Positions 1 to 59,766 of a stretch of 59,766 nt of DNA are shown piece by piece (the first letter of the stretch is position 1; every line of letters starts with the position of its first letter). The notes below the pieces were generated by a model that worked only from the letters and a program-made list of their open reading frames with translations, was not told the DNA's origin and did not search any database. The stretch comes from Candidatus Hydrogenedentota bacterium. GTDB taxonomy: Bacteria > Hydrogenedentota > Hydrogenedentia > Hydrogenedentales > JAEUWI01. The position numbers and the translations under genes are program-made. The stretch spans positions 1 to 59,766 of the forward strand of contig JACPGE010000006.1 in NCBI GenBank assembly GCA_016182605.1. The letters are read 5' to 3'.

Positions 1-138
1 CCACATATGCGTCGGTCTGTCAATAGAAATAAAATAGACCGACTCAAAATGCGAAGCGCGCGCGCAAGACGGAAGAAATCAGGTGATGAATAGTCTGAAT
101 ACTGACGAAGAACTCGTCAGAAAATGTAGAAACTCCAG
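1..138. other. Window edge without a recognisable gene
   Basis: No open frame here looks like a protein. An 8-bp inverted repeat (11-18 with 36-43, GTCGGTCT/AGACCGAC, 17-nt A/T-rich loop) could be a hairpin belonging to a gene outside the window, but no U-run follows it on either strand. Confidence 0.3.
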
Positions 139-162
139 GGCCCGGTCATGCATGACCGGGCC
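139..162 (-). terminator. Hairpin downstream of the YHS gene
   Basis: A perfect 24-bp palindrome (GGCCCGGTCATG and its complement) lies 17 bp beyond the stop codon of the minus-strand YHS gene. The U-run after it on the minus strand is short (TTT), so it may be a weak intrinsic terminator or a 3'-end stabilising hairpin. The GGCCCGG base resembles the hairpins at 3366 and 4380. Confidence 0.5.
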
Positions 163-179
163 TGTGCGTTTCGTGAGGA

Positions 180-725
180 CTATTCCTGCTTGGAGCCAGA
201 TCCTTTTGCCTTGGCTTTGCCCTTCGGGGCAGGGGACTCGGTGGTCTTCTTCCACTCCGTGTCGGCTTTGGGTATCAGGTTCGTCTCATCGTCCTTCCAC
301 CATTTGGTGACCTTGGCACTGTAGAGCAGGAAGAGGCGCCCGTCGCGGATGCTGAATTCGTTGGGATCGATCTCGACCTTCTTTCCCTTTGCCATGGCGT
401 AGGAACACCATCCGCCATGCTGGGGCTCATACTTTTCGGGTTCCTTCTTGAAGGCTTCGCGGTTGGCTTCGGAGGCGAAGTGATAGACCACGCCTTCGTG
501 TTCCAGGGCGAGTTTTTCATCGCCTTTCTTGGGCGCGCCGCCACCCTCGGGGAAGTAGGCCACCGGATCGTAGCCCTGGATGGCGAGATGAGACTCGCCG
601 AGGTTGAAGGCGGCCAAGTCGCGCGTGCCGGCCTCCTTTTCGCCGGTCTTCTGGGCCAGTGCGGGGAGGGCGGCTACCGCGATCAGCAGTACGAGCAGGG
701 CGTGGACAGAAAGGTGTTTCAGCAT
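180..725 (-). CDS. Secreted YHS-domain protein
   Basis: This 181-aa protein has an N-terminal signal peptide (one Lys, a leucine/alanine core, then PALAQ) followed by a YHS domain. The motif GYDPVAYF is at residues 51-58 and GGWCSYAM with its conserved Cys at about 107, close to proteins annotated as YHS domain-containing (seleno)protein. Here the position is an ordinary TGC/TGT cysteine. YHS domains are thought to bind metal; the role of this family is unknown. The C-terminus is rich in Lys, Gly and Ala. An upstream ATG (747-749) overlaps the sialidase stop as ATGA, but the ATG at 725 has AGGAG about 10 nt upstream and gives a cleaner signal peptide, so it is preferred. It is the last gene of the sialidase cassette. 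Confidence 0.8.
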   Translation of the reverse strand: MLKHLSVHALLVLLIAVAALPALAQKTGEKEAGTRDLAAFNLGESHLAIQGYDPVAYFPEGGGAPKKGDEKLALEHEGVVYHFASEANREAFKKEPEKYEPQHGGWCSYAMAKGKKVEIDPNEFSIRDGRLFLLYSAKVTKWWKDDETNLIPKADTEWKKTTESPAPKGKAKAKGSGSKQE

Positions 726-745
726 GACACTCAAGCTCCTTGTGT

Positions 746-1924
746 TCATTCATTGGGGACGGTGATGTGGTATATCGTGGCCCCTTCCGGCCCCTTGTAG
801 GAGCAGGTCAGGTGGAGTTCGCCATGAATGCCCCGGATGGCCGATGGATAGGAGAAAGAGCGCTGTCCATCCAAGGAATTCAACAGCATGGCGGGTTGAT
901 CCCAAGTGCGCCCCTCATCGTGGCTGTAGGCCAGGGCCAGGTTGTTCCGGTGGTCTTTGGCGTGGTTGTAGACGAGGACCCACGTGCCCTGGCCCAGATC
1001 GCAGACGTCGATGCTGGCGCCGGGATTGGGGAATTCCGTGTCGGTGCAGGGCGACCAGGTTTCGCCGTTGTCCGTGGAGATGGACTGCATGATGCGTTTT
1101 GGGGCCGCGCCATCGTCGCGGACGAAGGCCACGACGGTACCGTCCGCACGTTGGGCAAGGGAGGGCTGGTTGGCGCCAAGACCGACCATGGGTCCCGAGG
1201 GCAACCAAGTGGCGCCATGATCGTCGGAGCGGGCGATGAGCCCGAAGTTGTAGCCATCGGAGTAGAGGGGCAGGAGCCATCGGCCATTTTTCAGCACGAT
1301 GGGCTTGCAGCGGCTCATCCAACCGGTGTCGCGCTTTACCGGATCTTTCGCGGCCTCCACGAGCATATCGGTGTAGGCGTGCGCATATTCTGCCCACATG
1401 GGTTCCGGATACGCAATGGTGTCGAAGGCCTGACGGACCTGTTCCGAAAAGTTCTCCGCGGGCTTGAGGAGGATCGCATCCTGCCAGTCCCATTGCGGCG
1501 CGCCGTTCTCCAGATAGCGGGTGCTGGTGCGGTACTTGAGCACCGAGCGTTCCCAGCGGTTCGATTGTACGGCGATCCAGAAGAGCCAGAGTTTTTGATC
1601 GGGGTCCAGGAAGAGGACGGGGTTGCAGTCTGGGTGATCGGGCGTGTCCGCCATGTCGAAGACCGGGCTCCACCCGTTGTCATCCGCGCGCCGCCGGGCG
1701 CCCTGGAGGCGCACGTCGTTTGCGGTGCGTTCGCCGGCGCCGTAGAACCAGGTGGCGAGCAGACTTCCGTCGGCGCTTTGGACGATGGAACTGCCGTGAA
1801 CGTGCTTCTCCTGCGTGGGGAAGATGGCGGCGCCGGGATGATTCAGCTCCTGGTCCGCGTTCCGGGGAGAAGGCACACCCGCGGACAGCAGGCAGGACAT
1901 GGCAACAAGCACATGAATCAGCAT
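746..1924 (-). CDS. Sialidase-like (BNR_2/COG4692) exoenzyme, copy 2
   Basis: This 392-aa protein belongs to the predicted neuraminidase group (BNR_2, COG4692), six-bladed propellers that hydrolyse terminal glycosides or act as related lyases. Asp-box-like turns are visible (SDDHGATW, STDNGETW, SHDEGRTW). It has a signal peptide (MLIHVLVAMSCLLSAG), so it is probably exported. It is paralogous to the gene 43 bp upstream, with well over half of the residues identical through the propeller. A longer frame reaches back to 2104, but that would overlap the upstream gene; the ATG at 1924 begins the signal peptide and has GGAGG upstream. The exact sugar substrate cannot be read from sequence. Confidence 0.85.
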   Translation of the reverse strand: MLIHVLVAMSCLLSAGVPSPRNADQELNHPGAAIFPTQEKHVHGSSIVQSADGSLLATWFYGAGERTANDVRLQGARRRADDNGWSPVFDMADTPDHPDCNPVLFLDPDQKLWLFWIAVQSNRWERSVLKYRTSTRYLENGAPQWDWQDAILLKPAENFSEQVRQAFDTIAYPEPMWAEYAHAYTDMLVEAAKDPVKRDTGWMSRCKPIVLKNGRWLLPLYSDGYNFGLIARSDDHGATWLPSGPMVGLGANQPSLAQRADGTVVAFVRDDGAAPKRIMQSISTDNGETWSPCTDTEFPNPGASIDVCDLGQGTWVLVYNHAKDHRNNLALAYSHDEGRTWDQPAMLLNSLDGQRSFSYPSAIRGIHGELHLTCSYKGPEGATIYHITVPNE

Positions 1925-1967
1925 GGATGCACAATCCTCCATTACCGGCAAATGTATTCCGGGATGA

Positions 1968-3179
1968 TTATGGAATGTCCACGGCGCAGTGACAGATCGA
2001 CTTGCCATCCGGGCCGCTGTACGAAAACGAAATGTGCAGCTTTTGGTCTGAGCCGGGAATGACCGTGGGGTAGGCGTAGGAATGCTGCTTGTCCGGCGCG
2101 TCATAGAGGGTCAGGGGCGTTTCCCAAGTGCTGCCTTCGTCCTTCGAAAAGGCGACGGTCAGATTGTGCCTGCCTTCTTCGGCATTGTTGAAGACGAGGG
2201 CCCACGTGCCGTTGCCCGCGTCGCAGGCGGCCACGCTGGCGCCTGGGTTGGGCAACTCCATGTCGGTACAGGTGGACCAGGTTTCGCCGTTGTCCGTGGA
2301 GGTGGACTGCATGATGCGCTTGGGGGCGACGCCGTTGTCGCGCATGTAGGCGACGATGGCACCGTCTTCGCGCTGCACGAGAGACGGTTGAATGTTGCCC
2401 AGGCCCACCATGGGTCCGGAGGCCTTCCAGGAGGCGCCTTGATCGTCGGAGTAGGCAACGAGGGAGACGTTGTAGCCATCGGAGTAGAGGGGCAGCAGGA
2501 TGCGCCCATTCTTAAGGGTGATGGGCTTGCAGCGGCCCATCCAGCCGGTATCGCGTTTCACGGGGTCTTGGGCGGCCTCGACGAGCAGGTCGGTATAGGC
2601 TTTCGCGTACTCGGCCCACATGTCTTCGGCATAGCCGATCTCATCGAAGCCCTTGCGCAACTGGCCGGGGAAATCTTCACCGGGCTTGAGGAGGATGATG
2701 TCCTGCCAGGTCCAGATCGGGGCGCCTTCGCCTTGGTAGTCCGTGCTCGTGCGGTATTTGAGAATCGATTGTTCCCAGCGGTTGGCCTGCACGGGCACCC
2801 AGAAGAGCCAGAGCTTCTCCTGGGGATCGATGAAGAGGACGGGGTTGCAGTCGGGCAGGTTGGGTGTGTCTGCCATGTCGAAGACGGGGCTCCAGTCCGT
2901 GGCGCCCTTCTTGAGGCGCGCGCCCTGGACCTTCACGTCGTTGGCGGAGCGTTCCCCGGAGCCGTAGAACCACGTGGCGAGGAAATCGCCGTTCGGGCAT
3001 TCGACGATGGAGCTGCTGTGGACGTGCTTGTCCTGCAAGGGGAAGATGGGGGATTCGGGTTGGAGGAGGGCCTCCTGGGCAGGGGAACTATTCCGGACGC
3101 GTATGCCGGTGCCCACTTGCACATTCTGTAACTCGCCCGAGATGAGCGCGGCGGCCGCGAGAATACTGGGTATCAACAT
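1968..3179 (-). CDS. Sialidase-like (BNR_2/COG4692) exoenzyme, copy 1
   Basis: This 403-aa protein is the first gene of the sialidase-sialidase-YHS cassette. It has a short hydrophobic leader (MLIPSILAAAALISG) and then the same propeller as its neighbour: HVHSSSIVECPNGD, ATWFYGSGERSAND, DPVKRDTGWMGRCKP, and Asp-box-like YSDDQGASW and STDNGETW. The family (COG4692) is related to bacterial sialidases and to bacterial rhamnosidase/glucuronate-cleaving propellers, so 'sialidase' is a family label and not a proven activity. The start is ATG at 3179 with GGGAG upstream. Tandem duplication with divergence suggests the two enzymes take related but different substrates. Confidence 0.87.
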   Translation of the reverse strand: MLIPSILAAAALISGELQNVQVGTGIRVRNSSPAQEALLQPESPIFPLQDKHVHSSSIVECPNGDFLATWFYGSGERSANDVKVQGARLKKGATDWSPVFDMADTPNLPDCNPVLFIDPQEKLWLFWVPVQANRWEQSILKYRTSTDYQGEGAPIWTWQDIILLKPGEDFPGQLRKGFDEIGYAEDMWAEYAKAYTDLLVEAAQDPVKRDTGWMGRCKPITLKNGRILLPLYSDGYNVSLVAYSDDQGASWKASGPMVGLGNIQPSLVQREDGAIVAYMRDNGVAPKRIMQSTSTDNGETWSTCTDMELPNPGASVAACDAGNGTWALVFNNAEEGRHNLTVAFSKDEGSTWETPLTLYDAPDKQHSYAYPTVIPGSDQKLHISFSYSGPDGKSICHCAVDIP

Positions 3180-3210
3180 GAACAGGACTCCCGATTGGGC
3201 TGTGGTATAG

Positions 3211-3238
3211 ATTCCATGCGCTGTGGATTTGGTGTCAA
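3211..3238 (-). promoter_or_regulatory. Possible promoter of the sialidase cassette
   Basis: On the minus strand a perfect TTGACA (3238-3233) is followed after 16 bp by TGGAAT (3216-3211), about 30 bp before the sialidase start codon. The -10 is weak (4 of 6), so this is a candidate only. Confidence 0.35.
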
Positions 3239-3729
3239 CGCGGGAACACTAACTGTAGTGGATTTCCGGGAGATCGTGCAAGGGAGGGCTGACAGGGAGG
3301 GCTGACAGGGGACACGCCTCACCCGCCCACCTTAAACACCCGCACGCACGGTCTCCAAGAAAACCGGCCCGGGCACCGCGTGTGCGCGGATGCCCGGGCC
3401 GGGAGGGCAGCAGGGACGCAGACGGACCGTCCTATGCAGGACGGCCAGCAATGAGACCTCCCGGGTTCCGCGTAGAAAGCTTCGGCACGTGCATGGGGAC
3501 TGCGACCATGCGGAGACGGCAAGCGTCTTGCCAAATGAAGACGGGGGCAGCGTGATAGCCCAACAGAGTTCTGAAGCCAGATCACCTGCCTTCTGAGCAA
3601 ATTCGTGTTATTCTAAACAGCGAATTATCCGGAGCGGGGTGGCGAAGTAACCGACGTTCATACGGCGGAATGGAATAATGACAAGAACGCTGCACCGGAT
3701 TCGAGGTAGTAACTTGCGGAGCACCCCGA
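3239..3729. other. Gene-poor interval with hairpins
   Basis: No convincing coding sequence is seen. The interval holds a short tandem duplication of GGGAGGGCTGACA (about 3284-3312), the strong hairpin at 3366-3400 and a second 7-bp hairpin at 3427-3444 (CCGTCCT/AGGACGG). Open frames on both strands here have an unnatural composition. Confidence 0.4.
3366..3400 (-). terminator. Orphan intrinsic terminator, twin of the one at 4380
   Basis: A 10-bp perfect stem (GGCCCGGGCA/TGCCCGGGCC) continues into an inner 5-bp stem, and on the minus strand is followed by a T-rich run (TTTTCTT). It differs by one base in 35 from the aceA terminator at 4380-4414. No gene that it could terminate is visible just upstream on the minus strand. 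Confidence 0.6.
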
Positions 3730-4071
3730 ATGACAGACCAAAAGCCCACCAATCCCAACCCCAAGAGGCGTCTCTCGCGAAGGCGCTACTGGCTTACAGC
3801 ACTTATCGTTGTGGCCGCCATTGCCGGCATCGGGCTCTACGTATTCGGCGATACCGTGGCGACTATCGATGGCTGCGAATGCGGCCGCCGGCGTGGCTGG
3901 CTGCAGGTGATGCGCGCACCACTAGGCTTCCGGCACATCAAACTTCGGATGACAATCCTGGCGCCCGGCGATCCCAACCACAAGCATGATTACTGGGACG
4001 GCCAAAGCTGGGACTACGGCAATATCAGTCTCCTCTGGCGCATCAAATGGCCGGACGGACCTATTCTCTAA
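3730..4071 (+). CDS. Small membrane-anchored hypothetical protein
   Basis: This 113-aa product is not recognised. A basic N-terminus (KRRLSRRRYW) is followed by one clear membrane segment (LTALIVVAAIAGIGLYVFG, about residues 23-41), then a tail containing a CECG pair and an aromatic C-terminal part (DYWDGQSWDYGN). By the positive-inside rule the N-terminus would be cytoplasmic and the tail periplasmic. No good ribosome site is seen before the ATG. It lies alone between two minus-strand units. It is credible because of the membrane segment and residue composition, but there is no family support. Confidence 0.5.
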   Translation: MTDQKPTNPNPKRRLSRRRYWLTALIVVAAIAGIGLYVFGDTVATIDGCECGRRRGWLQVMRAPLGFRHIKLRMTILAPGDPNHKHDYWDGQSWDYGNISLLWRIKWPDGPIL

Positions 4072-4379
4072 AATAGGGACCTGTCCGCCTAAGTAGGACT
4101 TCGCTCGCCGAGCGTAGGCATCTACGCACGAATCACCCGAGGAGCACACTGGCAAATCCGTACCACACGTTGAAACAGCACCCCTTCGAGGGAGAGAAGT
4201 GGGGACATAAGAAGATCTCACTCTACGCCGGACACCACTTAGATCTGCAGCTTAATATAGTGCCATTGGGGACGGCCCCCGGAAATATCCGTCGCACGAC
4301 TCCAACCTTCGCAATCAGTTTTTGTCTCTCCCTGGAATCGACAGCTACCATGCAGTCTCCCCTCCCCGCCAAAAAACTC
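4072..4379. other. Intergenic stretch, no gene seen
   Basis: Nothing recognisable lies between the small membrane protein and the aceA terminator. Short G-rich pieces such as GGGACCTGTCC and GGGGACGG recall the dispersed GGGGACTGTACC repeat but are too degenerate to assign. Confidence 0.3.
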
Positions 4380-4414
4380 GGCCCGGGCACCGCGTGTGTG
4401 CGGATGCCCGGGCC
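4380..4414 (-). terminator. Rho-independent terminator of aceA
   Basis: A 10-bp perfect stem (GGCCCGGGCA/TGCCCGGGCC) lies 27 bp after the aceA stop and is followed on the minus strand within 4 nt by six consecutive T (4376-4371). This is a textbook intrinsic terminator for the aceBA unit. Confidence 0.85.
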
Positions 4415-4441
4415 GGGAGGATGAAGCTAAATCACAATCGC

Positions 4442-5734
4442 TTAGTGGAACTGCGCCGCTTCCGTGGAGCCTTCCATTGCGGTAACCGAAGACTTGCCTT
4501 CCGTAACCGCATTCGTGATCGCGTCGAAGAAGCCCGTGCCCACGAAGGCCTGGTGCTTTACAGCCGCGAAGCCGCGCTCTTCGGCGGAGAATTCGCGCTG
4601 CTGCATTTCCACGAAGCCGCTCATCTGGCGTTCGCGGTAGGCGTTGGCCAGGTCCCACATGCCGATGTTGAGGTTGTGGAAGCCCGCCAGCGTGATGAAT
4701 TGGAACTTGTAGCCCATGGCGCCCAGTTCGTTCTGGAAACGCGCGATCTCTTCGTCGGAAAGCTTCGCCTTCCAGTTGAAGGACGGGGAGCAGTTGTAGG
4801 CCAGCAGCTTGCCGGGGAACTCGGCATGAATCGCGGCGGCGAACTTCTTCGCGGCGGCCATGTCGGGGGTGCTGGTTTCGCACCACACGAGGTCGGCGTA
4901 GGGCGCGTAGTTGAGGCCGCGTGCGATCGCCTGGTCGATGCCGGGCTTGGTCACGAAGAAACCTTCTTCCGTGCGTTCGCCGGTGCAGAAGGGCCGGTCG
5001 CGCTCGTCAATGTCGCTGGTGAGGAGTCCGGCGGCATCCGCATCGGTGCGGGCGACGATAATGGAGGGCACCCCGGCGACATCGGCCGCGAGGCGGGCCG
5101 CGTTCAGTTTGGTGATGAATTCGCGCGAGGGCACGAGCACCTTGCCGCCCAGGTGGCCGCACTTCTTCGCGGAGGCGAGCTGATCTTCGAAGTGAACGCC
5201 CGCGGCGCCGGCCTGGATCATCTGCAGCATGAGTTCATAGGCGTTGAGCGGGCCGCCGAAGCCGGCTTCGGCGTCGGCCACGATGGGCTGCCAGTAATCG
5301 ACGCGCTTCTTGCCGCTGAGCGACTGCACCTGGTCGCGGCGCATGAGCGCGTTGTTGATGCGCTGCACCACCTGCGGCACGCTGTTCGAGGGATACAGGC
5401 TCTGGTCCGGGTACATCGTGAGGTTGAGGTTGTTGTCGCCCGCCACCTGCCAGCCCGAAAGGTAAATGCCGCGCAGGCCGGCTTCCACCATCTGGATCGC
5501 CTGGTTGCCCGTGAGCGCGCCCAGCGCGTTCACATAGCCGTTTCCGGGCTCGTTGACATAGCCCCACAGCTTGTTGGCCATCTCGGTGGCCACGGTGTAT
5601 TCGATCTTCATGGATCCGCGCAGTTCAAGAACCTTCTCCGCGCTGAAGCTGCGGATCACGCCCTTGAACCGTTCGCTGCGCCAAAGGGTTTCGAGCGCCT
5701 GGACTTCTTTTTGATCGATCAATGGGTTGCTCAT
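4442..5734 (-). CDS. aceA: Isocitrate lyase
   Basis: This 430-aa cytoplasmic enzyme cleaves isocitrate to glyoxylate and succinate, the first step of the glyoxylate bypass. The signature KKCGH is at residues 190-194, with the catalytic Cys at 192; the Mg-binding region ([10 protein letters not shown]-like) precedes it at about 153-161, and the active-site stretch NCSPSFNW comes later. Its length matches the short enterobacterial type (about 434 aa). It lies 36 bp downstream of malate synthase on the same strand, so the two are almost surely one transcript, ending at the terminator at 4380. Regulation by the divergent LysR gene is likely. Confidence 0.97.
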
Positions 5735-5770
5735 AAGTCAATACCTCTCCTGGTTACTGCTTGTTGTGCC

Positions 5771-7372
5771 TTAGTCCAGTTGCTCGTAGGCGGCTAAGGT
5801 CAGGAATTCGGCCAATTCGTTGCTCGCCGTGAAATCGTCAAATAATTTCAGGGCTTCCTTGTACTTGCCGGACGCAAACCGTTGCGCGCCGGCCTCGGCC
5901 TGGATCGCTTCCATCTCTTCCGCGGCTATCGCGCGGACGAGTTCCAGCGTCACCTTCCGCCCATCGGCCAGCTTGGCGTTGGGGTTGTGCACCCACTGCC
6001 AAAGCTGCGTGCGGGAGATCTCCGCGGTGGCGGCGTCTTCCATGAGGTTATACAGCGGCACACAGCCCGTGCCGCCGAGCCAGGCTTCCAGATACTGCAC
6101 ACCGACCTTGATATTCTCGCGAATACCCTTCTCGGTGATATCGCCCTTGGGTATCTCCAGCAGCGCCGCGGCATTCACCTGCACATCGTCGCGCTGCTTG
6201 TCGATCTGATTCGGCTTGCTGCCAAGCACCTTGTCGAACTCTTCCAGCGCTATCGCCACGAGCGCGGGGTGCGCCACCCACGTGCCGTCGTGGCCGTCTT
6301 CCGCTTCGCGCTTCTTGTCCGCGTGCACCTTTGCCATCGCCGCATCGTTCGCCGCGGCGTCGTTCTTGATCGGAATCTGCGCCGCCATCCCGCCTATCGC
6401 AAACGCCCCGCGCTTGTGGCAGGTCTTGATGCACGCCAGCGAATAGGCCCGCATGAACGGGGTCGTCATGCCGACCACCGCGCGGTCGGGCACAAGATAG
6501 TCGCCCTTCTTCGCAAATTTCTTGATGTAACTGAAGATGTAGTCCCAGCGGCCGCAGTTCAGCCCGCCGCTGTGGCGCCGCAGTTCATACAGAATCTCGT
6601 CCATCTGAAACGCCGCGAAAATATGCTCGATGAGCACCGTGCCCTTCACCGTCCCCTGCGGAATCCCAAGCAGTTCCTGCGCCTTCACAAAAATATCGTT
6701 CCACAGCCGCGCCTCGGTGTAGTGCTCCATCTTCGGCAGATAGAGGTACACGCCCGATCCCTGCTTCACCCGCTCCGCCGCGTTGTGAAAGAAGTACAGC
6801 GCAAAATCGAAGATGCTCCCGCTCGCAAGCACCCCATCCACCTTCACATGCTTCTCCGGCAGATGCCAGCCGCGCGGACGCACCATCAGCGTCGCCACCT
6901 TCTCATTCAGCGCATAGCTCTTCCCGTTTGGCAGCGTGAAATCGATCTGGCGGCGCACCGCATCGCGCATGTTGATCTGGCCTTCAAGAACCCCTTCCCA
7001 GGTCGGGCAGTGCGAGTCCTCAAAATCCGCCATATACGTCTTCGCACCCGAGTTGAGCGCGTTAATCACCATCTTCCGGTCCACCGGCCCCGTTATCTCG
7101 ACACGCCGATCCTGAAAATCGGCCGGTACCGGATCCACCTTCCAGTCCCCCTCGCGGATGGACTGGGTCTCGGGGAAAAAGTCGGGCATCTGCCCGGCGT
7201 CCACAGCAACCTGGCGGGTCTTCCGGTTCTGGAGCAGTTCCAGCCGGCGCGAATTGAACTCCCGGTGGAGCGTGGCGTAGAACGCAAGTGCTTCCTGGCT
7301 AAGGATTTCCGCATACTCCGGGGAAAGCGCCCCCAATACCTCCACGCCCGAAGGCACGGCAACTGTGGCCAT
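5771..7372 (-). CDS. aceB: Malate synthase A
   Basis: This 533-aa protein condenses acetyl-CoA with glyoxylate to malate, the second glyoxylate-bypass step. It has the length of the A isoform. Recognisable parts are RPRGWHLPEKH (active-site Arg region), LPKMEHYTEARLWNDIF, and the C-terminal catalytic segment YNLMEDAATAEISR. The start is ATG at 7372, with a purine-rich AAAGGATATGGA upstream. It is the first gene of the aceBA unit and diverges from the LysR gene across 257 bp of regulatory DNA. Confidence 0.97.
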   Translation of the reverse strand: MATVAVPSGVEVLGALSPEYAEILSQEALAFYATLHREFNSRRLELLQNRKTRQVAVDAGQMPDFFPETQSIREGDWKVDPVPADFQDRRVEITGPVDRKMVINALNSGAKTYMADFEDSHCPTWEGVLEGQINMRDAVRRQIDFTLPNGKSYALNEKVATLMVRPRGWHLPEKHVKVDGVLASGSIFDFALYFFHNAAERVKQGSGVYLYLPKMEHYTEARLWNDIFVKAQELLGIPQGTVKGTVLIEHIFAAFQMDEILYELRRHSGGLNCGRWDYIFSYIKKFAKKGDYLVPDRAVVGMTTPFMRAYSLACIKTCHKRGAFAIGGMAAQIPIKNDAAANDAAMAKVHADKKREAEDGHDGTWVAHPALVAIALEEFDKVLGSKPNQIDKQRDDVQVNAAALLEIPKGDITEKGIRENIKVGVQYLEAWLGGTGCVPLYNLMEDAATAEISRTQLWQWVHNPNAKLADGRKVTLELVRAIAAEEMEAIQAEAGAQRFASGKYKEALKLFDDFTASNELAEFLTLAAYEQLD

Positions 7373-7496
7373 GTGAATCCATATCCTTTCAAAGGTTCAA
7401 AGGGGCAGCACGGCACCTCCGGGGGGTGTCACAAGGTGGGATATCCCGTAAGGACCAGCCGAAAAGCCCAGAAAAATACGTGTGTTGACAGGCTTA

Positions 7497-7526
7497 AATG
7501 TATCACCGGGCCTAAGTGATTGACAA
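7497..7526 (-). promoter_or_regulatory. Candidate aceB promoter
   Basis: On the minus strand TTGTCA (7526-7521, 5 of 6) is followed after 18 bp by TACATT (7502-7497, 4 of 6). The palindrome at 7529-7540 lies immediately upstream, the usual position for a LysR activator site. The leader to the aceB ATG would be about 115 nt. Confidence 0.5.
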
Positions 7527-7548
7527 ATTTGAAGCTTCAATGTTTAAT
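7520..7548 (+). promoter_or_regulatory. Sigma-70 type promoter of the LysR gene
   Basis: A perfect TTGACA (7520-7525) and TTTAAT (7543-7548) are separated by 17 bp. The 12-bp palindrome at 7529-7540 occupies the spacer, so a bound regulator would block this promoter, consistent with autorepression. Confidence 0.7.
7529..7540. promoter_or_regulatory. Putative LysR operator
   Basis: TTGAAGCTTCAA is a perfect 12-bp palindrome fitting the T-N11-A style of LysR sites when its flanks are included. It sits inside the spacer of the lysR promoter and next to the -35 of the aceB promoter, so one site could serve autorepression and aceBA control. Confidence 0.6.
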
Positions 7549-7629
7549 ATAGTCTGGGTTTATACTAAAAGCCCCTAGCCCAAATTCAGAGCAATAGTAA
7601 TTTACCGGTAGGTATATAGGCCGTGCGCC

Positions 7630-8547
7630 GTGGCTAAACTCGACTTCCGATACAAGCAAAACCGGCTCCAGCAACTCCGCGGTTTCTGCTATGCCGCCGC
7701 CGATGGAAGTATCTCCAAGGCGGCCGAGCGCATGTACCTCAGCCAGCCTTCAGTGTCCCTGCAAATCCAGGCCCTGGAGCGCGAATTGCACACCGTGCTC
7801 TTCGAACGGCGTGGCCCCAAAATCAAACTGACCCCCGAGGGCGAACTCCTGTTCAGTATCGCCATGCCACTTGTCGAAGGCATCGACCGCATCGAGGATG
7901 ATTTCACCTCGCGCCGGGGCGACGTGGAGAAGGGACGCATCGATCTCGCCGCGGGCTGGTCCACCATCCTCTATGTGCTTCCAGATTATGTCGAACGCTT
8001 CAAGGAGATTCATCCGCAGATCGAACTCAAGCTGCACAATGTTACCGGGCAGGAGGGGCTCGCGCAACTGCGCGCGGGCCACGTCGACTTCGCGGTGGGG
8101 CCCTTGCTCCATGTGCCGGAGGATATCGATTTCTATCCCGTCGTCTCCTATGAGCCGCTCTTGATCACCGAGCCACGCCACCCGCTTGCACAGAAAAAAA
8201 ACTTCACTCTGGAAGACATCAGCCACTACCCCTTCATCCTGCCACCACGCCATCTGAGCACCTGGAGCACGGTGGACTCCGTCTTCAAGGAGCAGGGACT
8301 CCCCTTTGAAGTGGCGATGGAGGTGGGCGGCTGGGAGGTGATCAAGAAATATGTGGAGCTGGGGCTCGGCATCAGCGTGATCATGAGCATTTGCATCACC
8401 GGCAACGAGAAGCTGGCCATCATTCCCGCGAACAAGTACTTCCCCAACCGCACCTACGGCGTGGTGCTGCGCAAGGGCAAGGTGCTCAGCCCGCAGGCGA
8501 AGCGCTTCGTGCAGTTGATGACCCCCGACATCAAGTTCGCGGACTAA
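7630..8547 (+). CDS. LysR-family regulator, probable controller of aceBA
   Basis: This 305-aa LysR-type transcriptional regulator has an N-terminal winged helix (about residues 14-75: GFCYAAADGSISKAAERMYLSQPSVSLQIQ without a break) and a CysB/Cbl-like substrate-binding domain from about 95. The start is GTG at 7630 with only a weak AGG upstream. It is divergent from aceB with the operator between them, so it probably senses a C2/C4 metabolite and controls the glyoxylate shunt. This would be an unusual partner, since enterobacterial aceBAK uses IclR/FruR/ArcA. The stop codon TAA lies within the CTAA at the edge of the repeat element that follows. Confidence 0.93.
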   Translation: MAKLDFRYKQNRLQQLRGFCYAAADGSISKAAERMYLSQPSVSLQIQALERELHTVLFERRGPKIKLTPEGELLFSIAMPLVEGIDRIEDDFTSRRGDVEKGRIDLAAGWSTILYVLPDYVERFKEIHPQIELKLHNVTGQEGLAQLRAGHVDFAVGPLLHVPEDIDFYPVVSYEPLLITEPRHPLAQKKNFTLEDISHYPFILPPRHLSTWSTVDSVFKEQGLPFEVAMEVGGWEVIKKYVELGLGISVIMSICITGNEKLAIIPANKYFPNRTYGVVLRKGKVLSPQAKRFVQLMTPDIKFAD

Positions 8548-8755
8548 CCCGCATATTTCACCACTCTATGGCCTTCAGATTACATGCGGATTGGCAACGT
8601 GGTGAAATATGCTCAGCGTGACGATGGCGCTGGCGTTCACTGGGTAGGCTAAATCACGGGCTGTTTGTTATTTTCAGACTTGAAGTTGAGTCAACGATAC
8701 GTATGAGCGGGCGTTATGACTACATCGTTTGGAGCCCGTGATTTATCCGGACTAA
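8544..8755 (+). repeat. MITE-like dispersed repeat, copy 1
   Basis: A 212-bp segment is shared with the inverted copy at 23001-23172. Both begin CTAACCCGCATATTTCACC and end in ATTTATCCGG(A/G)CTAA. The ends form imperfect terminal inverted repeats (CCCGCATATTTCAC against CCCGGATAAATCAC), and both sides carry CTAA, which would fit a 4-bp YTAR target duplication of the IS5 type. Both copies share internal CTAAATCACGGGCTGT and GAGCCCGTGAT stretches, which pair with each other. Copy 1 has about 40 extra bp that form a 14-bp inverted repeat (8551-8564 with 8599-8612). The left CTAA contains the stop codon of the LysR gene. Confidence 0.75.
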
Positions 8756-8935
8756 GGCACGAAGCCCGCCCCGGAGATCGGGCGCATACATTGAAATTCC
8801 CGCCCCCACAATGCATAATCGCCAGCAAATCCCCGCAAAATGGCGCGTGACGGCATTTTGTCGCACGCAGCAACCCAGCGCCGGATGCCGCAAAATATGC
8901 CCGGCACTGCCCTGCGATACACCGCTGAGAGAGTC

Positions 8936-10507
8936 ATGACCGCTGAGAACAAGCCCACTGCCGCAACCCCGCAAACGCTTCTTCCCAGCGTCCTGTGCTG
9001 GTCGCTCCTCGCCTGCGGCGCCTTCTTCCTCATGTGGGTCATGCTCCACCGCAATGGCAACGTCGCCGACGACGCCTTCATCACCCTCACCTATTCGAAG
9101 AACCTCATCGCCGGCAATGGGTTCGTCTACAACCACGGCCCGGCCACGCTCGGCACCACATCGCCGTTGCTCGCGCTCCTCTCCGCCGCGGCTGGCTTCC
9201 TCTTGCCCTTCCTCGAACTCCCCGTCATTGCCACCCTCATTGCCACGGCAGCCTGGGCCGCCTGGGGCTGGATCCTGTATGCCTCCCGTGGCCTCTTCAA
9301 CCTGAACCGCGCAGAGGCAACCCTCATTGCGCTCACCGTGTATACCACACGCTTCGTCCACCCCGCCTCGGAACAAACCCTCTTTCAATTGCTCCTGCTC
9401 GTCACGTTCGTGCTCTTCCGCATGCGCCAATGGCTGCTCTGCGGCGCCGCCGCGGGTCTCCTCACGCTCACGCGCGGCGAAGGCGTCCTGCTTCTCCCGT
9501 TGCTCTTTGCAACGCATTACTATCAGGAGCGCTTTCAATGGCGCGCCGCGTTGGCCGGTGTCCGCGGCGTCGCCGTGGGCAGCGCCGTCATCCTCGGTCT
9601 CTGGACGCTCTATGCCCTGCCCGAATTCGGCTCCGTCCTTCCACAGACGCTTAAAGTAAAAATCGCCCAAGGGCAAAACACCGGCTACTACGGCCGCTCT
9701 TTCCTGCCGGGACTGCTCGTCCGCATGACCACCTGGGACGCGGATGGGCTCCTGCTGCGCGTTGTCACGTGGAGCTTCGCCGTCATGGGCGCCTGGCGCG
9801 TCGTGCGCCGCCACCCGCACTTGGCCCTCTTCGGCGGCTGGATACTGCTCTATGTCGCCGGCTACACCTATCTCGGCGTGCCCTCCGTTTACATCTGGTA
9901 CCAATATCCCGTCTACTTCATCTGGCTGCTCCTCGCCGGCGTTGGCCTGGCATTTGCCGCGGAACGCCTCCTGACCTGGCCGCGCTTCTCCCGCCCCGTC
10001 CGCACCGCCCTCACGGCCCTCCTGCTCCTCTTCGTTCTCCTTCCCCGCTACTATGACGTCTGGGAACGCGCCAAAGACTACCCGGGCGATGTCCGCGCGG
10101 AGTCCTACAAATACGTCGCCGCCTGGCTCCGCGAAAACACCAAGCCCGAAGACACCGTCGGCTCCGGTGAAGTCGGCTACCTCGGCTATTACACCTCCAA
10201 CAAGATCATCGACATGGCCGGACTCATCTCCCCCGATCCCCAGGCCGTGCTCGATATCCCCTCGTGGGAAGAGGCCGTGTCACGCTTTGCGCCGCAATAT
10301 CTCGTCGAGTGCCTTCCCACTGCCACCACCAGCGAAAAGGACGTCGTGTTGCGTGGAGACGTGCGCTACGAACCCGTACTCACGCGCCCGCTGCTCCTCC
10401 CCTGGCGCACCCCGCCCGAACACCTCTGCGTGCTCTTCCGGAAACTGCCGCAGCCCGAAGCCACTCCATCGGATAACGCTCCGGCGCAGGCCCCACCGGG
10501 CAACTGA
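8936..10507 (+). CDS. Membrane glycosyltransferase-like protein (GT39/ArnT-type fold)
   Basis: This 523-aa polytopic protein has about ten hydrophobic segments and the early loop motif DDAFITLTYSKNL typical of the GT-C dolichyl-phosphate mannosyltransferase/ArnT clan, where the paired Asp residues act in catalysis or metal binding. Such proteins move a sugar from a lipid carrier to a lipid or protein on the outer face of the inner membrane. A soluble C-terminal part starts near residue 390 (YKYVAAWLRENTKPEDTV), resembling uncharacterised bacterial membrane proteins with a 'GEVGYLGYYT' segment. The frame is open from 8840, but ATG 8936 just before the first membrane helix is more likely. Acceptor and donor are unknown. 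Confidence 0.75.
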   Translation: MTAENKPTAATPQTLLPSVLCWSLLACGAFFLMWVMLHRNGNVADDAFITLTYSKNLIAGNGFVYNHGPATLGTTSPLLALLSAAAGFLLPFLELPVIATLIATAAWAAWGWILYASRGLFNLNRAEATLIALTVYTTRFVHPASEQTLFQLLLLVTFVLFRMRQWLLCGAAAGLLTLTRGEGVLLLPLLFATHYYQERFQWRAALAGVRGVAVGSAVILGLWTLYALPEFGSVLPQTLKVKIAQGQNTGYYGRSFLPGLLVRMTTWDADGLLLRVVTWSFAVMGAWRVVRRHPHLALFGGWILLYVAGYTYLGVPSVYIWYQYPVYFIWLLLAGVGLAFAAERLLTWPRFSRPVRTALTALLLLFVLLPRYYDVWERAKDYPGDVRAESYKYVAAWLRENTKPEDTVGSGEVGYLGYYTSNKIIDMAGLISPDPQAVLDIPSWEEAVSRFAPQYLVECLPTATTSEKDVVLRGDVRYEPVLTRPLLLPWRTPPEHLCVLFRKLPQPEATPSDNAPAQAPPGN

Positions 10508-10616
10508 TCCACACTGCTCGCCGGAAGCATCCTCATCTGGATCGACGCCGAAAATTGCTGTATCTTGTCGGCGGGCAACCTGCCGCCCTGCAAGGCGCCG
10601 GAACGGAGAAGAAACC

Positions 10617-12392
10617 ATGAACGATCGCCGATCTCGACGGTATCGCACCGGGCCACTCCTCGCCTGCATCTTCGTCGTGCTGCATTCTGCCGCGGCGTTC
10701 CCGCAGTCCGGCGCGCCCAACGTCGTCCTCGTGATCACCGACGACCAGGGCTATGGCGATTTTGGAGCAACCGGCAATGCCATCATCGAGACGCCCAACC
10801 TGGACGCCATGGCACAGCGCAGCGCGTGGATGAAGACCTTCTACGTGAGCCCGGTCTGCTCGCCCACGCGCGCCAACCTGCTCACGGGCCGCTACAACTA
10901 CCGCACCCGCTGTATCGATACCTTCGTGGGGCGCTCCATGATGGATCCCGCCGAAGTGACCCTCGCGGAAGCCTTGCGCGATGCGGGCTACGCCACGGGC
11001 ATCTTCGGCAAATGGCATTTGGGCGACTGCTATCCGATGCGCGCCCAGGATCAAGGCTTCGAGGAGTCGCTCGTGCTGCGTGGCGGCGGTCTGGCCCAGC
11101 CCGCGGATCCGCCAGAGAACCGGGATCGCTACACCGATCCCATCCTCTTTCACAATGGCGAGGCGCAGCAAACAAAGGGCTATTGCACCGACGTCTATTT
11201 TGACGCCGCCATGCACTTCATCGATCGCGCCCACCAACAGAAGCGCCCCTTCTTCACCTACATCGCCACCAATGCCCCTCACGGCCCTTTTCACGACGTG
11301 CCGGAAGCGCTGCGGCAGCATTATCTCTCGAAAGATCTTAACTCCCTGATGATTGGCGTGCCCGAAGGCAGGCGCGAAAAGGAATTCGACACCCTGACCC
11401 GTGTGGCCGCCATGATCACGAATGTCGACGAGAACATGGGCAGGCTCTTTGTGCATCTGGATTCCCTGGGGCTCACAGACAACACCCTGGTGATTTTTAC
11501 GAACGACAACGGACCGGCCACCTCCCGCTACGCCGGTCCGTTTCGAGGACAAAAGTCGGAGGTTTACGAGGGTGGCGTGCGTTCGCCGCTGTGGCTCCAG
11601 TGGCCCGCGCGCCTGAAGGCGGGAACATCGCGCGAGGAGCCCGTGGCCCACTACGACGTCATGCCGACCATTCTGGAGGCGTGCGGCGTGGCCCCGCCGG
11701 CAGGCGTCCAACTCGACGGCCGCAGTTTTCTCCCGCTCTTGCTCGACCCCGCGGCAGCCTGGCCCGAGCGCACGCTCTTCATCCAGACCCATCGTGGCGA
11801 TGTCCCCCAGCGCTACCACCAATTCATGGCGCGCGATCGCCAATGGAAGCTGCTCCACGCAAGCGGCTTCGGCAACGAATCTTTCCAGGGCGAACCGCGC
11901 TTCGAACTCTACAACCTGCTCGCCGACCCCGGCGAACGCAGCGATCTCGCCGCCACGCACCCGGATGTGGTCGCCCGCCTGCGCAGCGCCTACGACAACT
12001 GGTTCGACGACGTCTCCGCCACGCGCCCGGACAACTACGCCCCGCCGCGCATCGTCATCGGCACGGAACACGAACGCGTGACCCACCTCACGCGGCAGGA
12101 CTGGCGCAACGCCACGTGGGACAAGAGCGCCGCCGGCCATTGGGAAGTCGAATTCGCAGAAGCAGGCAACTACACCTTTACCATAAACTGCTTCGTAAAC
12201 CCCGTCGCAGGCACCATCCAACTCGACGTAGGCAATACGGTACAGCGTGCGGCGCTCTCCGCAAACACCGCGAACGCCAAATTCGAAAACATCCCCGTAG
12301 CCGCAGGGCGCACCACGATACAGGCCCGCATCCACTGCGAGGACGACGACGCAGGCGCGTACCAAGTCACCGTTGAACGCAGCCATGAGTAG
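10617..12392 (+). CDS. Secreted type I sulfatase
   Basis: This 591-aa protein has an Arg-rich signal peptide (MNDRRSRRYRTGPLLACIF) and a formylglycine-type sulfatase domain. The sulfatase signature CSPTR starts at Cys81, the residue converted to formylglycine. Metal ligands are visible in ITDDQGYGD (Asp42-Asp43) and TNDNGP, with GKWHLG and HGPFHD also present. It hydrolyses sulfate esters, probably from polysaccharide, in the periplasm or outside. The last 120 residues (from about 470) look like an added beta-sandwich, perhaps carbohydrate-binding (HWEVEFAEAGNYTF). The frame is open further upstream, but ATG 10617 has GGAG close by and starts the signal peptide. It needs a formylglycine-generating enzyme, which is not in this window. 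Confidence 0.93.
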   Translation: MNDRRSRRYRTGPLLACIFVVLHSAAAFPQSGAPNVVLVITDDQGYGDFGATGNAIIETPNLDAMAQRSAWMKTFYVSPVCSPTRANLLTGRYNYRTRCIDTFVGRSMMDPAEVTLAEALRDAGYATGIFGKWHLGDCYPMRAQDQGFEESLVLRGGGLAQPADPPENRDRYTDPILFHNGEAQQTKGYCTDVYFDAAMHFIDRAHQQKRPFFTYIATNAPHGPFHDVPEALRQHYLSKDLNSLMIGVPEGRREKEFDTLTRVAAMITNVDENMGRLFVHLDSLGLTDNTLVIFTNDNGPATSRYAGPFRGQKSEVYEGGVRSPLWLQWPARLKAGTSREEPVAHYDVMPTILEACGVAPPAGVQLDGRSFLPLLLDPAAAWPERTLFIQTHRGDVPQRYHQFMARDRQWKLLHASGFGNESFQGEPRFELYNLLADPGERSDLAATHPDVVARLRSAYDNWFDDVSATRPDNYAPPRIVIGTEHERVTHLTRQDWRNATWDKSAAGHWEVEFAEAGNYTFTINCFVNPVAGTIQLDVGNTVQRAALSANTANAKFENIPVAAGRTTIQARIHCEDDDAGAYQVTVERSHE

Positions 12393-12419
12393 TCAACTCA
12401 CCAGCAAGCAATCAGCACA

Positions 12420-12497
12420 CACCAAGGGGACTGTACCTGCCGGCAAGCAATCGTCGAACTGGACTCATTCCTCCCACCGGCAGGGACTGTACCCGAG
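12420..12497. repeat. GGGGACTGTACC paired repeat, copy 1
   Basis: Two direct GGGACTGTACC motifs (12427-12437 and 12483-12493) bracket a region whose edges are GCCGG and CCGGC. The same arrangement with the same 57-58 bp period recurs at 21765-21842. It lies between the sulfatase stop and the crotonase start, mostly untranslated. Confidence 0.6.
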
Positions 12498-12543
12498 CGC
12501 AAACCAACAGGACCATACCCAGCACACACCAAGGAGACCCGCC

Positions 12544-13305
12544 ATGGACCACGTCGTAATCGAACGGCATGAAGACATCGCGCTGGTGCGCATGCACCGC
12601 GGCAAGGCCAACCCCATCAACCGCGCCCTGGTGGAGGACATGTTCGAGGCCTTTAAACGCCTCGAACACGATCCCGAATTCAACGCAGTCATCCTCGCCA
12701 GCGCCTCCGAAAAAATCTTCTGCGCGGGCTTCGACATGGACGAAGTCTTCGCCTACGACCGCCCGGGAATGGCGGCATTCTTCGGCCGCTTCATGGACCT
12801 CTTCAATTACCTCGTGCGCTTCCCCAAGCCCACCATCGCCGCAGTCAACGGCCACGCCCTCGCCGGTGGCGCCATCTTCGCCCTCGTGTGCGACGAGCGT
12901 ATCTTCGTCGAAGGAAACTACGGCTTTGCCCTCAACGAGATCGATCTCGGCATCGTGCTCACGCCGGGCATCTTCCAGCTTGCGGCCAATGCCATGGGCG
13001 TCAACCACGCGCGCACCTTTGTCCTCACCGGTGAAAGCCTCTCCCCCGAAGCCGCCTTCGACGTGGGCGCCGTGCGCGCACTGGTGCCACGCGAAGATCT
13101 CGAGACCGCCGCACTGAAGCGCGCCGCCGAACTCGCCGCCAAGCCGCCCCAGGCCATGGGCATCCTCAAGGGCCTCGTCGCCGATCACACCGGATTCCCC
13201 AAAGAAACCGCTGACCGCGCCTACCTGGACGTCTTCCTCGACCACTGGTTTTCCGAAGAATGCCTGAGCGCGCGCAAGGCTGTCGCGGCAAAGGTGAGAA
13301 AATGA
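12544..13305 (+). CDS. Crotonase-family protein, probable enoyl-CoA isomerase type
   Basis: This 253-aa enoyl-CoA hydratase/isomerase family member has the first oxyanion-hole segment (FCAGFDMDEV) and NGHALAGGAIF for the second. In hydratases a catalytic Glu follows GGxx; here that position is Phe, while the second Glu is kept in ALNEIDLGI. One Glu in an LNE context is the pattern of delta3-delta2-enoyl-CoA isomerases (ECI), so an isomerase acting on unsaturated acyl-CoA is more likely than a hydratase. The start is ATG 12544 with AGGAG upstream; the frame opens earlier through the repeat, but that part is not protein-like. No beta-oxidation partner is adjacent. Confidence 0.85.
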   Translation: MDHVVIERHEDIALVRMHRGKANPINRALVEDMFEAFKRLEHDPEFNAVILASASEKIFCAGFDMDEVFAYDRPGMAAFFGRFMDLFNYLVRFPKPTIAAVNGHALAGGAIFALVCDERIFVEGNYGFALNEIDLGIVLTPGIFQLAANAMGVNHARTFVLTGESLSPEAAFDVGAVRALVPREDLETAALKRAAELAAKPPQAMGILKGLVADHTGFPKETADRAYLDVFLDHWFSEECLSARKAVAAKVRK

Positions 13306-13366
13306 GTCATACGATGAATTCCACGCACAGAGAACAAAACGTGTCTCTTTCAGCGAAGTTATAACA

Positions 13367-13915
13367 ATGCAAATGTCAAGCGTTCTAAGAGTCCTCGGGT
13401 TGGTGCTGCTTGCGTCGGGGTGTATGCATTTACAACCCGAAACGCGCAAATCGACTTTCACGGGAGTTTCCGAATCGACGGCTTGGCCAGTACGGGCGTT
13501 ACTCTGTCCCAGCTTCTACGGAGAAGTCTGCGACGTTGAGGATATGAGCGATCGAATCGAGATTGTACAATCTCATAGCGGGGGCGTTGCAGGCCTTTCG
13601 CTTTGTCACGCAATAGTGTGCCTGAAGAAAGTCGATTTGAATGTCATCCTGGACAGACAAGCAGCATCGCAGAAACACTTCGAGCGTGTTGAAGGTGCCG
13701 ACTGGGTCGAACACGCGTTTGGTGAAGGTTCCGGCGCTACTCACAAGAAGGGGCAAAGCTACAACTTGGCCTGGTGGGATCCAGACAGCCATGCTGCAGA
13801 AGAATACATTTTTTATAACTACTATGAAAATAATCCTACTACATGGATCTTCCTGAAAATCTGTGATGCCTCGCATGGCCGGAAGCTGGTTTATATTCGG
13901 TTTGAAAGCGATTGA
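13367..13915 (+). CDS. Lipoprotein of unknown function
   Basis: This 182-aa product is not recognised. The N-terminus MQMSSVLRVLGLVLLASGC is a lipoprotein signal with lipobox LASGC (Cys19), so it is probably membrane-anchored. The mature part contains five further cysteines and a Trp/Tyr-rich C-terminal half (NLAWWDPD, YIFYNYYENN). The base composition is lower in GC than the neighbours, and it lies immediately next to the insertion sequence, so it may be foreign. ATG 13373 is an equally possible start. Confidence 0.65.
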   Translation: MQMSSVLRVLGLVLLASGCMHLQPETRKSTFTGVSESTAWPVRALLCPSFYGEVCDVEDMSDRIEIVQSHSGGVAGLSLCHAIVCLKKVDLNVILDRQAASQKHFERVEGADWVEHAFGEGSGATHKKGQSYNLAWWDPDSHAAEEYIFYNYYENNPTTWIFLKICDASHGRKLVYIRFESD

Positions 13916-13968
13916 CCGGAACCGGAGTGGGTAATGCATAAATTTCGTTTACCCTTACCGCCAAGATT

Positions 13969-15515
13969 TTTTCTCGTTCCCACGGAGGACCGCTTGTCAT
14001 TACACATAAGTATTGAGTTGTGTGGCAAGTATGTATCCCTGTGTCATATCGCTTAGCCGTTTCCATCCTCTCCAAATGCTGAGCCATCCTGGTGGCCCAT
14101 CGTTCTTGCGGTTCAGGTAGCCACCGATTCGTGCGATGGTGTTCATGAGTGTTCTGTTGGTCCAACCGTTGATGGGACGCCCGTATTTTATTCCGAGCAC
14201 CTTGAGGCTCTCGGCGGGAATGCTCTCTTCGCTAATTGGGTCGTCAGGGTGGGTATTGGCAATGAGTTTTAGTTGAAGCAGTTCAACGGCAATGACGGCG
14301 TGGATGGCGAGCAATGGCTTTATGCGATCAGCCGTCGATAATTGCGAATCTTCGATGTTGGTTCCCGTTTTGAGTGCTTTGTGATACTCCTCGATCAGCC
14401 AGCGGCAAGCATAGGCGCCTATCACGCGTCTTGCGTGTGCGAACGTGTCACAGGGCCAACTGCTGAGCAAGACCCAGTGCACCGCGTCTTGCTCGTTGGG
14501 CGGGTCTACCTCGCGGACCTCAACGAGCCCAGTCTGTAACGGCGCGTAGCGGGATTGGAATTCGCGTTTCGGACGGATAGCGGCATTCAAGGAACGCACC
14601 TCCACTTGAGCGCGACGGGCTGTGACGCTTGGACGTGCGCGAAGATCGAGCCCGTAGACACCCAGGACCGGAGCTTGCGCTATCGCTTCGAAGATGTCTT
14701 GTTCCAGAGGTAATGTCTTGCGGCGCTGGGCCGCGCGAAGCACCCAATCGATATTGCGTTCGCCACAGTCCGCCATGACCTCGAAAATATCGCACTCGCG
14801 ATCCGCCACCAGCGCCCAGCGGGACGAGCCGGGCGGCCCATCCGTCCCACGCAAGGCCCGTCCCCACCGATCCGATTCGCGCGGCACAGATCGCTTGACA
14901 CTCTTGCGCTTGGCCTTCTTCCTGTCTTTGCGTGTGCCATCCGGCGCTTCGCGCGCCCAGCATTCTTGACTGAAAAGCCCCTCCAGTGTCACTTCGGGCT
15001 CATACGTGGCGGACCATTGTGCGACCTTTGCCGCAAGACAGGTATGGACAAGCAAGCCTTGAGAGCCTTTGTTGCTCATCGGACCCATACCTGCAATCGA
15101 GTCGCGCTGACTGAATGAGAGGGCTGTGGTGTCCTCAATCAGAAGAAACTCGCCCGCATTACGGCACACGCCTCGCGTACGCTCGACATGAGCACGTAAA
15201 ACCTCTTCGTGGGTTACACTGTCATGACTGAACAATCGGTAGGCCGCCTTCGTTGCCGCTTCATTTCCCAAGGCACGCGGCAAAGTACCACACGGATGCT
15301 CCCGAAGACACGCCGCCACCTCCACCAATCGCCGGCGAAGCCGAAGATCGGGCAGATGTGCCCCCCAGAACTGACCGTGCGCCCAATCCAGTGCTTCTTC
15401 CATAAGTAGCCTCCTCTCGCTGACTTACAGAATAAACGCAACATATGGTATTCTTGTTGACTACAACATACAACATATGAGTAATGACAAGCGGAGGACC
15501 GTGGGAACGAGAAAA
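13969..15515 (-). mobile_element. IS4-family insertion sequence (Tn5/IS50-like)
   Basis: A 1547-bp element bounded by 35-bp imperfect inverted repeats (13969-14003 and 15481-15515). The outer 17 bp (TTTTCTCGTTCCCACGG) and inner 13 bp (CGCTTGTCATTAC) match exactly, and only 5 bp between them differ. It encodes one transposase. The bases just outside do not form a visible 9-bp target duplication, so either one edge is misplaced or the site has been rearranged. Confidence 0.8.
14000..15403 (-). CDS. IS4-family transposase, Tn5-like
   Basis: A full-length 467-aa transposase. The N-terminus (residues 5-60, WAHGQFWGAHLPDLRLRRRL) is the Tnp DNA-binding domain of Tn5-like enzymes. The DDE residues are visible: Asp91 in IEDTTALSF, Asp201 in VADRECDIFE, and the YREK signature Y-2-R-3-E-6-K in YACRWLIEEYHKALK. 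A C-terminal dimerisation region follows. A strong AGGAGG precedes ATG 15403, and the stop lies inside the left inverted repeat. No frameshift or premature stop is seen, so it may still be active. Confidence 0.95.
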   Translation of the reverse strand: MEEALDWAHGQFWGAHLPDLRLRRRLVEVAACLREHPCGTLPRALGNEAATKAAYRLFSHDSVTHEEVLRAHVERTRGVCRNAGEFLLIEDTTALSFSQRDSIAGMGPMSNKGSQGLLVHTCLAAKVAQWSATYEPEVTLEGLFSQECWAREAPDGTRKDRKKAKRKSVKRSVPRESDRWGRALRGTDGPPGSSRWALVADRECDIFEVMADCGERNIDWVLRAAQRRKTLPLEQDIFEAIAQAPVLGVYGLDLRARPSVTARRAQVEVRSLNAAIRPKREFQSRYAPLQTGLVEVREVDPPNEQDAVHWVLLSSWPCDTFAHARRVIGAYACRWLIEEYHKALKTGTNIEDSQLSTADRIKPLLAIHAVIAVELLQLKLIANTHPDDPISEESIPAESLKVLGIKYGRPINGWTNRTLMNTIARIGGYLNRKNDGPPGWLSIWRGWKRLSDMTQGYILATQLNTYV

Positions 15516-15539
15516 GTGATTGGGGAATAGGCAGACAGG

Positions 15540-16295
15540 CTACTCCGGCACCGATGCGACTACAAGGAAACTGTCGGCGCGATCGAGGGTGTCGTCGATG
15601 ACGAAGCGGATCGTACAGCCGAGATGCCTCAAAAGATCGACGATCTCGTTCTGGGTCCACACGTGATAGTGGATGTGCCCATGTCTTACGAGGTAGCCCA
15701 TGTCGCACGTGCCATCCGGCCGGCAAACCTCGTCTTTCCAGGCGCTGTTCGCAACCCGCACCACGTTTTCCTCGAAGTCTTTCCAGTGCGTCGTGTCGTC
15801 GATGCCCACGCCCCGCGCAAAGTCTTCCAGGTGGTGTGCGAGCGGCGTGAGTGCGCGGTTCCGATCGAAGGTACGGTCACGGTGCGGCAGGCGCAGCACC
15901 AGCACGCCGCCGGGCCGCAGCACGCGGCTCCACTCGTTCAGCACGCGGATCGTGTCCGGGCAGTGCTCGAGCACGTGCGATGAAAACACATAGTCCAGCG
16001 TCTTCGACCCAAAGGGCAGCGCCGCCGCGTCGGCGACGACATCGGTGTCGATGGGCGTCTGGTTGTAGTGGGTGAAGCGATCGACGTAGATCGTCGTTGC
16101 GCGGGAGGTCTGCGGGTTGACGCCCGGCCCGATCTCGCAGCCGCGCCCGCGGCAATAGCGGCGCACGACCCAGCGCGTGAAGTGCACATTGAGAAAGAGG
16201 GTCTTGGGACGTATTGCCCAGCGCGCGGCCTGCTTGAGCGCCGCCATCAGGGCGCCGCTTCCGGCGGCAGCACGCCGTTTCTTTGATGTGGGCAC
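15540..16295 (-). CDS. SAM-dependent methyltransferase (Methyltransf_11 type)
   Basis: This 251-aa class I methyltransferase has a glycine-rich motif I written as CEIGPGVNP, an acidic motif II in IYVDRF, and motif IV/post-I in SSHVLEHCPD and LRPGGVLVLRLPH. The acceptor is not evident. Proteins with an opening like HFTRWVVRRYCRGRG are often found with surface-sugar genes. A frame from ATG 16388 is open but overlaps the Nudix gene; GTG 16295 has GGGAGAA upstream and gives the usual short N-terminus, so it is chosen. The gene ends 25 bp beyond the insertion sequence, whose arrival may have altered its 3' flank. Confidence 0.82.
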   Translation of the reverse strand: MPTSKKRRAAAGSGALMAALKQAARWAIRPKTLFLNVHFTRWVVRRYCRGRGCEIGPGVNPQTSRATTIYVDRFTHYNQTPIDTDVVADAAALPFGSKTLDYVFSSHVLEHCPDTIRVLNEWSRVLRPGGVLVLRLPHRDRTFDRNRALTPLAHHLEDFARGVGIDDTTHWKDFEENVVRVANSAWKDEVCRPDGTCDMGYLVRHGHIHYHVWTQNEIVDLLRHLGCTIRFVIDDTLDRADSFLVVASVPE

Positions 16296-16365
16296 GTTCC
16301 ATTTCTCCCGTTGCGCCGCAGTGTATCGCAGACGCGCGCGCCACGGCAAAGCAACGGGCCTCAAC

Positions 16366-16992
16366 TCAATCAAACCACACGGGCGCACCCGCTTCCTCCG
16401 CTACCCGAAAGAAATGCACGATCTGCGCTTTCGTCACGCGCGACACGGACAATTCGGGCAGTTCGTCTACCCCGAAGAACGCAATCTCGTCCGCCTCGTG
16501 GTTTGGCGTGGCTTCCCCGCCGGTGATCTCGCACTGAAAGAACAGCTTGTAAATGTGAAATGGAAAGGGCGGCTCGTGTCCCTGCTTCTCCCGATCGAGA
16601 ACTGCAAGCAGCCGCACGATGCGCGACTCGAAGCCCGACTCCTCCCGGATCTCGCGGAGCACCGCGTCGCTGGGGGCATCGTTCACATCGGCCCAGCCGC
16701 CGGGAAGGGTCCATCGCCCCGCGTCCATGATCTCGCGGACGAGCAGGAGCTTGTCCTCGCGGAACACGACGCCCCGCACATCCACCTTGGGCGTGGCATA
16801 GCCAAACTCGGCGGCATGCCAGCCACGCACGGTTTCCAGCGGCACATCGGAGGCCGCCGCCAGCATTTCCGCGGCGATGGCGCCCATGCGCGTGTAGCGT
16901 TCCCGGTCGTATTCGATCTGGGAAAAGGTGAGGCCCGTCTGGCTGAGCGCGGCAAGTTCCCGGGCCCAGGCAATGTATTGGCGGGTATGCAT
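16366..16992 (-). CDS. Nudix hydrolase with N-terminal helical domain
   Basis: This 208-aa protein belongs to a Nudix subgroup with an N-terminal helical part (residues 1-60, IAWARELAALSQTGLTFS), usually ADP-ribose or nucleoside-diphosphate-X pyrophosphatases. The Nudix box reads G-WADVN-D-APSDAVL-REIREESGF, with Asp replacing the usual first Glu, a replacement that keeps an acidic residue; the REIREE metal-binding core is complete. The start is ATG 16992 with AAGGAG five bases upstream. The methyltransferase follows about 70 bp downstream on the same strand. Confidence 0.92.
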   Translation of the reverse strand: MHTRQYIAWARELAALSQTGLTFSQIEYDRERYTRMGAIAAEMLAAASDVPLETVRGWHAAEFGYATPKVDVRGVVFREDKLLLVREIMDAGRWTLPGGWADVNDAPSDAVLREIREESGFESRIVRLLAVLDREKQGHEPPFPFHIYKLFFQCEITGGEATPNHEADEIAFFGVDELPELSVSRVTKAQIVHFFRVAEEAGAPVWFD

Positions 16993-17175
16993 GAGGACTC
17001 CTTAATCGTGGGCGGACCGGTGCAGAATACCCCATGGGCGCCGCGAAAGCGAGAGGCACTGCTCGTCGTGTCCTGTTCGTCGCGGCCGAAAACCGCTGGC
17101 GCATCAGCCACATTCCAGCATATACTGGCGACTCTCCCAACGCTCGGGCCCCGGGAATTACATTTGGAGCACCCC

Positions 17176-18144
17176 ATGAAACAACGCCATGCGCTGCTGC
17201 TATTGCTTCTCCTCTGCCTCCTCCCCCAGCCCGTCCATGCACAGGACGGCGTCAAAAACTTCCCCGGACTCTCCCGCCGCGCTATCACCTTCTGGAGCGA
17301 CGGCACGCGCCTCGCCGGGGATCTCTTCTATCCAAAAGACGCGGCCTCCCCCCTCCCCGCCATTGTCCTCTGCCATGGCTGGGGCGGCATCAAGGCCCAC
17401 CTCAACCCCGAGATCGCACCGCGCTTCGCCGCCGCAGGCTATGCCGTGCTCTCTTTCGATTACCGCGGCTGGGGCGAAAGCGACTCGCGCCTCATCATCA
17501 CCGATCCCATGCCCAAACCCGACGCCAGCGGCAACGTCACCGTCACCGCAAAGGCCGTGCGCAACCTCGTCGATCCCCTCGATCAACAGGAGGACATCGA
17601 AGCCGCCATCTCCTTCATGGAAGGCGAAGCCCTCGTGGACAAAACACGTATCGGCCTCTGGGGCTCCAGCTTCGGCGGCGGCCACGCCGTCTACCGCGCC
17701 GCTCACGACAACCGCGTCAAATGCATCGTCGCCCAGGTTGGCCCCATGGACCAGCGCACCGCCCTCCTCCCCCAACAGGAAACCCTGCATCAGGACCACC
17801 TCAAACGCGTCCGCGGCGAACTGCCCCCCGTCCCCGAGGACGCCGAAAAACCGGGCGGCCTCATCGGCGCCCCCTTCTACGAACGCTTTATCGGCTTCGT
17901 CCCCGCCGATCACACCGATCGGATCACTATCCCCGTCATGATCGTCGACGCCGAACTCGAGCACTACTTCGACAACAAGGACCACGGTTTCAAGGTCTTC
18001 AAACAACTCGAAGGACGCGTGCCCACGGAATACCACGAACTCAAAGGCGTCAAACACTACGATGTCTACCGCGGCGCCGGCCTCGACCAGGCCATGGCCC
18101 TCGAGATCCCCTGGTTCGACACACACCTCAAGGGCAAGCCATAA
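17176..18144 (+). CDS. Secreted alpha/beta hydrolase (dienelactone-hydrolase/S15-like)
   Basis: This 322-aa protein has a signal peptide (MKQRHALLLLLLLCLLPQPVHAQ). The hydrolase fold shows the oxyanion region LCHGWGGIKAHL, the nucleophile elbow GSSFGG, an acid in MIVDAELEHYF, and a likely catalytic His in GVKHYDVY. It probably cleaves an ester or a small peptide bond in the periplasm; the substrate is not clear. ATG 17176 is preceded by GGAG. The frame is open far upstream, but only from this Met is it protein-like. A NIPSNAP gene follows 160 bp later. Confidence 0.85.
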   Translation: MKQRHALLLLLLLCLLPQPVHAQDGVKNFPGLSRRAITFWSDGTRLAGDLFYPKDAASPLPAIVLCHGWGGIKAHLNPEIAPRFAAAGYAVLSFDYRGWGESDSRLIITDPMPKPDASGNVTVTAKAVRNLVDPLDQQEDIEAAISFMEGEALVDKTRIGLWGSSFGGGHAVYRAAHDNRVKCIVAQVGPMDQRTALLPQQETLHQDHLKRVRGELPPVPEDAEKPGGLIGAPFYERFIGFVPADHTDRITIPVMIVDAELEHYFDNKDHGFKVFKQLEGRVPTEYHELKGVKHYDVYRGAGLDQAMALEIPWFDTHLKGKP

Positions 18145-18304
18145 CCCGCATCCCGTTCTCGCCGCCGTTGTTGTCCTTGCTGTCTCTGGTGTCCTTTGCG
18201 CCTTTTCCCCCGTTCTCCAAACTGGAATCTCCCCCGCCCAAAAAGGTACAACCTTTCCATAAAACTTCCGGGGATTACCCCGCCCGGCGAAAGGCAACAC
18301 GACC

Positions 18305-19087
18305 ATGGACAGAAGAACCTTTATGGGAATGACCGGAGCAGCAGGCATGGGCATGGCCGCAGCGATGGGCGCCACCGCGCACGCCGCCGGCGCCACCGCG
18401 CGCGAAACCTACGAACTTATGCGACTCGACGTCGACACCGACGCCCAACGCGACGCGCTCCTTACCTTTTTCCGCGACGTGGCCATACCCGCCCTCAACC
18501 GCCTCGAAAGCAAGCCCGTCGGCCTCTTCCGTACCCCCGACGCGCCCGGCCCCCTCTTCGTCCTCATCCCCTACGGATCCGCCAACGCTTTCGCCGGCAC
18601 CCTCGAACGGCTTATGCAAGACGAACACTTCGTCAACGACGGCGCATCCATACACAATGCCCCGGCGGACGCCCCGGCCTATACCAACATCCACATCGCC
18701 CTCCTCGCCGCCATCGCCGGCATGCCCAAGATCGAGCTGCCCGTCACCTCCCCAGGACGCGTCGTTCAACTCCGCATCTACGAAAGCCCCAGCTTCCCCG
18801 CGGGCCAGAAAAAAATCGAAATGTTCAACCTCCATGAACTCGCCCTCTTCCGCAAAGTGGGCCTGAACCCCGTTTTCTTCGGTGAAGCCCTCGCCGGCGA
18901 CAAATTGCCCAACCTCACCTACATGCTCATGTTCGAAAGCCGCGAAGAACAGGACGCCGCCTGGAAACGCTTCGTCAACAGCGAGGAGTGGAACAAGCTC
19001 AAGAACATCCCCGAATACATGGACAAGGTCCTCATCCGCCACATCACCAACCTCAACATCGTCCCCGCCGAAGGCTCGCAGATCTAG
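18305..19087 (+). CDS. NIPSNAP-family protein with Tat-like leader
   Basis: This 260-aa protein has an N-terminus MDRRTFMGMTGAAGMGMAAA with a twin-arginine motif (DRRTFMG) followed by a hydrophobic stretch, suggesting export of a folded protein. Two ferredoxin-like dimeric alpha/beta-barrel repeats of NIPSNAP type follow: YELMRLDVDTDAQRDAL... and VVQLRIYESPSFPAGQKKIEMFN. In PVC bacteria secreted NIPSNAP proteins are common but functionally unknown. Purine-rich GAAAGG lies upstream of the ATG. It converges with the glycosidase gene. Confidence 0.85.
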   Translation: MDRRTFMGMTGAAGMGMAAAMGATAHAAGATARETYELMRLDVDTDAQRDALLTFFRDVAIPALNRLESKPVGLFRTPDAPGPLFVLIPYGSANAFAGTLERLMQDEHFVNDGASIHNAPADAPAYTNIHIALLAAIAGMPKIELPVTSPGRVVQLRIYESPSFPAGQKKIEMFNLHELALFRKVGLNPVFFGEALAGDKLPNLTYMLMFESREEQDAAWKRFVNSEEWNKLKNIPEYMDKVLIRHITNLNIVPAEGSQI

Positions 19088-19135
19088 TCCACCGCCCTCT
19101 TTTCGTGCCGTTCGCGGTTCCTCTTCCCCTCTACC

Positions 19136-21634
19136 TCAATTGTCCCGGCCAGGCAGACCGGCACGTTCATTCGCCTGGTCATGGAGCGGTACCGCCCGGA
19201 AACGCTCTTGCGGCGCCTCCTTCGGCTCCAAGAGATACCTGTGCCCCGCCACCGTCTCAAAGCGCACTTCCCGTTCCTCCGTCGACACAATCGCCGTATC
19301 TCCGTCGCGCACCGCGCAGGCACCCGGCCACGGATTCATCAATACGCACGGCCCGCCCCGTTCACTGGCGATCTCCACCAGCCCCACCTCCGCACCGCGC
19401 ACGCTGGCCGTCACCACGAAGCTGCCCTCGGCGCGCAAGCGGAAGACCGCACTCCAGCCATCGGCCAAAGCCGGCGCGATCCGTATCGTCTGATTGTGGC
19501 TCTGCAACAGGATCGCCTGCAATGCATACGCGCTCACACCGCCCGCATCGAGGTAAGGGCTCAATGCCAGGCCCTCGGGCAGGTCATTCGAGTTGTCGCT
19601 GTCCCATCCGCCGTAGCGAAAGCGGTTCCACTTTCGCGCGTGCTCCAGGAGCAGGGCGCACGCCCGATCGCGCAGGCCCAGCCGTGCGGCCCAGATCGCG
19701 TCCATCGACCAGCCCTGCACATTCGTGAAGATGCGGTGCTCGAAGGTGCGCACGGCACGATCCCGATCCGCCGTGCCGATGCCGCTCAGCCCAAAGGGAA
19801 ACACGCGATACAGCGCAGGGTTCTCGAAGTTGCTGCTCCGTGGCGGCGTGCCCATCCGGCCCGCGGCGGCATACGCGTCCACCGTGGGATCGATGCGCCC
19901 GTCCGGGTTCCACACCCCAATGGACGGCTCAGGCAGCGCCGCGAGTTGTGCCGCGCACCGCGCGCGGGCTTCGGCATCCAGCCCATAGATTTCCGAAAGC
20001 CGGATGAACTCTGGAAAGATCGCGCGAATGCCGTCCAGCGTATCGGCGGGATCGCCCGCCAGCCACCACGTCTCCAGCGCGTTCGCGGGATCGAGGTGAT
20101 AGCGGCCATCGGCGCCTTGGCGCAACAGCGCGGACGTGAAAACGCACACATCGCGAAGCATGGGGTAGGCCTCCTCGCGCAGAAATGCGTCGTCCCCCCA
20201 ATAGCGCGCAAAGGTCAGGTAGTGCCAGCACAATTCAAGCCCCGCGGTAAATAGAAAGCCCACATAGGGGTTGTAGGCCTCAAACTTGCCATGCGGCGCC
20301 GACGCCGGATCCCACGGCTGATAGTGGGACAGCATCGCCTTGCCGTCCGCATCCAGCACCCAATCCTCGATGCCTCCCCAGGGCAGCACCGTCTCCGGGA
20401 TCCAGAGGCCATCGAGGCCCCACATCGTGCGCGTCTGTTCGCGCAGATAGGGCCGCATTGCCGTGTAGTGGCGCGGCAGGCCCCGCGCCATCTCGGCGCA
20501 GTCCGCCGCGTAAAGGGGCAGGTACGTGAAGCGGACTTCCTGTATCCACTCCGCCAGCCCCCACGTGCGATCGTCGTTGCGCAGCAGGCCCGGACCACCA
20601 TCCCATTTCGCGGGCACCGCGCCGCGGTTCACACAGCCCAGCGTATAGAGGTGCACGTAATAGGCCGCAGTGACCCACCGCGCGCTGTTGTCCGGACTCT
20701 CCAGACGGATAAACGATCGCGACCAGTAGTCCTGCCACCACGCGGCGTGTTCGGCTGACTTCCGGGGAAGGTCCTGCGCCGTCACGGACCGGGCCGAGGC
20801 AAGCGCCGCATCGAGGGCACCCGCCTTGGGGCTCGTCTCGCAGGCAATCACGATCGCGAAACGTTCCGGACGTTCCGCGGGAACATCCAGCCAAACGGAC
20901 GAGCCCTCCACGCGCGTCTGGAGCCCCTCCACGCCGGGCGCCGTCACCGCCACCGCAAGCTCCCGGTTCAACAGGGGATCCGTCGTATCGTCGAAATAGT
21001 CCTGCATGCCCGCCGAGGCGAGATGCGGCCGCGCGGCACGCGTCTGAATTTCCTGCGCAACCATGCCGTCCTCGCGGGCGGCCACACGCATCGTGTCCCG
21101 CCACTCCGAAAGCTCGATCTGTATCGGCGTGCGATCTTGCGCGCCCTCTGCGATCTCCAGCACGAGCACACGTTGATGGGGATCGCCCCAGACCACCGCG
21201 CGCAGCCCCGAATCGCCGCCGAGCGTGACCACGACACGCCCGCGATACAGATCGAGGCGCTGCTCGAACGACATCCTGGCCAGCGCCACGCCCCGTGCAC
21301 CAAGATGCACCCGCACATGACCGGGGCTCACATTGTTGAAGAAACGCGTGCCCTCCGGAGCGTCCGCCGGCGCCGCGAAGCCCCACGCATCCGACTTGCT
21401 CAGGTGCAGGTGCAGATCCGCGCCATCGCACCGCACCATGGCCGACAGATCGCCCCCGCCCACCGGCATCGCCTCCCACGGCTCCACCGACGGCGTGTCA
21501 TAGACCACATCATTGCGCGCCACCACGCCCTCCGCATCCACCAGCCACCTTCCCGCAACCGGATCGTAGGGTAACCCTTCGCCCGCAGCAACACACGCCA
21601 CGGCAAGCACTACGATCAAAACGCACCTGTACAT
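19136..21634 (-). CDS. DUF5703/GH95-like glycoside hydrolase, secreted
   Basis: An 832-aa protein with a short signal peptide (MYRCVLIVVLAVACVAAGEG). The N-terminal beta-sandwich opens with EAMPVGGGDLSAMVRCDG, the arrangement seen in DUF5703 and GH95 (alpha-L-fucosidase-like) proteins, followed by an (alpha/alpha)6-barrel-like region (LYTLGCVNRGAVPAKW, MWGLDGLWIPETVLPWGG, ANALETWWLAGDPADT) and a C-terminal beta domain. It probably removes sugars from polysaccharide outside the cytoplasm; fucosidase activity is possible but unproven. The frame is open to 21847, but ATG 21634 starts the signal peptide and has GGGAG upstream. Confidence 0.82.
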   Translation of the reverse strand: MYRCVLIVVLAVACVAAGEGLPYDPVAGRWLVDAEGVVARNDVVYDTPSVEPWEAMPVGGGDLSAMVRCDGADLHLHLSKSDAWGFAAPADAPEGTRFFNNVSPGHVRVHLGARGVALARMSFEQRLDLYRGRVVVTLGGDSGLRAVVWGDPHQRVLVLEIAEGAQDRTPIQIELSEWRDTMRVAAREDGMVAQEIQTRAARPHLASAGMQDYFDDTTDPLLNRELAVAVTAPGVEGLQTRVEGSSVWLDVPAERPERFAIVIACETSPKAGALDAALASARSVTAQDLPRKSAEHAAWWQDYWSRSFIRLESPDNSARWVTAAYYVHLYTLGCVNRGAVPAKWDGGPGLLRNDDRTWGLAEWIQEVRFTYLPLYAADCAEMARGLPRHYTAMRPYLREQTRTMWGLDGLWIPETVLPWGGIEDWVLDADGKAMLSHYQPWDPASAPHGKFEAYNPYVGFLFTAGLELCWHYLTFARYWGDDAFLREEAYPMLRDVCVFTSALLRQGADGRYHLDPANALETWWLAGDPADTLDGIRAIFPEFIRLSEIYGLDAEARARCAAQLAALPEPSIGVWNPDGRIDPTVDAYAAAGRMGTPPRSSNFENPALYRVFPFGLSGIGTADRDRAVRTFEHRIFTNVQGWSMDAIWAARLGLRDRACALLLEHARKWNRFRYGGWDSDNSNDLPEGLALSPYLDAGGVSAYALQAILLQSHNQTIRIAPALADGWSAVFRLRAEGSFVVTASVRGAEVGLVEIASERGGPCVLMNPWPGACAVRDGDTAIVSTEEREVRFETVAGHRYLLEPKEAPQERFRAVPLHDQANERAGLPGRDN

Positions 21635-21764
21635 TCCCAGTCTCCCGTACCGTTCGTTCCCGCTCCCGCATTCGCGAGACCCAAAAGACTGTACCTTGAC
21701 TGCACGCACAACCCCAAACCGCACCAACAGCACGAGACTTTCCGAAACGCCCACTTTCCAATTA

Positions 21765-21842
21765 CCCAAGGGGACCGTACCCGCCGGATGGCATGACGGC
21801 CACACCGCAGCACCCGCCAGCACCGGCGGGGACTGTACCCGG
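21765..21842. repeat. GGGGACTGTACC paired repeat, copy 2
   Basis: The motifs GGGGACCGTACCC (21770-21782) and GGGGACTGTACCC (21828-21840) bracket a region with GCCGG and CCGGC at its edges. Spacing and order match copy 1 at 12420-12497. Besides this repeat, the 350-bp gap upstream of the glycosidase holds nothing recognisable. Confidence 0.6.
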
Positions 21843-21985
21843 GACACAACGATGCGCGCCTACGAAGGGTGTTCCTTGCGATCTCGATCAAGTGCCGGTG
21901 ATGCGTAAAGAACAGGATTTGGTGTGTTGTGCGGCCTCGGCGCCGCGACCGTTGATAGCTTCCTTTTCCAGTGTCCGCAAGAGTC

Positions 21986-22651
21986 TTATTTCTGTTTCTG
22001 CTCGGCGCGGTACAACGCCATTGTCCCGAGTGCTGTGGCAAAGATTTTTGTTTCGTGAACATTGGCAAACCCGGCCTCTGCGAAAACTTCCGGCAACCGA
22101 CCCTTGACGTTATCCCTTGTATTCTCAAAACCATCGATTAATTGAACTGCCAGGAAAGCGGAACGCATGAGTGGCCCCGTGGCCCGCCCCCAGTCCGCGA
22201 CATGCAGTTGTCCTCCGGGGCGAATGACGCGGTGAAGTTCCTGGGCCGTGCGCTGCTTGTCCGGCCATGAAAGATGGTGGAAGAAGAGGCTTGAGGTGAC
22301 CCAATCGAAGTGTCCGTCGGGGTAGGGCAAATCATAAGAGAGTCCTTGATCAAACTGAATTGCCACGCCGGCGGACTGTGCTTTTTTTCGTGCTATGCAG
22401 AGAATCTTTTCGTCGCCGTCGATGGCAATAACTTCCGCTCCAGGCGAGGAGTTCTTGATCAAGATTGCAAGCGTGCCCGTGCCACAGGCGAGATCGAGGA
22501 CGCGGCGCCCCGGCCGGGCGTTTGCTTGCGCCACGAGGGCGGCTTTGAAAGTGCGTTCACGGGTCGTCATGCGCACAACCGCATCGTAGACGGGCGTCAG
22601 AAAGTGAAAGCCCAGTGCGGGAACGTAATTCTCTTGAGGGGTCTCCGGCAT
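21986..22651 (-). CDS. UbiE-like SAM-dependent methyltransferase
   Basis: This 221-aa class I methyltransferase has motif I VLDLACGTGTLA, an acidic residue ending strand 2 (IAIDGD), SSLFFHHLSW and RVIRPGGQLHVADWG. The pattern is that of UbiE/COQ5-like small-molecule methyltransferases; the acceptor is unknown. ATG 22651 has AGGAG eight bases upstream; a TTG two codons earlier is less likely. Its start overlaps the tail of the decayed RND-pump frame, as if the pump gene once stood next to it. Confidence 0.88.
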   Translation of the reverse strand: MPETPQENYVPALGFHFLTPVYDAVVRMTTRERTFKAALVAQANARPGRRVLDLACGTGTLAILIKNSSPGAEVIAIDGDEKILCIARKKAQSAGVAIQFDQGLSYDLPYPDGHFDWVTSSLFFHHLSWPDKQRTAQELHRVIRPGGQLHVADWGRATGPLMRSAFLAVQLIDGFENTRDNVKGRLPEVFAEAGFANVHETKIFATALGTMALYRAEQKQK

Positions 22652-23000
22652 TGGCAATTCTCCTGAGCTTTCATGGAACGGGCCATGTGTCCATCTTCAT
22701 CGATCGGCTGATTTTCTTTGGGGGTGACGAGCCGTTCAGCCACCGGGCCGCGCCAGCGCCAGAAGAAGGCTGGCGTGTATACGATGTCGAGTATGGTGGA
22801 GGTGAACAGATCCGCGAGCATGACTACGGCCATAGGCTGCAAGATTTCCCGTCCGGGCTCGCCCGTAGAGATTGCCAAGGGTATCAGCCCAAGCACGGCG
22901 CATGTCCCATACACCTTCCCGGCGTACTTGAGCATCCGGCCCAAGGCCGTTGGGGCCGCAAGCGGCCCGGCGGGGGGGAGCGCCACCCTTTGTGTGCCGA
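22597..23000 (-). pseudogene. C-terminal remnant of a CzcA/CusA-type RND efflux pump
   Basis: About 70 codons (22945-22725) read like the last membrane helices of a heavy-metal RND pump: VLGLIPLAISTGEPG, EILQPMAVVMLADL, STILDIVYTPAFFW. The normal protein is about 1000 residues, so more than 90% is gone. Homology fades just before the MITE-like repeat at 23001, which now occupies the upstream side. The frame still runs on into the methyltransferase start. No start or other pump parts are present. Confidence 0.75.
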
Positions 23001-23172
23001 TTAGCCCGGATAAATCACGGGCTCCAGCCGACGGAGCCATAACTCTCACTCACACTTGTTGTTGCCCAAACCTTGGATCCGGAAATAACAGACAGCCCGT
23101 GATTTAGCCTGCCCAGTGAACGCCAGCATCGACGTTACGCTGAGCATAAAAGTGGTGAAATATGCGGGTTAG
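23001..23172 (-). repeat. MITE-like dispersed repeat, copy 2
   Basis: This 172-bp segment is the inverted copy of the element at 8544-8755. Read on the minus strand it starts CTAACCCGCATATTTCACC (from 23172) and ends ATTTATCCGGGCTAA (to 23001). It keeps the shared core (GCTCAGCGT, CTGGCGTTCACTGGG, CTAAATCACGGGCTGT, GAGCCCGTGATTTATCCGG) but lacks the extra inverted arm of copy 1. The CTAA at its minus-strand beginning again contains the stop codon of the preceding open frame. Confidence 0.75.
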
Positions 23173-23327
23173 CCGCTGGACTTGCGCTCCCGTTTGCGTT
23201 CCGACGCCCGGTTGAGGGACGCCATGGACGCCACGCTGCCACAAATCAGATCGTGCTCAGGCAAAAGCCGGGCCAGCCGCGAACGCGCCGCGCGCTCCTG
23301 GGAAGTGAACTTGTTTCGAGCCGGCAT
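23169..23327 (-). CDS. Small protein resembling the N-terminus of DUF6788
   Basis: A 52-aa frame from ATG 23327 with GAGGG just upstream. Residues 8-36 (SQERAARSRLARLL then PEHDLICGSVASM) resemble the opening of DUF6788-type small proteins, which continue with a CGKPxCRC motif. Here that motif is absent and a basic tail (SERKRERKSSG) ends at TAA inside the CTAA edge of the repeat. It may be a truncated remnant or a short unrelated gene. The frame is open upstream to 23633, but that part is not protein-like. Confidence 0.35.
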   Translation of the reverse strand: MPARNKFTSQERAARSRLARLLPEHDLICGSVASMASLNRASERKRERKSSG

Positions 23328-23556
23328 GATCCCTCGCATCCTGATAGCGACAAGCATATCAGAATGCCGCCCAAGGTCAACCCTTTTTCTGGATGCGAAT
23401 TTGCTCCGCACCGTCCCCACAACCCCAACGCACACCGATGTGGCCCCCGCTCTTCGCCAGTCCCCCCGCTTCGCCAGACTTGCAGCCCGCCCTCGTTCCC
23501 GGTTAGATTGATACTCCTGTGCAAGGCTGTAACGTATCCGGAGGTGATCCCTTCCC
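23328..23556. other. Spacer before the PSCyt1 gene
   Basis: No gene is seen. The last bases carry GGAGGTGATC (23539-23548), a full match to the anti-Shine-Dalgarno end of 16S rRNA, which fixes the start of the next gene. Confidence 0.5.
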
Positions 23557-26500
23557 ATGAGCCGCTCCATCCTGTCGCTCCTGCTCTTTATCGGGCCGAT
23601 GGCGCCCCTGCCACTCGCCGCCGAGGGGAGCATCTCCTTCGACCGGCAGATCCGCCCTATCCTCAGTGGCCATTGCTACCAATGTCACGGCCCGGACGCC
23701 GAGGCCCGCAAAGCAGATCTCCGGCTCGACGATGCCGAGGCGGCCCTCGCCCTCCACGACGGCCGCGCGGCCATTGTGCCCGGTGACCCCGATGCGAGCG
23801 AACTGATCCGGCGCATCACGACGGGCAACCCGGACGATCGCATGCCGCCCGCCGAAACGGGCAAGACCCTCACTGAAGAGCAGATCGCTTTACTGCGTGC
23901 CTGGATCGCCGAGGGTGCGCAGCGCAGCACCCACTGGGCCTTTGCCCCGCCACAACGCGAAGCGATCCCCGAAGTGCAAAATACTGCGTGGGTGCGCAAT
24001 CCCGTCGACGCCTTCATCCTCGCGCGTCTCGAACTGGAGGGCCTCCAGCCCGCGCCCGAGGCCGATCGCGTCACTCTTTTGCGGCGGTTGAGCCTCGACC
24101 TGACCGGCCTGCCGCCCACGCCCGAGGATGCCGGGAAACTGCTTCAGGATACGCGCTCCGATTGGTACGAGCGACTGGTCGATCGTCTCCTCGACTCCCC
24201 CCACTACGGCGAACACTGGGCGCGCCACTGGCTCGATGCGGCGCAGTACGCCGACTCCGACGGCTTCGAAAAGGACAAGCCGCGTCAGGTCTGGGCCTGG
24301 CGGGACTGGGTCATCAACGCATTCAATAATGACAAGCCCTATGACCAGTTCGTCGTCGACCAGATAGCCGGGGATCTCCTGCCCGGCGCGACGCAGGAGC
24401 GGCGCGTGGCCACGGGCTTCCTGCGCAACAGCATGATCAATGAAGAGGGCGGCATCGATCCGGAACAGTTCCGCATGGAGGGCATGTTCAACCGGATGGA
24501 CCTCGTGGGGCGCGCGGTGCTGGGCCTCACGGTGCAGTGCGCCCAGTGTCATTCGCACAAATACGACCCGCTCAGCCACACCGAGTACTACGGCATGATG
24601 TCCTTTCTCAACAATTCGGAAGAGGCCTGCATCACGGTCTACTCCAAATCGGAAGAGGCGCAGCGCAAGAAACTCCTGGCCCTTATTTCGGATGTTGAAA
24701 AAGATCTCAAACAGGAGCGCCCGGATTGGCAGGCGGAGATGGCCCAATGGGAGGCTTCTGTGCTGGAGACGCCCCGCCCCGATTGGGAAACGCTTGCACT
24801 CACCTTTGACGACAACTCGGCCGGTGGGCAGAAGTGTATGCCCGTGGGTGATGGCTCCTACCTTGCCCAGGGCTACGCGCCCACACGCTTCCAACCCAAG
24901 ATGACGGCCACCACCACCCTTCCGAAGATCACCGCGGTGCGCCTGGAACTGCTCCCCGATCCGAACCTGCCCTGCGGTGGACCCGGCCGTTCCATCTACG
25001 GCACCTGTGCCCTCGCCGAGTTTGAACTGCGCACCGCCACGGATGAAACACCTATTGCCGACTATGACAAGTGGGCCCCCGTCAAAATCGCCTCCGCCAT
25101 CGCGGACGTGAACCCGCCACAACGCCTGCTCGGCCCCGAGTACCCGGTAAAGGGCGGCAAGGACAGCCGCCTCACGGGTCCCATTGAATTTGCACTCGAC
25201 GGCAACGCGGACACGGCCTGGACCACGGACCTCGATCCCGGCCGGCGCAACCAGGCGCGCTACGCCATCTTCACGCTGGCCGAACCGATCACCGTCACTC
25301 CCGGCATGCGCCTCGCCTTCCGCCTCAACCAGAATCACGGCGGCTGGAACAGCGACGACAATCAGACCAACAACCTGGGCCGTTTCCGTATCGCGCTTAC
25401 CAGCGCGGAAACCCTGCCCGCTGCTGCCGTGCCCGCCGCCGTGTGGAATGCCCTTGAAACGGCACCCAGCGCACGCAACGCCGGCCAGCGCGCCGCCCTC
25501 TTTGAGTACTGGCGCACCACGGTCCCCGATTTCCGCGAAGTCAACGCGCGTATCGACGGCCTCTGGCAGGGCCATCCCACGGGGGCGACGCAACTGGTTT
25601 TGCAGGAGCGCACCGCGCCCCGGCAAACGCACCGTCTCGATCGCGGCGACTTCCTGAGTCCCGCCGAGGCCGTTGCACCCGCCGTGCCCTCCTTCCTGAA
25701 TCCCTTGAAGACCCAGGGCGCACCGGGCCGGCTCGACTTCGCGCGATGGCTTGTTTCACCCGAGGCGCCCACCACGGCCCGCGCCTATGTGAACCGCCTT
25801 TGGCAGCGCCACTTCGGCCGGGGCATCGTGGAGACCTCCGCCGATTTCGGCATGCAGGGCGATCCCCCCACCCATCCTGAACTGCTGGACTGGCTCGCGG
25901 TCGAATTCATGGAATCCGGATGGGACATCAAAAAGATCCACCGCCTTATCGTCACTTCCGCCACCTACCGGCAGGCCTCGCAGGTCACGCCAGACCTGCT
26001 CGACAAGGATCCCTACAACACGCTGCTCGCCCGCGGCGCCCGGTTCCGCGTGGAAGGCGAGACCGTGCGCGACATCGCCCTCGCGGCCAGCGGCCTCCTC
26101 AACGACACGGTGGGCGGCCCCAGCGTCTACCCGCCCGCGCCCGCATTTCTGTTCGAGCCCCCCGCGAGCTACGGCCCCAAGGTGTGGAACACGGAGACAG
26201 GCCGTGAAAAATACCGCCGCGCCCTCTACACCTTCCGCTTCCGCAGCGTGCCCTATCCCGCATTGCAGGTCTTCGACACGCCTGCGGGCGACGCACCCTG
26301 CACTCGCCGCGAACGCAGCAACAGCCCGCTGCAGGCGCTCACCACCTTAAACGAGCCCCTGTTCTTCGAGTCTGCGATTCACCTGGCGGGTGTGGCGCTG
26401 GCGGATGGCGGCGCCACTGATCGCGAGCGCATGGAATTTGCCTTCCAGCGTTGCGCCACGCGCACACCCGACGCTGCCGAGATCGACACGCTCCTGGCCT

Positions 26501-26670
26501 TCCTCGCGGCACAGCGCGCGCGCTTTACCAGCGGCGAGCTTGCCCCCGAATCCATTCTCGGCGTGGGCGGCAAGACCCAGCCTTCCCCAAACGACCCCGC
26601 GGACCTCGCCGCGTGGACCCTGACCGCGCGCGTTCTGCTCAACCTCGACGAAACCATCACGAGACAATAA
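23557..26670 (+). CDS. PSCyt1-DUF1549-DUF1553 protein (planctomycete cytochrome c type)
   Basis: This 1037-aa exported protein has a signal peptide (SILSLLLFIGPMAPLPLAAEG) and a PSCyt1 domain with a c-type haem site CYQCH at 40-44. DUF1549/PSCyt2 follows from about residue 145 (RNPVDAFILARLE, SLDLTGLPPTPED), with a second CAQCHSHKYDP. A central beta-rich insertion comes next, and then DUF1553/PSD1 (ARAYVNRLWQRHFGRGIV, CTRRERSNSPLQALTTLNEP). These proteins are abundant in Planctomycetes, Verrucomicrobia and relatives, usually paired with DUF1501, and are suspected to act in sugar or polymer breakdown with redox chemistry; the function is not proven. A perfect Shine-Dalgarno GGAGGTGATC precedes it. 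The DUF1501 gene follows after 13 bp. Confidence 0.95.
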   Translation: MSRSILSLLLFIGPMAPLPLAAEGSISFDRQIRPILSGHCYQCHGPDAEARKADLRLDDAEAALALHDGRAAIVPGDPDASELIRRITTGNPDDRMPPAETGKTLTEEQIALLRAWIAEGAQRSTHWAFAPPQREAIPEVQNTAWVRNPVDAFILARLELEGLQPAPEADRVTLLRRLSLDLTGLPPTPEDAGKLLQDTRSDWYERLVDRLLDSPHYGEHWARHWLDAAQYADSDGFEKDKPRQVWAWRDWVINAFNNDKPYDQFVVDQIAGDLLPGATQERRVATGFLRNSMINEEGGIDPEQFRMEGMFNRMDLVGRAVLGLTVQCAQCHSHKYDPLSHTEYYGMMSFLNNSEEACITVYSKSEEAQRKKLLALISDVEKDLKQERPDWQAEMAQWEASVLETPRPDWETLALTFDDNSAGGQKCMPVGDGSYLAQGYAPTRFQPKMTATTTLPKITAVRLELLPDPNLPCGGPGRSIYGTCALAEFELRTATDETPIADYDKWAPVKIASAIADVNPPQRLLGPEYPVKGGKDSRLTGPIEFALDGNADTAWTTDLDPGRRNQARYAIFTLAEPITVTPGMRLAFRLNQNHGGWNSDDNQTNNLGRFRIALTSAETLPAAAVPAAVWNALETAPSARNAGQRAALFEYWRTTVPDFREVNARIDGLWQGHPTGATQLVLQERTAPRQTHRLDRGDFLSPAEAVAPAVPSFLNPLKTQGAPGRLDFARWLVSPEAPTTARAYVNRLWQRHFGRGIVETSADFGMQGDPPTHPELLDWLAVEFMESGWDIKKIHRLIVTSATYRQASQVTPDLLDKDPYNTLLARGARFRVEGETVRDIALAASGLLNDTVGGPSVYPPAPAFLFEPPASYGPKVWNTETGREKYRRALYTFRFRSVPYPALQVFDTPAGDAPCTRRERSNSPLQALTTLNEPLFFESAIHLAGVALADGGATDRERMEFAFQRCATRTPDAAEIDTLLAFLAAQRARFTSGELAPESILGVGGKTQPSPNDPADLAAWTLTARVLLNLDETITRQ

Positions 26671-26683
26671 GAGGTACCACGTC

Positions 26684-28123
26684 ATGGCCAAGTGCACTCA
26701 TCAGCAATCCACACCGGGCCAAGGGAGCCACAACATCGCACGCCGCTGGTTCCTGCAGCAGTGCGGCATGGGTCTCGGTGCGGTCGCGCTGAATCAATTG
26801 CTGGGGTCCTCCGCATCCGCGCTGGGCGCCGATCCCCTCGCGGCAAAGGCGCCCCACTTCGCGGCCAAGGCCAAGCACATCATCTACCTCTTCATGGCGG
26901 GCGCGCCGAGCCAGTTCGAAATGCTGGACTACAAGCCGGAACTCGTGAAGTTCGATGGCACCCTGCCGCCTCCTGAATTGCTGAAGAACTACCGCGCTGC
27001 CTTCATCAATCCCAACTCCCGTCTGCTTGGGCCGCGCTTCAACTTTGCCCAGCACGGCCAGGCCGGCGCCTGGGTTTCGGAACTCCTCCCCCACTTCACC
27101 GAAATCATCGATGATGTGACCATCATCAAGAGCATGTCCACCGACGCCTTCAACCACGCGCCCGCGCAGATTCTGATGAATACGGGCTCGCAGCAGTTCG
27201 GCCGCCCGAGCATGGGCGCCTGGGCCAGCTACGGCCTCGGCAGCGAGAACCGCGATCTCCCCGCCTTCGTCGTCTTCAGTTCCGGCAGCAAGGGCCCCAG
27301 CGGCGGATCGGGCAACTGGGGCAGCGGCTTCCTGCCCACCACCCACGAGGGCGTCATGTTCCGCACGAGCGGCGATCCTGTTCTCTACCTCTCCAACCCG
27401 CCCGGCGTTGATGATCGCGCGCAGCGCGACACCCTCGACGCCTTGGGCACGCTCAACCAGCGCCGCCTCGACGCCATGGGCGATCCGGAGATCGCCACGC
27501 GCATCAATGCCTTCGAACTCGCCTTCCGCATGCAGAAAAGCGCTCCCGAACTCATGGACCTCGCCAACGAACCGCAACATGTCCTCGATCTCTATGGCGC
27601 GGAACGCGGCAAGCCTTCCTTCGCCAACAACTGCATTCTCGCGCGGCGCATGGTGGAGCGTGGCGTGCGCTATGTCCAGCTCTTCCACGAGGCCTGGGAC
27701 CAGCACGGCAACCTCCGCGCAGACCTGAAGAAGAATTGCAAGGACACGGATCAGGCCTGCGCCGCGCTTGTGAAGGATCTCAAAGACCGCGGCATGCTCG
27801 AAGACACCCTGGTCATCTGGGGCGGCGAGTTTGGCCGCACCCCCATGGTGCAGGGCGACGGCGACGACGGCCGCGATCACCATCCCAACGCCTTCACCAT
27901 GTGGCTCGCGGGCGGCGGCTTCAAGCCCGGCGCGGTCTACGGCGAAAGCGACGAACTCGGCTTCAACGTGGGCAACAACAAGGTCCACGTCCACGATCTG
28001 CACGCCACCATCCTGCACCAGCTCGGCTTCGACCACGAACGCTTCACCCACCGCTTCCAGGGCCTCGACGCGCGCCTCACCGGCGTCGAACCGGCACGGG
28101 TAGTGCGCGAGATTCTTGCCTGA
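26684..28123 (+). CDS. DUF1501 protein with Tat-like leader
   Basis: This 479-aa protein is the usual partner of PSCyt1-DUF1549-DUF1553 proteins, 13 bp downstream and surely co-transcribed. The N-terminus has a twin-arginine stretch (ARRWFLQQCGMGLGAVAL), so it is exported folded. The body shows DUF1501 features related to the alkaline-phosphatase/sulfatase fold: HIIYLFMAGAPSQFEMLDYK, VIWGGEFGRTPMVQGDGDDG, RDHHPNAFTMWLAGGG. Conserved His/Asp residues in the last two segments suggest metal binding. The substrate is unknown. GAGG lies before the ATG. Confidence 0.95.
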   Translation: MAKCTHQQSTPGQGSHNIARRWFLQQCGMGLGAVALNQLLGSSASALGADPLAAKAPHFAAKAKHIIYLFMAGAPSQFEMLDYKPELVKFDGTLPPPELLKNYRAAFINPNSRLLGPRFNFAQHGQAGAWVSELLPHFTEIIDDVTIIKSMSTDAFNHAPAQILMNTGSQQFGRPSMGAWASYGLGSENRDLPAFVVFSSGSKGPSGGSGNWGSGFLPTTHEGVMFRTSGDPVLYLSNPPGVDDRAQRDTLDALGTLNQRRLDAMGDPEIATRINAFELAFRMQKSAPELMDLANEPQHVLDLYGAERGKPSFANNCILARRMVERGVRYVQLFHEAWDQHGNLRADLKKNCKDTDQACAALVKDLKDRGMLEDTLVIWGGEFGRTPMVQGDGDDGRDHHPNAFTMWLAGGGFKPGAVYGESDELGFNVGNNKVHVHDLHATILHQLGFDHERFTHRFQGLDARLTGVEPARVVREILA

Positions 28124-28740
28124 GCATAGGACATTGCGCGTAATTAGGTCACGAAGTTGGTGCTACCAAACTCTGTTTTAAATTGCGTTCATCTTGGCAT
28201 ATTTGGTTCGGCGCGAGTCCCTCGCCCCGGCGGCTGGCAGCGCAACCAAGAGTTTTGCCTCTTCCAGCCGCGGAGCGGAGGCTGGCAGCGCAGCCAAGAG
28301 ATTTTCGTCCTCCAGCCGCGGAGCGGCGGCAGCAATTAGCCTGGGGCGTGAGCCCCAGGAATCCATCCATCAAGACATCCGGAATCCGCGAAGCGGATGG
28401 CACCGAATACGTCCACAATTTTTTGCGCGATCCAGAGCATGGGTACCAAGCCCAGTGAAAAACCCACGGGAATTCCGTGCCACGATTGGGTATTCCGGCG
28501 GCGGATCGGCATGCAGTCCATCGAATACATTTAACACCAAGTCTGGGAATGCAGCGCTGTTTGTGCCATCCGCTTCGCGGATTCCACAATGGGGAGATGC
28601 CAGTTTCTGGGGCTCACGCCCCAGGCTAATTGCTGTCGCTCCTCCGGAGCTGAGGAAACAAATTGAAGTCACAAAACCGAGTGGATGCAGCCAAACTCCA
28701 TTCGAATTTGCATTTATTCTGGCATACTTATTCTGACGCG
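28124..28740. repeat. Gene-free repeat region with tandem units and a long inverted repeat
   Basis: Two tandem 48-bp units (28232-28279 and 28280-28327, GGCTGGCAGCGCA start) are followed by an interrupted inverted repeat. Arm A 28330-28358 (contains TTAGCCTGGGGCGTGAGC) pairs with 28609-28637, and arm C 28381-28403 (GGAATCCGCGAAGCGGATGG) pairs with 28563-28585, leaving a spacer of about 160 bp. The left (28160-28216) and right (28687-28742) margins are loosely similar direct copies (CCAAACTC ... TGGCATA). Open frames here are all artefacts of the repeats. It could form a large RNA hairpin upstream of the sigma-factor gene. Confidence 0.7.
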
Positions 28741-28817
28741 AATATTCCGGGCCGCCTTGTCACCTTTTGCCCCATTCGGTCACTACCTTCTAGAATGAAC
28801 CAGAAGGAACACCGCAC

Positions 28818-31800
28818 ATGAGCGCCGAGTTGGAACAATGGGTACAAGCCAGCCTGAAAGGCGACAAACAGGCCTTCGGACACATCGTGGAACGCTACCA
28901 GGGCGCCGTCTGCGCCATGGCCTACAGCGTCACGGGCGATCTGCGCCAGAGCGAAGATCTCGCGCAGGAAACCTTTCTCGTGGCGTGGCAGAAACTCGCC
29001 AGCCTCCGCAAACGCGAGTCCCTCCCCGCGTGGATGTGCAGCATCGCGCGCAACCTCTCCCGCGAATGGCTCCGCAAACAGTCCAGGCTGCCCACCGTAC
29101 CCCTGGAACATGCCGGTGCAGCCGCTGCAGTAGCCGAGACCGCCGAAGAGGCCGGCCGCGCGCGTGATCGCGCCGATGCCGTGTGGACCGCCCTCGCCGC
29201 CATTCCGGAGACGTACCGCGAACCCCTCGTCCTCTACTACCGCCACGACAAGTCGATCCGTCACATCGCGGAGGCCCTTGGCCTTACGGAAGCCTGCGTA
29301 AAACAACGCCTCTCCCGCGGGCGCAACATGCTCCGCGCCGAAGTCGCACGCATGGTCGAAGACACCCTTGAAGACACGCGGCCTGGAAAGAGATTCACGG
29401 CAGGCGTCCTCGCCGTCTTGCCCGCGCTGCCACACGGCGCGCACCTGCCCACACAACCGCACGAACACTGGACGGGACCCGTCTCCTCCACTCCGCTGGT
29501 GGCTATGAAGTTTCCGGCACTCGCGGCAGCACTCCTCCTCGTGCTCGCGGGCGGCTGGGCTGTCAAACAGTACTACGCACCCCCTGACAAGACTTCCGAA
29601 GACACCAGCGCCGTGGCGCTTGCTGGCACCGCACCGGCAGTGCCGTCTACGCCCGGCACCGCTCAGGCCGAGGCCCCGCTCAACACCATGTCTCCTCCAT
29701 CGGCAGCCACTGCCGCACCGTCCACCGGCATAACCGTCACCGGCCAGACGGTGTTTCGCGGAGGGGACACACCTGCCAGCAACATGCGCGTCTTGCTGGC
29801 GTCCGATGATCGGACCCGTTACTCGACCTTATCCAACGATACTGGCCATTTTTCCTTCGAAAACGTGACGGGGGCACAATGCGCAGTAGTGGCCTATGAC
29901 GCCGCTTACGACGAGATTCCAGAAGACGACTTTCGATCGGATCATATCGGGGTGGAACTGGCCAACGACTCAAGCCGGAGCAGCGTGCGTGTGGAAGTTC
30001 CCGCCAGGGGCGGGCGCATTACGGGCCGCGTCCACGATTCGGTTACCGATGCGCCGCTCCCCGGCGTGACGGTTTCCGCCATCGTACCCGGAAAGCCATC
30101 TCCGGCCGGAATCAGCAATAGTGATGGGCGTTTCGAAATACTTGGCGTGCCCGCAGGCACCAGTCTCGTCCGAATCGACAATGAAAGCCCTGTCTTTGCA
30201 AGCGACCAAATCAACAAGATGCTTTCGGTCCACCTGGAAGAGAATGGCGCCGCAGAACTTGATTTCGCGATCGATACCTCCATGCCCGTTGAAGGCAGAG
30301 TCGTGAATGCCGAGGGAAAGGCCGTGTCCAAGGCCTGGATCAGTGCCGACCGGTCCCTTGCGGACGGCAGCGACCGCATGTACTGCCGCGTACGCACGCG
30401 CGACGACGGCACGTTCACTTTGTGGGGCGCGCTCGGCGGCGATCGTGTTGTTCTGGTCGCGGACCACGAAGAACTTTCGTCCCCGTACCGCGTACTCAAC
30501 CTGATTCCAGGCAAGCCCCCCGAAGCCGTCTCCCTCACGCTGGGTGCGCGGGCGCGTGTCGTGGGGCGTTTTGTGGACGAGAGCGGCGCCGCAATTAAAG
30601 CAAACTTCTGGAGCCGCCCCACCCTTCCCGAAGGCGATGGAAACTGGCGCGGCCAGTCGGAGGATCCAGCGTCCACCTTTGAAGCAACCATGCCCCCTGG
30701 AGACTATGAAATTAAGGGGATGCTGCCCGGCGGCGACTTCGGCGTGGAGCAGCCGGTAAAGGTGATTCACGTCGCGGACAGCGGCGGCGCAGCAGACTTG
30801 ACGGTGAAAGTAAACGCAATAGGGGAGCTGAGCGGCAAGTTTTCTCTTCGCGGGACCTTGACCGATGAATCCAAAATGCCTCTGCCGAATCAGCGAGTCT
30901 ATATTTCGGGTGGCGACGTGAGCACCCGGGGCTCTTTCCACGAAACCTACACGAGCGAGGACGGTGTGTTTTCTTTCGATCGATTGTTGGATGGCCGTTA
31001 TCAATTGCATGCCACCCTGGGTGACCCGTACGAAGATTTCGCAGGCTTCGAAAACTTCCATCCCGCAGACTCGCCGGTGGTGACTATCGTGGCGCGGCAT
31101 GCCGCAAGGCTGACCGGGCAGGTTACGGATGCCGAAACCGGCGCGCCAGTCACCCGATTTGTGACAGAGTACGGCGCGCTCATGCCCGATGGCCGGGAAA
31201 ACCGCTGGGACAAGTTCGAAGTTGTCTCAGATGTCGGTGGCTTCGATCTGCGCGCCCGGCTTGACGAGGACTGGTACCTGCGCGTTTCCGCCGACGGTTA
31301 CACCACGAAAACGCAGACGGGCGATGCGCTTTCCGCAGGCCAGCGCATGGACGCCATCGGCCTGCGCCTCGAAAAAGGAATCGTGGTTCACGGCATGGTC
31401 ACGAATGCGGAGGGCGCTCCGGAAGCCAATGCCTTCATCTATTACAACACGGATGTCTTCGACACGTTCCGCCAACCTCAGCAGTACGCCGCGGCACAAT
31501 CGGGAAATGACGGCCGATTTGAGATCCGATCCTTACCTGAAGACGCGACCGTACTTTATGCCCGGAAAACGGGATTCGCCGTGGCGCAATGCGCCGTAGC
31601 GGAAAACACTACGCTGGTCCTGGAGATCGGCGGCAGCATAGAAGGCCACGCGAGCGTGGGAGGAATGGCGCTGCCCGGCAGCTTGTCCGTCACTGCGATA
31701 AACCAAACCCTGGAAGAACGCGTGCAATCCCGCGTTGATGAGACCGGTTTCTACCAATGCGCCGGACTCATGGATGCCCCATACCTGATCAACGTCCATT

Positions 31801-32165
31801 GGAAGGACGACTACACGCACCAACACTCGGACTACACGCTTACCACGGCCATTGACGCGGTGAACGGCATGGCGAAGGTATTGGATATTCGCATCCCGGA
31901 TGGGAATGCGGCCATAGAAGGTGTGGTCTCGCGGGCGGGCGTACCGGTGGCGGATGTCACCGTGGCGTGCGAGTTCTCCGGCTGCAGAGTTTACGTGAGT
32001 TCCGACGATACCGGGGCCTATCGCGTCGAGGGCCTCCCTGCTGGGCAAGCAACCCTCATTGTATACAACAACGATGGAAACACTGCCGGACAATCCGCGC
32101 TAACCGTCGAGGCCGCATCCGATGCCACTGTCACACAGGACCTGGCACTGCCAGAAATGGAATAG
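28818..32165 (+). CDS. ECF sigma factor fused through a membrane helix to carboxypeptidase-regulatory-like domains
   Basis: A 1115-aa fusion. Residues 5-92 are sigma region 2 (VERYQGAVCAMAY, DLAQETFLVAWQKL, WMCSIARNLSREWLRK) and 120-180 are region 4 with its helix-turn-helix (PETYREPLVLYY, IAEALGLTEACVKQRLSRGR). A hydrophobic helix at 233-249 (PALAAALLLVLAGGWAV) follows, then an Ala/Pro/Thr linker to about 303 and a string of about eight CarboxypepD_reg-like beta domains (pattern G-x-V...G-x-P...DGxF...LPxG) to the end. In this topology the sigma part is cytoplasmic and the beta string outside, so one polypeptide could sense and transcribe without a separate anti-sigma factor. ECF factors with long C-terminal extensions are known from Planctomycetes; the ligand and target genes here are unknown. 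AAGGA precedes the ATG. Confidence 0.93.
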   Translation: MSAELEQWVQASLKGDKQAFGHIVERYQGAVCAMAYSVTGDLRQSEDLAQETFLVAWQKLASLRKRESLPAWMCSIARNLSREWLRKQSRLPTVPLEHAGAAAAVAETAEEAGRARDRADAVWTALAAIPETYREPLVLYYRHDKSIRHIAEALGLTEACVKQRLSRGRNMLRAEVARMVEDTLEDTRPGKRFTAGVLAVLPALPHGAHLPTQPHEHWTGPVSSTPLVAMKFPALAAALLLVLAGGWAVKQYYAPPDKTSEDTSAVALAGTAPAVPSTPGTAQAEAPLNTMSPPSAATAAPSTGITVTGQTVFRGGDTPASNMRVLLASDDRTRYSTLSNDTGHFSFENVTGAQCAVVAYDAAYDEIPEDDFRSDHIGVELANDSSRSSVRVEVPARGGRITGRVHDSVTDAPLPGVTVSAIVPGKPSPAGISNSDGRFEILGVPAGTSLVRIDNESPVFASDQINKMLSVHLEENGAAELDFAIDTSMPVEGRVVNAEGKAVSKAWISADRSLADGSDRMYCRVRTRDDGTFTLWGALGGDRVVLVADHEELSSPYRVLNLIPGKPPEAVSLTLGARARVVGRFVDESGAAIKANFWSRPTLPEGDGNWRGQSEDPASTFEATMPPGDYEIKGMLPGGDFGVEQPVKVIHVADSGGAADLTVKVNAIGELSGKFSLRGTLTDESKMPLPNQRVYISGGDVSTRGSFHETYTSEDGVFSFDRLLDGRYQLHATLGDPYEDFAGFENFHPADSPVVTIVARHAARLTGQVTDAETGAPVTRFVTEYGALMPDGRENRWDKFEVVSDVGGFDLRARLDEDWYLRVSADGYTTKTQTGDALSAGQRMDAIGLRLEKGIVVHGMVTNAEGAPEANAFIYYNTDVFDTFRQPQQYAAAQSGNDGRFEIRSLPEDATVLYARKTGFAVAQCAVAENTTLVLEIGGSIEGHASVGGMALPGSLSVTAINQTLEERVQSRVDETGFYQCAGLMDAPYLINVHWKDDYTHQHSDYTLTTAIDAVNGMAKVLDIRIPDGNAAIEGVVSRAGVPVADVTVACEFSGCRVYVSSDDTGAYRVEGLPAGQATLIVYNNDGNTAGQSALTVEAASDATVTQDLALPEME

Positions 32166-32214
32166 CCGGAAGACTGCATCGATTCCGGCGATGGCAACTT
32201 CAGCGCGTTAACAC

Positions 32215-32410
32215 TTACCGCCGGATCAGTTCCGCCGTCATGGGGCGCGCACCGCAGACGCCGCCGTGGCCAATGGGCGGGCTGCCCATCCAACGCGGAT
32301 CGACGGGCTCGCCGGTGCGCTGGTAGCGGGTGTCGCACGAGAGCCACACGCGCCCCTGTGGCGAACAGCCGTTCATCAGCCCGAAGCGGTGAGGAGGAAT
32401 TGCGTGCCCA
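32215..32410 (-). pseudogene. C-terminal remnant of a phytanoyl-CoA dioxygenase (PhyH) family gene
   Basis: A short frame reads HRFGLMNGCSPQGRVWLS, then CDTRYQRTGEPVDPRWMG, ending in TAA near 32215. The WLSCDTRYQ...EPVDPRW pattern is typical of the C-terminal end of PhyH-type Fe(II)/2-oxoglutarate dioxygenases. The catalytic HxD and the rest of the domain are missing, and the upstream side runs straight into the lactate permease tail. It appears to be a gene fragment. Confidence 0.5.
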
Positions 32411-32431
32411 GCGACGTATAGACAACCGTGC

Positions 32432-34225
32432 TCATCCCAATCCCTCCTCTTTCGCGGCGCGCTTTCCATCGCCGTAAAATCGCAATGCGCCCAAAGTCCC
32501 GCAGGCAATCAAGATACTCAGCACCAAACCCGCATTAAGCGGATGGCCCTGAATGGCATGGATGAAGAAATAGCCCAGCGCCCCGGCCATGCCCGCGTAA
32601 TAGAGAAACGGCAGCAGCGTCAGGCGTATCACGTGACCCTCCTTGCCGAAGAGCCCCGCCACCGCGCTCGCCGCCACGACGTTGTGCACGCACACCACGT
32701 TGCCGGCTGCGCCGCCCACGCCCTGCAAGGCCACCACCCAGAGGGGGTCCACCCCAATCTTCAAGCCCACGCCAAACTGAAACAGCGCAAACATCATATT
32801 GCTCACCGTGTTGCTGCCGGCGATGAAGGCGCCGAGTCCGCCGATATACGGCGCGAACAAGGGCCAAGCCCCGCCGGAGATCGCCGCCACCGCGCCCGCC
32901 AGCACGATCGGCATCTTGTCGTAACCCGCGCCGCCTCCCTGGCTGTTGATAAAAACCTGCACCATGGGCACCGTGAAGAGCAGGGCAATGGAGGCCGCCA
33001 GCGAAGTGTGCAGGGACTGGCGAAAGGCCTGTCCAAACATTTCCCACTTCATGCCATGGAGCAGCACCGCCGCCAGCGAACACACGATGAAGATCGTGCC
33101 GGGCAGATAGAGGGGCTGCACCTTCGCGGTGATCGCCGTGCCGAAAATTTCCGGCCACGCCCACACCACGGCGTTCAGCCAGCCCTGAAAGGGTAGCGCG
33201 GGCAGGCGGGAAAGCACCAGCAACAGCGCCACCAGCACGTAGGGCATCCACGCGCGCCACAGCGGAATGGCCGCGGCCCCGGCGAGCGCATCCCCATTGA
33301 GCGGCTTCATCTCCAGCCCAATCCATTCGTCTTTCCAGGCGCTTCTCGGGGGAAAATCCCATACCGCATCCGCTTTGGGACACAGAAAGCCGCGCCGTGC
33401 CGCCGTGATCACGATCACCAGTCCGGTGATGCCGCCGATGATCGTGGGAAACTCCGGGCCCAGCAGCCAGGCCACCAGCAGATACGGCACGATCATGGCC
33501 CAGGCGCCAAAGAGCGCAAAGGGCCACACCGCCAAGCCGTCGCGAAAGGATCGCCGTGCCCCGAAGAAGCGGGTCATGAAACAGACAACCAACAGGGGCA
33601 TGAGCGTCCCCGTGAGGGCATGCAGGATGCCGATGCGCAGGCCGATGGAGGCAAGAAAGAGGGACCAGTCGCCGTAGGGATGCTCTGCCAGGAACTGCAG
33701 CACAATGTCGTTGCCATTCAGGCCCGTGTGAATGCCGAGCAGTATCGGTGTGCCCGCCGCGCCGAAGGACACCGGCGTGCTCTGGATCATCATCCCCGCC
33801 ACCACCGCGGCCATCGCGGGAAACCCGAGTCCCGTCATGAGCGGCACGGCCACGGCTGCCGGTGTGCCGAAGCCCGCGGCGCCTTCAATAAACGATCCGA
33901 AAAGCCACGCGATGATGATCACCTGGATGCGGCGGTCCGGACTAATCTCCGTGAAAGAAGCGCGAATGGCATTCAGCGCGCCGCTGGCTTGCAGGGTGTT
34001 CAGGAGCAGGATGGCCCCAAAGATGATGTAGATGAGCGTGGCCGTGATGATCGCGCCGTTTACGCTGGCCGCGGCAATCTGGACGGCGGGCACCCGCCAT
34101 ACCAGCGCCGCGAGCCCGATGGTCAGCAGGTAGCACAGCGGCATGGCCCGGCGCGCCGGCCAGCGCAAACCCACAAGCAAGACCCCCACCGCCGCAATGG
34201 GCAGCAGCGCCAACAATGCCAGCAT
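32432..34225 (-). CDS. lctP: L-lactate permease
   Basis: This 597-aa inner-membrane protein of the LctP/LldP family imports lactate (and glycolate in some species) with protons. About 13-14 hydrophobic segments are seen. Typical family stretches are GSFIEGAAGFGTPAAVAVP, VAGMMIQSTPVSFGAAGTP and FIAGSNTVSNMMFALFQ. ATG 34225 has GGGAGGA eight bases upstream; an open extension to 34282 lacks a ribosome site. Lactate fits with the glyoxylate and aconitase genes as a C2/C3 acid diet, but no lactate dehydrogenase is adjacent. Confidence 0.93.
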   Translation of the reverse strand: MLALLALLPIAAVGVLLVGLRWPARRAMPLCYLLTIGLAALVWRVPAVQIAAASVNGAIITATLIYIIFGAILLLNTLQASGALNAIRASFTEISPDRRIQVIIIAWLFGSFIEGAAGFGTPAAVAVPLMTGLGFPAMAAVVAGMMIQSTPVSFGAAGTPILLGIHTGLNGNDIVLQFLAEHPYGDWSLFLASIGLRIGILHALTGTLMPLLVVCFMTRFFGARRSFRDGLAVWPFALFGAWAMIVPYLLVAWLLGPEFPTIIGGITGLVIVITAARRGFLCPKADAVWDFPPRSAWKDEWIGLEMKPLNGDALAGAAAIPLWRAWMPYVLVALLLVLSRLPALPFQGWLNAVVWAWPEIFGTAITAKVQPLYLPGTIFIVCSLAAVLLHGMKWEMFGQAFRQSLHTSLAASIALLFTVPMVQVFINSQGGGAGYDKMPIVLAGAVAAISGGAWPLFAPYIGGLGAFIAGSNTVSNMMFALFQFGVGLKIGVDPLWVVALQGVGGAAGNVVCVHNVVAASAVAGLFGKEGHVIRLTLLPFLYYAGMAGALGYFFIHAIQGHPLNAGLVLSILIACGTLGALRFYGDGKRAAKEEGLG

Positions 34226-34312
34226 ACACGGTCCTCCCCATCTCGGTTTTACGGCCTCACAGCCCACGAGAGCATGGCACAAGCCTTCACGCGATGCAAT
34301 CCAACGAATTCG

Positions 34313-35695
34313 TCAGAAAAAATCCGGCTGGGCCCGCTCCGCTGCTTCCCGGATGGACATGCGCCGCACGACCTGGTGCGCGTAGAGGTAGGCTGCCACG
34401 CTCGTGCCGCCGCGAACGAGGGCGGTAACCCAGGCCATGCCCCACTCGCCATAATCCGCCACAACGAGCACGCCCGCAATGAGGGTCAGCACAAGCCGCA
34501 GTCCCTCGAAGATCGCTACCGTGCCGGTATGGCCGAGGGCGTAGAGGGCCGTAATGGAGGGGGCGCACGCAAGGGTCACGATGACGCCGGTGAGGAGGAT
34601 GTTGAAGTAGACGTGCGTGCCGAAATACTCCTCGCCGAAAAGCAAGAAGCACAGGCGTTCGGACAGGGGAATGAGCACCGTCAGCCCCAGACAGAATACG
34701 AGACTGGGAATGCGGAATTTGCTGATGAAATAGCGCAGTTCCGCGGCGCTCTTGAGCTGGCTTGCCTTGGGCAGGAGCACGTTGTAGAAGGTGAGCAACA
34801 CCAACTCGCCCGCAAGCACGAAACTCACCCCGGCACTGTAGATACCGATGGCCTCGCGGGAGATGCCGTAGATGTCGAAATTCAACAGCAGTAGGTCGAG
34901 GCGCTGGCTGATCGTGGTAAACACCGTGGCGATCAGCGCCCACTTTGCGAAAGCCCACAACTCCCACCCCACACTGGCGTTCACCGGCGCAGTGAAAACC
35001 GACCGGGGGAGTTGTGACCAGGACATGAGCGCCATTACCAGCGGCGCGCCCACATAGACGCCGACATAGGCCAAGACCTCCCGGACGTCGAAGGAGATGA
35101 GAATCATGGAGAGGCCCAACCGAAGAATGGAACTGCAAAACTCATAGCCCGCGTAGTGCGTGAATTTCTGATGGGCCACGAAATAGGACTGGGCAAAACC
35201 CCACATGGAAACAACCGCCCCGCCGGAAAAGGCGAGCACGATGGCGTAATACGGGAGGTTGCGGCCCAAACTGCCGGGAAAAAGCAGCACGATCATCGGC
35301 TTGGCAACAAGCACACTGGTGATCATGGTAAACGCCAGAATGAGCATCTTGAAGTAGAGCACGCCCTTGAAATAAGGACCGGAATCGTCCCGCCCGGGGG
35401 AAATGCGCTGGGAGGCGAATCGTATGAGGCTGGTGTCGATCGCGGGCCCGGTCAGGCCGGCAACAATCGACATCACCGCGAAGAGCAGATAAAAGCGGCC
35501 GTAGTCCCACGGTTCCAGGTGGCGCGCGACGAGCACGTTGCCGACGAACGCGCAGGCGGAGGCCATGACGCGCGCGCCCAGCACAGACACAATGGCGCGG
35601 ATCCAGGCCATGTAGCCCGAACTCAACAGTGCCTCCAGTTTTGCCGGGCGCTCCAAGATCGCCTGCCTCTGCATGTCGTCCGGCGGGCTCCCCAT
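34313..35695 (-). CDS. Polysaccharide flippase (Wzx/MOP family)
   Basis: This 460-aa protein has about 12-14 membrane helices and the opening GARVMASACAFVGNVLVARHLEPWDYGRFYLL, broken here as GARVMASACAFVG then NVLVARHLEPWDYGRFYL, characteristic of polysaccharide-exporting MOP proteins. It would flip an undecaprenyl-linked oligosaccharide across the inner membrane. No glycosyltransferase cluster is directly beside it, so the cargo is unknown. The first Met at 35695 has no clear ribosome site; Met at 35674 has GGGGAG a bit far upstream, so the start is uncertain by seven codons. Confidence 0.85.
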   Translation of the reverse strand: MGSPPDDMQRQAILERPAKLEALLSSGYMAWIRAIVSVLGARVMASACAFVGNVLVARHLEPWDYGRFYLLFAVMSIVAGLTGPAIDTSLIRFASQRISPGRDDSGPYFKGVLYFKMLILAFTMITSVLVAKPMIVLLFPGSLGRNLPYYAIVLAFSGGAVVSMWGFAQSYFVAHQKFTHYAGYEFCSSILRLGLSMILISFDVREVLAYVGVYVGAPLVMALMSWSQLPRSVFTAPVNASVGWELWAFAKWALIATVFTTISQRLDLLLLNFDIYGISREAIGIYSAGVSFVLAGELVLLTFYNVLLPKASQLKSAAELRYFISKFRIPSLVFCLGLTVLIPLSERLCFLLFGEEYFGTHVYFNILLTGVIVTLACAPSITALYALGHTGTVAIFEGLRLVLTLIAGVLVVADYGEWGMAWVTALVRGGTSVAAYLYAHQVVRRMSIREAAERAQPDFF

Positions 35696-35783
35696 GATGG
35701 CGCCGGGTTGGTTGGCCGGTTGCCCGCGTCTCGCGCTACGGCACCCCCCGTATGGTAATGGACCGGCGCGAGGGGGTCAACAC

Positions 35784-36614
35784 TCAGGCATGCGCAAGCA
35801 GCCACTGCGTGACCAGATCCAGCACCGCTTCGCGGCCCGTGTCGTTCATCAGTTCGTGGCAGCCGCCTTCAAAAAACTTGCGTGTCTTGTCCGATGCTCC
35901 GCAATGATCGTGGATGTGCTGGCTGCCGCCAGGCGGCGCGAGGGCATCCGCCGTGCCATGAAACACCAGCAAGGGATCTTTCAACCCGCCGATGGCCGCG
36001 CGGGTTGCCGTGACCGTTTGATTGATCTGTGCGCCGGTGCGGGCGAGTATCTTGCCATGATAGACGTGCGGATCGTTCTCATAGGCCGCGACGACCGCGG
36101 TGTCCCGGGCAATCGCCTTGGAGTCGAGCGTGGCCACGGGCAGCCACGGCGTAACCGCGCCGAGCACACCCGCCAGCGCAAGCAATACAGGCGACACATT
36201 GCCCGGAGTCTGCATGAACGGACTGCTGAGCACAATGCCCTTCGTTTTCACCTGCCGCTTCAACTGGTACGAACTGAGGATAAGCCCGCCCATGCTGTGC
36301 CCCAGGAGCAGCGGAACCGCCCCCGCCAATTTTGGAGCGATGTACTTGAAGAAGTTGTCGAGATCACAGTGAAACTCGTCGAAGCTGTTGATGTACCCCA
36401 TCTTTCCCGGTGAACGCCCGTGCCCGCGCTGGTCCAGGCTGTGCACGGCAAATCCCGCGGCGTTGAGGTGTGCCGCGATCGCATCATAGCGCACGCAATG
36501 CTCCGCGTACCCGTGCAGCACCACCACGTGGCTGCGCACCGTCCCCTCCGGATACCAGTGCCGCGTGTAGAACGGTTTTCCATCGAAACTGGTGAGTGTG
36601 CCTTCCTCGATCAT
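35784..36614 (-). CDS. Alpha/beta hydrolase, monoacylglycerol-lipase-like
   Basis: This 276-aa protein of the Hydrolase_4 (serine aminopeptidase/monoacylglycerol lipase) family shows VVLHGYAEHCVRYDAIA, DQRGHGRSPG, nucleophile elbow LLGHSMGG, acid in FHGTADALAPP and His in EGGCHELMND. It probably releases fatty acid from monoacylglycerol or lysophospholipid. No signal peptide, so cytoplasmic. ATG 36614 has GGGAGAGA upstream; an in-frame TTG five codons earlier is less likely. It diverges from an acyltransferase gene across about 160 bp, which hints at linked lipid turnover. Confidence 0.9.
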   Translation of the reverse strand: MIEEGTLTSFDGKPFYTRHWYPEGTVRSHVVVLHGYAEHCVRYDAIAAHLNAAGFAVHSLDQRGHGRSPGKMGYINSFDEFHCDLDNFFKYIAPKLAGAVPLLLGHSMGGLILSSYQLKRQVKTKGIVLSSPFMQTPGNVSPVLLALAGVLGAVTPWLPVATLDSKAIARDTAVVAAYENDPHVYHGKILARTGAQINQTVTATRAAIGGLKDPLLVFHGTADALAPPGGSQHIHDHCGASDKTRKFFEGGCHELMNDTGREAVLDLVTQWLLAHA

Positions 36615-36775
36615 GCCTGTCTCTCCCAAGGTTTCCGGGGCCCGGTTGCAGCCCTGTGCGGGCGTACCGTATCATAACGTTTGCCTTCTGGGATGTCGAT
36701 AAGGGCCGCGCCTGCGCTCTGTCCTCAGATCGCGGCCATTCTGGACTCACTTTCGGCAAGGAAACCCTCCGCTTC

Positions 36776-37441
36776 ATGCAAGCCTCGCGCGCGAAAATTC
36801 GCACCCATTATCCCCCCTGGCTCCGCGCCTTCGCCGGCGGCATTCTCCGCCTGCTGGGCTGGAAACTCGAAGGCAAGCGCCCGGACGCCGCAAAATTCCT
36901 CGTCATTGCCGCGCCGCACTCCACGAACTGGGACCTCCCGGCGATGCTGCTGTGCTCCACCGCGCTCGACATACCCTGCGTCTTCATGATGAAAGACACC
37001 GTCTTCTGGGGCCCGCTGGGCGCCTTGTGGCGGTGGCTCGGCGGGGTGGCGGTCAATCGTCGCGCCTCGTCGAACATGGTCTCCCAGGTGGTGGACATCG
37101 TAAAGGAACGGGAGAGCATCTTTCTGCTTATTGCCCCTGAGGGCACACGCAAGCACGTAGACAATGTTTGGAAACTCGGCTTCTACTGGATAGCCACGGG
37201 CGCGGAGATTCCACTGCTGCTCAGTTTCGTGGATTACAAACACAAACGGGTCGGCGTGGGGCCGCTGGTCCATCTCACGGGCGGCCTGGAGGCGGACTTT
37301 GCCCAGATTCGTTCGTTCTACGAACCCAAAATGGGGATCGTGCCGTCCTTCCGCGAGCGGGATGCCGAGCGGCACCGCCAGCTTAGCGTGCAGTCCCAGG
37401 AGCGGCAGAATGGCAACACGCCCAACGAAGACGAAACATAA
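36776..37441 (+). CDS. Lysophospholipid acyltransferase (PlsC-like)
   Basis: This 221-aa protein has the PlsC-type motifs: HX4D as HSTNWD, a second block FWGPLGALWRWLGGVAVNR, and APEGTR. These enzymes acylate lysophosphatidic acid or a related lipid at the membrane. One hydrophobic stretch near residues 15-30 may attach it. The frame is open from 36596, but that part runs through the promoter region of the divergent hydrolase; ATG 36776, with AAGGAAA some way upstream, starts the protein-like part. Confidence 0.87.
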   Translation: MQASRAKIRTHYPPWLRAFAGGILRLLGWKLEGKRPDAAKFLVIAAPHSTNWDLPAMLLCSTALDIPCVFMMKDTVFWGPLGALWRWLGGVAVNRRASSNMVSQVVDIVKERESIFLLIAPEGTRKHVDNVWKLGFYWIATGAEIPLLLSFVDYKHKRVGVGPLVHLTGGLEADFAQIRSFYEPKMGIVPSFRERDAERHRQLSVQSQERQNGNTPNEDET

Positions 37442-37448
37442 CAAAGAA

Positions 37449-37479
37449 GCGGCGTCCACTGTTTTCCAGTGAACGCCGC
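37449..37479 (-). terminator. Terminator of the aconitase gene
   Basis: A 13-bp stem with one mismatch (GCGGCGTCCACTG and its partner, loop TTTTC) lies between the convergent acyltransferase and aconitase genes. On the minus strand it is followed by TTCTTTG, which suits termination of aconitase; on the plus strand no U-run follows. Confidence 0.7.
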
Positions 37480-37517
37480 GTCCAAGTCTCAGACGAGCCC
37501 GAGGGCCGTCGATGCAA

Positions 37518-39788
37518 TCAGTTGGCCTGCTGCAGCCGGATCAGATTCAACGCGCCGCCCGCGCGATACCACGCAATCTGGTTCTCGTTGAAGGTGTGGT
37601 TCACGTCGAAACTCTCCGGCTTCCCATCCTTGTGCGTCAGCCGGATCGTCAACGGCTTGCCCGCAGCGAAGCTATCCAGACCCAGAATGCCGATGGTGTC
37701 GTCTTCCTGAATCTTCTCGTAGTCCGCCGGATTCGCAAAGGTCAGGGCGAGCATCCCCTGCTTCTTCAGGTTGGTCTCGTGAATGCGCGCGAAGCTCTTC
37801 ACCAGCACGGCGCGCACCCCCAGGTGGCGCGGCTCCATGGCCGCATGCTCCCGGCTCGAACCTTCCCCATAGTTCTCGTCGCCTACCACGATGGAACCAA
37901 TACCCGCTTCTTTGTAGGCGCGCGCCGTGGCCGGCACTTCGCCGTAGGCGCCCGTCATCTGGTTCTTCACTTTGTTGGTCTCGTCGTTGTAGGCATTCAC
38001 CGCGCCAATGAGGCAGTTGTCGGAAATGTTGTCGAGGTGGCCACGGAAGCGGAGCCACGGACCCGCCATGGAGATGTGGTCCGTCGTGCACTTGCCCTTG
38101 GCCTTGATCAGCAGCTTGAGCCCGGTGAGTTCCGCCTCCGGGTTGGTCTTGAAGGGCGTCAGCAATTGCAGCCGTTTGGAATCGGGCTTCACCTCCACCA
38201 CCACGCCGCTGCCGTCTTCCGCGGGCGCCTGGTAGCCCGGGTCGTCACACCCAAAGCCCAGCGGCGGCAATTCCACGGCCGACGGCGGGTCGAGCTTCAC
38301 CTGCTCGCCGTTCTCGTTCGTCAGGGTGTCGGTGATCGGATTGAAACCCAGGTCGCCCGCCAGCGCGATCGCCGTCACCATGGCCGGTGAGGTCACAAAC
38401 GCGTGGGTCTTCGGGTTCCCGTCGGCGCGTTTGGCAAAGTTGCGGTTGAAGGAGTGCACAATCGTGTTCTCCTTCTGCTCTTCGCCGTGGCGGTAGCGCG
38501 CCCACTGGCCGATGCACGGGCCGCAAGCATTCGCCAGCACCACGCCGCCAATCGTCTCAAAATCCTTCAGGTAACCGTCCCGCTCCACCGTCGCGCGCAC
38601 CAGCTCAGAGCCCGGCGTGATGGTGAACTCGGCCTTCGCCTTCAGGTTCTTTTCTTTCGCCTGCCGCGCAATGGAGGCGGCGGACGTCATGTCTTCGTAC
38701 GACGAATTCGTGCAGGATCCAATCAAGCCCACTTCCACCGCCATCGGCCAGCCGTTCTCCTTCGCCATCTGCTTCATCTGCGAAATGGGCGTGGCGCGAT
38801 CCGGCGTGAAGGGGCCGTTCAGGTGCGGCTCCAGTTCGCTCAGGTTGATCTCGATGAGCTGATCGTAAAATGCGCCCGGGTTCTCATAGACTTCCGGGTC
38901 CGGCCGCAGGTGGGGCGCCTGCGCCTTGGCCAGCGCCGCCACGTCCGCACGGTCGGTCGCTTCCAGGTAGCGCACCATGGAATCGTCAAACGCGAAGGTC
39001 GACGTCGTCGCGCCAATTTCCGCGCCCATGTTGCAGATCGTGCCCTTGCCCGTGCAGGACATGCTCTCGGCCCCTTCGCCAAAATATTCGACGATGGCGC
39101 CCGTGCCCCCCTTCACCGTCAGAATGCCCGCCACCTTCAATATCACATCCTTAGGGGTCGTCCAGCCGCTCATCTTCCCGGTGAGTTTCACGCCGATAAG
39201 TTTGGGAAACTTCAGTTCCCACGCCATGCCGGACATCACATCCACCGCGTCCGCGCCGCCCACGCCAATGGCGATCATGCCGAGGCCGCCCGCGTTCACC
39301 GTGTGGGAGTCGGTGCCGATCATCATGCCGCCGGGAAACGCGTAGTTCTCCAGCACCACCTGGTGGATGATGCCCGCGCCCGGCTTCCAAAAACCGATGC
39401 CGTATTTGTTCGAGACGGAGGCCAGGAAATCGAAGACTTCGCTGTTGTTTCCAATGGCGCGCGCCAGATCTTCCTTCGCCCCGCTCTGCGCCTGGATCAG
39501 GTGATCGCAATGCACCGTCGACGGCACCGACACCTTCGGCTTGCCCGCCTGCATAAATTGCAGGAGCGCCATCTGGGCCGTCGCATCCTGCATGGCCACG
39601 CGATCCGGCGCGAAATCGACATAATCCACCCCCCGGCCAAAGGCCTGTGTGGCGTTCCCGTCCCACAGGTGGGTGTAAAGGATCTTCTCGGCGAGCGTGA
39701 GGGGACGGCCCACCACGGTGCGGGCCGCGTCAATCCGCGCACCGGCGCGTTCGTAGACCTTCCGGATCATGTCAACATCGAATGCCAT
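37518..39788 (-). CDS. acn: Aconitate hydratase, mitochondrial type
   Basis: This 756-aa [4Fe-4S] enzyme interconverts citrate and isocitrate in the TCA and glyoxylate cycles. Cluster-binding cysteines are seen in [12 protein letters not shown] and in [10 protein letters not shown]. The swivel domain carries [18 protein letters not shown], and [11 protein letters not shown] marks the active site. Length and motif spelling match the mitochondrial-type aconitase group (AcnA_Mitochon) rather than AcnB. ATG 39788 has GAGG upstream; the open extension to 39953 is not protein-like. It would supply isocitrate to the aceA product, but it is transcribed separately. Confidence 0.96.
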
Positions 39789-39991
39789 AACGTGCACCTC
39801 ATCTGGAAATTGGGAAGTAAAGGAGGGTTTCAGGCCGGGCTGAAACGGGGCTGGCCCCAAGTATACAAAAGTGCGGAAAGTGCACGCAAGAGGGAGGGGA
39901 GATATTACGGCAATCGCTGTTTCACCAAGATGCGCTTCATCGACGAATTTCACCTCGAAACGTCAATCTGTTACGCCGGAGAAGAGGGATC

Positions 39992-40213
39992 TCAACTCTC
40001 AAACGCGCTTCGGTGTACCTTGGACTGGCGAATTATGGACTGTAGCGTTCCTGGACGAAGTTCGGCATGGTCTGGAACGGGCACTGTAATCGTGGTGTCG
40101 GCCAGACGCTTTTGCATCACTATATGGCTTCCCCGCTGTCGCACCTCCAAGAACCCGTGTAGCTCCAATATGGCACAAACTTGCCTGCCCGACAACACCC
40201 GTAGCTTAGCCAA
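39992..40213 (-). CDS. hicA: HicA-type mRNA interferase toxin
   Basis: This 73-aa double-stranded-RNA-binding-like toxin shows LSGRQVCAILELHGF, the catalytic His stretch RQRGSHIVM, TVPVPDHAELRPGTL and IIRQSKV. It would cleave mRNA when free of antitoxin. It overlaps the hicB frame upstream by 8 bp, so it is translationally coupled, in the hicB-then-hicA order. Confidence 0.9.
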   Translation of the reverse strand: MAKLRVLSGRQVCAILELHGFLEVRQRGSHIVMQKRLADTTITVPVPDHAELRPGTLQSIIRQSKVHRSAFES

Positions 40214-40427
40214 CGGCGATTTCCAGCCGGGTCACATAGACCTCTTCCTGCAAACGCGACCGGATCTCTTCCGGTGAAGCTGTCTCGAAAAATAGCTCTA
40301 GTGCCTCGCGAAGATTTTCGCGGGCTTCGTCCACGGTGTCACCCTGGCTAGCGATATCCACCTCTGGACAGCGGGAAACGTAGCCGGACCCGTCACGCTC
40401 TACGATGGCGGTCAGTTGTTTCTGCAA
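40206..40427 (-). CDS. hicB: HicB-type antitoxin
   Basis: This 73-aa partner of HicA has the HicB beta-alpha-beta core: AIVERDGSGYVSRCPEVDIASQGDTVDEA without a break, then ENLREALELFF. No separate DNA-binding tail is present, as in other short HicB proteins. The start is probably TTG at 40427, with AGGAG eight bases upstream; the earlier ATG (40517) lies in the repeated leader and gives a non-homologous extension. Since the leader is a dispersed repeat, expression signals may come from it. Confidence 0.85.
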   Translation of the reverse strand: MQKQLTAIVERDGSGYVSRCPEVDIASQGDTVDEARENLREALELFFETASPEEIRSRLQEEVYVTRLEIAVG

Positions 40428-40434
40428 GAAGTTC

Positions 40435-40545
40435 TCTCCTGTCGGCCCATTGGATGAGGTATCGGCGCGGGACATCGGCAGTCCCGCAGCATTCCGTATC
40501 ACAGTATAACACGACAACGCGCTTACACGAGCCGCTCCGGTAAGA
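40435..40545 (-). repeat. hicB-leader repeat, copy A (with promoter -10)
   Basis: About 111 bp upstream of hicB are closely similar, in the same orientation, to 43337-43447. The most conserved piece is CCCGCAGCATTCCGTA (plus-strand spelling). On the minus strand the element contains TATACT (40508-40503), a plausible -10, and ends in the Shine-Dalgarno site of hicB. Confidence 0.65.
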
Positions 40546-40814
40546 TTATCAAATGGCTTGACAGGGAGGGAGGTTTGTTGGTGGATTGTGGCGGTTGCAC
40601 ATCACTTGGGCTGGATGCCACGACGCGGTCAGGAGAGAGGCCTCAGAAACGGTCCCAGTTGAAGATTGCGATCCGCGGCTGAATTCCAAGAATCTGTGAG
40701 TGCCGTCCAACTTTTTCGTTGATAATGGTTCTATTTCACGTTGCGCGTATTGGGAGAAGCACAAACGACGGCGCCCGTTTCCGAGTGCCGCCGTTCGCTC
40801 AACGAATGAAAGGA
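40546..40814. other. Intergenic stretch, no gene seen
   Basis: Between the hicB leader and the cytochrome stop codon no open frame has natural composition and no repeat or hairpin stands out. Confidence 0.3.
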
Positions 40815-42899
40815 TTATTCCCCACTTTTGTAGGCGAAATCGATTCCGCCAGCAAGATCGTTGTGGCATGAACCGCAACTGTTCGGCAACTGCCTGTTCA
40901 CCGTAGTGCTGTTAAACAATGCCTGACTTTCTGCCGGTGTGATGACGTCAAATATATGGGACGAGATATCGCCTCGGATTCGACCGCCCGACGGCTGTCC
41001 TGCGTCATTTACAGATTCGTGAATGAAACGCGACTGGCTGGCTGCGGTCTTAGGCATATGGCATGAAGTGCAAAGGCCCGCTCCTCCGGTCGCCGTTTCA
41101 ATAGCTATACCGGCGAAGTTTTGCGGGTCATAACCGGAAACCATGCCCCCATTGGTCCGCATATGCTGGTAAACCGCCTCGGCTTCGTCCTGTATCGAAT
41201 AGTTTTCCCCAAGCCCGAACGTCCATTGCGCATGGCAACTCATGCATAATTCGTTTGTTGTGTTGTTCTTGGCGAGACTTGGTCCGATGTCGCGATTGTG
41301 CATATTGTGACATTCACTGCATCCCATGAGCAGATATTCGTTCTTGTAATGTTTCGACTTCTGCAAGTCGACGAATTGCTGATGATGTTGGCGGGAGTGT
41401 TTGGGCGTATCTTCATATACGCCTGGATTGTCGGTGTGGAAATCAGCGGCGAATTCATCGTACCCGATCCCCGGTTTGGGAAACTCCAGGATATCCGTTC
41501 CCTTGGAAGGAAACTCAACGTGATCCTCTGAACCGGTGAACACGCCTTTTCCAACGCCCCGCGTGTGGCAGCGGCCACAAAGCATGGCGTCGCGTTCGGC
41601 AGACAGGAACCTGGAGAGGACGAGTTTGGGACGGTTACCCTCCGAAACGTGTTCGGAGCCTGGTCCGTGGCAACTCTCGCATCCAATGCCCATTTCGTCT
41701 TTTCTCCCATCACCGTCGTAATCAATGATACCAGCCGCGTCGGTTGTATTGGCTGCGTCGGCATGATAGAGGCCGTTGAAGTCCCGGGTAAGACTGGTGC
41801 CGGTAAAGTGGCAACCGGCGCAATTCAGATCAAAGGATTTGTTCTTCGCCGGCGCTTTTGCTGGCCCGTCATTAAGGCTCGGGGGACCCCAATTGCCATG
41901 GTTGTACGGGTGAAACGGCTCCGCACCCGCCTGCAAATTTTCATCGTATTGGATGGGCAGGATGTAATAGGAGGAGTCATTGCCTGCGGGATCGGCGTCG
42001 TAGCTGCCATCACTTTTTACACGCGTGACCCAACGTTCCTTGTATAAACCATGTCCGCCAAAGGTGAAGTCGACGTAATACCGTTCCGAAAATACTGTCC
42101 CATCGGGGCTGGAGAACTGCATGAAATAGGCCGCGGCATCCTCCTCAAATCCAAGCCAGATGTCGTAATTGTCTGTCTCGTTGGCAAGCTGAAACATTGG
42201 ATACTCTGCTCTGCTAATGTGGAGACCGTATTCATCTTCGAGGCTCGTATTGTCACTATCATTCCCGTTCTTGAAGTAGATGTGGGCGAAATTTGCGCCC
42301 GGCAGATCGCTCAGGTCTTGAATTGAACTGATCTGATCGGGCGCCCGGTAGACGAGGGCATGCAGGGTCTTCTTGTAATCACTGACGTCTGTCGCGACGA
42401 CGCCGTCGTGACAAAGGAGACACACGGCCGAACCGACATAGCGGGCCGCCGTTGATGGTTGTTGAGAAAGCACGACATTTACTGATGTGGCTTTGGCATC
42501 GGCAATTTCAATTGTAGTCCTGGATGTGTCACCACCGGGAAGAACGGTGGGCGCATCAACTTCGGAAGGGAAAGCATGCACAAAGTAACTTCCCGCCGAA
42601 ACGCCTTCGATCGTAAATTCGCCGTCGTTATTTGTCTGGGCGGTGTAGAGACTCGACGCCGCAAGGGTTTCCAAGGGCGTCATGCCGGGCGATTCTGCCA
42701 CTAAAAGGGCATTCACCAAGGCGACAGTAGCATTTACGAGGGGATAGTCAACTGGCGAGTCATGTTTTTTTACCGTTCCCGAGACCGTTCCACCCTCGAC
42801 AGGGTCTGGATCTGGCCCCGGACTTGGGCACCCCATCAATAGCAGCAAAACGAGTACCGTGGCCACCAATCGACTCAAACCGTTGTAGCGCTCCATCAT
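40815..42899 (-). CDS. Octaheme c-type cytochrome lipoprotein
   Basis: This 694-aa protein has a lipoprotein signal (VATVLVLLLLMGC, lipobox Cys24). Residues 36-145 form a carboxypeptidase-regulatory-like beta domain (GGTVSGTVKKHDSPVDYPLV, NNDGEFTIEGVSAGSYFV). The rest is a multihaem region with eight CxxCH sites: CLLCH (160-164), CAGCH, CESCH, CGRCH, CSECH, CMSCH, CTSCH and CGSCH. Spacing resembles cytochrome c554-type proteins. It is probably anchored outside the inner membrane and carries or exchanges electrons; the donor and acceptor are unknown, and no partner cytochrome gene is adjacent. GGGAGG precedes the ATG. Confidence 0.92.
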   Translation of the reverse strand: MMERYNGLSRLVATVLVLLLLMGCPSPGPDPDPVEGGTVSGTVKKHDSPVDYPLVNATVALVNALLVAESPGMTPLETLAASSLYTAQTNNDGEFTIEGVSAGSYFVHAFPSEVDAPTVLPGGDTSRTTIEIADAKATSVNVVLSQQPSTAARYVGSAVCLLCHDGVVATDVSDYKKTLHALVYRAPDQISSIQDLSDLPGANFAHIYFKNGNDSDNTSLEDEYGLHISRAEYPMFQLANETDNYDIWLGFEEDAAAYFMQFSSPDGTVFSERYYVDFTFGGHGLYKERWVTRVKSDGSYDADPAGNDSSYYILPIQYDENLQAGAEPFHPYNHGNWGPPSLNDGPAKAPAKNKSFDLNCAGCHFTGTSLTRDFNGLYHADAANTTDAAGIIDYDGDGRKDEMGIGCESCHGPGSEHVSEGNRPKLVLSRFLSAERDAMLCGRCHTRGVGKGVFTGSEDHVEFPSKGTDILEFPKPGIGYDEFAADFHTDNPGVYEDTPKHSRQHHQQFVDLQKSKHYKNEYLLMGCSECHNMHNRDIGPSLAKNNTTNELCMSCHAQWTFGLGENYSIQDEAEAVYQHMRTNGGMVSGYDPQNFAGIAIETATGGAGLCTSCHMPKTAASQSRFIHESVNDAGQPSGGRIRGDISSHIFDVITPAESQALFNSTTVNRQLPNSCGSCHNDLAGGIDFAYKSGE

Positions 42900-43336
42900 G
42901 ACGTACGCCTCCCAAGAAGTTTGGCAAGTACCAATATCGAACTCTACTTTTTTGGCCGGGCGAACACTCCGCCCCGATGTGCAGTTCGGGGTGGCCTTTG
43001 TGGGATTATCGTCCCCGCTAGTGCTGTGCCCTTGCGCGCTCTTCAGCGCCGTTGGACGACGAGAGCAAAATGCATGCCGACCAGAACGCCCGAAATCGGT
43101 GCTTCAATATCTGACATCGGAAGTCTTGACTTCGCAAATCCAAGGCTCCTCTGCCCAAGTAATGCACGATTGAACCAATTGTTACGCTATTCCAGACTCC
43201 ACTTGGTCTGTCAGAAGAAATTTCAAATAATGTGATAAGCTGCATGTTGGACATTTCTGCGCTGCACATAATTGTCTTGATGACGGATATGTTCATTAGT
43301 TGTCGCCCGGCGCACTTGTTATTTTGGAAGCAGCTT
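42900..43336. other. Intergenic stretch upstream of the cytochrome gene
   Basis: No gene is recognised. A minus-strand frame covering 43018-43503 reads through the leader repeat but has no family resemblance. The promoter of the cytochrome gene is presumably here, but no good -35/-10 pair was found. Confidence 0.3.
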
Positions 43337-43447
43337 ACTCCTGCCGGTCGATTGGAGCAGGTAGCGACGCGGAACCTCGGTCGTCCCGCAGCATTCCGTA
43401 CCACAGTGTATTCCGGTACCGCGCTTACAGGAGCCCTGCGGAGATTG
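43337..43447 (-). repeat. hicB-leader repeat, copy B (without hicBA)
   Basis: The same 111-bp element as at 40435-40545, same orientation, roughly three quarters identical by eye. The -10-like box is TACACT here, and a CAGGAGT site is kept at the end. No hicB-like frame follows on the minus strand, so the leader is either orphaned by gene loss or spreads by itself. Confidence 0.6.
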
Positions 43448-43626
43448 CTGCAAAATACCTCTTGAAGGCCCCCGGCGCGCTCAGTATACTCGTCGCCGTG
43501 CAAGCCGCCAGAGCCACGGGCAGGGCTCGGCGGGAAAGGCCGGCCCGTCCCATTCCCGGCCCTTTGGAAGTGCTGCCTGCAGCCGGACCGTGCGGGTCAT
43601 GGCACAACCTGGCAGGAATATACCGC

Positions 43627-44592
43627 ATGAATACCGCCGCTCCCACCCCCGGAGATATCCTTGTCCGGCCCTTGTTGTTGGAAGACCTGGATGCCGCCGA
43701 TCGCCTGATGCGCGTCGCGTTCGGGACCTTCCTGGGCCTGCCCGAACCCGAGCACTTCATGGGCGACGCGCAGTATGTGCGGACACGCTGGGCCGCCGCG
43801 CCCCACGCCGCCTTTGCCGCCTCAACGAATGGCCGCTTCCTGGGGTCGAGCTTCGCCACGGCCTGGGGCAGCGTGGGATTTTTCGGACCCGTTACCACGG
43901 ACCCCTCGGTTTGGGACCAGGGCATCGGGCGGCTCCTGATCGATGCGGCGCTGGCGAGTCTGAAGGATAGGGGCGTTCAGCACCTCGGCCTCTTCACGTT
44001 CCCTCACAGCCCCAAGCACATCGCCCTCTATCAACGATTCGGTTTCTGACCGCGCTGCCTAACGTTGATATTGAACCGGAAGACGGCCCAGCGCGAATCG
44101 GCCCCGAACTACATCCGCTTTTCATCCGTGCCAGCCGGGGAACAGGGCCCGCTTCTTGCCGATTGCCTCTCCTGTGCGGACGCCCTGTATGAGGGCCTCG
44201 ACCTCAGCAGTGAGATCCAGGCGGTGGCCGGCCAGGGGCTCGGCGATACGGTGGTGCTCAGCTCGGGAGACCGTGTGGAGGGGTTCGCCGTTTGCCATGC
44301 CGGGCCGGATACCGAAGCGGGCTCCGGCGTGTGTTACGTCAAGTTTGCCGCCGTGCGACCCGGCGCGCACGCGGCGCGGCACTTCGCGGAACTGATCGGG
44401 GCCTGCGAAGAACTCGCCATTGATCGGGGCGCAGGGCTCCTGAGTGCCGGGGTGAATACCGCCTGTGCCGAGGCCTGTCAGGCCCTGCTCGACGACGGCT
44501 TCCGCATCGCTTTCAATGGCATCAGCATGCACGCCCCCAACGAGCCCGCCTACTGCCGCCCGGGCCTCTACGCGTGCAGCGACTGGCGGTAG
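43627..44592 (+). pseudogene. Two-domain GNAT acetyltransferase interrupted by an in-frame TGA
   Basis: Two GNAT-fold halves lie in one reading frame. The first (43627-44046) shows GPVTTDPSVWDQGIGRLLIDA, read as GPVTTDPSVWDQ then GIGRLLIDA, the acetyl-CoA loop, and ends LYQRFGF. TGA at 44047-44049 follows, and the frame continues PRCLTLILNRK into the second half (to 44592, SVPAGEQGPLLADCLS). Relatives normally have FGFWPRFLT at this point, so the TGA stands where TGG (Trp) is expected. TGA is an ordinary stop in neighbouring genes, so this is a nonsense change or a base error. AGGA precedes the ATG. Confidence 0.75.
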
Positions 44593-44611
44593 CGCAGGGT
44601 ACGGACGGCAC
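44578..44611. repeat. Direct repeat at the GNAT stop, copy 1
   Basis: AGCGACTGGCGGTAGCGCAG and the following GGTACGGACGGCAC recur at 45307-45339 with three differences. The repeat contains the GNAT stop codon (TAG). The two copies bracket the dihydrofolate-reductase-like gene. Confidence 0.55.
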
Positions 44612-44638
44612 GGAGGGGTGTGGGAGGAAATCCAAATC

Positions 44639-45238
44639 GTGAAAACCCAGTACTACACCGCCTCCAGTCTTGACGGCTTCATCGCCACCGAGGATGATTC
44701 GCTGGAGTGGCTGGACCCTCTTGCCGATCTGAATGACACCAGTTACCCGGACTTCATTGCCGATGTCGGCGCACTTGCCATGGGGTCGGTCACCTACGAG
44801 TGGATCCTCCGCCATGCCGGCCAGGTTGCCGCCGAGACCGGATCCCCCTGGCCCTACACCCAGCCTGTCTGGGTATTCACCCATCGTGTACTCCCCGCAA
44901 TTGAAGGTTCCCGCGTCAGCTTCGTGAGTGGTGACGTGCGGATCGTTCACAAGGAGATGCGCGCAGCCGCCGGGCCAAAGAACATCTGGATTGCCGGGGA
45001 TGGAAACTTGGCGGGACAGTTTTATGATGCAGGGCTACTGGATGAACTCATTGTCCAAGTCGGCTCGGTTTTCTTGGGCAAAGGCAAGCCATTGCTTGGT
45101 CGACGAATCTTGAGCCCAACCCTGCGCCTTATTTCCGTTCGCAATATGGGGGCCGGAATGGTTGAACTGCGTTATGATGTCGGCAAGCAGAACGGCCCGC
45201 CCATTCTCAGCCCAAGGATTTGCCCGCATCCACCATAA
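44639..45238 (+). CDS. Dihydrofolate-reductase/RibD-C family protein
   Basis: This 199-aa protein belongs to the RibD C-terminal/YyaP-like group of NADPH-dependent reductases: YYTASSLDGFIA, MGSVTYEWIL, VWVFTHRVLP, NIWIAGDGNLAGQFYDAGLLDELIV read as NIWIAGDGNLAGQ and LLDELIV. Substrate unknown; many members are not true DHFRs. The start is GTG 44639 with GGAGG ten bases upstream. The last 17 codons or so (NGPPILSPRICPHPP) are read from the antisense of a ribokinase fragment, so the natural C-terminus was probably lost when this segment joined. Confidence 0.82.
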   Translation: MKTQYYTASSLDGFIATEDDSLEWLDPLADLNDTSYPDFIADVGALAMGSVTYEWILRHAGQVAAETGSPWPYTQPVWVFTHRVLPAIEGSRVSFVSGDVRIVHKEMRAAAGPKNIWIAGDGNLAGQFYDAGLLDELIVQVGSVFLGKGKPLLGRRILSPTLRLISVRNMGAGMVELRYDVGKQNGPPILSPRICPHPP

Positions 45239-45299
45239 ACGCCTCGATGCGCTCCCGGCTGGGCAGTGAGGGCTGCGCGCCGATCACCAGCGCCGTGAC
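45207..45299 (-). pseudogene. Tail fragment of a ribokinase gene
   Basis: The minus strand reads VTALVIGAQPSLPSRERIEA then FMVDAGKSLG and stop. This is almost the same as the end of the intact ribokinase at 46571 (VTVIGAQPSLPMRDRIEAFLVGA). Only the last 31 codons remain. It overlaps the 3' end of the plus-strand reductase gene. Confidence 0.75.
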
Positions 45300-45306
45300 G
45301 GCTTGT

Positions 45307-45339
45307 AGCGACTGGCGCTAGCGCGGGTTCGGACGGCAC
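45307..45339. repeat. Direct repeat, copy 2
   Basis: Second copy of the element at 44578-44611. It follows directly on the ribokinase fragment, so the reductase gene and the fragment form one bracketed block. The 150 bp after it hold no recognisable gene. Confidence 0.55.
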
Positions 45340-45489
45340 AAAGGGCTTCGCGAGGCTCCTGCAACATCGCTATTGACGAATCGGGGGCGTGTGAAGCATA
45401 CTTACGGAGCAGACAAGCGCAGGATTGGTAGAGGTCGCCGGAAACGGTGGCAGCCCGAACGGGTGGGATCCTCGAACCTGGGGTCTGCA

Positions 45490-46287
45490 TTACTTATCCG
45501 GTAGATCGGCGAACCACGCGAGATGTGGGTTCGCCGATTTGAGTTTTGGCAGTTCCTGGGGCCAAAACTTGAGTCCGTAGCCAAGAACCGAACCTTTATG
45601 CCGATACACGGTTGGAAACAATAACCGGGCATAACGGTCTTCGGCCTCTCCATACTGATTAACGTTCGCCGCGTAATAAAAACTGGAGGCGACCGCGTCG
45701 GCCACCTGAAGGCCCGCTAATTGATCATGGTTCACCGCACGAACGGACTCAGGCAATATCACACTCCAATCGATTCGAACGTCCAGCGGATCACTCTGAG
45801 TCTGGAGAGACCGGAGGTACTGCCGCAAGTCCTCATAGGACATAATGCTACGATTTGAAAATATCAGGTCTGCCCGCCCATCCCCTTCTTTGTCCATTCG
45901 GTAATCCCTGCACAACCAGGATACCCGTTCCAACAACAATCGGGTGGCATAGCGGTAAAGCAAGAACTTCTCAGTTTGAAATTTCTCCGTCTCCTGAATG
46001 CTCGGCTTATAGATGAGCACCGTTACCGTCCGTATCGGCTCTCCTGCAATCTTGCGCACATAAGGGACACGCATCTCGTGCTTCAAATCTGTGAAATGCA
46101 GTTGCTTCTTGGGTTGCTTCCCCAACAGTTGCCGCACATCCTTCATCACTTCGACCAGTCGCAGGTCATTCTTGGCGCGCACCACCACGGCAGACAGCAC
46201 CAACCATCGTCGGCTGCCTGAGCCGTCGGAATTAAAAACGAACCCCTCATCACCAGATTCGTCGATGTAGACGCGAAAGCTGTGCAT
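45490..46287 (-). CDS. DUF3800 protein
   Basis: This 265-aa protein starts with the DUF3800 signature VYIDESGDEGF; further parts are KKQLHFTDLKH, LIFSNRS and QVADAVASSFYYAAN. The fold is predicted to be RNase H-like, with the two acidic residues in DESGD possibly metal-binding, but no activity is established. DUF3800 genes are often found in mobile or defence-rich regions, and the surroundings here (gene fragments, repeats, TA pair nearby) fit. The GC content is visibly lower than in the neighbouring operon. No strong ribosome site precedes the ATG. Confidence 0.85.
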   Translation of the reverse strand: MHSFRVYIDESGDEGFVFNSDGSGSRRWLVLSAVVVRAKNDLRLVEVMKDVRQLLGKQPKKQLHFTDLKHEMRVPYVRKIAGEPIRTVTVLIYKPSIQETEKFQTEKFLLYRYATRLLLERVSWLCRDYRMDKEGDGRADLIFSNRSIMSYEDLRQYLRSLQTQSDPLDVRIDWSVILPESVRAVNHDQLAGLQVADAVASSFYYAANVNQYGEAEDRYARLLFPTVYRHKGSVLGYGLKFWPQELPKLKSANPHLAWFADLPDK

Positions 46288-46400
46288 CGATACTTATCGG
46301 CCTGTAGAACCTGTCACCAGTTCCAGTTTACATTAATTTGCGCTATAGAGATCATACCCAATATGGATAGTCTCAAAATTGAGTTTTCTTGAACTTTGAT

Positions 46401-46436
46401 CGAAACCCCGTTCGGCTGATGCCTTACGGGGTTTCG
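46401..46436. terminator. Hairpin between ribokinase and DUF3800 genes
   Basis: An 11-bp perfect stem (CGAAACCCCGT/ACGGGGTTTCG) with a 14-nt loop. It lies 135 bp past the ribokinase stop on the minus strand; T-rich bases follow on the plus strand (TTGTTG) but not the minus strand. A terminator role is possible but not certain. Confidence 0.45.
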
Positions 46437-46570
46437 TTGTTGCTACAAAGTCTTCGAACACATCTGCATTCTATGGGTCACTTTGGCTGACAGTACCGAA
46501 TTCCGGCCAGAGTGAAGATAGACTTCTCTTGCTCGTCCTAAACTGGACGCCCGTTCCACTGGTGCGAGCG

Positions 46571-47512
46571 CTACACTTTGTTGGCGGAAGTATTGGCCCC
46601 CACCAAAAACGCCTCGATGCGGTCACGCATGGGCAGTGAGGGCTGCGCGCCGATCACCGTCACCGAAAGGGCCGCGGCAGCCTGAGCAAAGCGGATGGCG
46701 TCGTCCAGCGAACGCCCCTCCGCCAGCGCCACCACCAGCGCGCCGTTAAAACAGTCCCCGGCGGCCGTCGTGTCCACCGGGGTCACGGCAAAGCCGGGCA
46801 TGTGCATTTCCCGCTGATCGTCCACCACGATCACCCCTTCACCGCCGAGCGTAATGAGTACCGTGCCCACCCCTGCCGCATGCAGTTTCCGCGCCGCCCG
46901 GAAAGCGTCGTCCTTGCAACGCACCGCTATGCCCGTAAGGCACCCGGCCTCCGATTCGTTGGGCGTCAACAGGCTGCACCGGCGCAATAGAGATTCCTCC
47001 AGCGCCATGGCGGGCGCGGGGTTCAGCACAAAGCGCACCCCGTGTTTCACCGCCAACTCCGCCGCCTTCGACACGGTCTCCACCGGCACCTCCAATTGGG
47101 CCAGCACCACCGCCGCCCCAGCAATCAGGGCCTCCAGATCGGCGATATGCCCGGGAAACAGGCAGGCATTCGCTCCTGGGGATACCGCGATACAGTTTTC
47201 CCCGGCTTCGTCCACCATGATCAGCGCCACCCCGGAAGCATGTACCGGGTCGGTCAGGATATGTGCCACGTCGATGCCATCGTCCACAAAGCCCAGTACG
47301 GCCGATTGACCAAAGGCATCATCCCCCACGCAGGTGATAAACGTCACATCCCCACCCGCGCGCGCAGCCGCCACCGCCTGATTTGCCCCCTTGCCCCCGG
47401 CGGCGGTTGAAAAACCCCCGCCAATGACCGTCTCTCCCGGTTTCGGCAATTTTGCCGCCCGGACGATCATATCCGTATTTGAACTGCCCACCACTACAAT
47501 GCGTGTGCTCAT
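46571..47512 (-). CDS. rbsK: Ribokinase (PfkB family)
   Basis: This 313-aa PfkB-family sugar kinase phosphorylates ribose (or a related sugar) at O5 using ATP. PfkB signature 1 is GGKGANQAVAAARAGG and signature 2 is DTTAAGDCFNGALV with the catalytic Asp in AAGD; NTDMIVRAAKLPKPGETV is the sugar-lid region. ATG 47512 has GAGGG upstream; the open extension to 47584 is non-homologous. It lies on the same strand as the GMC/ALDH unit, 232 bp downstream of it, perhaps as a separate transcript. Confidence 0.93.
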   Translation of the reverse strand: MSTRIVVVGSSNTDMIVRAAKLPKPGETVIGGGFSTAAGGKGANQAVAAARAGGDVTFITCVGDDAFGQSAVLGFVDDGIDVAHILTDPVHASGVALIMVDEAGENCIAVSPGANACLFPGHIADLEALIAGAAVVLAQLEVPVETVSKAAELAVKHGVRFVLNPAPAMALEESLLRRCSLLTPNESEAGCLTGIAVRCKDDAFRAARKLHAAGVGTVLITLGGEGVIVVDDQREMHMPGFAVTPVDTTAAGDCFNGALVVALAEGRSLDDAIRFAQAAAALSVTVIGAQPSLPMRDRIEAFLVGANTSANKV

Positions 47513-47744
47513 GGATCCCTCGCGCTTCGATACAACTTTGGTAGCCCCACCCTGTGTATAGCATTCGCGGGGCGCCCATTCCAAGCAGCAATCAGCGAAG
47601 TCTGAAGCACGTGCCAGGGGCGATGCGCCTTTTCCGCGCTACCCTTGCCGGCTGCCAAGTTCCCGCGTGACGGCAATCCAGCGCTTCCGTTGAGCGTCAC
47701 TGGCCGTCTTGACGGAGGGAAACTTCATAGGCGCATGCAATGCT

Positions 47745-48146
47745 TCAGTCGCGCACTATGGTGAGGTGAAAATCGATCACGTTCAGCGGGGTGGGGCCGG
47801 TGTAGTGGGCGCCCTTCTTGCCCGAGTAGTAGAGCGTCACCGTGAGGCTGCGAATGCCCATGTCGAGCAGGCGCAAGTTCGTGCCAATCGGCTCGGGGAA
47901 GCGGTCCGCGTTCTGCGTCGCCCACACGATGCCGCGCAGCACGAAGCCGGGAGCGAATCGCAAGGTTGCCATGAACGATCCCAGCAACGCGATGTCTTCC
48001 GCAGGGGCATGGGCGGCGATATCGTCCACGTGTTCGGCACAGCCCAGTTCGGAGAAGGAGGGGTACTCGCCGTTGCGTGGAAAGAGAATATCACCGAAGC
48101 GGTTCAGCGTCTTCACTGCGTTTTCATTGAGCAATCTGGATGCCAT
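47745..48146 (-). CDS. Small GMC-oxidoreductase-associated protein
   Basis: This 133-aa protein has no firm family match. Its position 10 bp after a GMC oxidoreductase and its helical opening (NENAVKTLNRFGDILFPRNG) recall the small subunit 3 of gluconate 2-dehydrogenase-type complexes, where it helps fold or anchor the flavoprotein. The C-terminus LYYSGKKGAHYTGPTP resembles a motif in proteins that travel with GMC enzymes. No signal peptide is seen. AGGAG precedes the ATG. Confidence 0.7.
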   Translation of the reverse strand: MASRLLNENAVKTLNRFGDILFPRNGEYPSFSELGCAEHVDDIAAHAPAEDIALLGSFMATLRFAPGFVLRGIVWATQNADRFPEPIGTNLRLLDMGIRSLTVTLYYSGKKGAHYTGPTPLNVIDFHLTIVRD

Positions 48147-48156
48147 GGTTCCGCTC

Positions 48157-49545
48157 CTATTGCGCCGCCTGCGTCGTGGCCATGCGGTGGGAAAGCGCCA
48201 TGATGGTGAGGGCGGGATTGATGCCCGGCGCGTTGGGGAAAATACTGGAATCGGCGATGCAGAGCCGCGGGTGATCGTGGACCTCGAAGTTTGGATTGAC
48301 CACGGAGGTCTTGCGATCCGTGCCCATGACGCAGCCGCCCATAAGATGCAGGCCAAAGGCCATCTTGCATTGGATGACCTGCTTCGCACCCACGCTTTCG
48401 AGCATGGCCTTCACCGCGCCCAGACCATCGCGCATGCGCCGGCGATCCTGATCGGTCATCTTCTTCTCAATGTGCAGCCGCCCGTTCTTGTCCACGTCGA
48501 TCACACCCGTGTTTTCGTCGCGCACGGCGACCTCAATACAGGCGAGGTTGCGGTATTTCCGCATGAAATCCTGCAACGGCAGGCCCACGCGGCCAAAGAG
48601 CACCGCTATCGCGATGGGAGGCGCGAAAACGTTTTCCAGTTTGAAGCCGCGCTTGCGGAAGCCCGGGTCGAGCGATTTTGCGCCCTGAAGCACGCCCTTG
48701 TGCGAATCGACCGGCTCATCAAAGACCGCCAGGTTCATGGCCTGGGGGTGCATGGAAAAGTTCCGGCCCAGGGCAGGCAGCTTCGCACGGAATCCAGAGC
48801 GCAACAGCACCTGGGTGCTCCCAAACGCGCCGCCCGCCAGGATGACCTTGTCCGCCGTGAACACGCCGCGCGGGGTGTGCACCGTCACAGCGTCCTTGCC
48901 GTATTCCAGTTGGGTGACTTCCGCATAATCCCGCACTTCCAATCCAAGGGCTTCCGCTTTCGGAATGTAGGTGGCCAGGGTGCTCTGTTTCGAGTTCCGG
49001 TGGCAGCCGCCCAGGCAGGCGATACAATCCTGGCCCGCATCGGTGGGACAATCGGACTGGCACCGGCGCAGGGGTTTCCAGACGTGGCCGCAATTTTCCA
49101 TGCCCTTGATAAAGAGCTGGGCGTTGTTGTTGCGGTGGTGATCGGGGATCTCTTCCAAGGCGATCTGGGTTTCCGCAAAGTCGTAGTGCGGCTCCATGGC
49201 GCTCTCCGAAAAGAACGGCACGCCCGACGCGGCTTTCCAGTCGTCAAAGGCCACATCGTCAAATCGATCCATCAGGGCCGCATTCACCACCGAGCCGCCG
49301 CCCACGCAACGCCCGCGAATAAACGCGAGATCGCAACGCGTGTTGTACTCGATGCCGCCGCCCCACATCAGTTGGGCAGTGTAATCCGCCTCGGGAAGCG
49401 GAAAGTCCTCCCGGGGCTTGTAGTACTTGCCCGCTTCCAGGAGAAGGCACCGGGCGCCGGCCTGCTGTAGATACCAGGCCGCGACACCCCCGGAGGTGCC
49501 TGAGCCCGCAATGATGTAGTCGAAGTGCGATGTGGATGTTGGCAT
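48157..49545 (-). CDS. GMC-family FAD oxidoreductase with cysteine cluster
   Basis: This 462-aa flavoprotein has the FAD-binding opening YIIAGSGTSGGVAA, RGRCVGGGSVVNAAL, a C-terminal substrate domain with MGGCVMGTD, and the ending NPALTIMALSHRMA of the glucose-methanol-choline family. Near residue 163 it carries CQSDCPTDAGQDCIACLGGC, a cysteine-rich insert also known from long-chain alcohol oxidases and their relatives (C..GC...K.ST..TY). It probably oxidises an alcohol to the aldehyde handled by the ALDH encoded just upstream. Its ATG overlaps the ALDH stop (TAATG). Confidence 0.9.
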   Translation of the reverse strand: MPTSTSHFDYIIAGSGTSGGVAAWYLQQAGARCLLLEAGKYYKPREDFPLPEADYTAQLMWGGGIEYNTRCDLAFIRGRCVGGGSVVNAALMDRFDDVAFDDWKAASGVPFFSESAMEPHYDFAETQIALEEIPDHHRNNNAQLFIKGMENCGHVWKPLRRCQSDCPTDAGQDCIACLGGCHRNSKQSTLATYIPKAEALGLEVRDYAEVTQLEYGKDAVTVHTPRGVFTADKVILAGGAFGSTQVLLRSGFRAKLPALGRNFSMHPQAMNLAVFDEPVDSHKGVLQGAKSLDPGFRKRGFKLENVFAPPIAIAVLFGRVGLPLQDFMRKYRNLACIEVAVRDENTGVIDVDKNGRLHIEKKMTDQDRRRMRDGLGAVKAMLESVGAKQVIQCKMAFGLHLMGGCVMGTDRKTSVVNPNFEVHDHPRLCIADSSIFPNAPGINPALTIMALSHRMATTQAAQ

Positions 49546-51137
49546 TAAAGATGGCGTTTCTTTTCGAGCCGCTCCAGTTTGAGGCCCACCAAGGCCACCT
49601 GTATCAGGCCCGCAAGGCCGCCCAGAAACGAGGCATCCACAAGCCGGGAGATCAGGCCGTACTTCTCTTTCGTGTACGGATACCAGATCGGCTCATAGCG
49701 GCCGCTGTTCCGGTCGACCAGGATGGATTTGATGTTGGAGAACGAATAGAGGCCGTGGGCGCCTTTGTAGCGGCCCATGCCGCTCTGTTTCACGCCGCCA
49801 AAGGGCAGCGAGGAATTTCCCTGCGTGGCCAGCACGTTGTTGATGGAAACGTTGCCGGTAACAATGGCCCGGGCGACGCGGTCCGCGCGCACAAGATCGC
49901 CGGACCAGACACTGGCGCTCAGTCCATACGGAGAGTCGTTGGCCAGACGCACCGCTTCCGCCTCGTCCTTGAAGGGCATCACTGTCACCACCGGGCCAAA
50001 GGTTTCGTCGGCGTAGATCTTCATGGATGGGTCAATACCGGTGATGAGCGTGGGCGGAAACACATGCGAGCCGGGCTCGCGCTGGCCGCCGCAATGCACC
50101 GTGGCGCCTTTTTCGATGGCATCCTGAATCTGCGCCTCTACTTTGCGAATCTGGAATTCCGCCGTCATGCAACCGATGTCAATGTTCTTGTCGTCAAAGC
50201 TGCCGCAGTTTGCAGGGGTGGTCAACTCCGCGATCTCGCGCTTCAGTTCCTCGATAAACTTCGGATAGATGGACTGCTGCACCAGGATGCGCTCAACGCT
50301 GGTGCAGGTCTGGCCGGCGTTGGTCATGCCGCCCCACACCGCGCCATTGACGCAGCGGTTAATGTTCACATCGTCGAAGACCACCATGGGGTCTTTGCCG
50401 CCCAATTCCAGTTCCACCGGGATGAGATAGTTCGCGGCGTGCGCCATGATGGCCTTGCCCGCGGCCTCGGAACCCGTAAAAAATATCTTGTCGGGCTGCT
50501 GATCGATGCAGCGGCTCCCCACCTCTTTGCCGCCATAGACGACCTGCACCACGTCCTTGAGGAAGCCGCTCTTTTCGAAGATGTCTTCGAGCAGCCCCTT
50601 GAGCGGCGTGTGCTCGGAAGGCTTGAACACCACGGCGTTTCCGGCAATCAGCGCCGTGATTATGGGCGTAAAGGATAGATTGAACGGATAGTTCCAGGGC
50701 GAGATGATCAGTACCGTGCCCATCGGTTCGTAGTAGACCTTGGAGGTCTTCCCCATCAGCACCAGCGGCGTGGGATGCTTTTCGTCGCGCAATACCTTGG
50801 GGGCGGTCTTTTCGTAGTGGTGAATCAGATCCAGCGCGGGATAGATCTCCGTGAGAATCGCTTCGGTGCGCGGCTTGCCGGTCTCGTCCACAATGCGCTG
50901 GACGATGTCTTCTTTGTGTAGAGAAATGTAGCGCTTGAGCTTGCGGCATTCCTCCAGCCGTTGCGGCACGGAGAGCGAAGCGATGCTCCGTGCCGCCGCG
51001 CGCGCCTTGGTGAAGGCCTGCCCAATGGCGGCTTCCGCCGCTTCCGGCAAGGTATACAGGAGTTCGCCCGTACGCGGGTTCTTAATCGTTAGTTCCATGG
51101 TCCCTTCAAAGGGCGGGGATACCGTCGAGATAGCCAT
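49545..51137 (-). CDS. Aldehyde dehydrogenase, membrane-associated type
   Basis: This 530-aa NAD(P)-dependent dehydrogenase has ISPWNYPFNL, the Glu in ELGGKDPM, the catalytic Cys in NAGQTCTSVERI and PFGGVKQSGMGRYKG. The C-terminal 35 residues form a hydrophobic segment (LGGLAGLIQVALVGLKL) followed by a basic end, as in fatty aldehyde dehydrogenases that attach to membranes. Together with the GMC oxidase it would convert a long-chain or aromatic alcohol to the acid. GGAGG precedes ATG 51137. The gene lies 71 bp downstream of the PLP enzyme gene. Confidence 0.93.
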   Translation of the reverse strand: MAISTVSPPFEGTMELTIKNPRTGELLYTLPEAAEAAIGQAFTKARAAARSIASLSVPQRLEECRKLKRYISLHKEDIVQRIVDETGKPRTEAILTEIYPALDLIHHYEKTAPKVLRDEKHPTPLVLMGKTSKVYYEPMGTVLIISPWNYPFNLSFTPIITALIAGNAVVFKPSEHTPLKGLLEDIFEKSGFLKDVVQVVYGGKEVGSRCIDQQPDKIFFTGSEAAGKAIMAHAANYLIPVELELGGKDPMVVFDDVNINRCVNGAVWGGMTNAGQTCTSVERILVQQSIYPKFIEELKREIAELTTPANCGSFDDKNIDIGCMTAEFQIRKVEAQIQDAIEKGATVHCGGQREPGSHVFPPTLITGIDPSMKIYADETFGPVVTVMPFKDEAEAVRLANDSPYGLSASVWSGDLVRADRVARAIVTGNVSINNVLATQGNSSLPFGGVKQSGMGRYKGAHGLYSFSNIKSILVDRNSGRYEPIWYPYTKEKYGLISRLVDASFLGGLAGLIQVALVGLKLERLEKKRHL

Positions 51138-51208
51138 GATTCAGGCCTCCAGTTTTTCGCACATTGGGATGGTTGCACTATAGCACGGGGTGGTATTTTG
51201 CACAATCG

Positions 51209-52399
51209 TCATACGAAGCATAGCCCTTCTCCCCGGTAGGTGGGCACCTCGCCGACAACTTCCCCCGCCTGAATCAACAACAAGGTCTTGAACCGTTCAC
51301 ACAATTCCCCCGCCTTGCTGTGCCGCATGAAAATGGGATCGCCCAGCTTCAGATGTTCCGGGCCCGTGTACCGCACCGGCGTCTGCACCTCGCCGGCGCC
51401 TTCCTGCGCAATGAGCTTCACCCCTTCGGGCAGAAAGGGCTTCGGCTGCTTTTCGATGCCGATGGAGCCCGAGGCGATATAGCCGCCGCCCGCGCAGGTA
51501 TATATCTCTTCCGTGGGACGCCGCGTAATCTCGATCGCAAAGCCCGCCGCAGGCAGGTGCTGAAAGCCCCGGTAGTGGTCGAAGAGGGAGGGTGCATAGA
51601 ATCCCGATCCCACAGTGACCTCGGTGATCACCGCCTCCTGAACCGTGGTTTCCACACTGCCCGTGCCCCCACCGTTCACGAATCGCAATTGCGCGCCGGC
51701 TGCCCGCAACGCCTCCACCACCCGGCAGCGGCGCTCGGCCAAATCCTTCACTGATCGGTGTTTCAAGTATCGGACAATCATGTTCATCGTGCGTTGCCCG
51801 GGCACGTCATCGTTGAGTCCTGCGATCTGGGCCTCATAGCCCATCACGCCCACCAGATCGACATGCGGCGCGTCCTGCACAGAACGCCACACCTGCAAGG
51901 CCGCTTCGGGTGTCGTAATCGAGGAACGATGCACACCAAAATAGATGCCGGGGAAACGATACGACATGTCCACGTCCAGGCAAACGGGAATTACAGTCTC
52001 TTCCCGCGCGCCAATGGATTCAAGGTAGTCCACGTGCTCCGAACTGTCGACCATCAGGGTGATACGGGCGCCTTCCCGCAGACGGCCGCAAAGCCCCGAA
52101 TGCGCCACCGTGCTGAGCGCGGGATAGGCCACGAGAATGTCATTGAAGCCGGCATTGAAAAGCTGCACCGCCTCCCGCACATCGAAGGCCATGAGGGAAT
52201 GGAATTGCGGCGAGTGATCCAGGATGCGGCGCAGCATGGCGGTGCACCGCACGGACTTGGAAGCGACACAGATCGGCATGGTGCCCGCCCGCTGGGCTAT
52301 GGCCGCGACGTTCGCGTCGAAGGCATCAAGATCGACGTAGGCAAGAGGCAAGACCCGGCCTCGAATGGCCTCGCGGTATTGTGCGTAACGCCGATCCAT
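51209..52399 (-). CDS. Fold-III PLP enzyme (D-threonine aldolase/amino-acid deaminase-aldolase type)
   Basis: This 396-aa protein has an alanine-racemase-like N-terminal barrel: LAYVDLDAFDANVAAIAQRAG and the PLP lysine in CVASKSVRC (Lys48), then FVNGGGTGS as phosphate-binding site. The C-terminal part (PIFMRHSKAGELCERF) is that of the amino acid deaminase/aldolase branch of COG3616. The probable reaction is cleavage or deamination of a D-hydroxy amino acid. AGGAA lies before ATG 52399. It heads the PLP-ALDH-GMC-small protein unit and is preceded by the GntR/LacI-type regulator. Confidence 0.88.
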   Translation of the reverse strand: MDRRYAQYREAIRGRVLPLAYVDLDAFDANVAAIAQRAGTMPICVASKSVRCTAMLRRILDHSPQFHSLMAFDVREAVQLFNAGFNDILVAYPALSTVAHSGLCGRLREGARITLMVDSSEHVDYLESIGAREETVIPVCLDVDMSYRFPGIYFGVHRSSITTPEAALQVWRSVQDAPHVDLVGVMGYEAQIAGLNDDVPGQRTMNMIVRYLKHRSVKDLAERRCRVVEALRAAGAQLRFVNGGGTGSVETTVQEAVITEVTVGSGFYAPSLFDHYRGFQHLPAAGFAIEITRRPTEEIYTCAGGGYIASGSIGIEKQPKPFLPEGVKLIAQEGAGEVQTPVRYTGPEHLKLGDPIFMRHSKAGELCERFKTLLLIQAGEVVGEVPTYRGEGLCFV

Positions 52400-52522
52400 G
52401 GGAGTTCCTGGGGAGTCGCGGAGTGTGAACGTTATCCTAATCCAATTCGTATATCACCCCAAAGGACTAAATTGCAACTATGGCGAAATGGGATTCCACT
52501 GTCTTACGCGTCTGGAACGGTT

Positions 52523-53632
52523 TCAGTGCATGGCCTGTTTGAGGGCAACATGGGTTTCACCAAGCAGATCCTCGTGGTGAAAAGAGGGCTTCAAGAAGAC
52601 CTGCGTGGGGCCGATCTGGGGCAACTCGACGCGGCGCATGAGGGTATCGGCGCTCATCCGCCCCATTTCAATGGTGTCTTGCTTGGCGGTTACGATTTCG
52701 AGATCGGGATGCAGGGCGATCTCCCCGTCATCGACCGAGGCGAGGACCACGTCCTGCGGAATGGCATAACCCAAGCGGTGCAGTTCCACACTGACCTTCA
52801 TCGCGGTCCAGTCTTGCGCGCATACGATGGCGGATGGCCGTTCCTTGCGCGCAATGATGCGGCTGATGTCGGCTGTGTGGTTGTTCTCATCGGGATCGAG
52901 GGCCGCGGCAAACTCCTCTACGTTGGAGATGCCCGCTTCTTTCAAGGCGCGCTGGTAACCGGCCTTGCGATCTTCGTTGGCCGTATTGGACTGGCTGCTG
53001 ATAAAAAAACCGATGTTCCGGTGCCCCTTGGCAAGCAGGGCCTTCGTGAGCGTGTACGTAAGATACTCGTTGTCGGTGACCACAAAATCCCATTCCCGCT
53101 CGCGCACGTAGCGATCGAAAAGGACAAAGGGATAGTTGATTTTTCGGAAGTAGTCCAGTTTTGCGAGCGTTTCGTCACAATCGTCCGAAAGCCACAAGGC
53201 AACGCCCGCAAGACCGCTTTGGCGGATGTCCGAAAGCAATTCCGACTGGCGTTTGTCGGTACATTCCATGAAATAGACCATGGCGTGAAAACCGCGCTCG
53301 CCGACCCCCTGGATAAATCCGTTCACGATCTCCCGCACGTTTACCGTGCGCACATTGGGGCAAAGGATTGCGAGGGCACGCCCTTGCGTCATGCTGAGCT
53401 GGTTGTTGCGCTTGGCATGCGGCGCGACAAAGCTTCCCCGCCGGCGGGTTCGTGTAATATAGCCTTCGAGTTCCAGTTCCCGAAGGGCCTGCCGGGTGGG
53501 GTTTCTGCTGACGCCATACTGTGCGGCCAATTCGATTTCCGAGGGGATGCGCGCGCCCTCGTGAAGGTCGCCGCCATCGATGGCAGTCTTCAGGTCGTGT
53601 TTTATCTTGAGATAAAGGGGTAGTTTGCTCAT
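52523..53632 (-). CDS. GntR-headed transcriptional regulator with LacI-type sugar-binding domain
   Basis: This 369-aa protein of the AraR-like arrangement has an N-terminal GntR winged helix (about 1-72: PLYLKIKHDLKTAIDGG, IPSEIELAAQYGVSRNPTRQALREL broken after YGVSR) and a periplasmic-binding-protein-like domain from about 85 (ALAILCPNVRTVNVREIVNGF, AIVCAQDWTAMKVSVELHRLG, VVLASVDDGE). It probably represses the downstream unit in the absence of a sugar-like ligand. AGGAGG precedes ATG 53632. The 296 bp upstream contain no other gene and no clear promoter pair. Confidence 0.93.
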   Translation of the reverse strand: MSKLPLYLKIKHDLKTAIDGGDLHEGARIPSEIELAAQYGVSRNPTRQALRELELEGYITRTRRRGSFVAPHAKRNNQLSMTQGRALAILCPNVRTVNVREIVNGFIQGVGERGFHAMVYFMECTDKRQSELLSDIRQSGLAGVALWLSDDCDETLAKLDYFRKINYPFVLFDRYVREREWDFVVTDNEYLTYTLTKALLAKGHRNIGFFISSQSNTANEDRKAGYQRALKEAGISNVEEFAAALDPDENNHTADISRIIARKERPSAIVCAQDWTAMKVSVELHRLGYAIPQDVVLASVDDGEIALHPDLEIVTAKQDTIEMGRMSADTLMRRVELPQIGPTQVFLKPSFHHEDLLGETHVALKQAMH

Positions 53633-53928
53633 GCACCCTCCTGTGCGCATCACGCCCGGCATGGGGGCACACAGTGATGATTATGGCGCTAAAATGTAAT
53701 CCCCAAAGAAAAGCCCAATTCCGCTTTGGTCTTTTATAAGTACCATAACGGCTGCCGCTTTGCAATCAAATTGCGACACGAGCAAGACCGAAGGCGGGAG
53801 AAGCACCCATTGCGGGGTCCCGCAGCCAGGAAAACACGGGGGCCGAATAGCCATAACCAATTTATGGATAACAACTTATATCAACTCAAGTCACGGCAAT
53901 ATGAGCACGCCCAGCGATGCCTTTGCGC

Positions 53929-55443
53929 TCACTCCGGTTCCCAGTAGTGATGCTCAATGGCCCGTTTTATATTGGAGGGCGTGCCTACCACAATTTCCAC
54001 CCGGCGATTCACTGCGCGCTCGATATCTTCAATGGCCACCAAGTCCATCGGGTTGGCAATCGCCACCACAACCCGTTCTTCGTTGGCGCTGATGGGAATG
54101 CACACATGCTGATTGGCAAGCCGCTGTGACAGCATCTCGGTAGCGGCGGGATCGACCGTATCTTCCGTGAACGTGATGAACTCGGCATCGCATTGACAGG
54201 CGCGCGCCTGAGAGACGGCCTCTTCAGAGGCAAAGCGATGCTCAATGAGTATGGTGCCGATATGCTTGCTCGGATTCTCTTTCTGGAGAGCCAGGGCCTC
54301 ATCAATCTGATCGCTGGTGCAGATGCCCGCACGCCGGAGGATCTCGCCTATGGGCATTTTGCCCGCGCCATCCTGCGCCCGCCACACCTCCTTGATCCGC
54401 TCAATCTGGGCGGGCACATCCACATTGCCATCGCGTTCACGGCGCACCCGCTCCAGTTCCTGGCGCAACATGCGCACGGTCTCGCGGGACTCTTCCGCTT
54501 CGTTGATGGCCTCGGCCAACTGCGTGGCCAGCGAGGCCTTGGTCCCTTTTGCCATTTCGTCTTTCAGGCGTTCTTCCAGGGCGGAAGCGCGGTCCCGTTC
54601 ATCCTGAACGGCAGCCTTCAAACGATTCAGTTCTTCGGTCTTGACCGGCTGCGCCTGTGCCGCCGTCAGTTGCTCTTTCAGGCCTGCCACCTCTTTTTCC
54701 AGCGTTGCGGCATGGTCCCCGGCGTCCTTCGCCTGCTTGAGCGCCGTACGCGCGGCTTCTTCGGCGGCCAGTTTGTCTTTCTTCATCGCGGTCAGGTGCG
54801 ACTCAAGCGTTTCCACAATCGCACCCGACTCCCTCAGCTCGGCCATCTCCGCTTCCAGACCGGCAATGCGTTCCTCGGCGGCGCTGAGTCCGTCAGTAGC
54901 GGAATCCAGCGATTTCACCTTCACTTCCAGGGATTTCTCCAGATCGACGCTCTTCTTTTCGGCGCTCTTCTGTGCAGCCACCGCAGCAGCAAGCGCTTGT
55001 GCACTCGCGGCTTCCGCCGCCTCCAGTTCCGCTATGCGCTGCTCCAGCGCCACTTGACTGGAACCCTTGGCGTCACTCGACTTGCGCAGCGCGTCCAGTT
55101 CCTCTTGAAGGGCCATGCACTGCATGTCCGCCGCATCGCGCGCGCCAGACAATTCGTCCACCCGCTTCTGGAGGTGTTCCATATCGGCGAGGTATGCCGC
55201 GTTGGTGGATCCCGCCGCCGCAATCTCCTCCAAGAAGGCTTTCAGATGCTCCTGTACCTTCTCCCCCTCCCGATCATTCTCCTCCATGGTGCCGGTAACG
55301 CCCTTGGCCAAGGCGTCGACCGCGCTCCGGAAACTGCTCACCTGCCCGGCGAAGGTCCGATGGTGACCATCACGGATATCGCGGGCAGTGGCAATGGTTT
55401 GCATCAGACGCGTGTACGATTCATATTCCGTGAAATCGGCCAT
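53929..55443 (-). CDS. Coiled-coil protein with C-terminal MshEN (GspE N-terminal) domain
   Basis: This 504-aa protein has three parts. A helical head (1-85) is followed by a long alanine/glutamate/lysine-rich coiled coil (about 85-375), then a MshEN/T2SSE-N type domain (about 385-504) reading PIGEILRRAGICTSDQIDEA, LALQKENPSKHIGTILIEH and VCIPISANEERVVVAIANP. MshEN domains in pilus and secretion ATPases can bind cyclic di-GMP; here there is no Walker A or B, so it is not an ATPase. It may be a scaffold or a second-messenger-responsive adaptor. No type II secretion gene is adjacent. The frame opens at 55476; ATG 55443 fits the promoter better. Confidence 0.8.
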   Translation of the reverse strand: MADFTEYESYTRLMQTIATARDIRDGHHRTFAGQVSSFRSAVDALAKGVTGTMEENDREGEKVQEHLKAFLEEIAAAGSTNAAYLADMEHLQKRVDELSGARDAADMQCMALQEELDALRKSSDAKGSSQVALEQRIAELEAAEAASAQALAAAVAAQKSAEKKSVDLEKSLEVKVKSLDSATDGLSAAEERIAGLEAEMAELRESGAIVETLESHLTAMKKDKLAAEEAARTALKQAKDAGDHAATLEKEVAGLKEQLTAAQAQPVKTEELNRLKAAVQDERDRASALEERLKDEMAKGTKASLATQLAEAINEAEESRETVRMLRQELERVRRERDGNVDVPAQIERIKEVWRAQDGAGKMPIGEILRRAGICTSDQIDEALALQKENPSKHIGTILIEHRFASEEAVSQARACQCDAEFITFTEDTVDPAATEMLSQRLANQHVCIPISANEERVVVAIANPMDLVAIEDIERAVNRRVEIVVGTPSNIKRAIEHHYWEPE

Positions 55444-55482
55444 GGTGTCCCACTTTCTAAGGATAAACCCTTCCAACTAACG

Positions 55483-55511
55483 ATGATAAACAGTTTACCT
55501 CAAACTGTCAA
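55483..55511 (-). promoter_or_regulatory. Strong sigma-70 promoter with embedded inverted repeat
   Basis: On the minus strand TTGACA (55511-55506) and TATCAT (55488-55483) are separated by exactly 17 bp. A 7-bp inverted repeat, ACAGTTT/AAACTGT (55490-55496 with 55502-55508), sits between and across the -35, a natural operator position. The start codon of the coiled-coil gene lies 40 bp downstream. Confidence 0.7.
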
Positions 55512-55745
55512 GATGCGAAAGCGGGCAATTGGCGAGCACCTGTAAATTAAGAATCCCGGGCGGGCAACGAGAGACTCCATCGCCCCCAAAACAAGTCCGC
55601 AGAGCGCACGCGCGCGCTTGCGAAGCCTGACCGCCCCCCACCATAATGCCGGAAACGGGCTGACCGGCGAGGGGGATCGCCGGGCAGGAACCGTGGGGCT
55701 CCATACCACATCCGCGCCCGCAGACGCATAAGGAAGGATAGAAAC
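55512..55745. other. Spacer between divergent genes
   Basis: No gene is seen between the coiled-coil gene promoter and the SDR gene. AAGGA lies at the SDR start. Confidence 0.3.
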
Positions 55746-56576
55746 ATGACGGCATTACTGGAGAATCAGGTGGCGATTATCACGGGCGCAGGCCGGGGCA
55801 TCGGCGCCGCAGCAGCGGAACTTTTTGCGCGGCACGGCGCCAAAGTCGTGGTGAGCGATCTCGACGCGGCCCCGTCCGACGCGATGGCGGAGCATATCCG
55901 CGCTCAGGGAGGCGCCGCGATCTCCGTGCCGGGCGATGTGACGGATCCAGCCTTTCCGGACAAACTCATGGCCGCCACGATAGAAGCCTACGGCAAGCTG
56001 AACTGCCTGGTGAACAATGCGGGCTACACGTGGGACGGCATGGTGCACAAAATGACCGACAAACAGTGGCAGGCCATGCTCGACGTGCACAATACCGCGC
56101 CTTTCCGGCTGATACGCGCCGCAGCGCCCCACATGCGTGACGCCTCCAAGGCAGAGCAAGCCGAAGGCCGCACGCCCGAGCCGCGAAACATCGTCAATGT
56201 GTCTTCCACGTCCGGCCTCCACGGCAACATCGGGCAGGCGAACTACGCCACGGCGAAGATGGGCGTTGTGGGGTTGACAAAGACCATCGCGAAGGAGTGG
56301 GGCCCGTTTGGCGTTCGATGCAATGCCGTGGCCTTCGGGTTCATCGATACCCGGCTCACACGCGACAAATCGGCGGGCGACACGATTGCCGTGAACGGCG
56401 AGGAAATTGCATTGGGAATTCCCGGCCACCTGAAAGACATGGCCACCATGATGATCCCCCTCACCCGCACCGGCACCGCGGAAGAGGCTGCGGGCGGCAT
56501 CCTGCTGATGGCCTCTCCCCTGGCGAGCTACATCACGGGGCATACTTTGGAGGTCACTGGCGGCGCGGGAGTCTGA
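55746..56576 (+). CDS. SDR-family oxidoreductase, FabG-like
   Basis: This 276-aa short-chain dehydrogenase has the nucleotide-binding motif TGAGRGIG, an Asp at the end of strand 2 (VSDLD, favouring NAD), NNAG, the catalytic Ser in VNVSSTSG and Tyr/Lys in YATAKMG. The closest functional class by spelling is 3-oxoacyl-ACP reductase, but many FabG-like proteins act on other ketones or alcohols. AAGGA precedes the ATG. It stands alone and converges with the epimerase cluster. Confidence 0.92.
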   Translation: MTALLENQVAIITGAGRGIGAAAAELFARHGAKVVVSDLDAAPSDAMAEHIRAQGGAAISVPGDVTDPAFPDKLMAATIEAYGKLNCLVNNAGYTWDGMVHKMTDKQWQAMLDVHNTAPFRLIRAAAPHMRDASKAEQAEGRTPEPRNIVNVSSTSGLHGNIGQANYATAKMGVVGLTKTIAKEWGPFGVRCNAVAFGFIDTRLTRDKSAGDTIAVNGEEIALGIPGHLKDMATMMIPLTRTGTAEEAAGGILLMASPLASYITGHTLEVTGGAGV

Positions 56577-56594
56577 AAACGGGCCCTTGGAAAT

Positions 56595-57482
56595 CTATGG
56601 CTTCAGACTGCTGGCGTGGCTGCGAATGGAATCGGCCAGGGTGTACCGCGGTTCGTATCCCAGTTCGTTCCGGGCCTTTTCTATGGAAAGATCCCAGCGC
56701 ACCTCTTCGTCGGGATCGGGCGCATCGGAAAAGGCAACCCCGGACGCCGAAGAAAGTACCGCTATACAGGTCTGTGCGAGTTCGAGATTGCTGGTGGCCT
56801 CAGCACTGCCGATATTGAAGAGTCCGGCGGCCCGTCGTGTGATGACGCGCTCCACCGCCTGCGCAATGTCCCGCACGTCCACATAATTCTGGCGGCGCTT
56901 TCCACTGCCGTTCAAGAGCAACCGTTCGCCCTGTAGTGCACGGCGCACAAACAGATCGAAGATCCTGCCCCGGCCCGCGCCTTCGCCCACGGGCGAGGAA
57001 ATGCGTAGCGCAGCCGTGGCGAAAGTTGCGCTGTCCGCCAGCAGCACCAGTCCTTCCGCACAATACTTTGAATGCACGTACACCGATTGGGGCGCGATTG
57101 GATGGCCCTCATCCACGGGTATATACAGGGGACGTCCCAAGACGCTCAAACCGGAGAAGAATACAAAACGCGGTACTGCAGCGTTCTGGGCTGCGGCCAA
57201 GAGATGGGCCGTGCCGAGCACATTGGTTTGAAGTTGCCGTGCGGGGCCGGTTGCACCTTGAATATCCGCGGCCGCATGCACGATGGCATCCAGCCTGCCC
57301 GCGCCAGCTATGGCGTCTGCCACTTGCGCTTCATTACAGATATCCGCACGAATCCAGGATACCTTTGCAGCGGATTCGGGAACACTGCGCGCCAGACCAA
57401 CGACCTCGTCTCCGCGGGCAGCGAGGTGGCGCACCAGTGCGCTGCCCGCCTGTCCTGTTGCGCCGGTAATGAGCACGCGCAT
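56595..57482 (-). CDS. NAD-dependent epimerase/dehydratase
   Basis: This 295-aa extended SDR has the opening MRVLITGATGQAGSALVRHL, the catalytic Tyr-Lys in YVHSKYCAEGL (YxxxK as YVHSK) and FFSGLSVLG before it. It probably acts on a nucleotide sugar or related polyol. Its ATG overlaps the stop of the ATP-grasp gene (TGATG), so it is translationally coupled. It is the last gene of the GT2, ATP-grasp, epimerase cluster. The open extension to 57593 is inside the ATP-grasp gene and not used. Confidence 0.9.
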   Translation of the reverse strand: MRVLITGATGQAGSALVRHLAARGDEVVGLARSVPESAAKVSWIRADICNEAQVADAIAGAGRLDAIVHAAADIQGATGPARQLQTNVLGTAHLLAAAQNAAVPRFVFFSGLSVLGRPLYIPVDEGHPIAPQSVYVHSKYCAEGLVLLADSATFATAALRISSPVGEGAGRGRIFDLFVRRALQGERLLLNGSGKRRQNYVDVRDIAQAVERVITRRAAGLFNIGSAEATSNLELAQTCIAVLSSASGVAFSDAPDPDEEVRWDLSIEKARNELGYEPRYTLADSIRSHASSLKP

Positions 57483-58543
57483 CAGGTCATTCCGTACGGT
57501 TCGATACGGGAAGGAAAGTCTTTGGGTGCGGCAAGCATAGCTTCTGACTCCAGCCGGGAGTGGGCAGTCGGATTCACATAGAGTTCGTTCCAATAGCGCA
57601 GCGCAATCCCTTCAGTCACCACGGGCATCGGAGTCATTGCCTCTCCAAGCACATAGTGGCGCAACACGGCCTCCACTTCATTGAAGCCGTAGTGTGCGCG
57701 CAGCGGCGCCGTCCCGCTGAATCGCGGGTTGATCTCGAAACAGATTGGGCCCGCGTCCGTCATGCGCAATTGGATATTGCACGGGCCCTCGGCCCCCAGC
57801 GCTTTGGTGATGGCAGCCGCCACCGCCCGGACTTCAGGAAAATCCCCCAGATATGCGCGGTACGTGGTGCCACTCAGGAGCACGCGTCTCATGGCGATTG
57901 AGCCCTGCACGTGTCCATCGCGATCCGTCACGCACCCGGCGGTATATTCGGTATCGTCGCTGCCCACGACCGCCTGGACCACGTAGCGTTTCTTTCTGGA
58001 CGCGTATTCGAGGTCCGCGTCATCTTCGATCATGAAGAGTCCGCGTGCGCCACCACCGATGCGTGGCTTCGCGATCAGGGGGAAGCCGTGGATGTCCCGC
58101 AGGCGCTGCAACGCGACGGTATCTTCCGATGCGGCAAAGGCCGGAAAAAGAAATTCCTGCTCGCGGAGCCACTCGCAGGTCAGTAACTTGTCGTCACCCG
58201 TTTCGATCACGGACTGACTGCTGACGCAACAATAGGCGCCGGTCTGCGATTCGATGAGCGCCTTGTTCGCAGCCAGCACCTGCACCACCTGCTCCGCGCC
58301 CGTCAGAATGGCGTCAATACGTTCCTTCCGGCAGAGCGCGAGGAGCCAATCCAGGAAGGCGGGATCGCTCGCCCACGGGCCCACATAGGCGCAATCGACC
58401 GTGTATAGGCCGAATTGCGCCGCACTGACATCCACGCCGACCACCCGGTGCGGCAGTGTCGACAGCGCGAGCGCCTTCAGGATGCCCTGGCTCACGTTGC
58501 CGCCAACGGCCAGCACCAATATATTCAAGGGGGTGTTCGCCAC
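57482..58543 (-). CDS. ATP-grasp ligase-like protein
   Basis: This 353-aa protein has a carbamoyl-phosphate-synthase-like ATP-grasp fold: N-terminal Rossmann-like part (NILVLAVGGNVSQGILKAL), the ATP-binding lid (FPLIAKPRIGGGARGLFMI) and the metal-binding core FEINPRFSGTAPL. It would join a carboxylate to an amine or similar using ATP. Proteins of this form are common in surface-sugar and small-peptide clusters. The start is GTG 58543 without a strong ribosome site, 22 bp downstream of the GT2 stop. Confidence 0.87.
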   Translation of the reverse strand: MANTPLNILVLAVGGNVSQGILKALALSTLPHRVVGVDVSAAQFGLYTVDCAYVGPWASDPAFLDWLLALCRKERIDAILTGAEQVVQVLAANKALIESQTGAYCCVSSQSVIETGDDKLLTCEWLREQEFLFPAFAASEDTVALQRLRDIHGFPLIAKPRIGGGARGLFMIEDDADLEYASRKKRYVVQAVVGSDDTEYTAGCVTDRDGHVQGSIAMRRVLLSGTTYRAYLGDFPEVRAVAAAITKALGAEGPCNIQLRMTDAGPICFEINPRFSGTAPLRAHYGFNEVEAVLRHYVLGEAMTPMPVVTEGIALRYWNELYVNPTAHSRLESEAMLAAPKDFPSRIEPYGMT

Positions 58544-58565
58544 GAGGACCGCTTTCTAGGGAACG

Positions 58566-59495
58566 CTATTCCAGTTCATCGCGAATGATGTAATAGGGCT
58601 TTCGCTGCACTTCCACGTAGAGGCGGCCAATATATTCGCACATCAGGCCGGTGGCCACCATTTGCATGCCGGCGAGGAAGAAAAAGATTGCAATAATGGA
58701 TTCCAACTGGTGCACATCGCCGTGGACCAGGCGCACATAGGCGACGCGCAGGGACATGGCGAAGCCGATCGCGGCAAAACCGAAACCCGAGAGGCCGATG
58801 AACTGCAATGGCGCCACCGTAATGCCGGTGAGCAGGTCGAACGCAGTCTGCACCAATTTGAGTATGCCATACTTGCTTTCGCCCTGGGTGCGCTCGGCGT
58901 GGCGCACTTCCACCTCGGCCACGGCGCCGCCCACCCAGGCGGCGTCCACCGGCAGGTAGCGGCAGCGGTGGGTAAACGTGCCCAGATGATCCACCAGTTC
59001 CCTGCGAAAGGCCTTGAGCGCGCAGCCATAATCGCTGAGCGGCTGGCGGGTGATGCGGTTGATGACATAGTTGATAGAGCGGGAAAAGAGGTGCCGCATA
59101 AGGCCGTCTTTGCGGTCTTTCCGGAAGCCGCTGACCATGTCATAGCCCTCTTCCAGCTTCTCAATGAGCTTGGGAATATCTTCCGGAAAGTTCTGCAGAT
59201 CCGCGTCGATCATCACCACGTACTGGCCACGCGTCCGGGAGAAACCGGCATAGAGCGCGGGGCTCTGGCCATAGTTGCGCATGAGCCGCACCACGCGGAA
59301 GCGGGGATCCTGGGCATGGTACTCGCGCAACAGATGGACACTGCGGTCCTTGCTGCCATCGTCGATGGCGATGATTTCGTAGGAGCGTCCGAAGGCCTCC
59401 AGAGCAGCCGTGAGGCGGCGGTAGAGTTCGGGTATGGTGGCCTCTTCGTTGTAGATGGGGACCACAACCGATATTTCCGGGGACTGCTCAGCCAT
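58566..59495 (-). CDS. GT2 polyprenyl-phosphate glycosyltransferase (DPM1/GtrB/ArnC-like)
   Basis: This 309-aa membrane protein has a GT-A domain (VVVPIYNEEATIPELYRRL, IDDGSKDRS, catalytic DXD-type DADLQ) and two C-terminal membrane helices (about 233-255 and 265-288). It transfers a sugar from its nucleotide to undecaprenyl phosphate at the cytoplasmic face. AGGAG precedes ATG 59495. It leads the three-gene cluster; a GT39/ArnT-type enzyme such as the one at 8936 could use its product. Confidence 0.93.
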   Translation of the reverse strand: MAEQSPEISVVVPIYNEEATIPELYRRLTAALEAFGRSYEIIAIDDGSKDRSVHLLREYHAQDPRFRVVRLMRNYGQSPALYAGFSRTRGQYVVMIDADLQNFPEDIPKLIEKLEEGYDMVSGFRKDRKDGLMRHLFSRSINYVINRITRQPLSDYGCALKAFRRELVDHLGTFTHRCRYLPVDAAWVGGAVAEVEVRHAERTQGESKYGILKLVQTAFDLLTGITVAPLQFIGLSGFGFAAIGFAMSLRVAYVRLVHGDVHQLESIIAIFFFLAGMQMVATGLMCEYIGRLYVEVQRKPYYIIRDELE

Positions 59496-59766
59496 GAAGC
59501 GCTCCTGTTTGCGGGGAGCGGTGATTCTAGTACACCGTTTTCAGGCTATGCAATGAAGCGGCGTCCGGGACAGCGATTCCGTCTCGTTTGTGTTTGGGTG
59601 TGGATTCTGTGGTCTTTTCGCGGTGTCATTGGCTTGGATCAGATTCGCGTTGGGATTTTTGGGCGGTTTTGTCGGGTTCGCGGCCCTGCGGCCGGTTCGT
59701 GCCAGGGGGAATTTGGGAGTGGGCAGAAGGGAGAGCGTCCGTTTCTCGGGGACCCGGCTGGCGGTG
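59496..59766. other. Window edge, no gene seen
   Basis: The last 270 bases are rich in T and G on the plus strand and contain no convincing open frame. They probably hold the promoter of the GT2 cluster, but no clear -35/-10 pair is seen. Confidence 0.3.

What the first reader, a model, noticed from the sequence alone, without database searches (positions are those of the whole stretch)
8544..8755. MITE-like element, two inverted copies in the window, each entered at the CTAA of a stop codon
Copies at 8544-8755 (+) and 23001-23172 (-) share both ends and an internal core. Terminal inverted repeats are visible, and CTAA stands at each edge. In both copies the first CTAA supplies the TAA stop of the gene before it (the LysR gene and the small DUF6788-like frame). 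Insertion with CTAA duplication would leave the stop intact, which could explain tolerance directly behind genes. The CTAA target fits IS5-type (YTAR) chemistry.
Basis: partly seen in the sequence, partly recalled or inferred. Interest (0 to 1): 0.7.

Follow-up and report, generated by a model that had tools for sequence, protein, structure and literature searches.

The report
IS1380-type mini-transposon at gene ends
The two window copies belong to a large family of short, gene-less jumping DNA pieces in this bacterium that appear to be moved by an IS1380-type transposase, and because their target sequence (YTAR) can itself contain a stop codon they often sit exactly at the end of a gene without damaging it.

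Summary
Two copies of a MITE-like element lie in the window: 8548-8751 (+) and 23005-23168 (-, with a 40-nt internal deletion). The genome holds many more: 193 left-end and 298 right-end matches at <=2 mismatches, the second count including internal arms. CTAA is not constant. The flanking 4-mers vary together as a target-site duplication: 65 of 91 copies have identical flanks (shuffled mean 14.4, maximum 26), consensus YTAR, occasionally 5 bp. The IS5 assignment is not supported. The ends match IS1380-family transposons. The 3' end of a broken IS1380 element in the same genome is identical over 17/17 bases to the MITE left end. Full IS1380 transposons in relatives have the same two kinds of end. 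In the own assembly only two 5' and two 3' fragments of the transposon remain, at contig ends. Copies are strongly over-represented at stop codons: 19 of 50 against 12 of 173 control YTAR sites. This excess is not distinguishable from a general preference for, or tolerance at, gene 3' ends. Other MITE families with the same end type have spread in two genomes of another family of the phylum. I judge it a new member of a known kind.

The parts
8544..8547 (+). left target-site copy CTAA; its TAA is the stop codon of the LysR gene (5-bp reading: 8543-8547 ACTAA)
8548..8751 (+). MITE copy 1, 204 bp
8548..8564 (+). left end CCCGCATATTTCACCAC, 17/17 identical to the 3' end of the IS1380 fragment in the same genome
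8551..8612 (+). left hairpin: arms 8551-8564 and 8599-8612, 14 bp perfect
8647..8748 (+). right hairpin: arms 8647-8662 and 8733-8748, 16 bp, 94%
8733..8751 (+). right end AGCCCGTGATTTATCCGGA (family: ...CCGGG)
8752..8755 (+). right target-site copy CTAA (5-bp reading 8751-8755 ACTAA)
7630..8547 (+). LysR-type regulator gene ended by the left target copy
   Evidence: PF03466, PF00126
23005..23168 (-). MITE copy 2, 164 bp, 40-nt deletion in the left hairpin
23169..23172 (-). left target-site copy CTAA of copy 2; stop of the 154-aa frame
23001..23004 (-). right target-site copy CTAA of copy 2 (5-mer GCTAA on both sides)
23169..23633 (-). 154-aa open frame ended by copy 2; no Pfam match, gene status unproven

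Best explanation
The element is a non-autonomous miniature transposon (MITE). Its two ends are recognised by an IS1380-family DDE transposase encoded by a transposon of the same genome, whose middle part is missing from the assembly. The transposase joins the ends CCCG(C/G)ATA.. into a YTAR target and duplicates 4 bp, sometimes 5. YTAR reads YTAR on both strands and contains TAA or TAG, so a copy that lands on a stop codon leaves that codon intact in the flanking duplicate, on either strand and in either orientation. Copies that hit coding sequence or promoters are presumably lost, which leaves survivors mostly at gene 3' ends and in tandem arrays sharing the YTAR. Shown: copies, covarying target duplications, end identity with IS1380 fragments, stop-codon enrichment. 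Inferred: mobilisation in trans and the role of selection.
For: Target duplication: 65 of 91 left-right copies have identical flanking 4-mers, shuffled mean 14.4, maximum 26 of 10,000 shuffles; of the 57 with YTAR on both sides, 53 are identical. Transposon: PF13701 elements occur in 13 of 68 genomes of the phylum. L190/L202 in a same-family genome are 99.94% identical over 1,718 bp, and the L190 3' end is 16/17 identical to the MITE left end. L189 is flanked by TTAG on both sides, its ends match 13/17 each, and it sits on the TAG of a sulfatase-like ORF. L189 and L190 encode IS1380 transposases (NF033539, 395 and 396 bits, cut-off 180). The own genome has two 3' fragments (C94, C126; 17/17 left end) and two 5' fragments (C99, C118), which stop at the same internal points at contig ends; flanks are CTAA on C118 and C126 and CTAG on C99 and C94. 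Stop codons: 19 of 50 against 12 of 173 control sites, OR 8.2, p 4e-7. Ten stop-ending ORFs were tested (of 21 listed) and 10 of 10 have Pfam domains.
Against: No complete IS1380 transposase gene is in the own assembly (0 matches; only 29 residues at E 0.001). The MITE right end matches the own IS 5' end only 12/17, so the immediate parent may be another IS1380. The MITE interior matches neither IS (only the ends). 26 of 91 copies do not have identical 4-mers. L190 and L202 do not show matching flanks (CTAG/TTAG and TTAG/CTAA). The C99/C94 pair does not rejoin a clean MITE: an IS1182 element abuts C94.
Confidence: 0.88

Rival explanations
1. A MITE mobilised by an IS5-group transposase with YTAR targets.
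For: The 4-bp YTAR duplication fits what I recall of the IS5 group.
Against: PF01609 gives 5 matches in the own genome; four were typed as ISAs1, IS1634, IS1182 and IS4, the fifth (L107, itself interrupted by a copy) was not typed. None has the MITE ends at its termini. The IS1380 ends match far better.
Confidence: 0.04
2. The transposase actively prefers stop codons or gene 3' ends (for example via transcription termination or a G-rich extended target), beyond selection.
For: At stop 19 of 50 against 12 of 173. G directly before YTAR in 35 of 50 insertions against 42 of 173 controls. One own-genome IS fragment (C118) and the relative's IS L189 also sit on stop codons.
Against: Against other sites within 100 bp of a gene 3' end the excess is not significant: 19:15 against 12:17, OR 1.8, p 0.3. 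L190 and L202 are not at convincing gene stops.
Confidence: 0.2
3. A REP/BIME-like or IS200/IS605-type single-strand element using its hairpins, with CTAA as the cleavage site of both ends.
For: Two strong hairpins (fold z -4.1), tandem arrays sharing YTAR, half elements.
Against: The left and right tetranucleotides covary over ten different sequences and CTAA and TTAG are about equally frequent (27 and 19, p 0.30), which a fixed right cleavage site would not give; the ends match a DDE transposon.
Confidence: 0.03
4. A host-adopted structured RNA or terminator module that only looks like a MITE.
For: Strong folding, location at gene 3' ends.
Against: No Rfam match at gathering score on the element, no terminator-like site in 8400-8950, loops vary and reassort, target duplications.
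Confidence: 0.05

Closest known systems
IS1380 family insertion sequences (NF033539 / PF13701)
   Same: Both end types, YTAR target with 4-bp duplication, occurrence in the same phylum and as fragments in the same genome. PMC3281130 (passages seen) lists IS1247 of this family with a 5-bp duplication.
   Different: 204 bp without a gene; interior unrelated to the transposons examined.
piggyBac superfamily (eukaryotes)
   Same: Ends that begin CCC and TTAA-type targets; PMC10813416 (passages seen) gives TTAA as the usual duplication, with rare TTAG and CTAA, mostly CCC-type end motifs, and uses IS1380 as outgroup.
   Different: Here YTAR with CTAA commonest; no direct comparison of transposases was made.
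Chunjie MITE of Geobacter uraniireducens
   Same: 178-235 bp, dozens of intergenic copies with conserved ends and many partial copies (review PMC10969869, passages seen).
   Different: Parent family and target not compared; the original paper is not held.
MITEPye1 of Paracoccus yeei
   Same: MITE with terminal repeats of a DDE insertion sequence, intergenic, long stem-loop (PMC11578231, passages seen).
   Different: Assigned there to IS1182, 1-3 copies.

Membership tests
MITE related to IS1380 | short, no transposase gene, many copies | tested here: met
   204-205 bp in 81 of 99 left-right pairs; 193 left-end matches
MITE related to IS1380 | ends shared with the autonomous transposon | tested here: met
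   left end 17/17 with the own IS 3' end; right end only 12/17 with the own 5' end, 13/17 with L189 and L190
MITE related to IS1380 | target-site duplication like the autonomous transposon | tested here: met
   YTAR 4 bp; L189 TTAG/TTAG; own fragments CTAA/CTAA and CTAG/CTAG. L190 and L202 do not match on their two sides
MITE related to IS1380 | complete IS1380 transposase in the same genome | tested here: inconclusive
   only 5' and 3' fragments at contig ends
MITE related to IS1380 | moved in trans by that transposase | not testable with these tools
   needs a transposition assay
IS5 family (IS5 group) | IS5 transposase with matching ends in the genome | tested here: not met
   5 PF01609 matches, four typed as other families, none with these termini
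IS5 family (IS5 group) | YTAR 4-bp duplication | tested here: met
   not exclusive to IS5. That IS5 uses YTAR is recalled
piggyBac superfamily | CCC...GGG ends and TTAA-like duplication | tested here: met
   resemblance in mode of action only
piggyBac superfamily | piggyBac transposase domain | not tested
   transposases of relatives were typed as IS1380

The most novel reading that the evidence does not exclude
In this phylum, IS1380-type transposons and their MITEs use a piggyBac-like CCC...GGG / YTAR chemistry whose target doubles as the TAA/TAG stop codon on both strands, and the transposase itself steers to gene ends, so that the family can reach very high copy number with little cost to the host.
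Probability: 0.18. Interest if true: 0.65.

Novelty: new member of a known kind. Interest (0 to 1): 0.42.

Why it matters
It assigns a high-copy repeat of a poorly studied phylum to its likely transposon family, explains many contig breaks of this assembly, and gives a simple rule (the target contains a stop codon that the duplication preserves) for how a DNA transposon can sit directly behind genes. It also offers a bacterial set of CCC...GGG / TTAA-like elements for comparison with piggyBac.

Tried and rejected
IS5 partner: searched PF01609 (5 matches, typed where possible), rejected. IS701-type partner: PF13546, 0 matches. IS1380 by PF13701 in the own genome alone: 0 matches, which would have misled; the fragments are too short for the profile. 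Omnitrophica 20-mer match (L103): a single site without element structure; about 0.5 such exact matches are expected by chance in 257 billion bases (my arithmetic), so rejected. Viral contigs: 0. Rfam at gathering score: no match on the element. Terminator scan of 8400-8950: none. RNAalifold over all copies: weak consensus, because the loops belong to different types; no covariation claim is made. A first 5-bp reading of the duplication was revised: 51 of 97 pairs match over 5 bases and 66 of 97 over 4 (the 97 include some false pairs that begin at an internal arm); unambiguous cases show mostly 4 bp, with a minority of 5 bp (where the right terminal base is A, the left one is A in 5 of 7).

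Rows dropped: from 99 left-right pairs I used 91 after removing those with 3 mismatches in the left end or longer than 210 bp. For the stop test 11 of the 91 had flanks that were too short, leaving 80; 11 nested ones and 19 without YTAR on the left were then left out, giving 50. The gene calls come from my own simple codon-score finder, which misses some genes: copy 1 of the window was called 'inside' a gene there although it ends the LysR gene. The end lists show only the first 100 places each, so the set of copies is a sample.

Full report
Observation. The two copies are present as described: 204 bp at 8548-8751 (+) and 164 bp at 23005-23168 (-), each with CTAA on both sides. The first CTAA supplies the TAA of a LysR-type gene. 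The second supplies the TAA of a 154-aa frame without any Pfam match, so that gene is unproven.

Copy number. The window lies in an unnamed 6.76-Mb genome of 130 contigs. The left end occurs 193 times and the right end 298 times at up to 2 mismatches, against 2 and 0 for reversed patterns. The right-end count includes the internal arm of many copies, so I estimate very roughly 150-190 loci. In the lists and the stretches fetched, 13 contigs begin within 264 bp of an end match and several finish within about 240 bp of one: the repeat breaks the assembly.

Anatomy. A copy has a left hairpin (the left end and its inverted internal copy, 14 bp perfect), a conserved linker, and a right hairpin (16 bp, 94%). 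Among 47 copies of 204 bp the ends are 97% identical on average, the core 87%, the left loop 77%, the right loop 60%. Loop types reassort between left and right halves (84 copies). Short elements also occur: two left ends alone (68 bp, e.g. L033 and L122, flanked by TTAG/TTAG and CTAG/CTAG) and one two-right-end element (108 bp, L074, flanks not matching). The 204-bp form therefore looks like two palindromic mini-elements fused, with their inner termini mutated. This fusion is an inference.

Target duplication. In 91 copies, 65 have identical 4-mers on both sides (shuffled mean 14.4, maximum 26 of 10,000 shuffles). With YTAR on both sides the count is 53 of 57 (shuffled mean 17.0, maximum 29). 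So CTAA is not fixed; the duplication is YTAR, usually 4 bp, in a minority 5 bp. Both window copies read as 5-mers too (ACTAA and GCTAA). Tandem copies share one YTAR (15 of 97 have a neighbour).

Transposon. PF13701 finds IS1380 transposases in 13 of 68 genomes of the phylum but not in the own genome. Two near-identical copies in a same-family genome and one in another family carry the MITE's two end types. Their transposases are IS1380 by NCBIfam (L189 and L190 tested). The own genome has the 3' part of such a transposon at the ends of contigs C94 and C126, with a left end identical 17/17 to the MITE's, and the 5' part at the start of C99 and the end of C118, coding for MNTECSASQLEFQGFG.... 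The two 5' and the two 3' fragments each stop at the same internal point. The flanks pair as CTAA (C118, C126) and CTAG (C99, C94). The C118 copy lies on the TAA of an AAA_14/DUF4143 gene. The C99 copy lies in the internal CTAR of a MITE copy. The C99/C94 pairing is uncertain, because an IS1182-type element abuts C94.

Stop codons. I joined the flanks of each insertion and compared the target with all other YTAR sites of the same flanks, using a codon-score gene finder. Of 50 usable insertions 19 are at a predicted stop codon, against 12 of 173 controls (OR 8.2, p 4e-7; similar at two other score thresholds). Ten of ten stop-ending ORFs tested have Pfam domains, among them one with the RF3 C-terminal domain. 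In L015 and L180 one YTAR ends two convergent frames. However, among sites at or within 100 bp behind a gene 3' end the excess is 19:15 against 12:17 (p 0.3), so a general preference for, or tolerance at, gene ends explains the data as well. G precedes the target in 35 of 50 insertions against 42 of 173 controls; it is also the element's usual terminal base.

Spread. With the left-end type CCCGSATATTTCACCAC (<=1 mismatch), 16 of 68 genomes of the phylum match, own included; two genomes of one other genus have 103 and 68 matches. In stretches from them I found 175-bp and 42-64-bp palindromic elements, many with identical YTAR-like flanks (in the L229-L248 stretches, 10 of 17 left-right pairs identical; one more in L215). 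Separate IS1380-type MITE families have thus grown in this phylum; that they arose independently is an inference from their different lengths and interiors. The right-end 20-mer is nearly absent from 59 relatives (4 of 60 genomes match, own included, the other three with 1-2 mismatches).

Verdict. A new MITE family of the IS1380 type. It works like other MITEs; its target rule makes stop-codon insertions harmless. Against my reading: no intact transposase in the assembly, a right end that matches only 12/17, and an interior of unknown origin.

Noticed in passing
window 28314-28359 (-) and 28606-28651 (+): Two Acido-Lenti-1 RNA matches (RF01687) as an inverted pair between two genes.
   Followed up: no
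window 45408-45494 (+): DUF3800-VII RNA match (RF02967, 76.9 bits).
   Followed up: no
window 13969-15515: IS4-family element: 467-aa transposase (NF033590, 298 bits) with 53-nt inverted repeats, 81%.
   Followed up: partly
L106 1241-3268 (own genome C94): IS1182-type element with CTAG on both sides directly abutting the IS1380 3' end; another family using a YTAR-like target next to the MITE system (its NCBIfam score of 233 bits is under the cut-off of 270).
   Followed up: partly
L107 678-2133 (own genome C4): A transposase-like reading frame interrupted by a MITE copy with CTAT on both sides.
   Followed up: no
L229-L248 (genomes G041, G043): Other palindromic MITE families of 42-64 and 175 bp with the same end type and YTAR-like flanks.
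   Followed up: partly
L120 30-1073 (own genome C91): A copy sits exactly on the stop codon of a gene with a peptide release factor RF3 C-terminal domain.
   Followed up: no

Follow-up and report, generated by a model that had tools for sequence, protein, structure and literature searches.

A predicted membrane-tethered ECF sigma factor carrying nine beta-sandwich domains in Candidatus Hydrogenedentota

The passage from signal to transcription through an ECF sigma factor normally requires a sigma/anti-sigma pair. In the window analyzed here, a stretch of 59,766 nucleotides from a Candidatus Hydrogenedentota bacterium, the list of open reading frames contains an intact single frame of 1115 aa (28818–32165, + strand) that apparently unites sensing and transcription in one chain, which raises the question of how such a sigma factor is controlled. 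The reading frame, its domains and its fused homologues together describe a membrane-tethered ECF sigma factor, an architecture of which we are highly confident.

Domain layout and membrane topology

A Pfam search of the 1115-aa protein located sigma-70 region 2 (PF04542, Sigma70_r2) at residues 23–90 (28884–29087, +; E 7e-15) and region 4 (PF08281, Sigma70_r4_2) at residues 120–171 (29175–29330, +; E 5e-11), as an earlier note on this DNA had claimed for the N-terminal part. Regions 1.1 and 3 were not among the Pfam matches, which is the layout of an ECF factor. Against NCBIfam, the sigma part scored 84.3 bits with the sigma70-ECF superfamily model, above its cut-off of 42.9, and 88.7 bits with TIGR02989, the Rhodopirellula/Verrucomicrobium sigma family, which is below the curated cut-off of 124.55. 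When 54 such sigma parts, here called heads, were aligned, Q50, F53 and W72 of region 2 were invariant and R164, L165 and R169 of region 4 almost so. The AlphaFold2 model of the head has a mean pLDDT of 82.6 and a pTM of 0.61; that of the whole chain (mean pLDDT 79.5) runs from sigma 2/4 through a helical element, disorder, a membrane helix and a disordered stalk to the beta domains. According to Foldseek, the head model resembles ECF sigma structures solved with anti-sigmas, with an rmsd above 12 Å across both domains.

The beta domains occupy residues 305–1115 (29730–32162, +) and were recognized as CarboxypepD_reg/transthyretin-like sandwiches by Pfam, by their AlphaFold2 strands and by Foldseek. 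Pfam reported seven significant CarboxypepD_reg stretches (PF13620, E 2e-46, 156.4 bits against a gathering cut-off of 32.3). The modeled strands, from which we drew the borders, give nine domains of about 90 aa each rather than the eight or so previously estimated. The closest folds to the array are the Bacillus anthracis TIE protein and pilin subunits. Arrays of this type are usually secreted or anchored and carry no sigma head; the 1115-aa protein shares the outside array with such surface proteins and differs from them in its head. A profile search found 104 CarboxypepD_reg matches in the same genome. Elsewhere in the window, a multihaem CXXCH cytochrome (40815–42899, −) has a weak N-terminal match to the family. 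At another locus (L123, G000:C112:6843-10557), the head and array parts occur in split form: behind a standalone sigma gene comes a second gene, which encodes a CarboxypepD_reg array with a signal anchor.

Between head and array, the only strong hydrophobic stretch of the protein lies at residues 227–245 (Kyte-Doolittle mean 2.15). AlphaFold2 draws a membrane helix at 233–250 in the head model and at 236–246 in the full-length model, so the single helix reported earlier at 233–249 is confirmed; taking also the segment found at the same place in relatives, we set the transmembrane helix at about residues 227–250 (29496–29567, +). It is followed by a stalk rich in Pro, Ala, Ser and Thr (residues 251–304; 29568–29729, +), disordered by its composition and by a pLDDT below 50 in the full-length model. 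A hydrophobic segment falls within residues 190–300 in 64 of 67 related fused frames of at least 350 aa, and the remaining three are fusions to soluble domains. The position of the helix is thus fixed among relatives, whereas its letters are poorly kept (28% identity).

Positive charges flank the helix on both sides, so the positive-inside rule says little about its orientation. Support comes instead from sigma-less arrays (L032, L034, L036, L038 and L124, the last in the same genome as the 1115-aa protein), which are homologous over most of their length and stand directly behind an N-terminal hydrophobic anchor. An N-terminal signal anchor exports whatever comes after it, and a sigma head needs the cytoplasm to function. 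An array outside the membrane and a head in the cytoplasm are therefore strongly implied by homology, and the nine-domain array very probably lies outside. The one-chain design and the inside/outside topology proposed in the earlier note are supported in this way; that the array also senses something, as the note had it, is suggested by analogy with the known systems discussed below.

Exchange of sensors and a conserved juxtamembrane element

The protein is not alone. Its genome yields 33 Sigma70_r2 matches in a profile search, about 11 of which sit in frames 550–1120 aa long that have a hydrophobic segment around residues 225–270. Across 68 genomes of the phylum, 111 places match the head at E values up to 1e-20, and by our count 81 of them, including all of the 31 best, have a reading frame that stays open for 400 aa or more. 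Fusion is the rule for this head type, and the possibility raised earlier, that sigma part and array might prove to be separate genes in related genomes, does not hold: homologues L025, L027, L031 and L058 are single frames and that of genome G009 is broken by contig ends only. A scan of named genomes with a poor query matched just an ordinary Mucilaginibacter ECF factor.

Heads and arrays do not travel together. The closest head (L053) is 66% identical over 205 aa, but its array has no detectable BLAST match to that of the 1115-aa protein. Conversely, the closest arrays (G009, L024 and L061, 39% identical; L024 and L061, each at a contig end, are apparently one gene) sit on a sigma head of a different class, 22% identical and with its own linker. 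A close head with an unrelated array, and a close array on another sigma class, point to separate histories for the two parts. The C-terminal parts of close-head proteins vary among CarboxypepD_reg arrays, leucine-rich repeats and several membrane helices. The one-chain design is present in about 11 copies in one genome and throughout an uncultured phylum, with heads and sensors exchanged. The head could be used as an interchangeable output part for sensors that lie outside.

Several fusions stand out among the relatives. In three genomes (L101, 2499-3740 −; L104, 2756-4012 +; L147, G054:C239:9696-10931 +), an ECF head is joined to the catalytic core of the phenylalanyl-tRNA synthetase alpha chain. 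These proteins are 38–55% identical and the two examined are without a membrane helix; L101 keeps the motif-3-like GLGLERLAML. Judging from sequence, they may be cytosolic sensors of amino acids or tRNA charging built into a sigma factor, and our literature search found no description of a fusion of sigma to a PheRS core. In L086 (469-2079 −), a single chain holds a sigma head together with Pkinase and FliG_C-like domains, and L149 and L150 are frames of similar length. Tandem genes at L096 (3181-6378 + and 6643-9579 +) and L097 (2132-4942 − and 5100-8330 −) encode sigma heads with a membrane helix, with leucine-rich repeats in both of the C-terminal parts scanned.

What the close heads share beyond the sigma domains is a short element between sigma region 4 and the membrane (residues 173–200; 29334–29417, +), delimited by motif conservation and the head model. 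Its motif, VExxLxxTxPxxxFxxxV at residues 180–197, has V180, E181, L184, T187, P189, F193 and V197 invariant among the 13 closest heads. Mean pairwise identity is 61.8% over these residues, compared with 53.8% in sigma 2 and 58.3% in sigma 4, and drops to about 28% in the stretch after the motif and in the membrane helix; the motif is conserved at least as much as the sigma domain itself. In the head model, a helix (158–186) extends beyond sigma 4 and is followed by a turn and a short helix (191–200), with a pLDDT of about 85–89 that is lower in the full-length model.

Behind sigma 4, looser forms of the motif also occur in the PheRS-like core fusions L101, where it reads VEETLKHNVPDERFSQKVIAELL, and L104, as well as in the kinase fusion L086; standalone ECF factors of the same genomes stop short of it. 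Its presence in soluble fusions and absence from standalone factors lead us to infer that the element cooperates with the sigma domain rather than serving as a membrane or protease signal, its most likely role being that of an inhibitor within the chain or of a helix that couples head and sensor. It may mask contacts with RNA polymerase; the AlphaFold2 head model, with its pTM of 0.61, speaks neither for nor against this. We found no description of a conserved element in this position in the literature on single-chain ECF factors. A wider reading, which we put forward tentatively and with more doubt than belief, is that the element is a general in-cis switch through which every sensor, outside or inside, acts. 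On the same tentative footing, one head type would plug into beta arrays, leucine-rich repeats, multi-helix parts, a PheRS core or a kinase. If true, the phylum would possess a widespread one-component sigma toolkit in place of anti-sigma pairs.

A predicted promoter upstream of the gene

Upstream of the gene lies a predicted ECF promoter, composed of a −35 element TGTCAC (28758–28763, +), recognized by its recurrence upstream of close head genes, and, 16 nt past it, a −10 element TCAC (28780–28783, +), assigned from a bipartite motif in the close heads. A TAGAAT element downstream of the −10 (28791–28796, +) was read from the upstream sequences and also precedes many heads of a second class, class B. 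Of the 14 close head genes, 13 have TGT(C/A)AC upstream, 46 to 115 bp from the start. Under a stricter choice of start and a 120-bp limit it is found before 12 of 14, against a mean of 0.58 in shuffled sequences, counts that are not independent of one another because the sequences are related. The −35 together with a −10-like box was present in nine of the 14 (shuffled mean 0.06); the motif was spotted by eye before it was tested against shuffles, so discovery and test are partly dependent on each other. By eye, the rest of the upstream DNA among close heads appears unrelated, and none of 12 class B fused heads has TGT(C/A)AC. The −10 of relatives is CGAC, CGTC or similar, and the TCAC found here departs from these commoner forms. 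Unsupervised counting of dyads in the upstream regions gave nothing exceeding shuffles.

The motif is of a known type, as the ECF41 promoter is TGTCACA-N16-CGTC (PMC3426412). Recurrence of the −35 box before close head genes implies autoregulation, and we think it likely, from these sequences, that the head drives its own transcription. Further targets were sought with the strict pattern TGTCACC-N16-18-ACT-N3-8-TAG, which occurs once in the 6.76 Mb genome, before this gene, and the regulon search of that genome returned no other site. In ten genomes the promoter pattern gave seven matches, the same number as a reversed-pattern control; four of the seven lie directly before sigma heads. Before class B heads, for example L005, L009, L024 and L025, a (G)GTAGAAT-like element comes soon after a GTC-containing box and may be part of the promoter of that other sigma class.

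Control of the tethered head

Single-chain transmembrane ECF factors are already known. IutY of Pseudomonas putida (ECF243; PMC5411451, PMC8999054) likewise joins a cytosolic ECF sigma, one membrane segment and an outside part, with no separate anti-sigma, and its sigma is freed by Prc and RseP (PMC5411451). It differs in being about 374 aa long, in the anti-sigma domain of its periplasmic part, which belongs to the cell-surface-signalling (FecR-like) family, and in having an outer-membrane receptor gene as partner. The 1115-aa protein has nine CarboxypepD_reg domains instead; Pfam detected no FecR domain in it, and there is no TonB-dependent receptor gene among the scanned neighbours. SCO4117 of Streptomyces coelicolor, of the ECF52 group, shows the same succession of sigma, membrane region, Pro-rich stretch and outside module, together with evidence of autoregulation, but a zinc-finger anti-sigma domain precedes its membrane region, its outside module is a carbohydrate-binding one, and its group is reported in Actinobacteria only (PMC5826349). 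Pfam found neither a zf-HC2 domain between sigma 4 and the membrane of the 1115-aa protein, where AlphaFold2 places the helical element, nor a C-terminal carbohydrate-binding module. ECF41 factors resemble it in a C-terminal extension that acts in cis and in the −35 TGTCAC, 16-nt spacer and CGTC-type −10, but they are soluble, their extension is SnoaL-like and they regulate neighbouring COE genes (PMC3426412). More ECF groups with membrane extensions have been reviewed, with proteolytic release predicted (PMC8999054). Our literature search found no description of a sigma factor fused to CarboxypepD_reg arrays. What sets this family apart is the combination of no FecR or zinc-finger domain, a conserved helical element, very large interchangeable sensors and a phylum-wide expansion.

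We propose a one-component, self-inhibited tethered ECF sigma factor that is released by proteolysis in two steps and regulates its own gene. Architecture, conserved element and promoter give this explanation its basis in the DNA, and IutY, SCO4117 and candidate proteases suggest the sensing, inhibition and proteolysis; as a whole we would hold it with belief and doubt in about equal measure. At rest, the tether would stop the head from using RNA polymerase productively, aided by the juxtamembrane element in the role of an anti-sigma within the chain. The array would feel a surface ligand, a contact or the state of the envelope, and the stalk would become exposed to a site-1 protease, after which an RseP-type site-2 protease would cut within the membrane helix. 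The freed head would then transcribe its own gene from the TGTCAC promoter, a positive feedback, and further targets. The genome encodes an M50 protein resembling RseP, which has HExxH and several membrane helices and is a candidate site-2 protease, and four S41 (Prc family) matches as site-1 candidates, which prove little because M50 and S41 proteases are almost universal. No cleavage site is recognizable in the 1115-aa protein, and we regard proteolytic release, by analogy, as an evenly balanced proposition. With the conserved 18-residue motif and the predicted self-promoter, the control step is open to direct testing.

The head might also be controlled by conformation, recruiting RNA polymerase while still bound to the membrane, as ToxR/CadC-type one-component regulators do, with the array shifting the juxtamembrane element through the membrane helix. 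The element matches the sigma domain in conservation, and a related one is found in soluble fusions to the PheRS-like core and the kinase, where no membrane cut is needed; being kept there, it may serve for coupling in general. Neither a long, disordered stalk nor a single, poorly conserved helix would make a good rigid coupler, however, and the evidence from the two relatives in kind that have been studied by experiment favours processing (IutY, PMC5411451; SCO4117, PMC5826349), which makes this alternative possible but unlikely. Another view, distinctly less probable again, takes the array for an anchor or part of a surface structure and the element for a structural extension of sigma 4, with activity governed by how strongly the gene is expressed or by constitutive trimming. 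Structural modules of the CarboxypepD_reg type are common, and numerous in this very genome (104 matches), similar arrays stand alone behind a signal anchor, and the fold matches of the array are adhesins and pilins. Yet many unrelated outside modules are found on heads that keep the element and the promoter, which fits sensor swapping better.

Least probable, in our opinion, is that an unlinked anti-sigma controls the protein and the fusion serves only to localize it. The genome does contain four matches to zf-HC2, the classical zinc anti-sigma, few beside about 11 fusions, which speaks for the self-inhibited factor proposed above; at least two of these candidates directly adjoin a standalone sigma gene (C110 and C3), and none adjoins 28818–32165. 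Domain scans of the neighbouring genes agree with the earlier statement that no anti-sigma gene is adjacent: PSCyt1/PSCyt2/PSD1 and DUF1501 genes lie upstream and a convergent lactate permease downstream. No link to polysaccharide genes emerged: homologues do not share their neighbours, and the genome contains a single copy of the promoter pattern.

A functional link to the PSD1 and DUF1501 genes was considered and rejected; their homologues were not found beside the fused homologues, so we take the neighbourhood as incidental. The DNA upstream of the gene also holds a non-coding repeat element (window 28228–28652) with 49-nt inverted arms (28313–28361 and 28604–28652), an inner perfect inverted repeat of 23 nt and a direct repeat of 48 nt.
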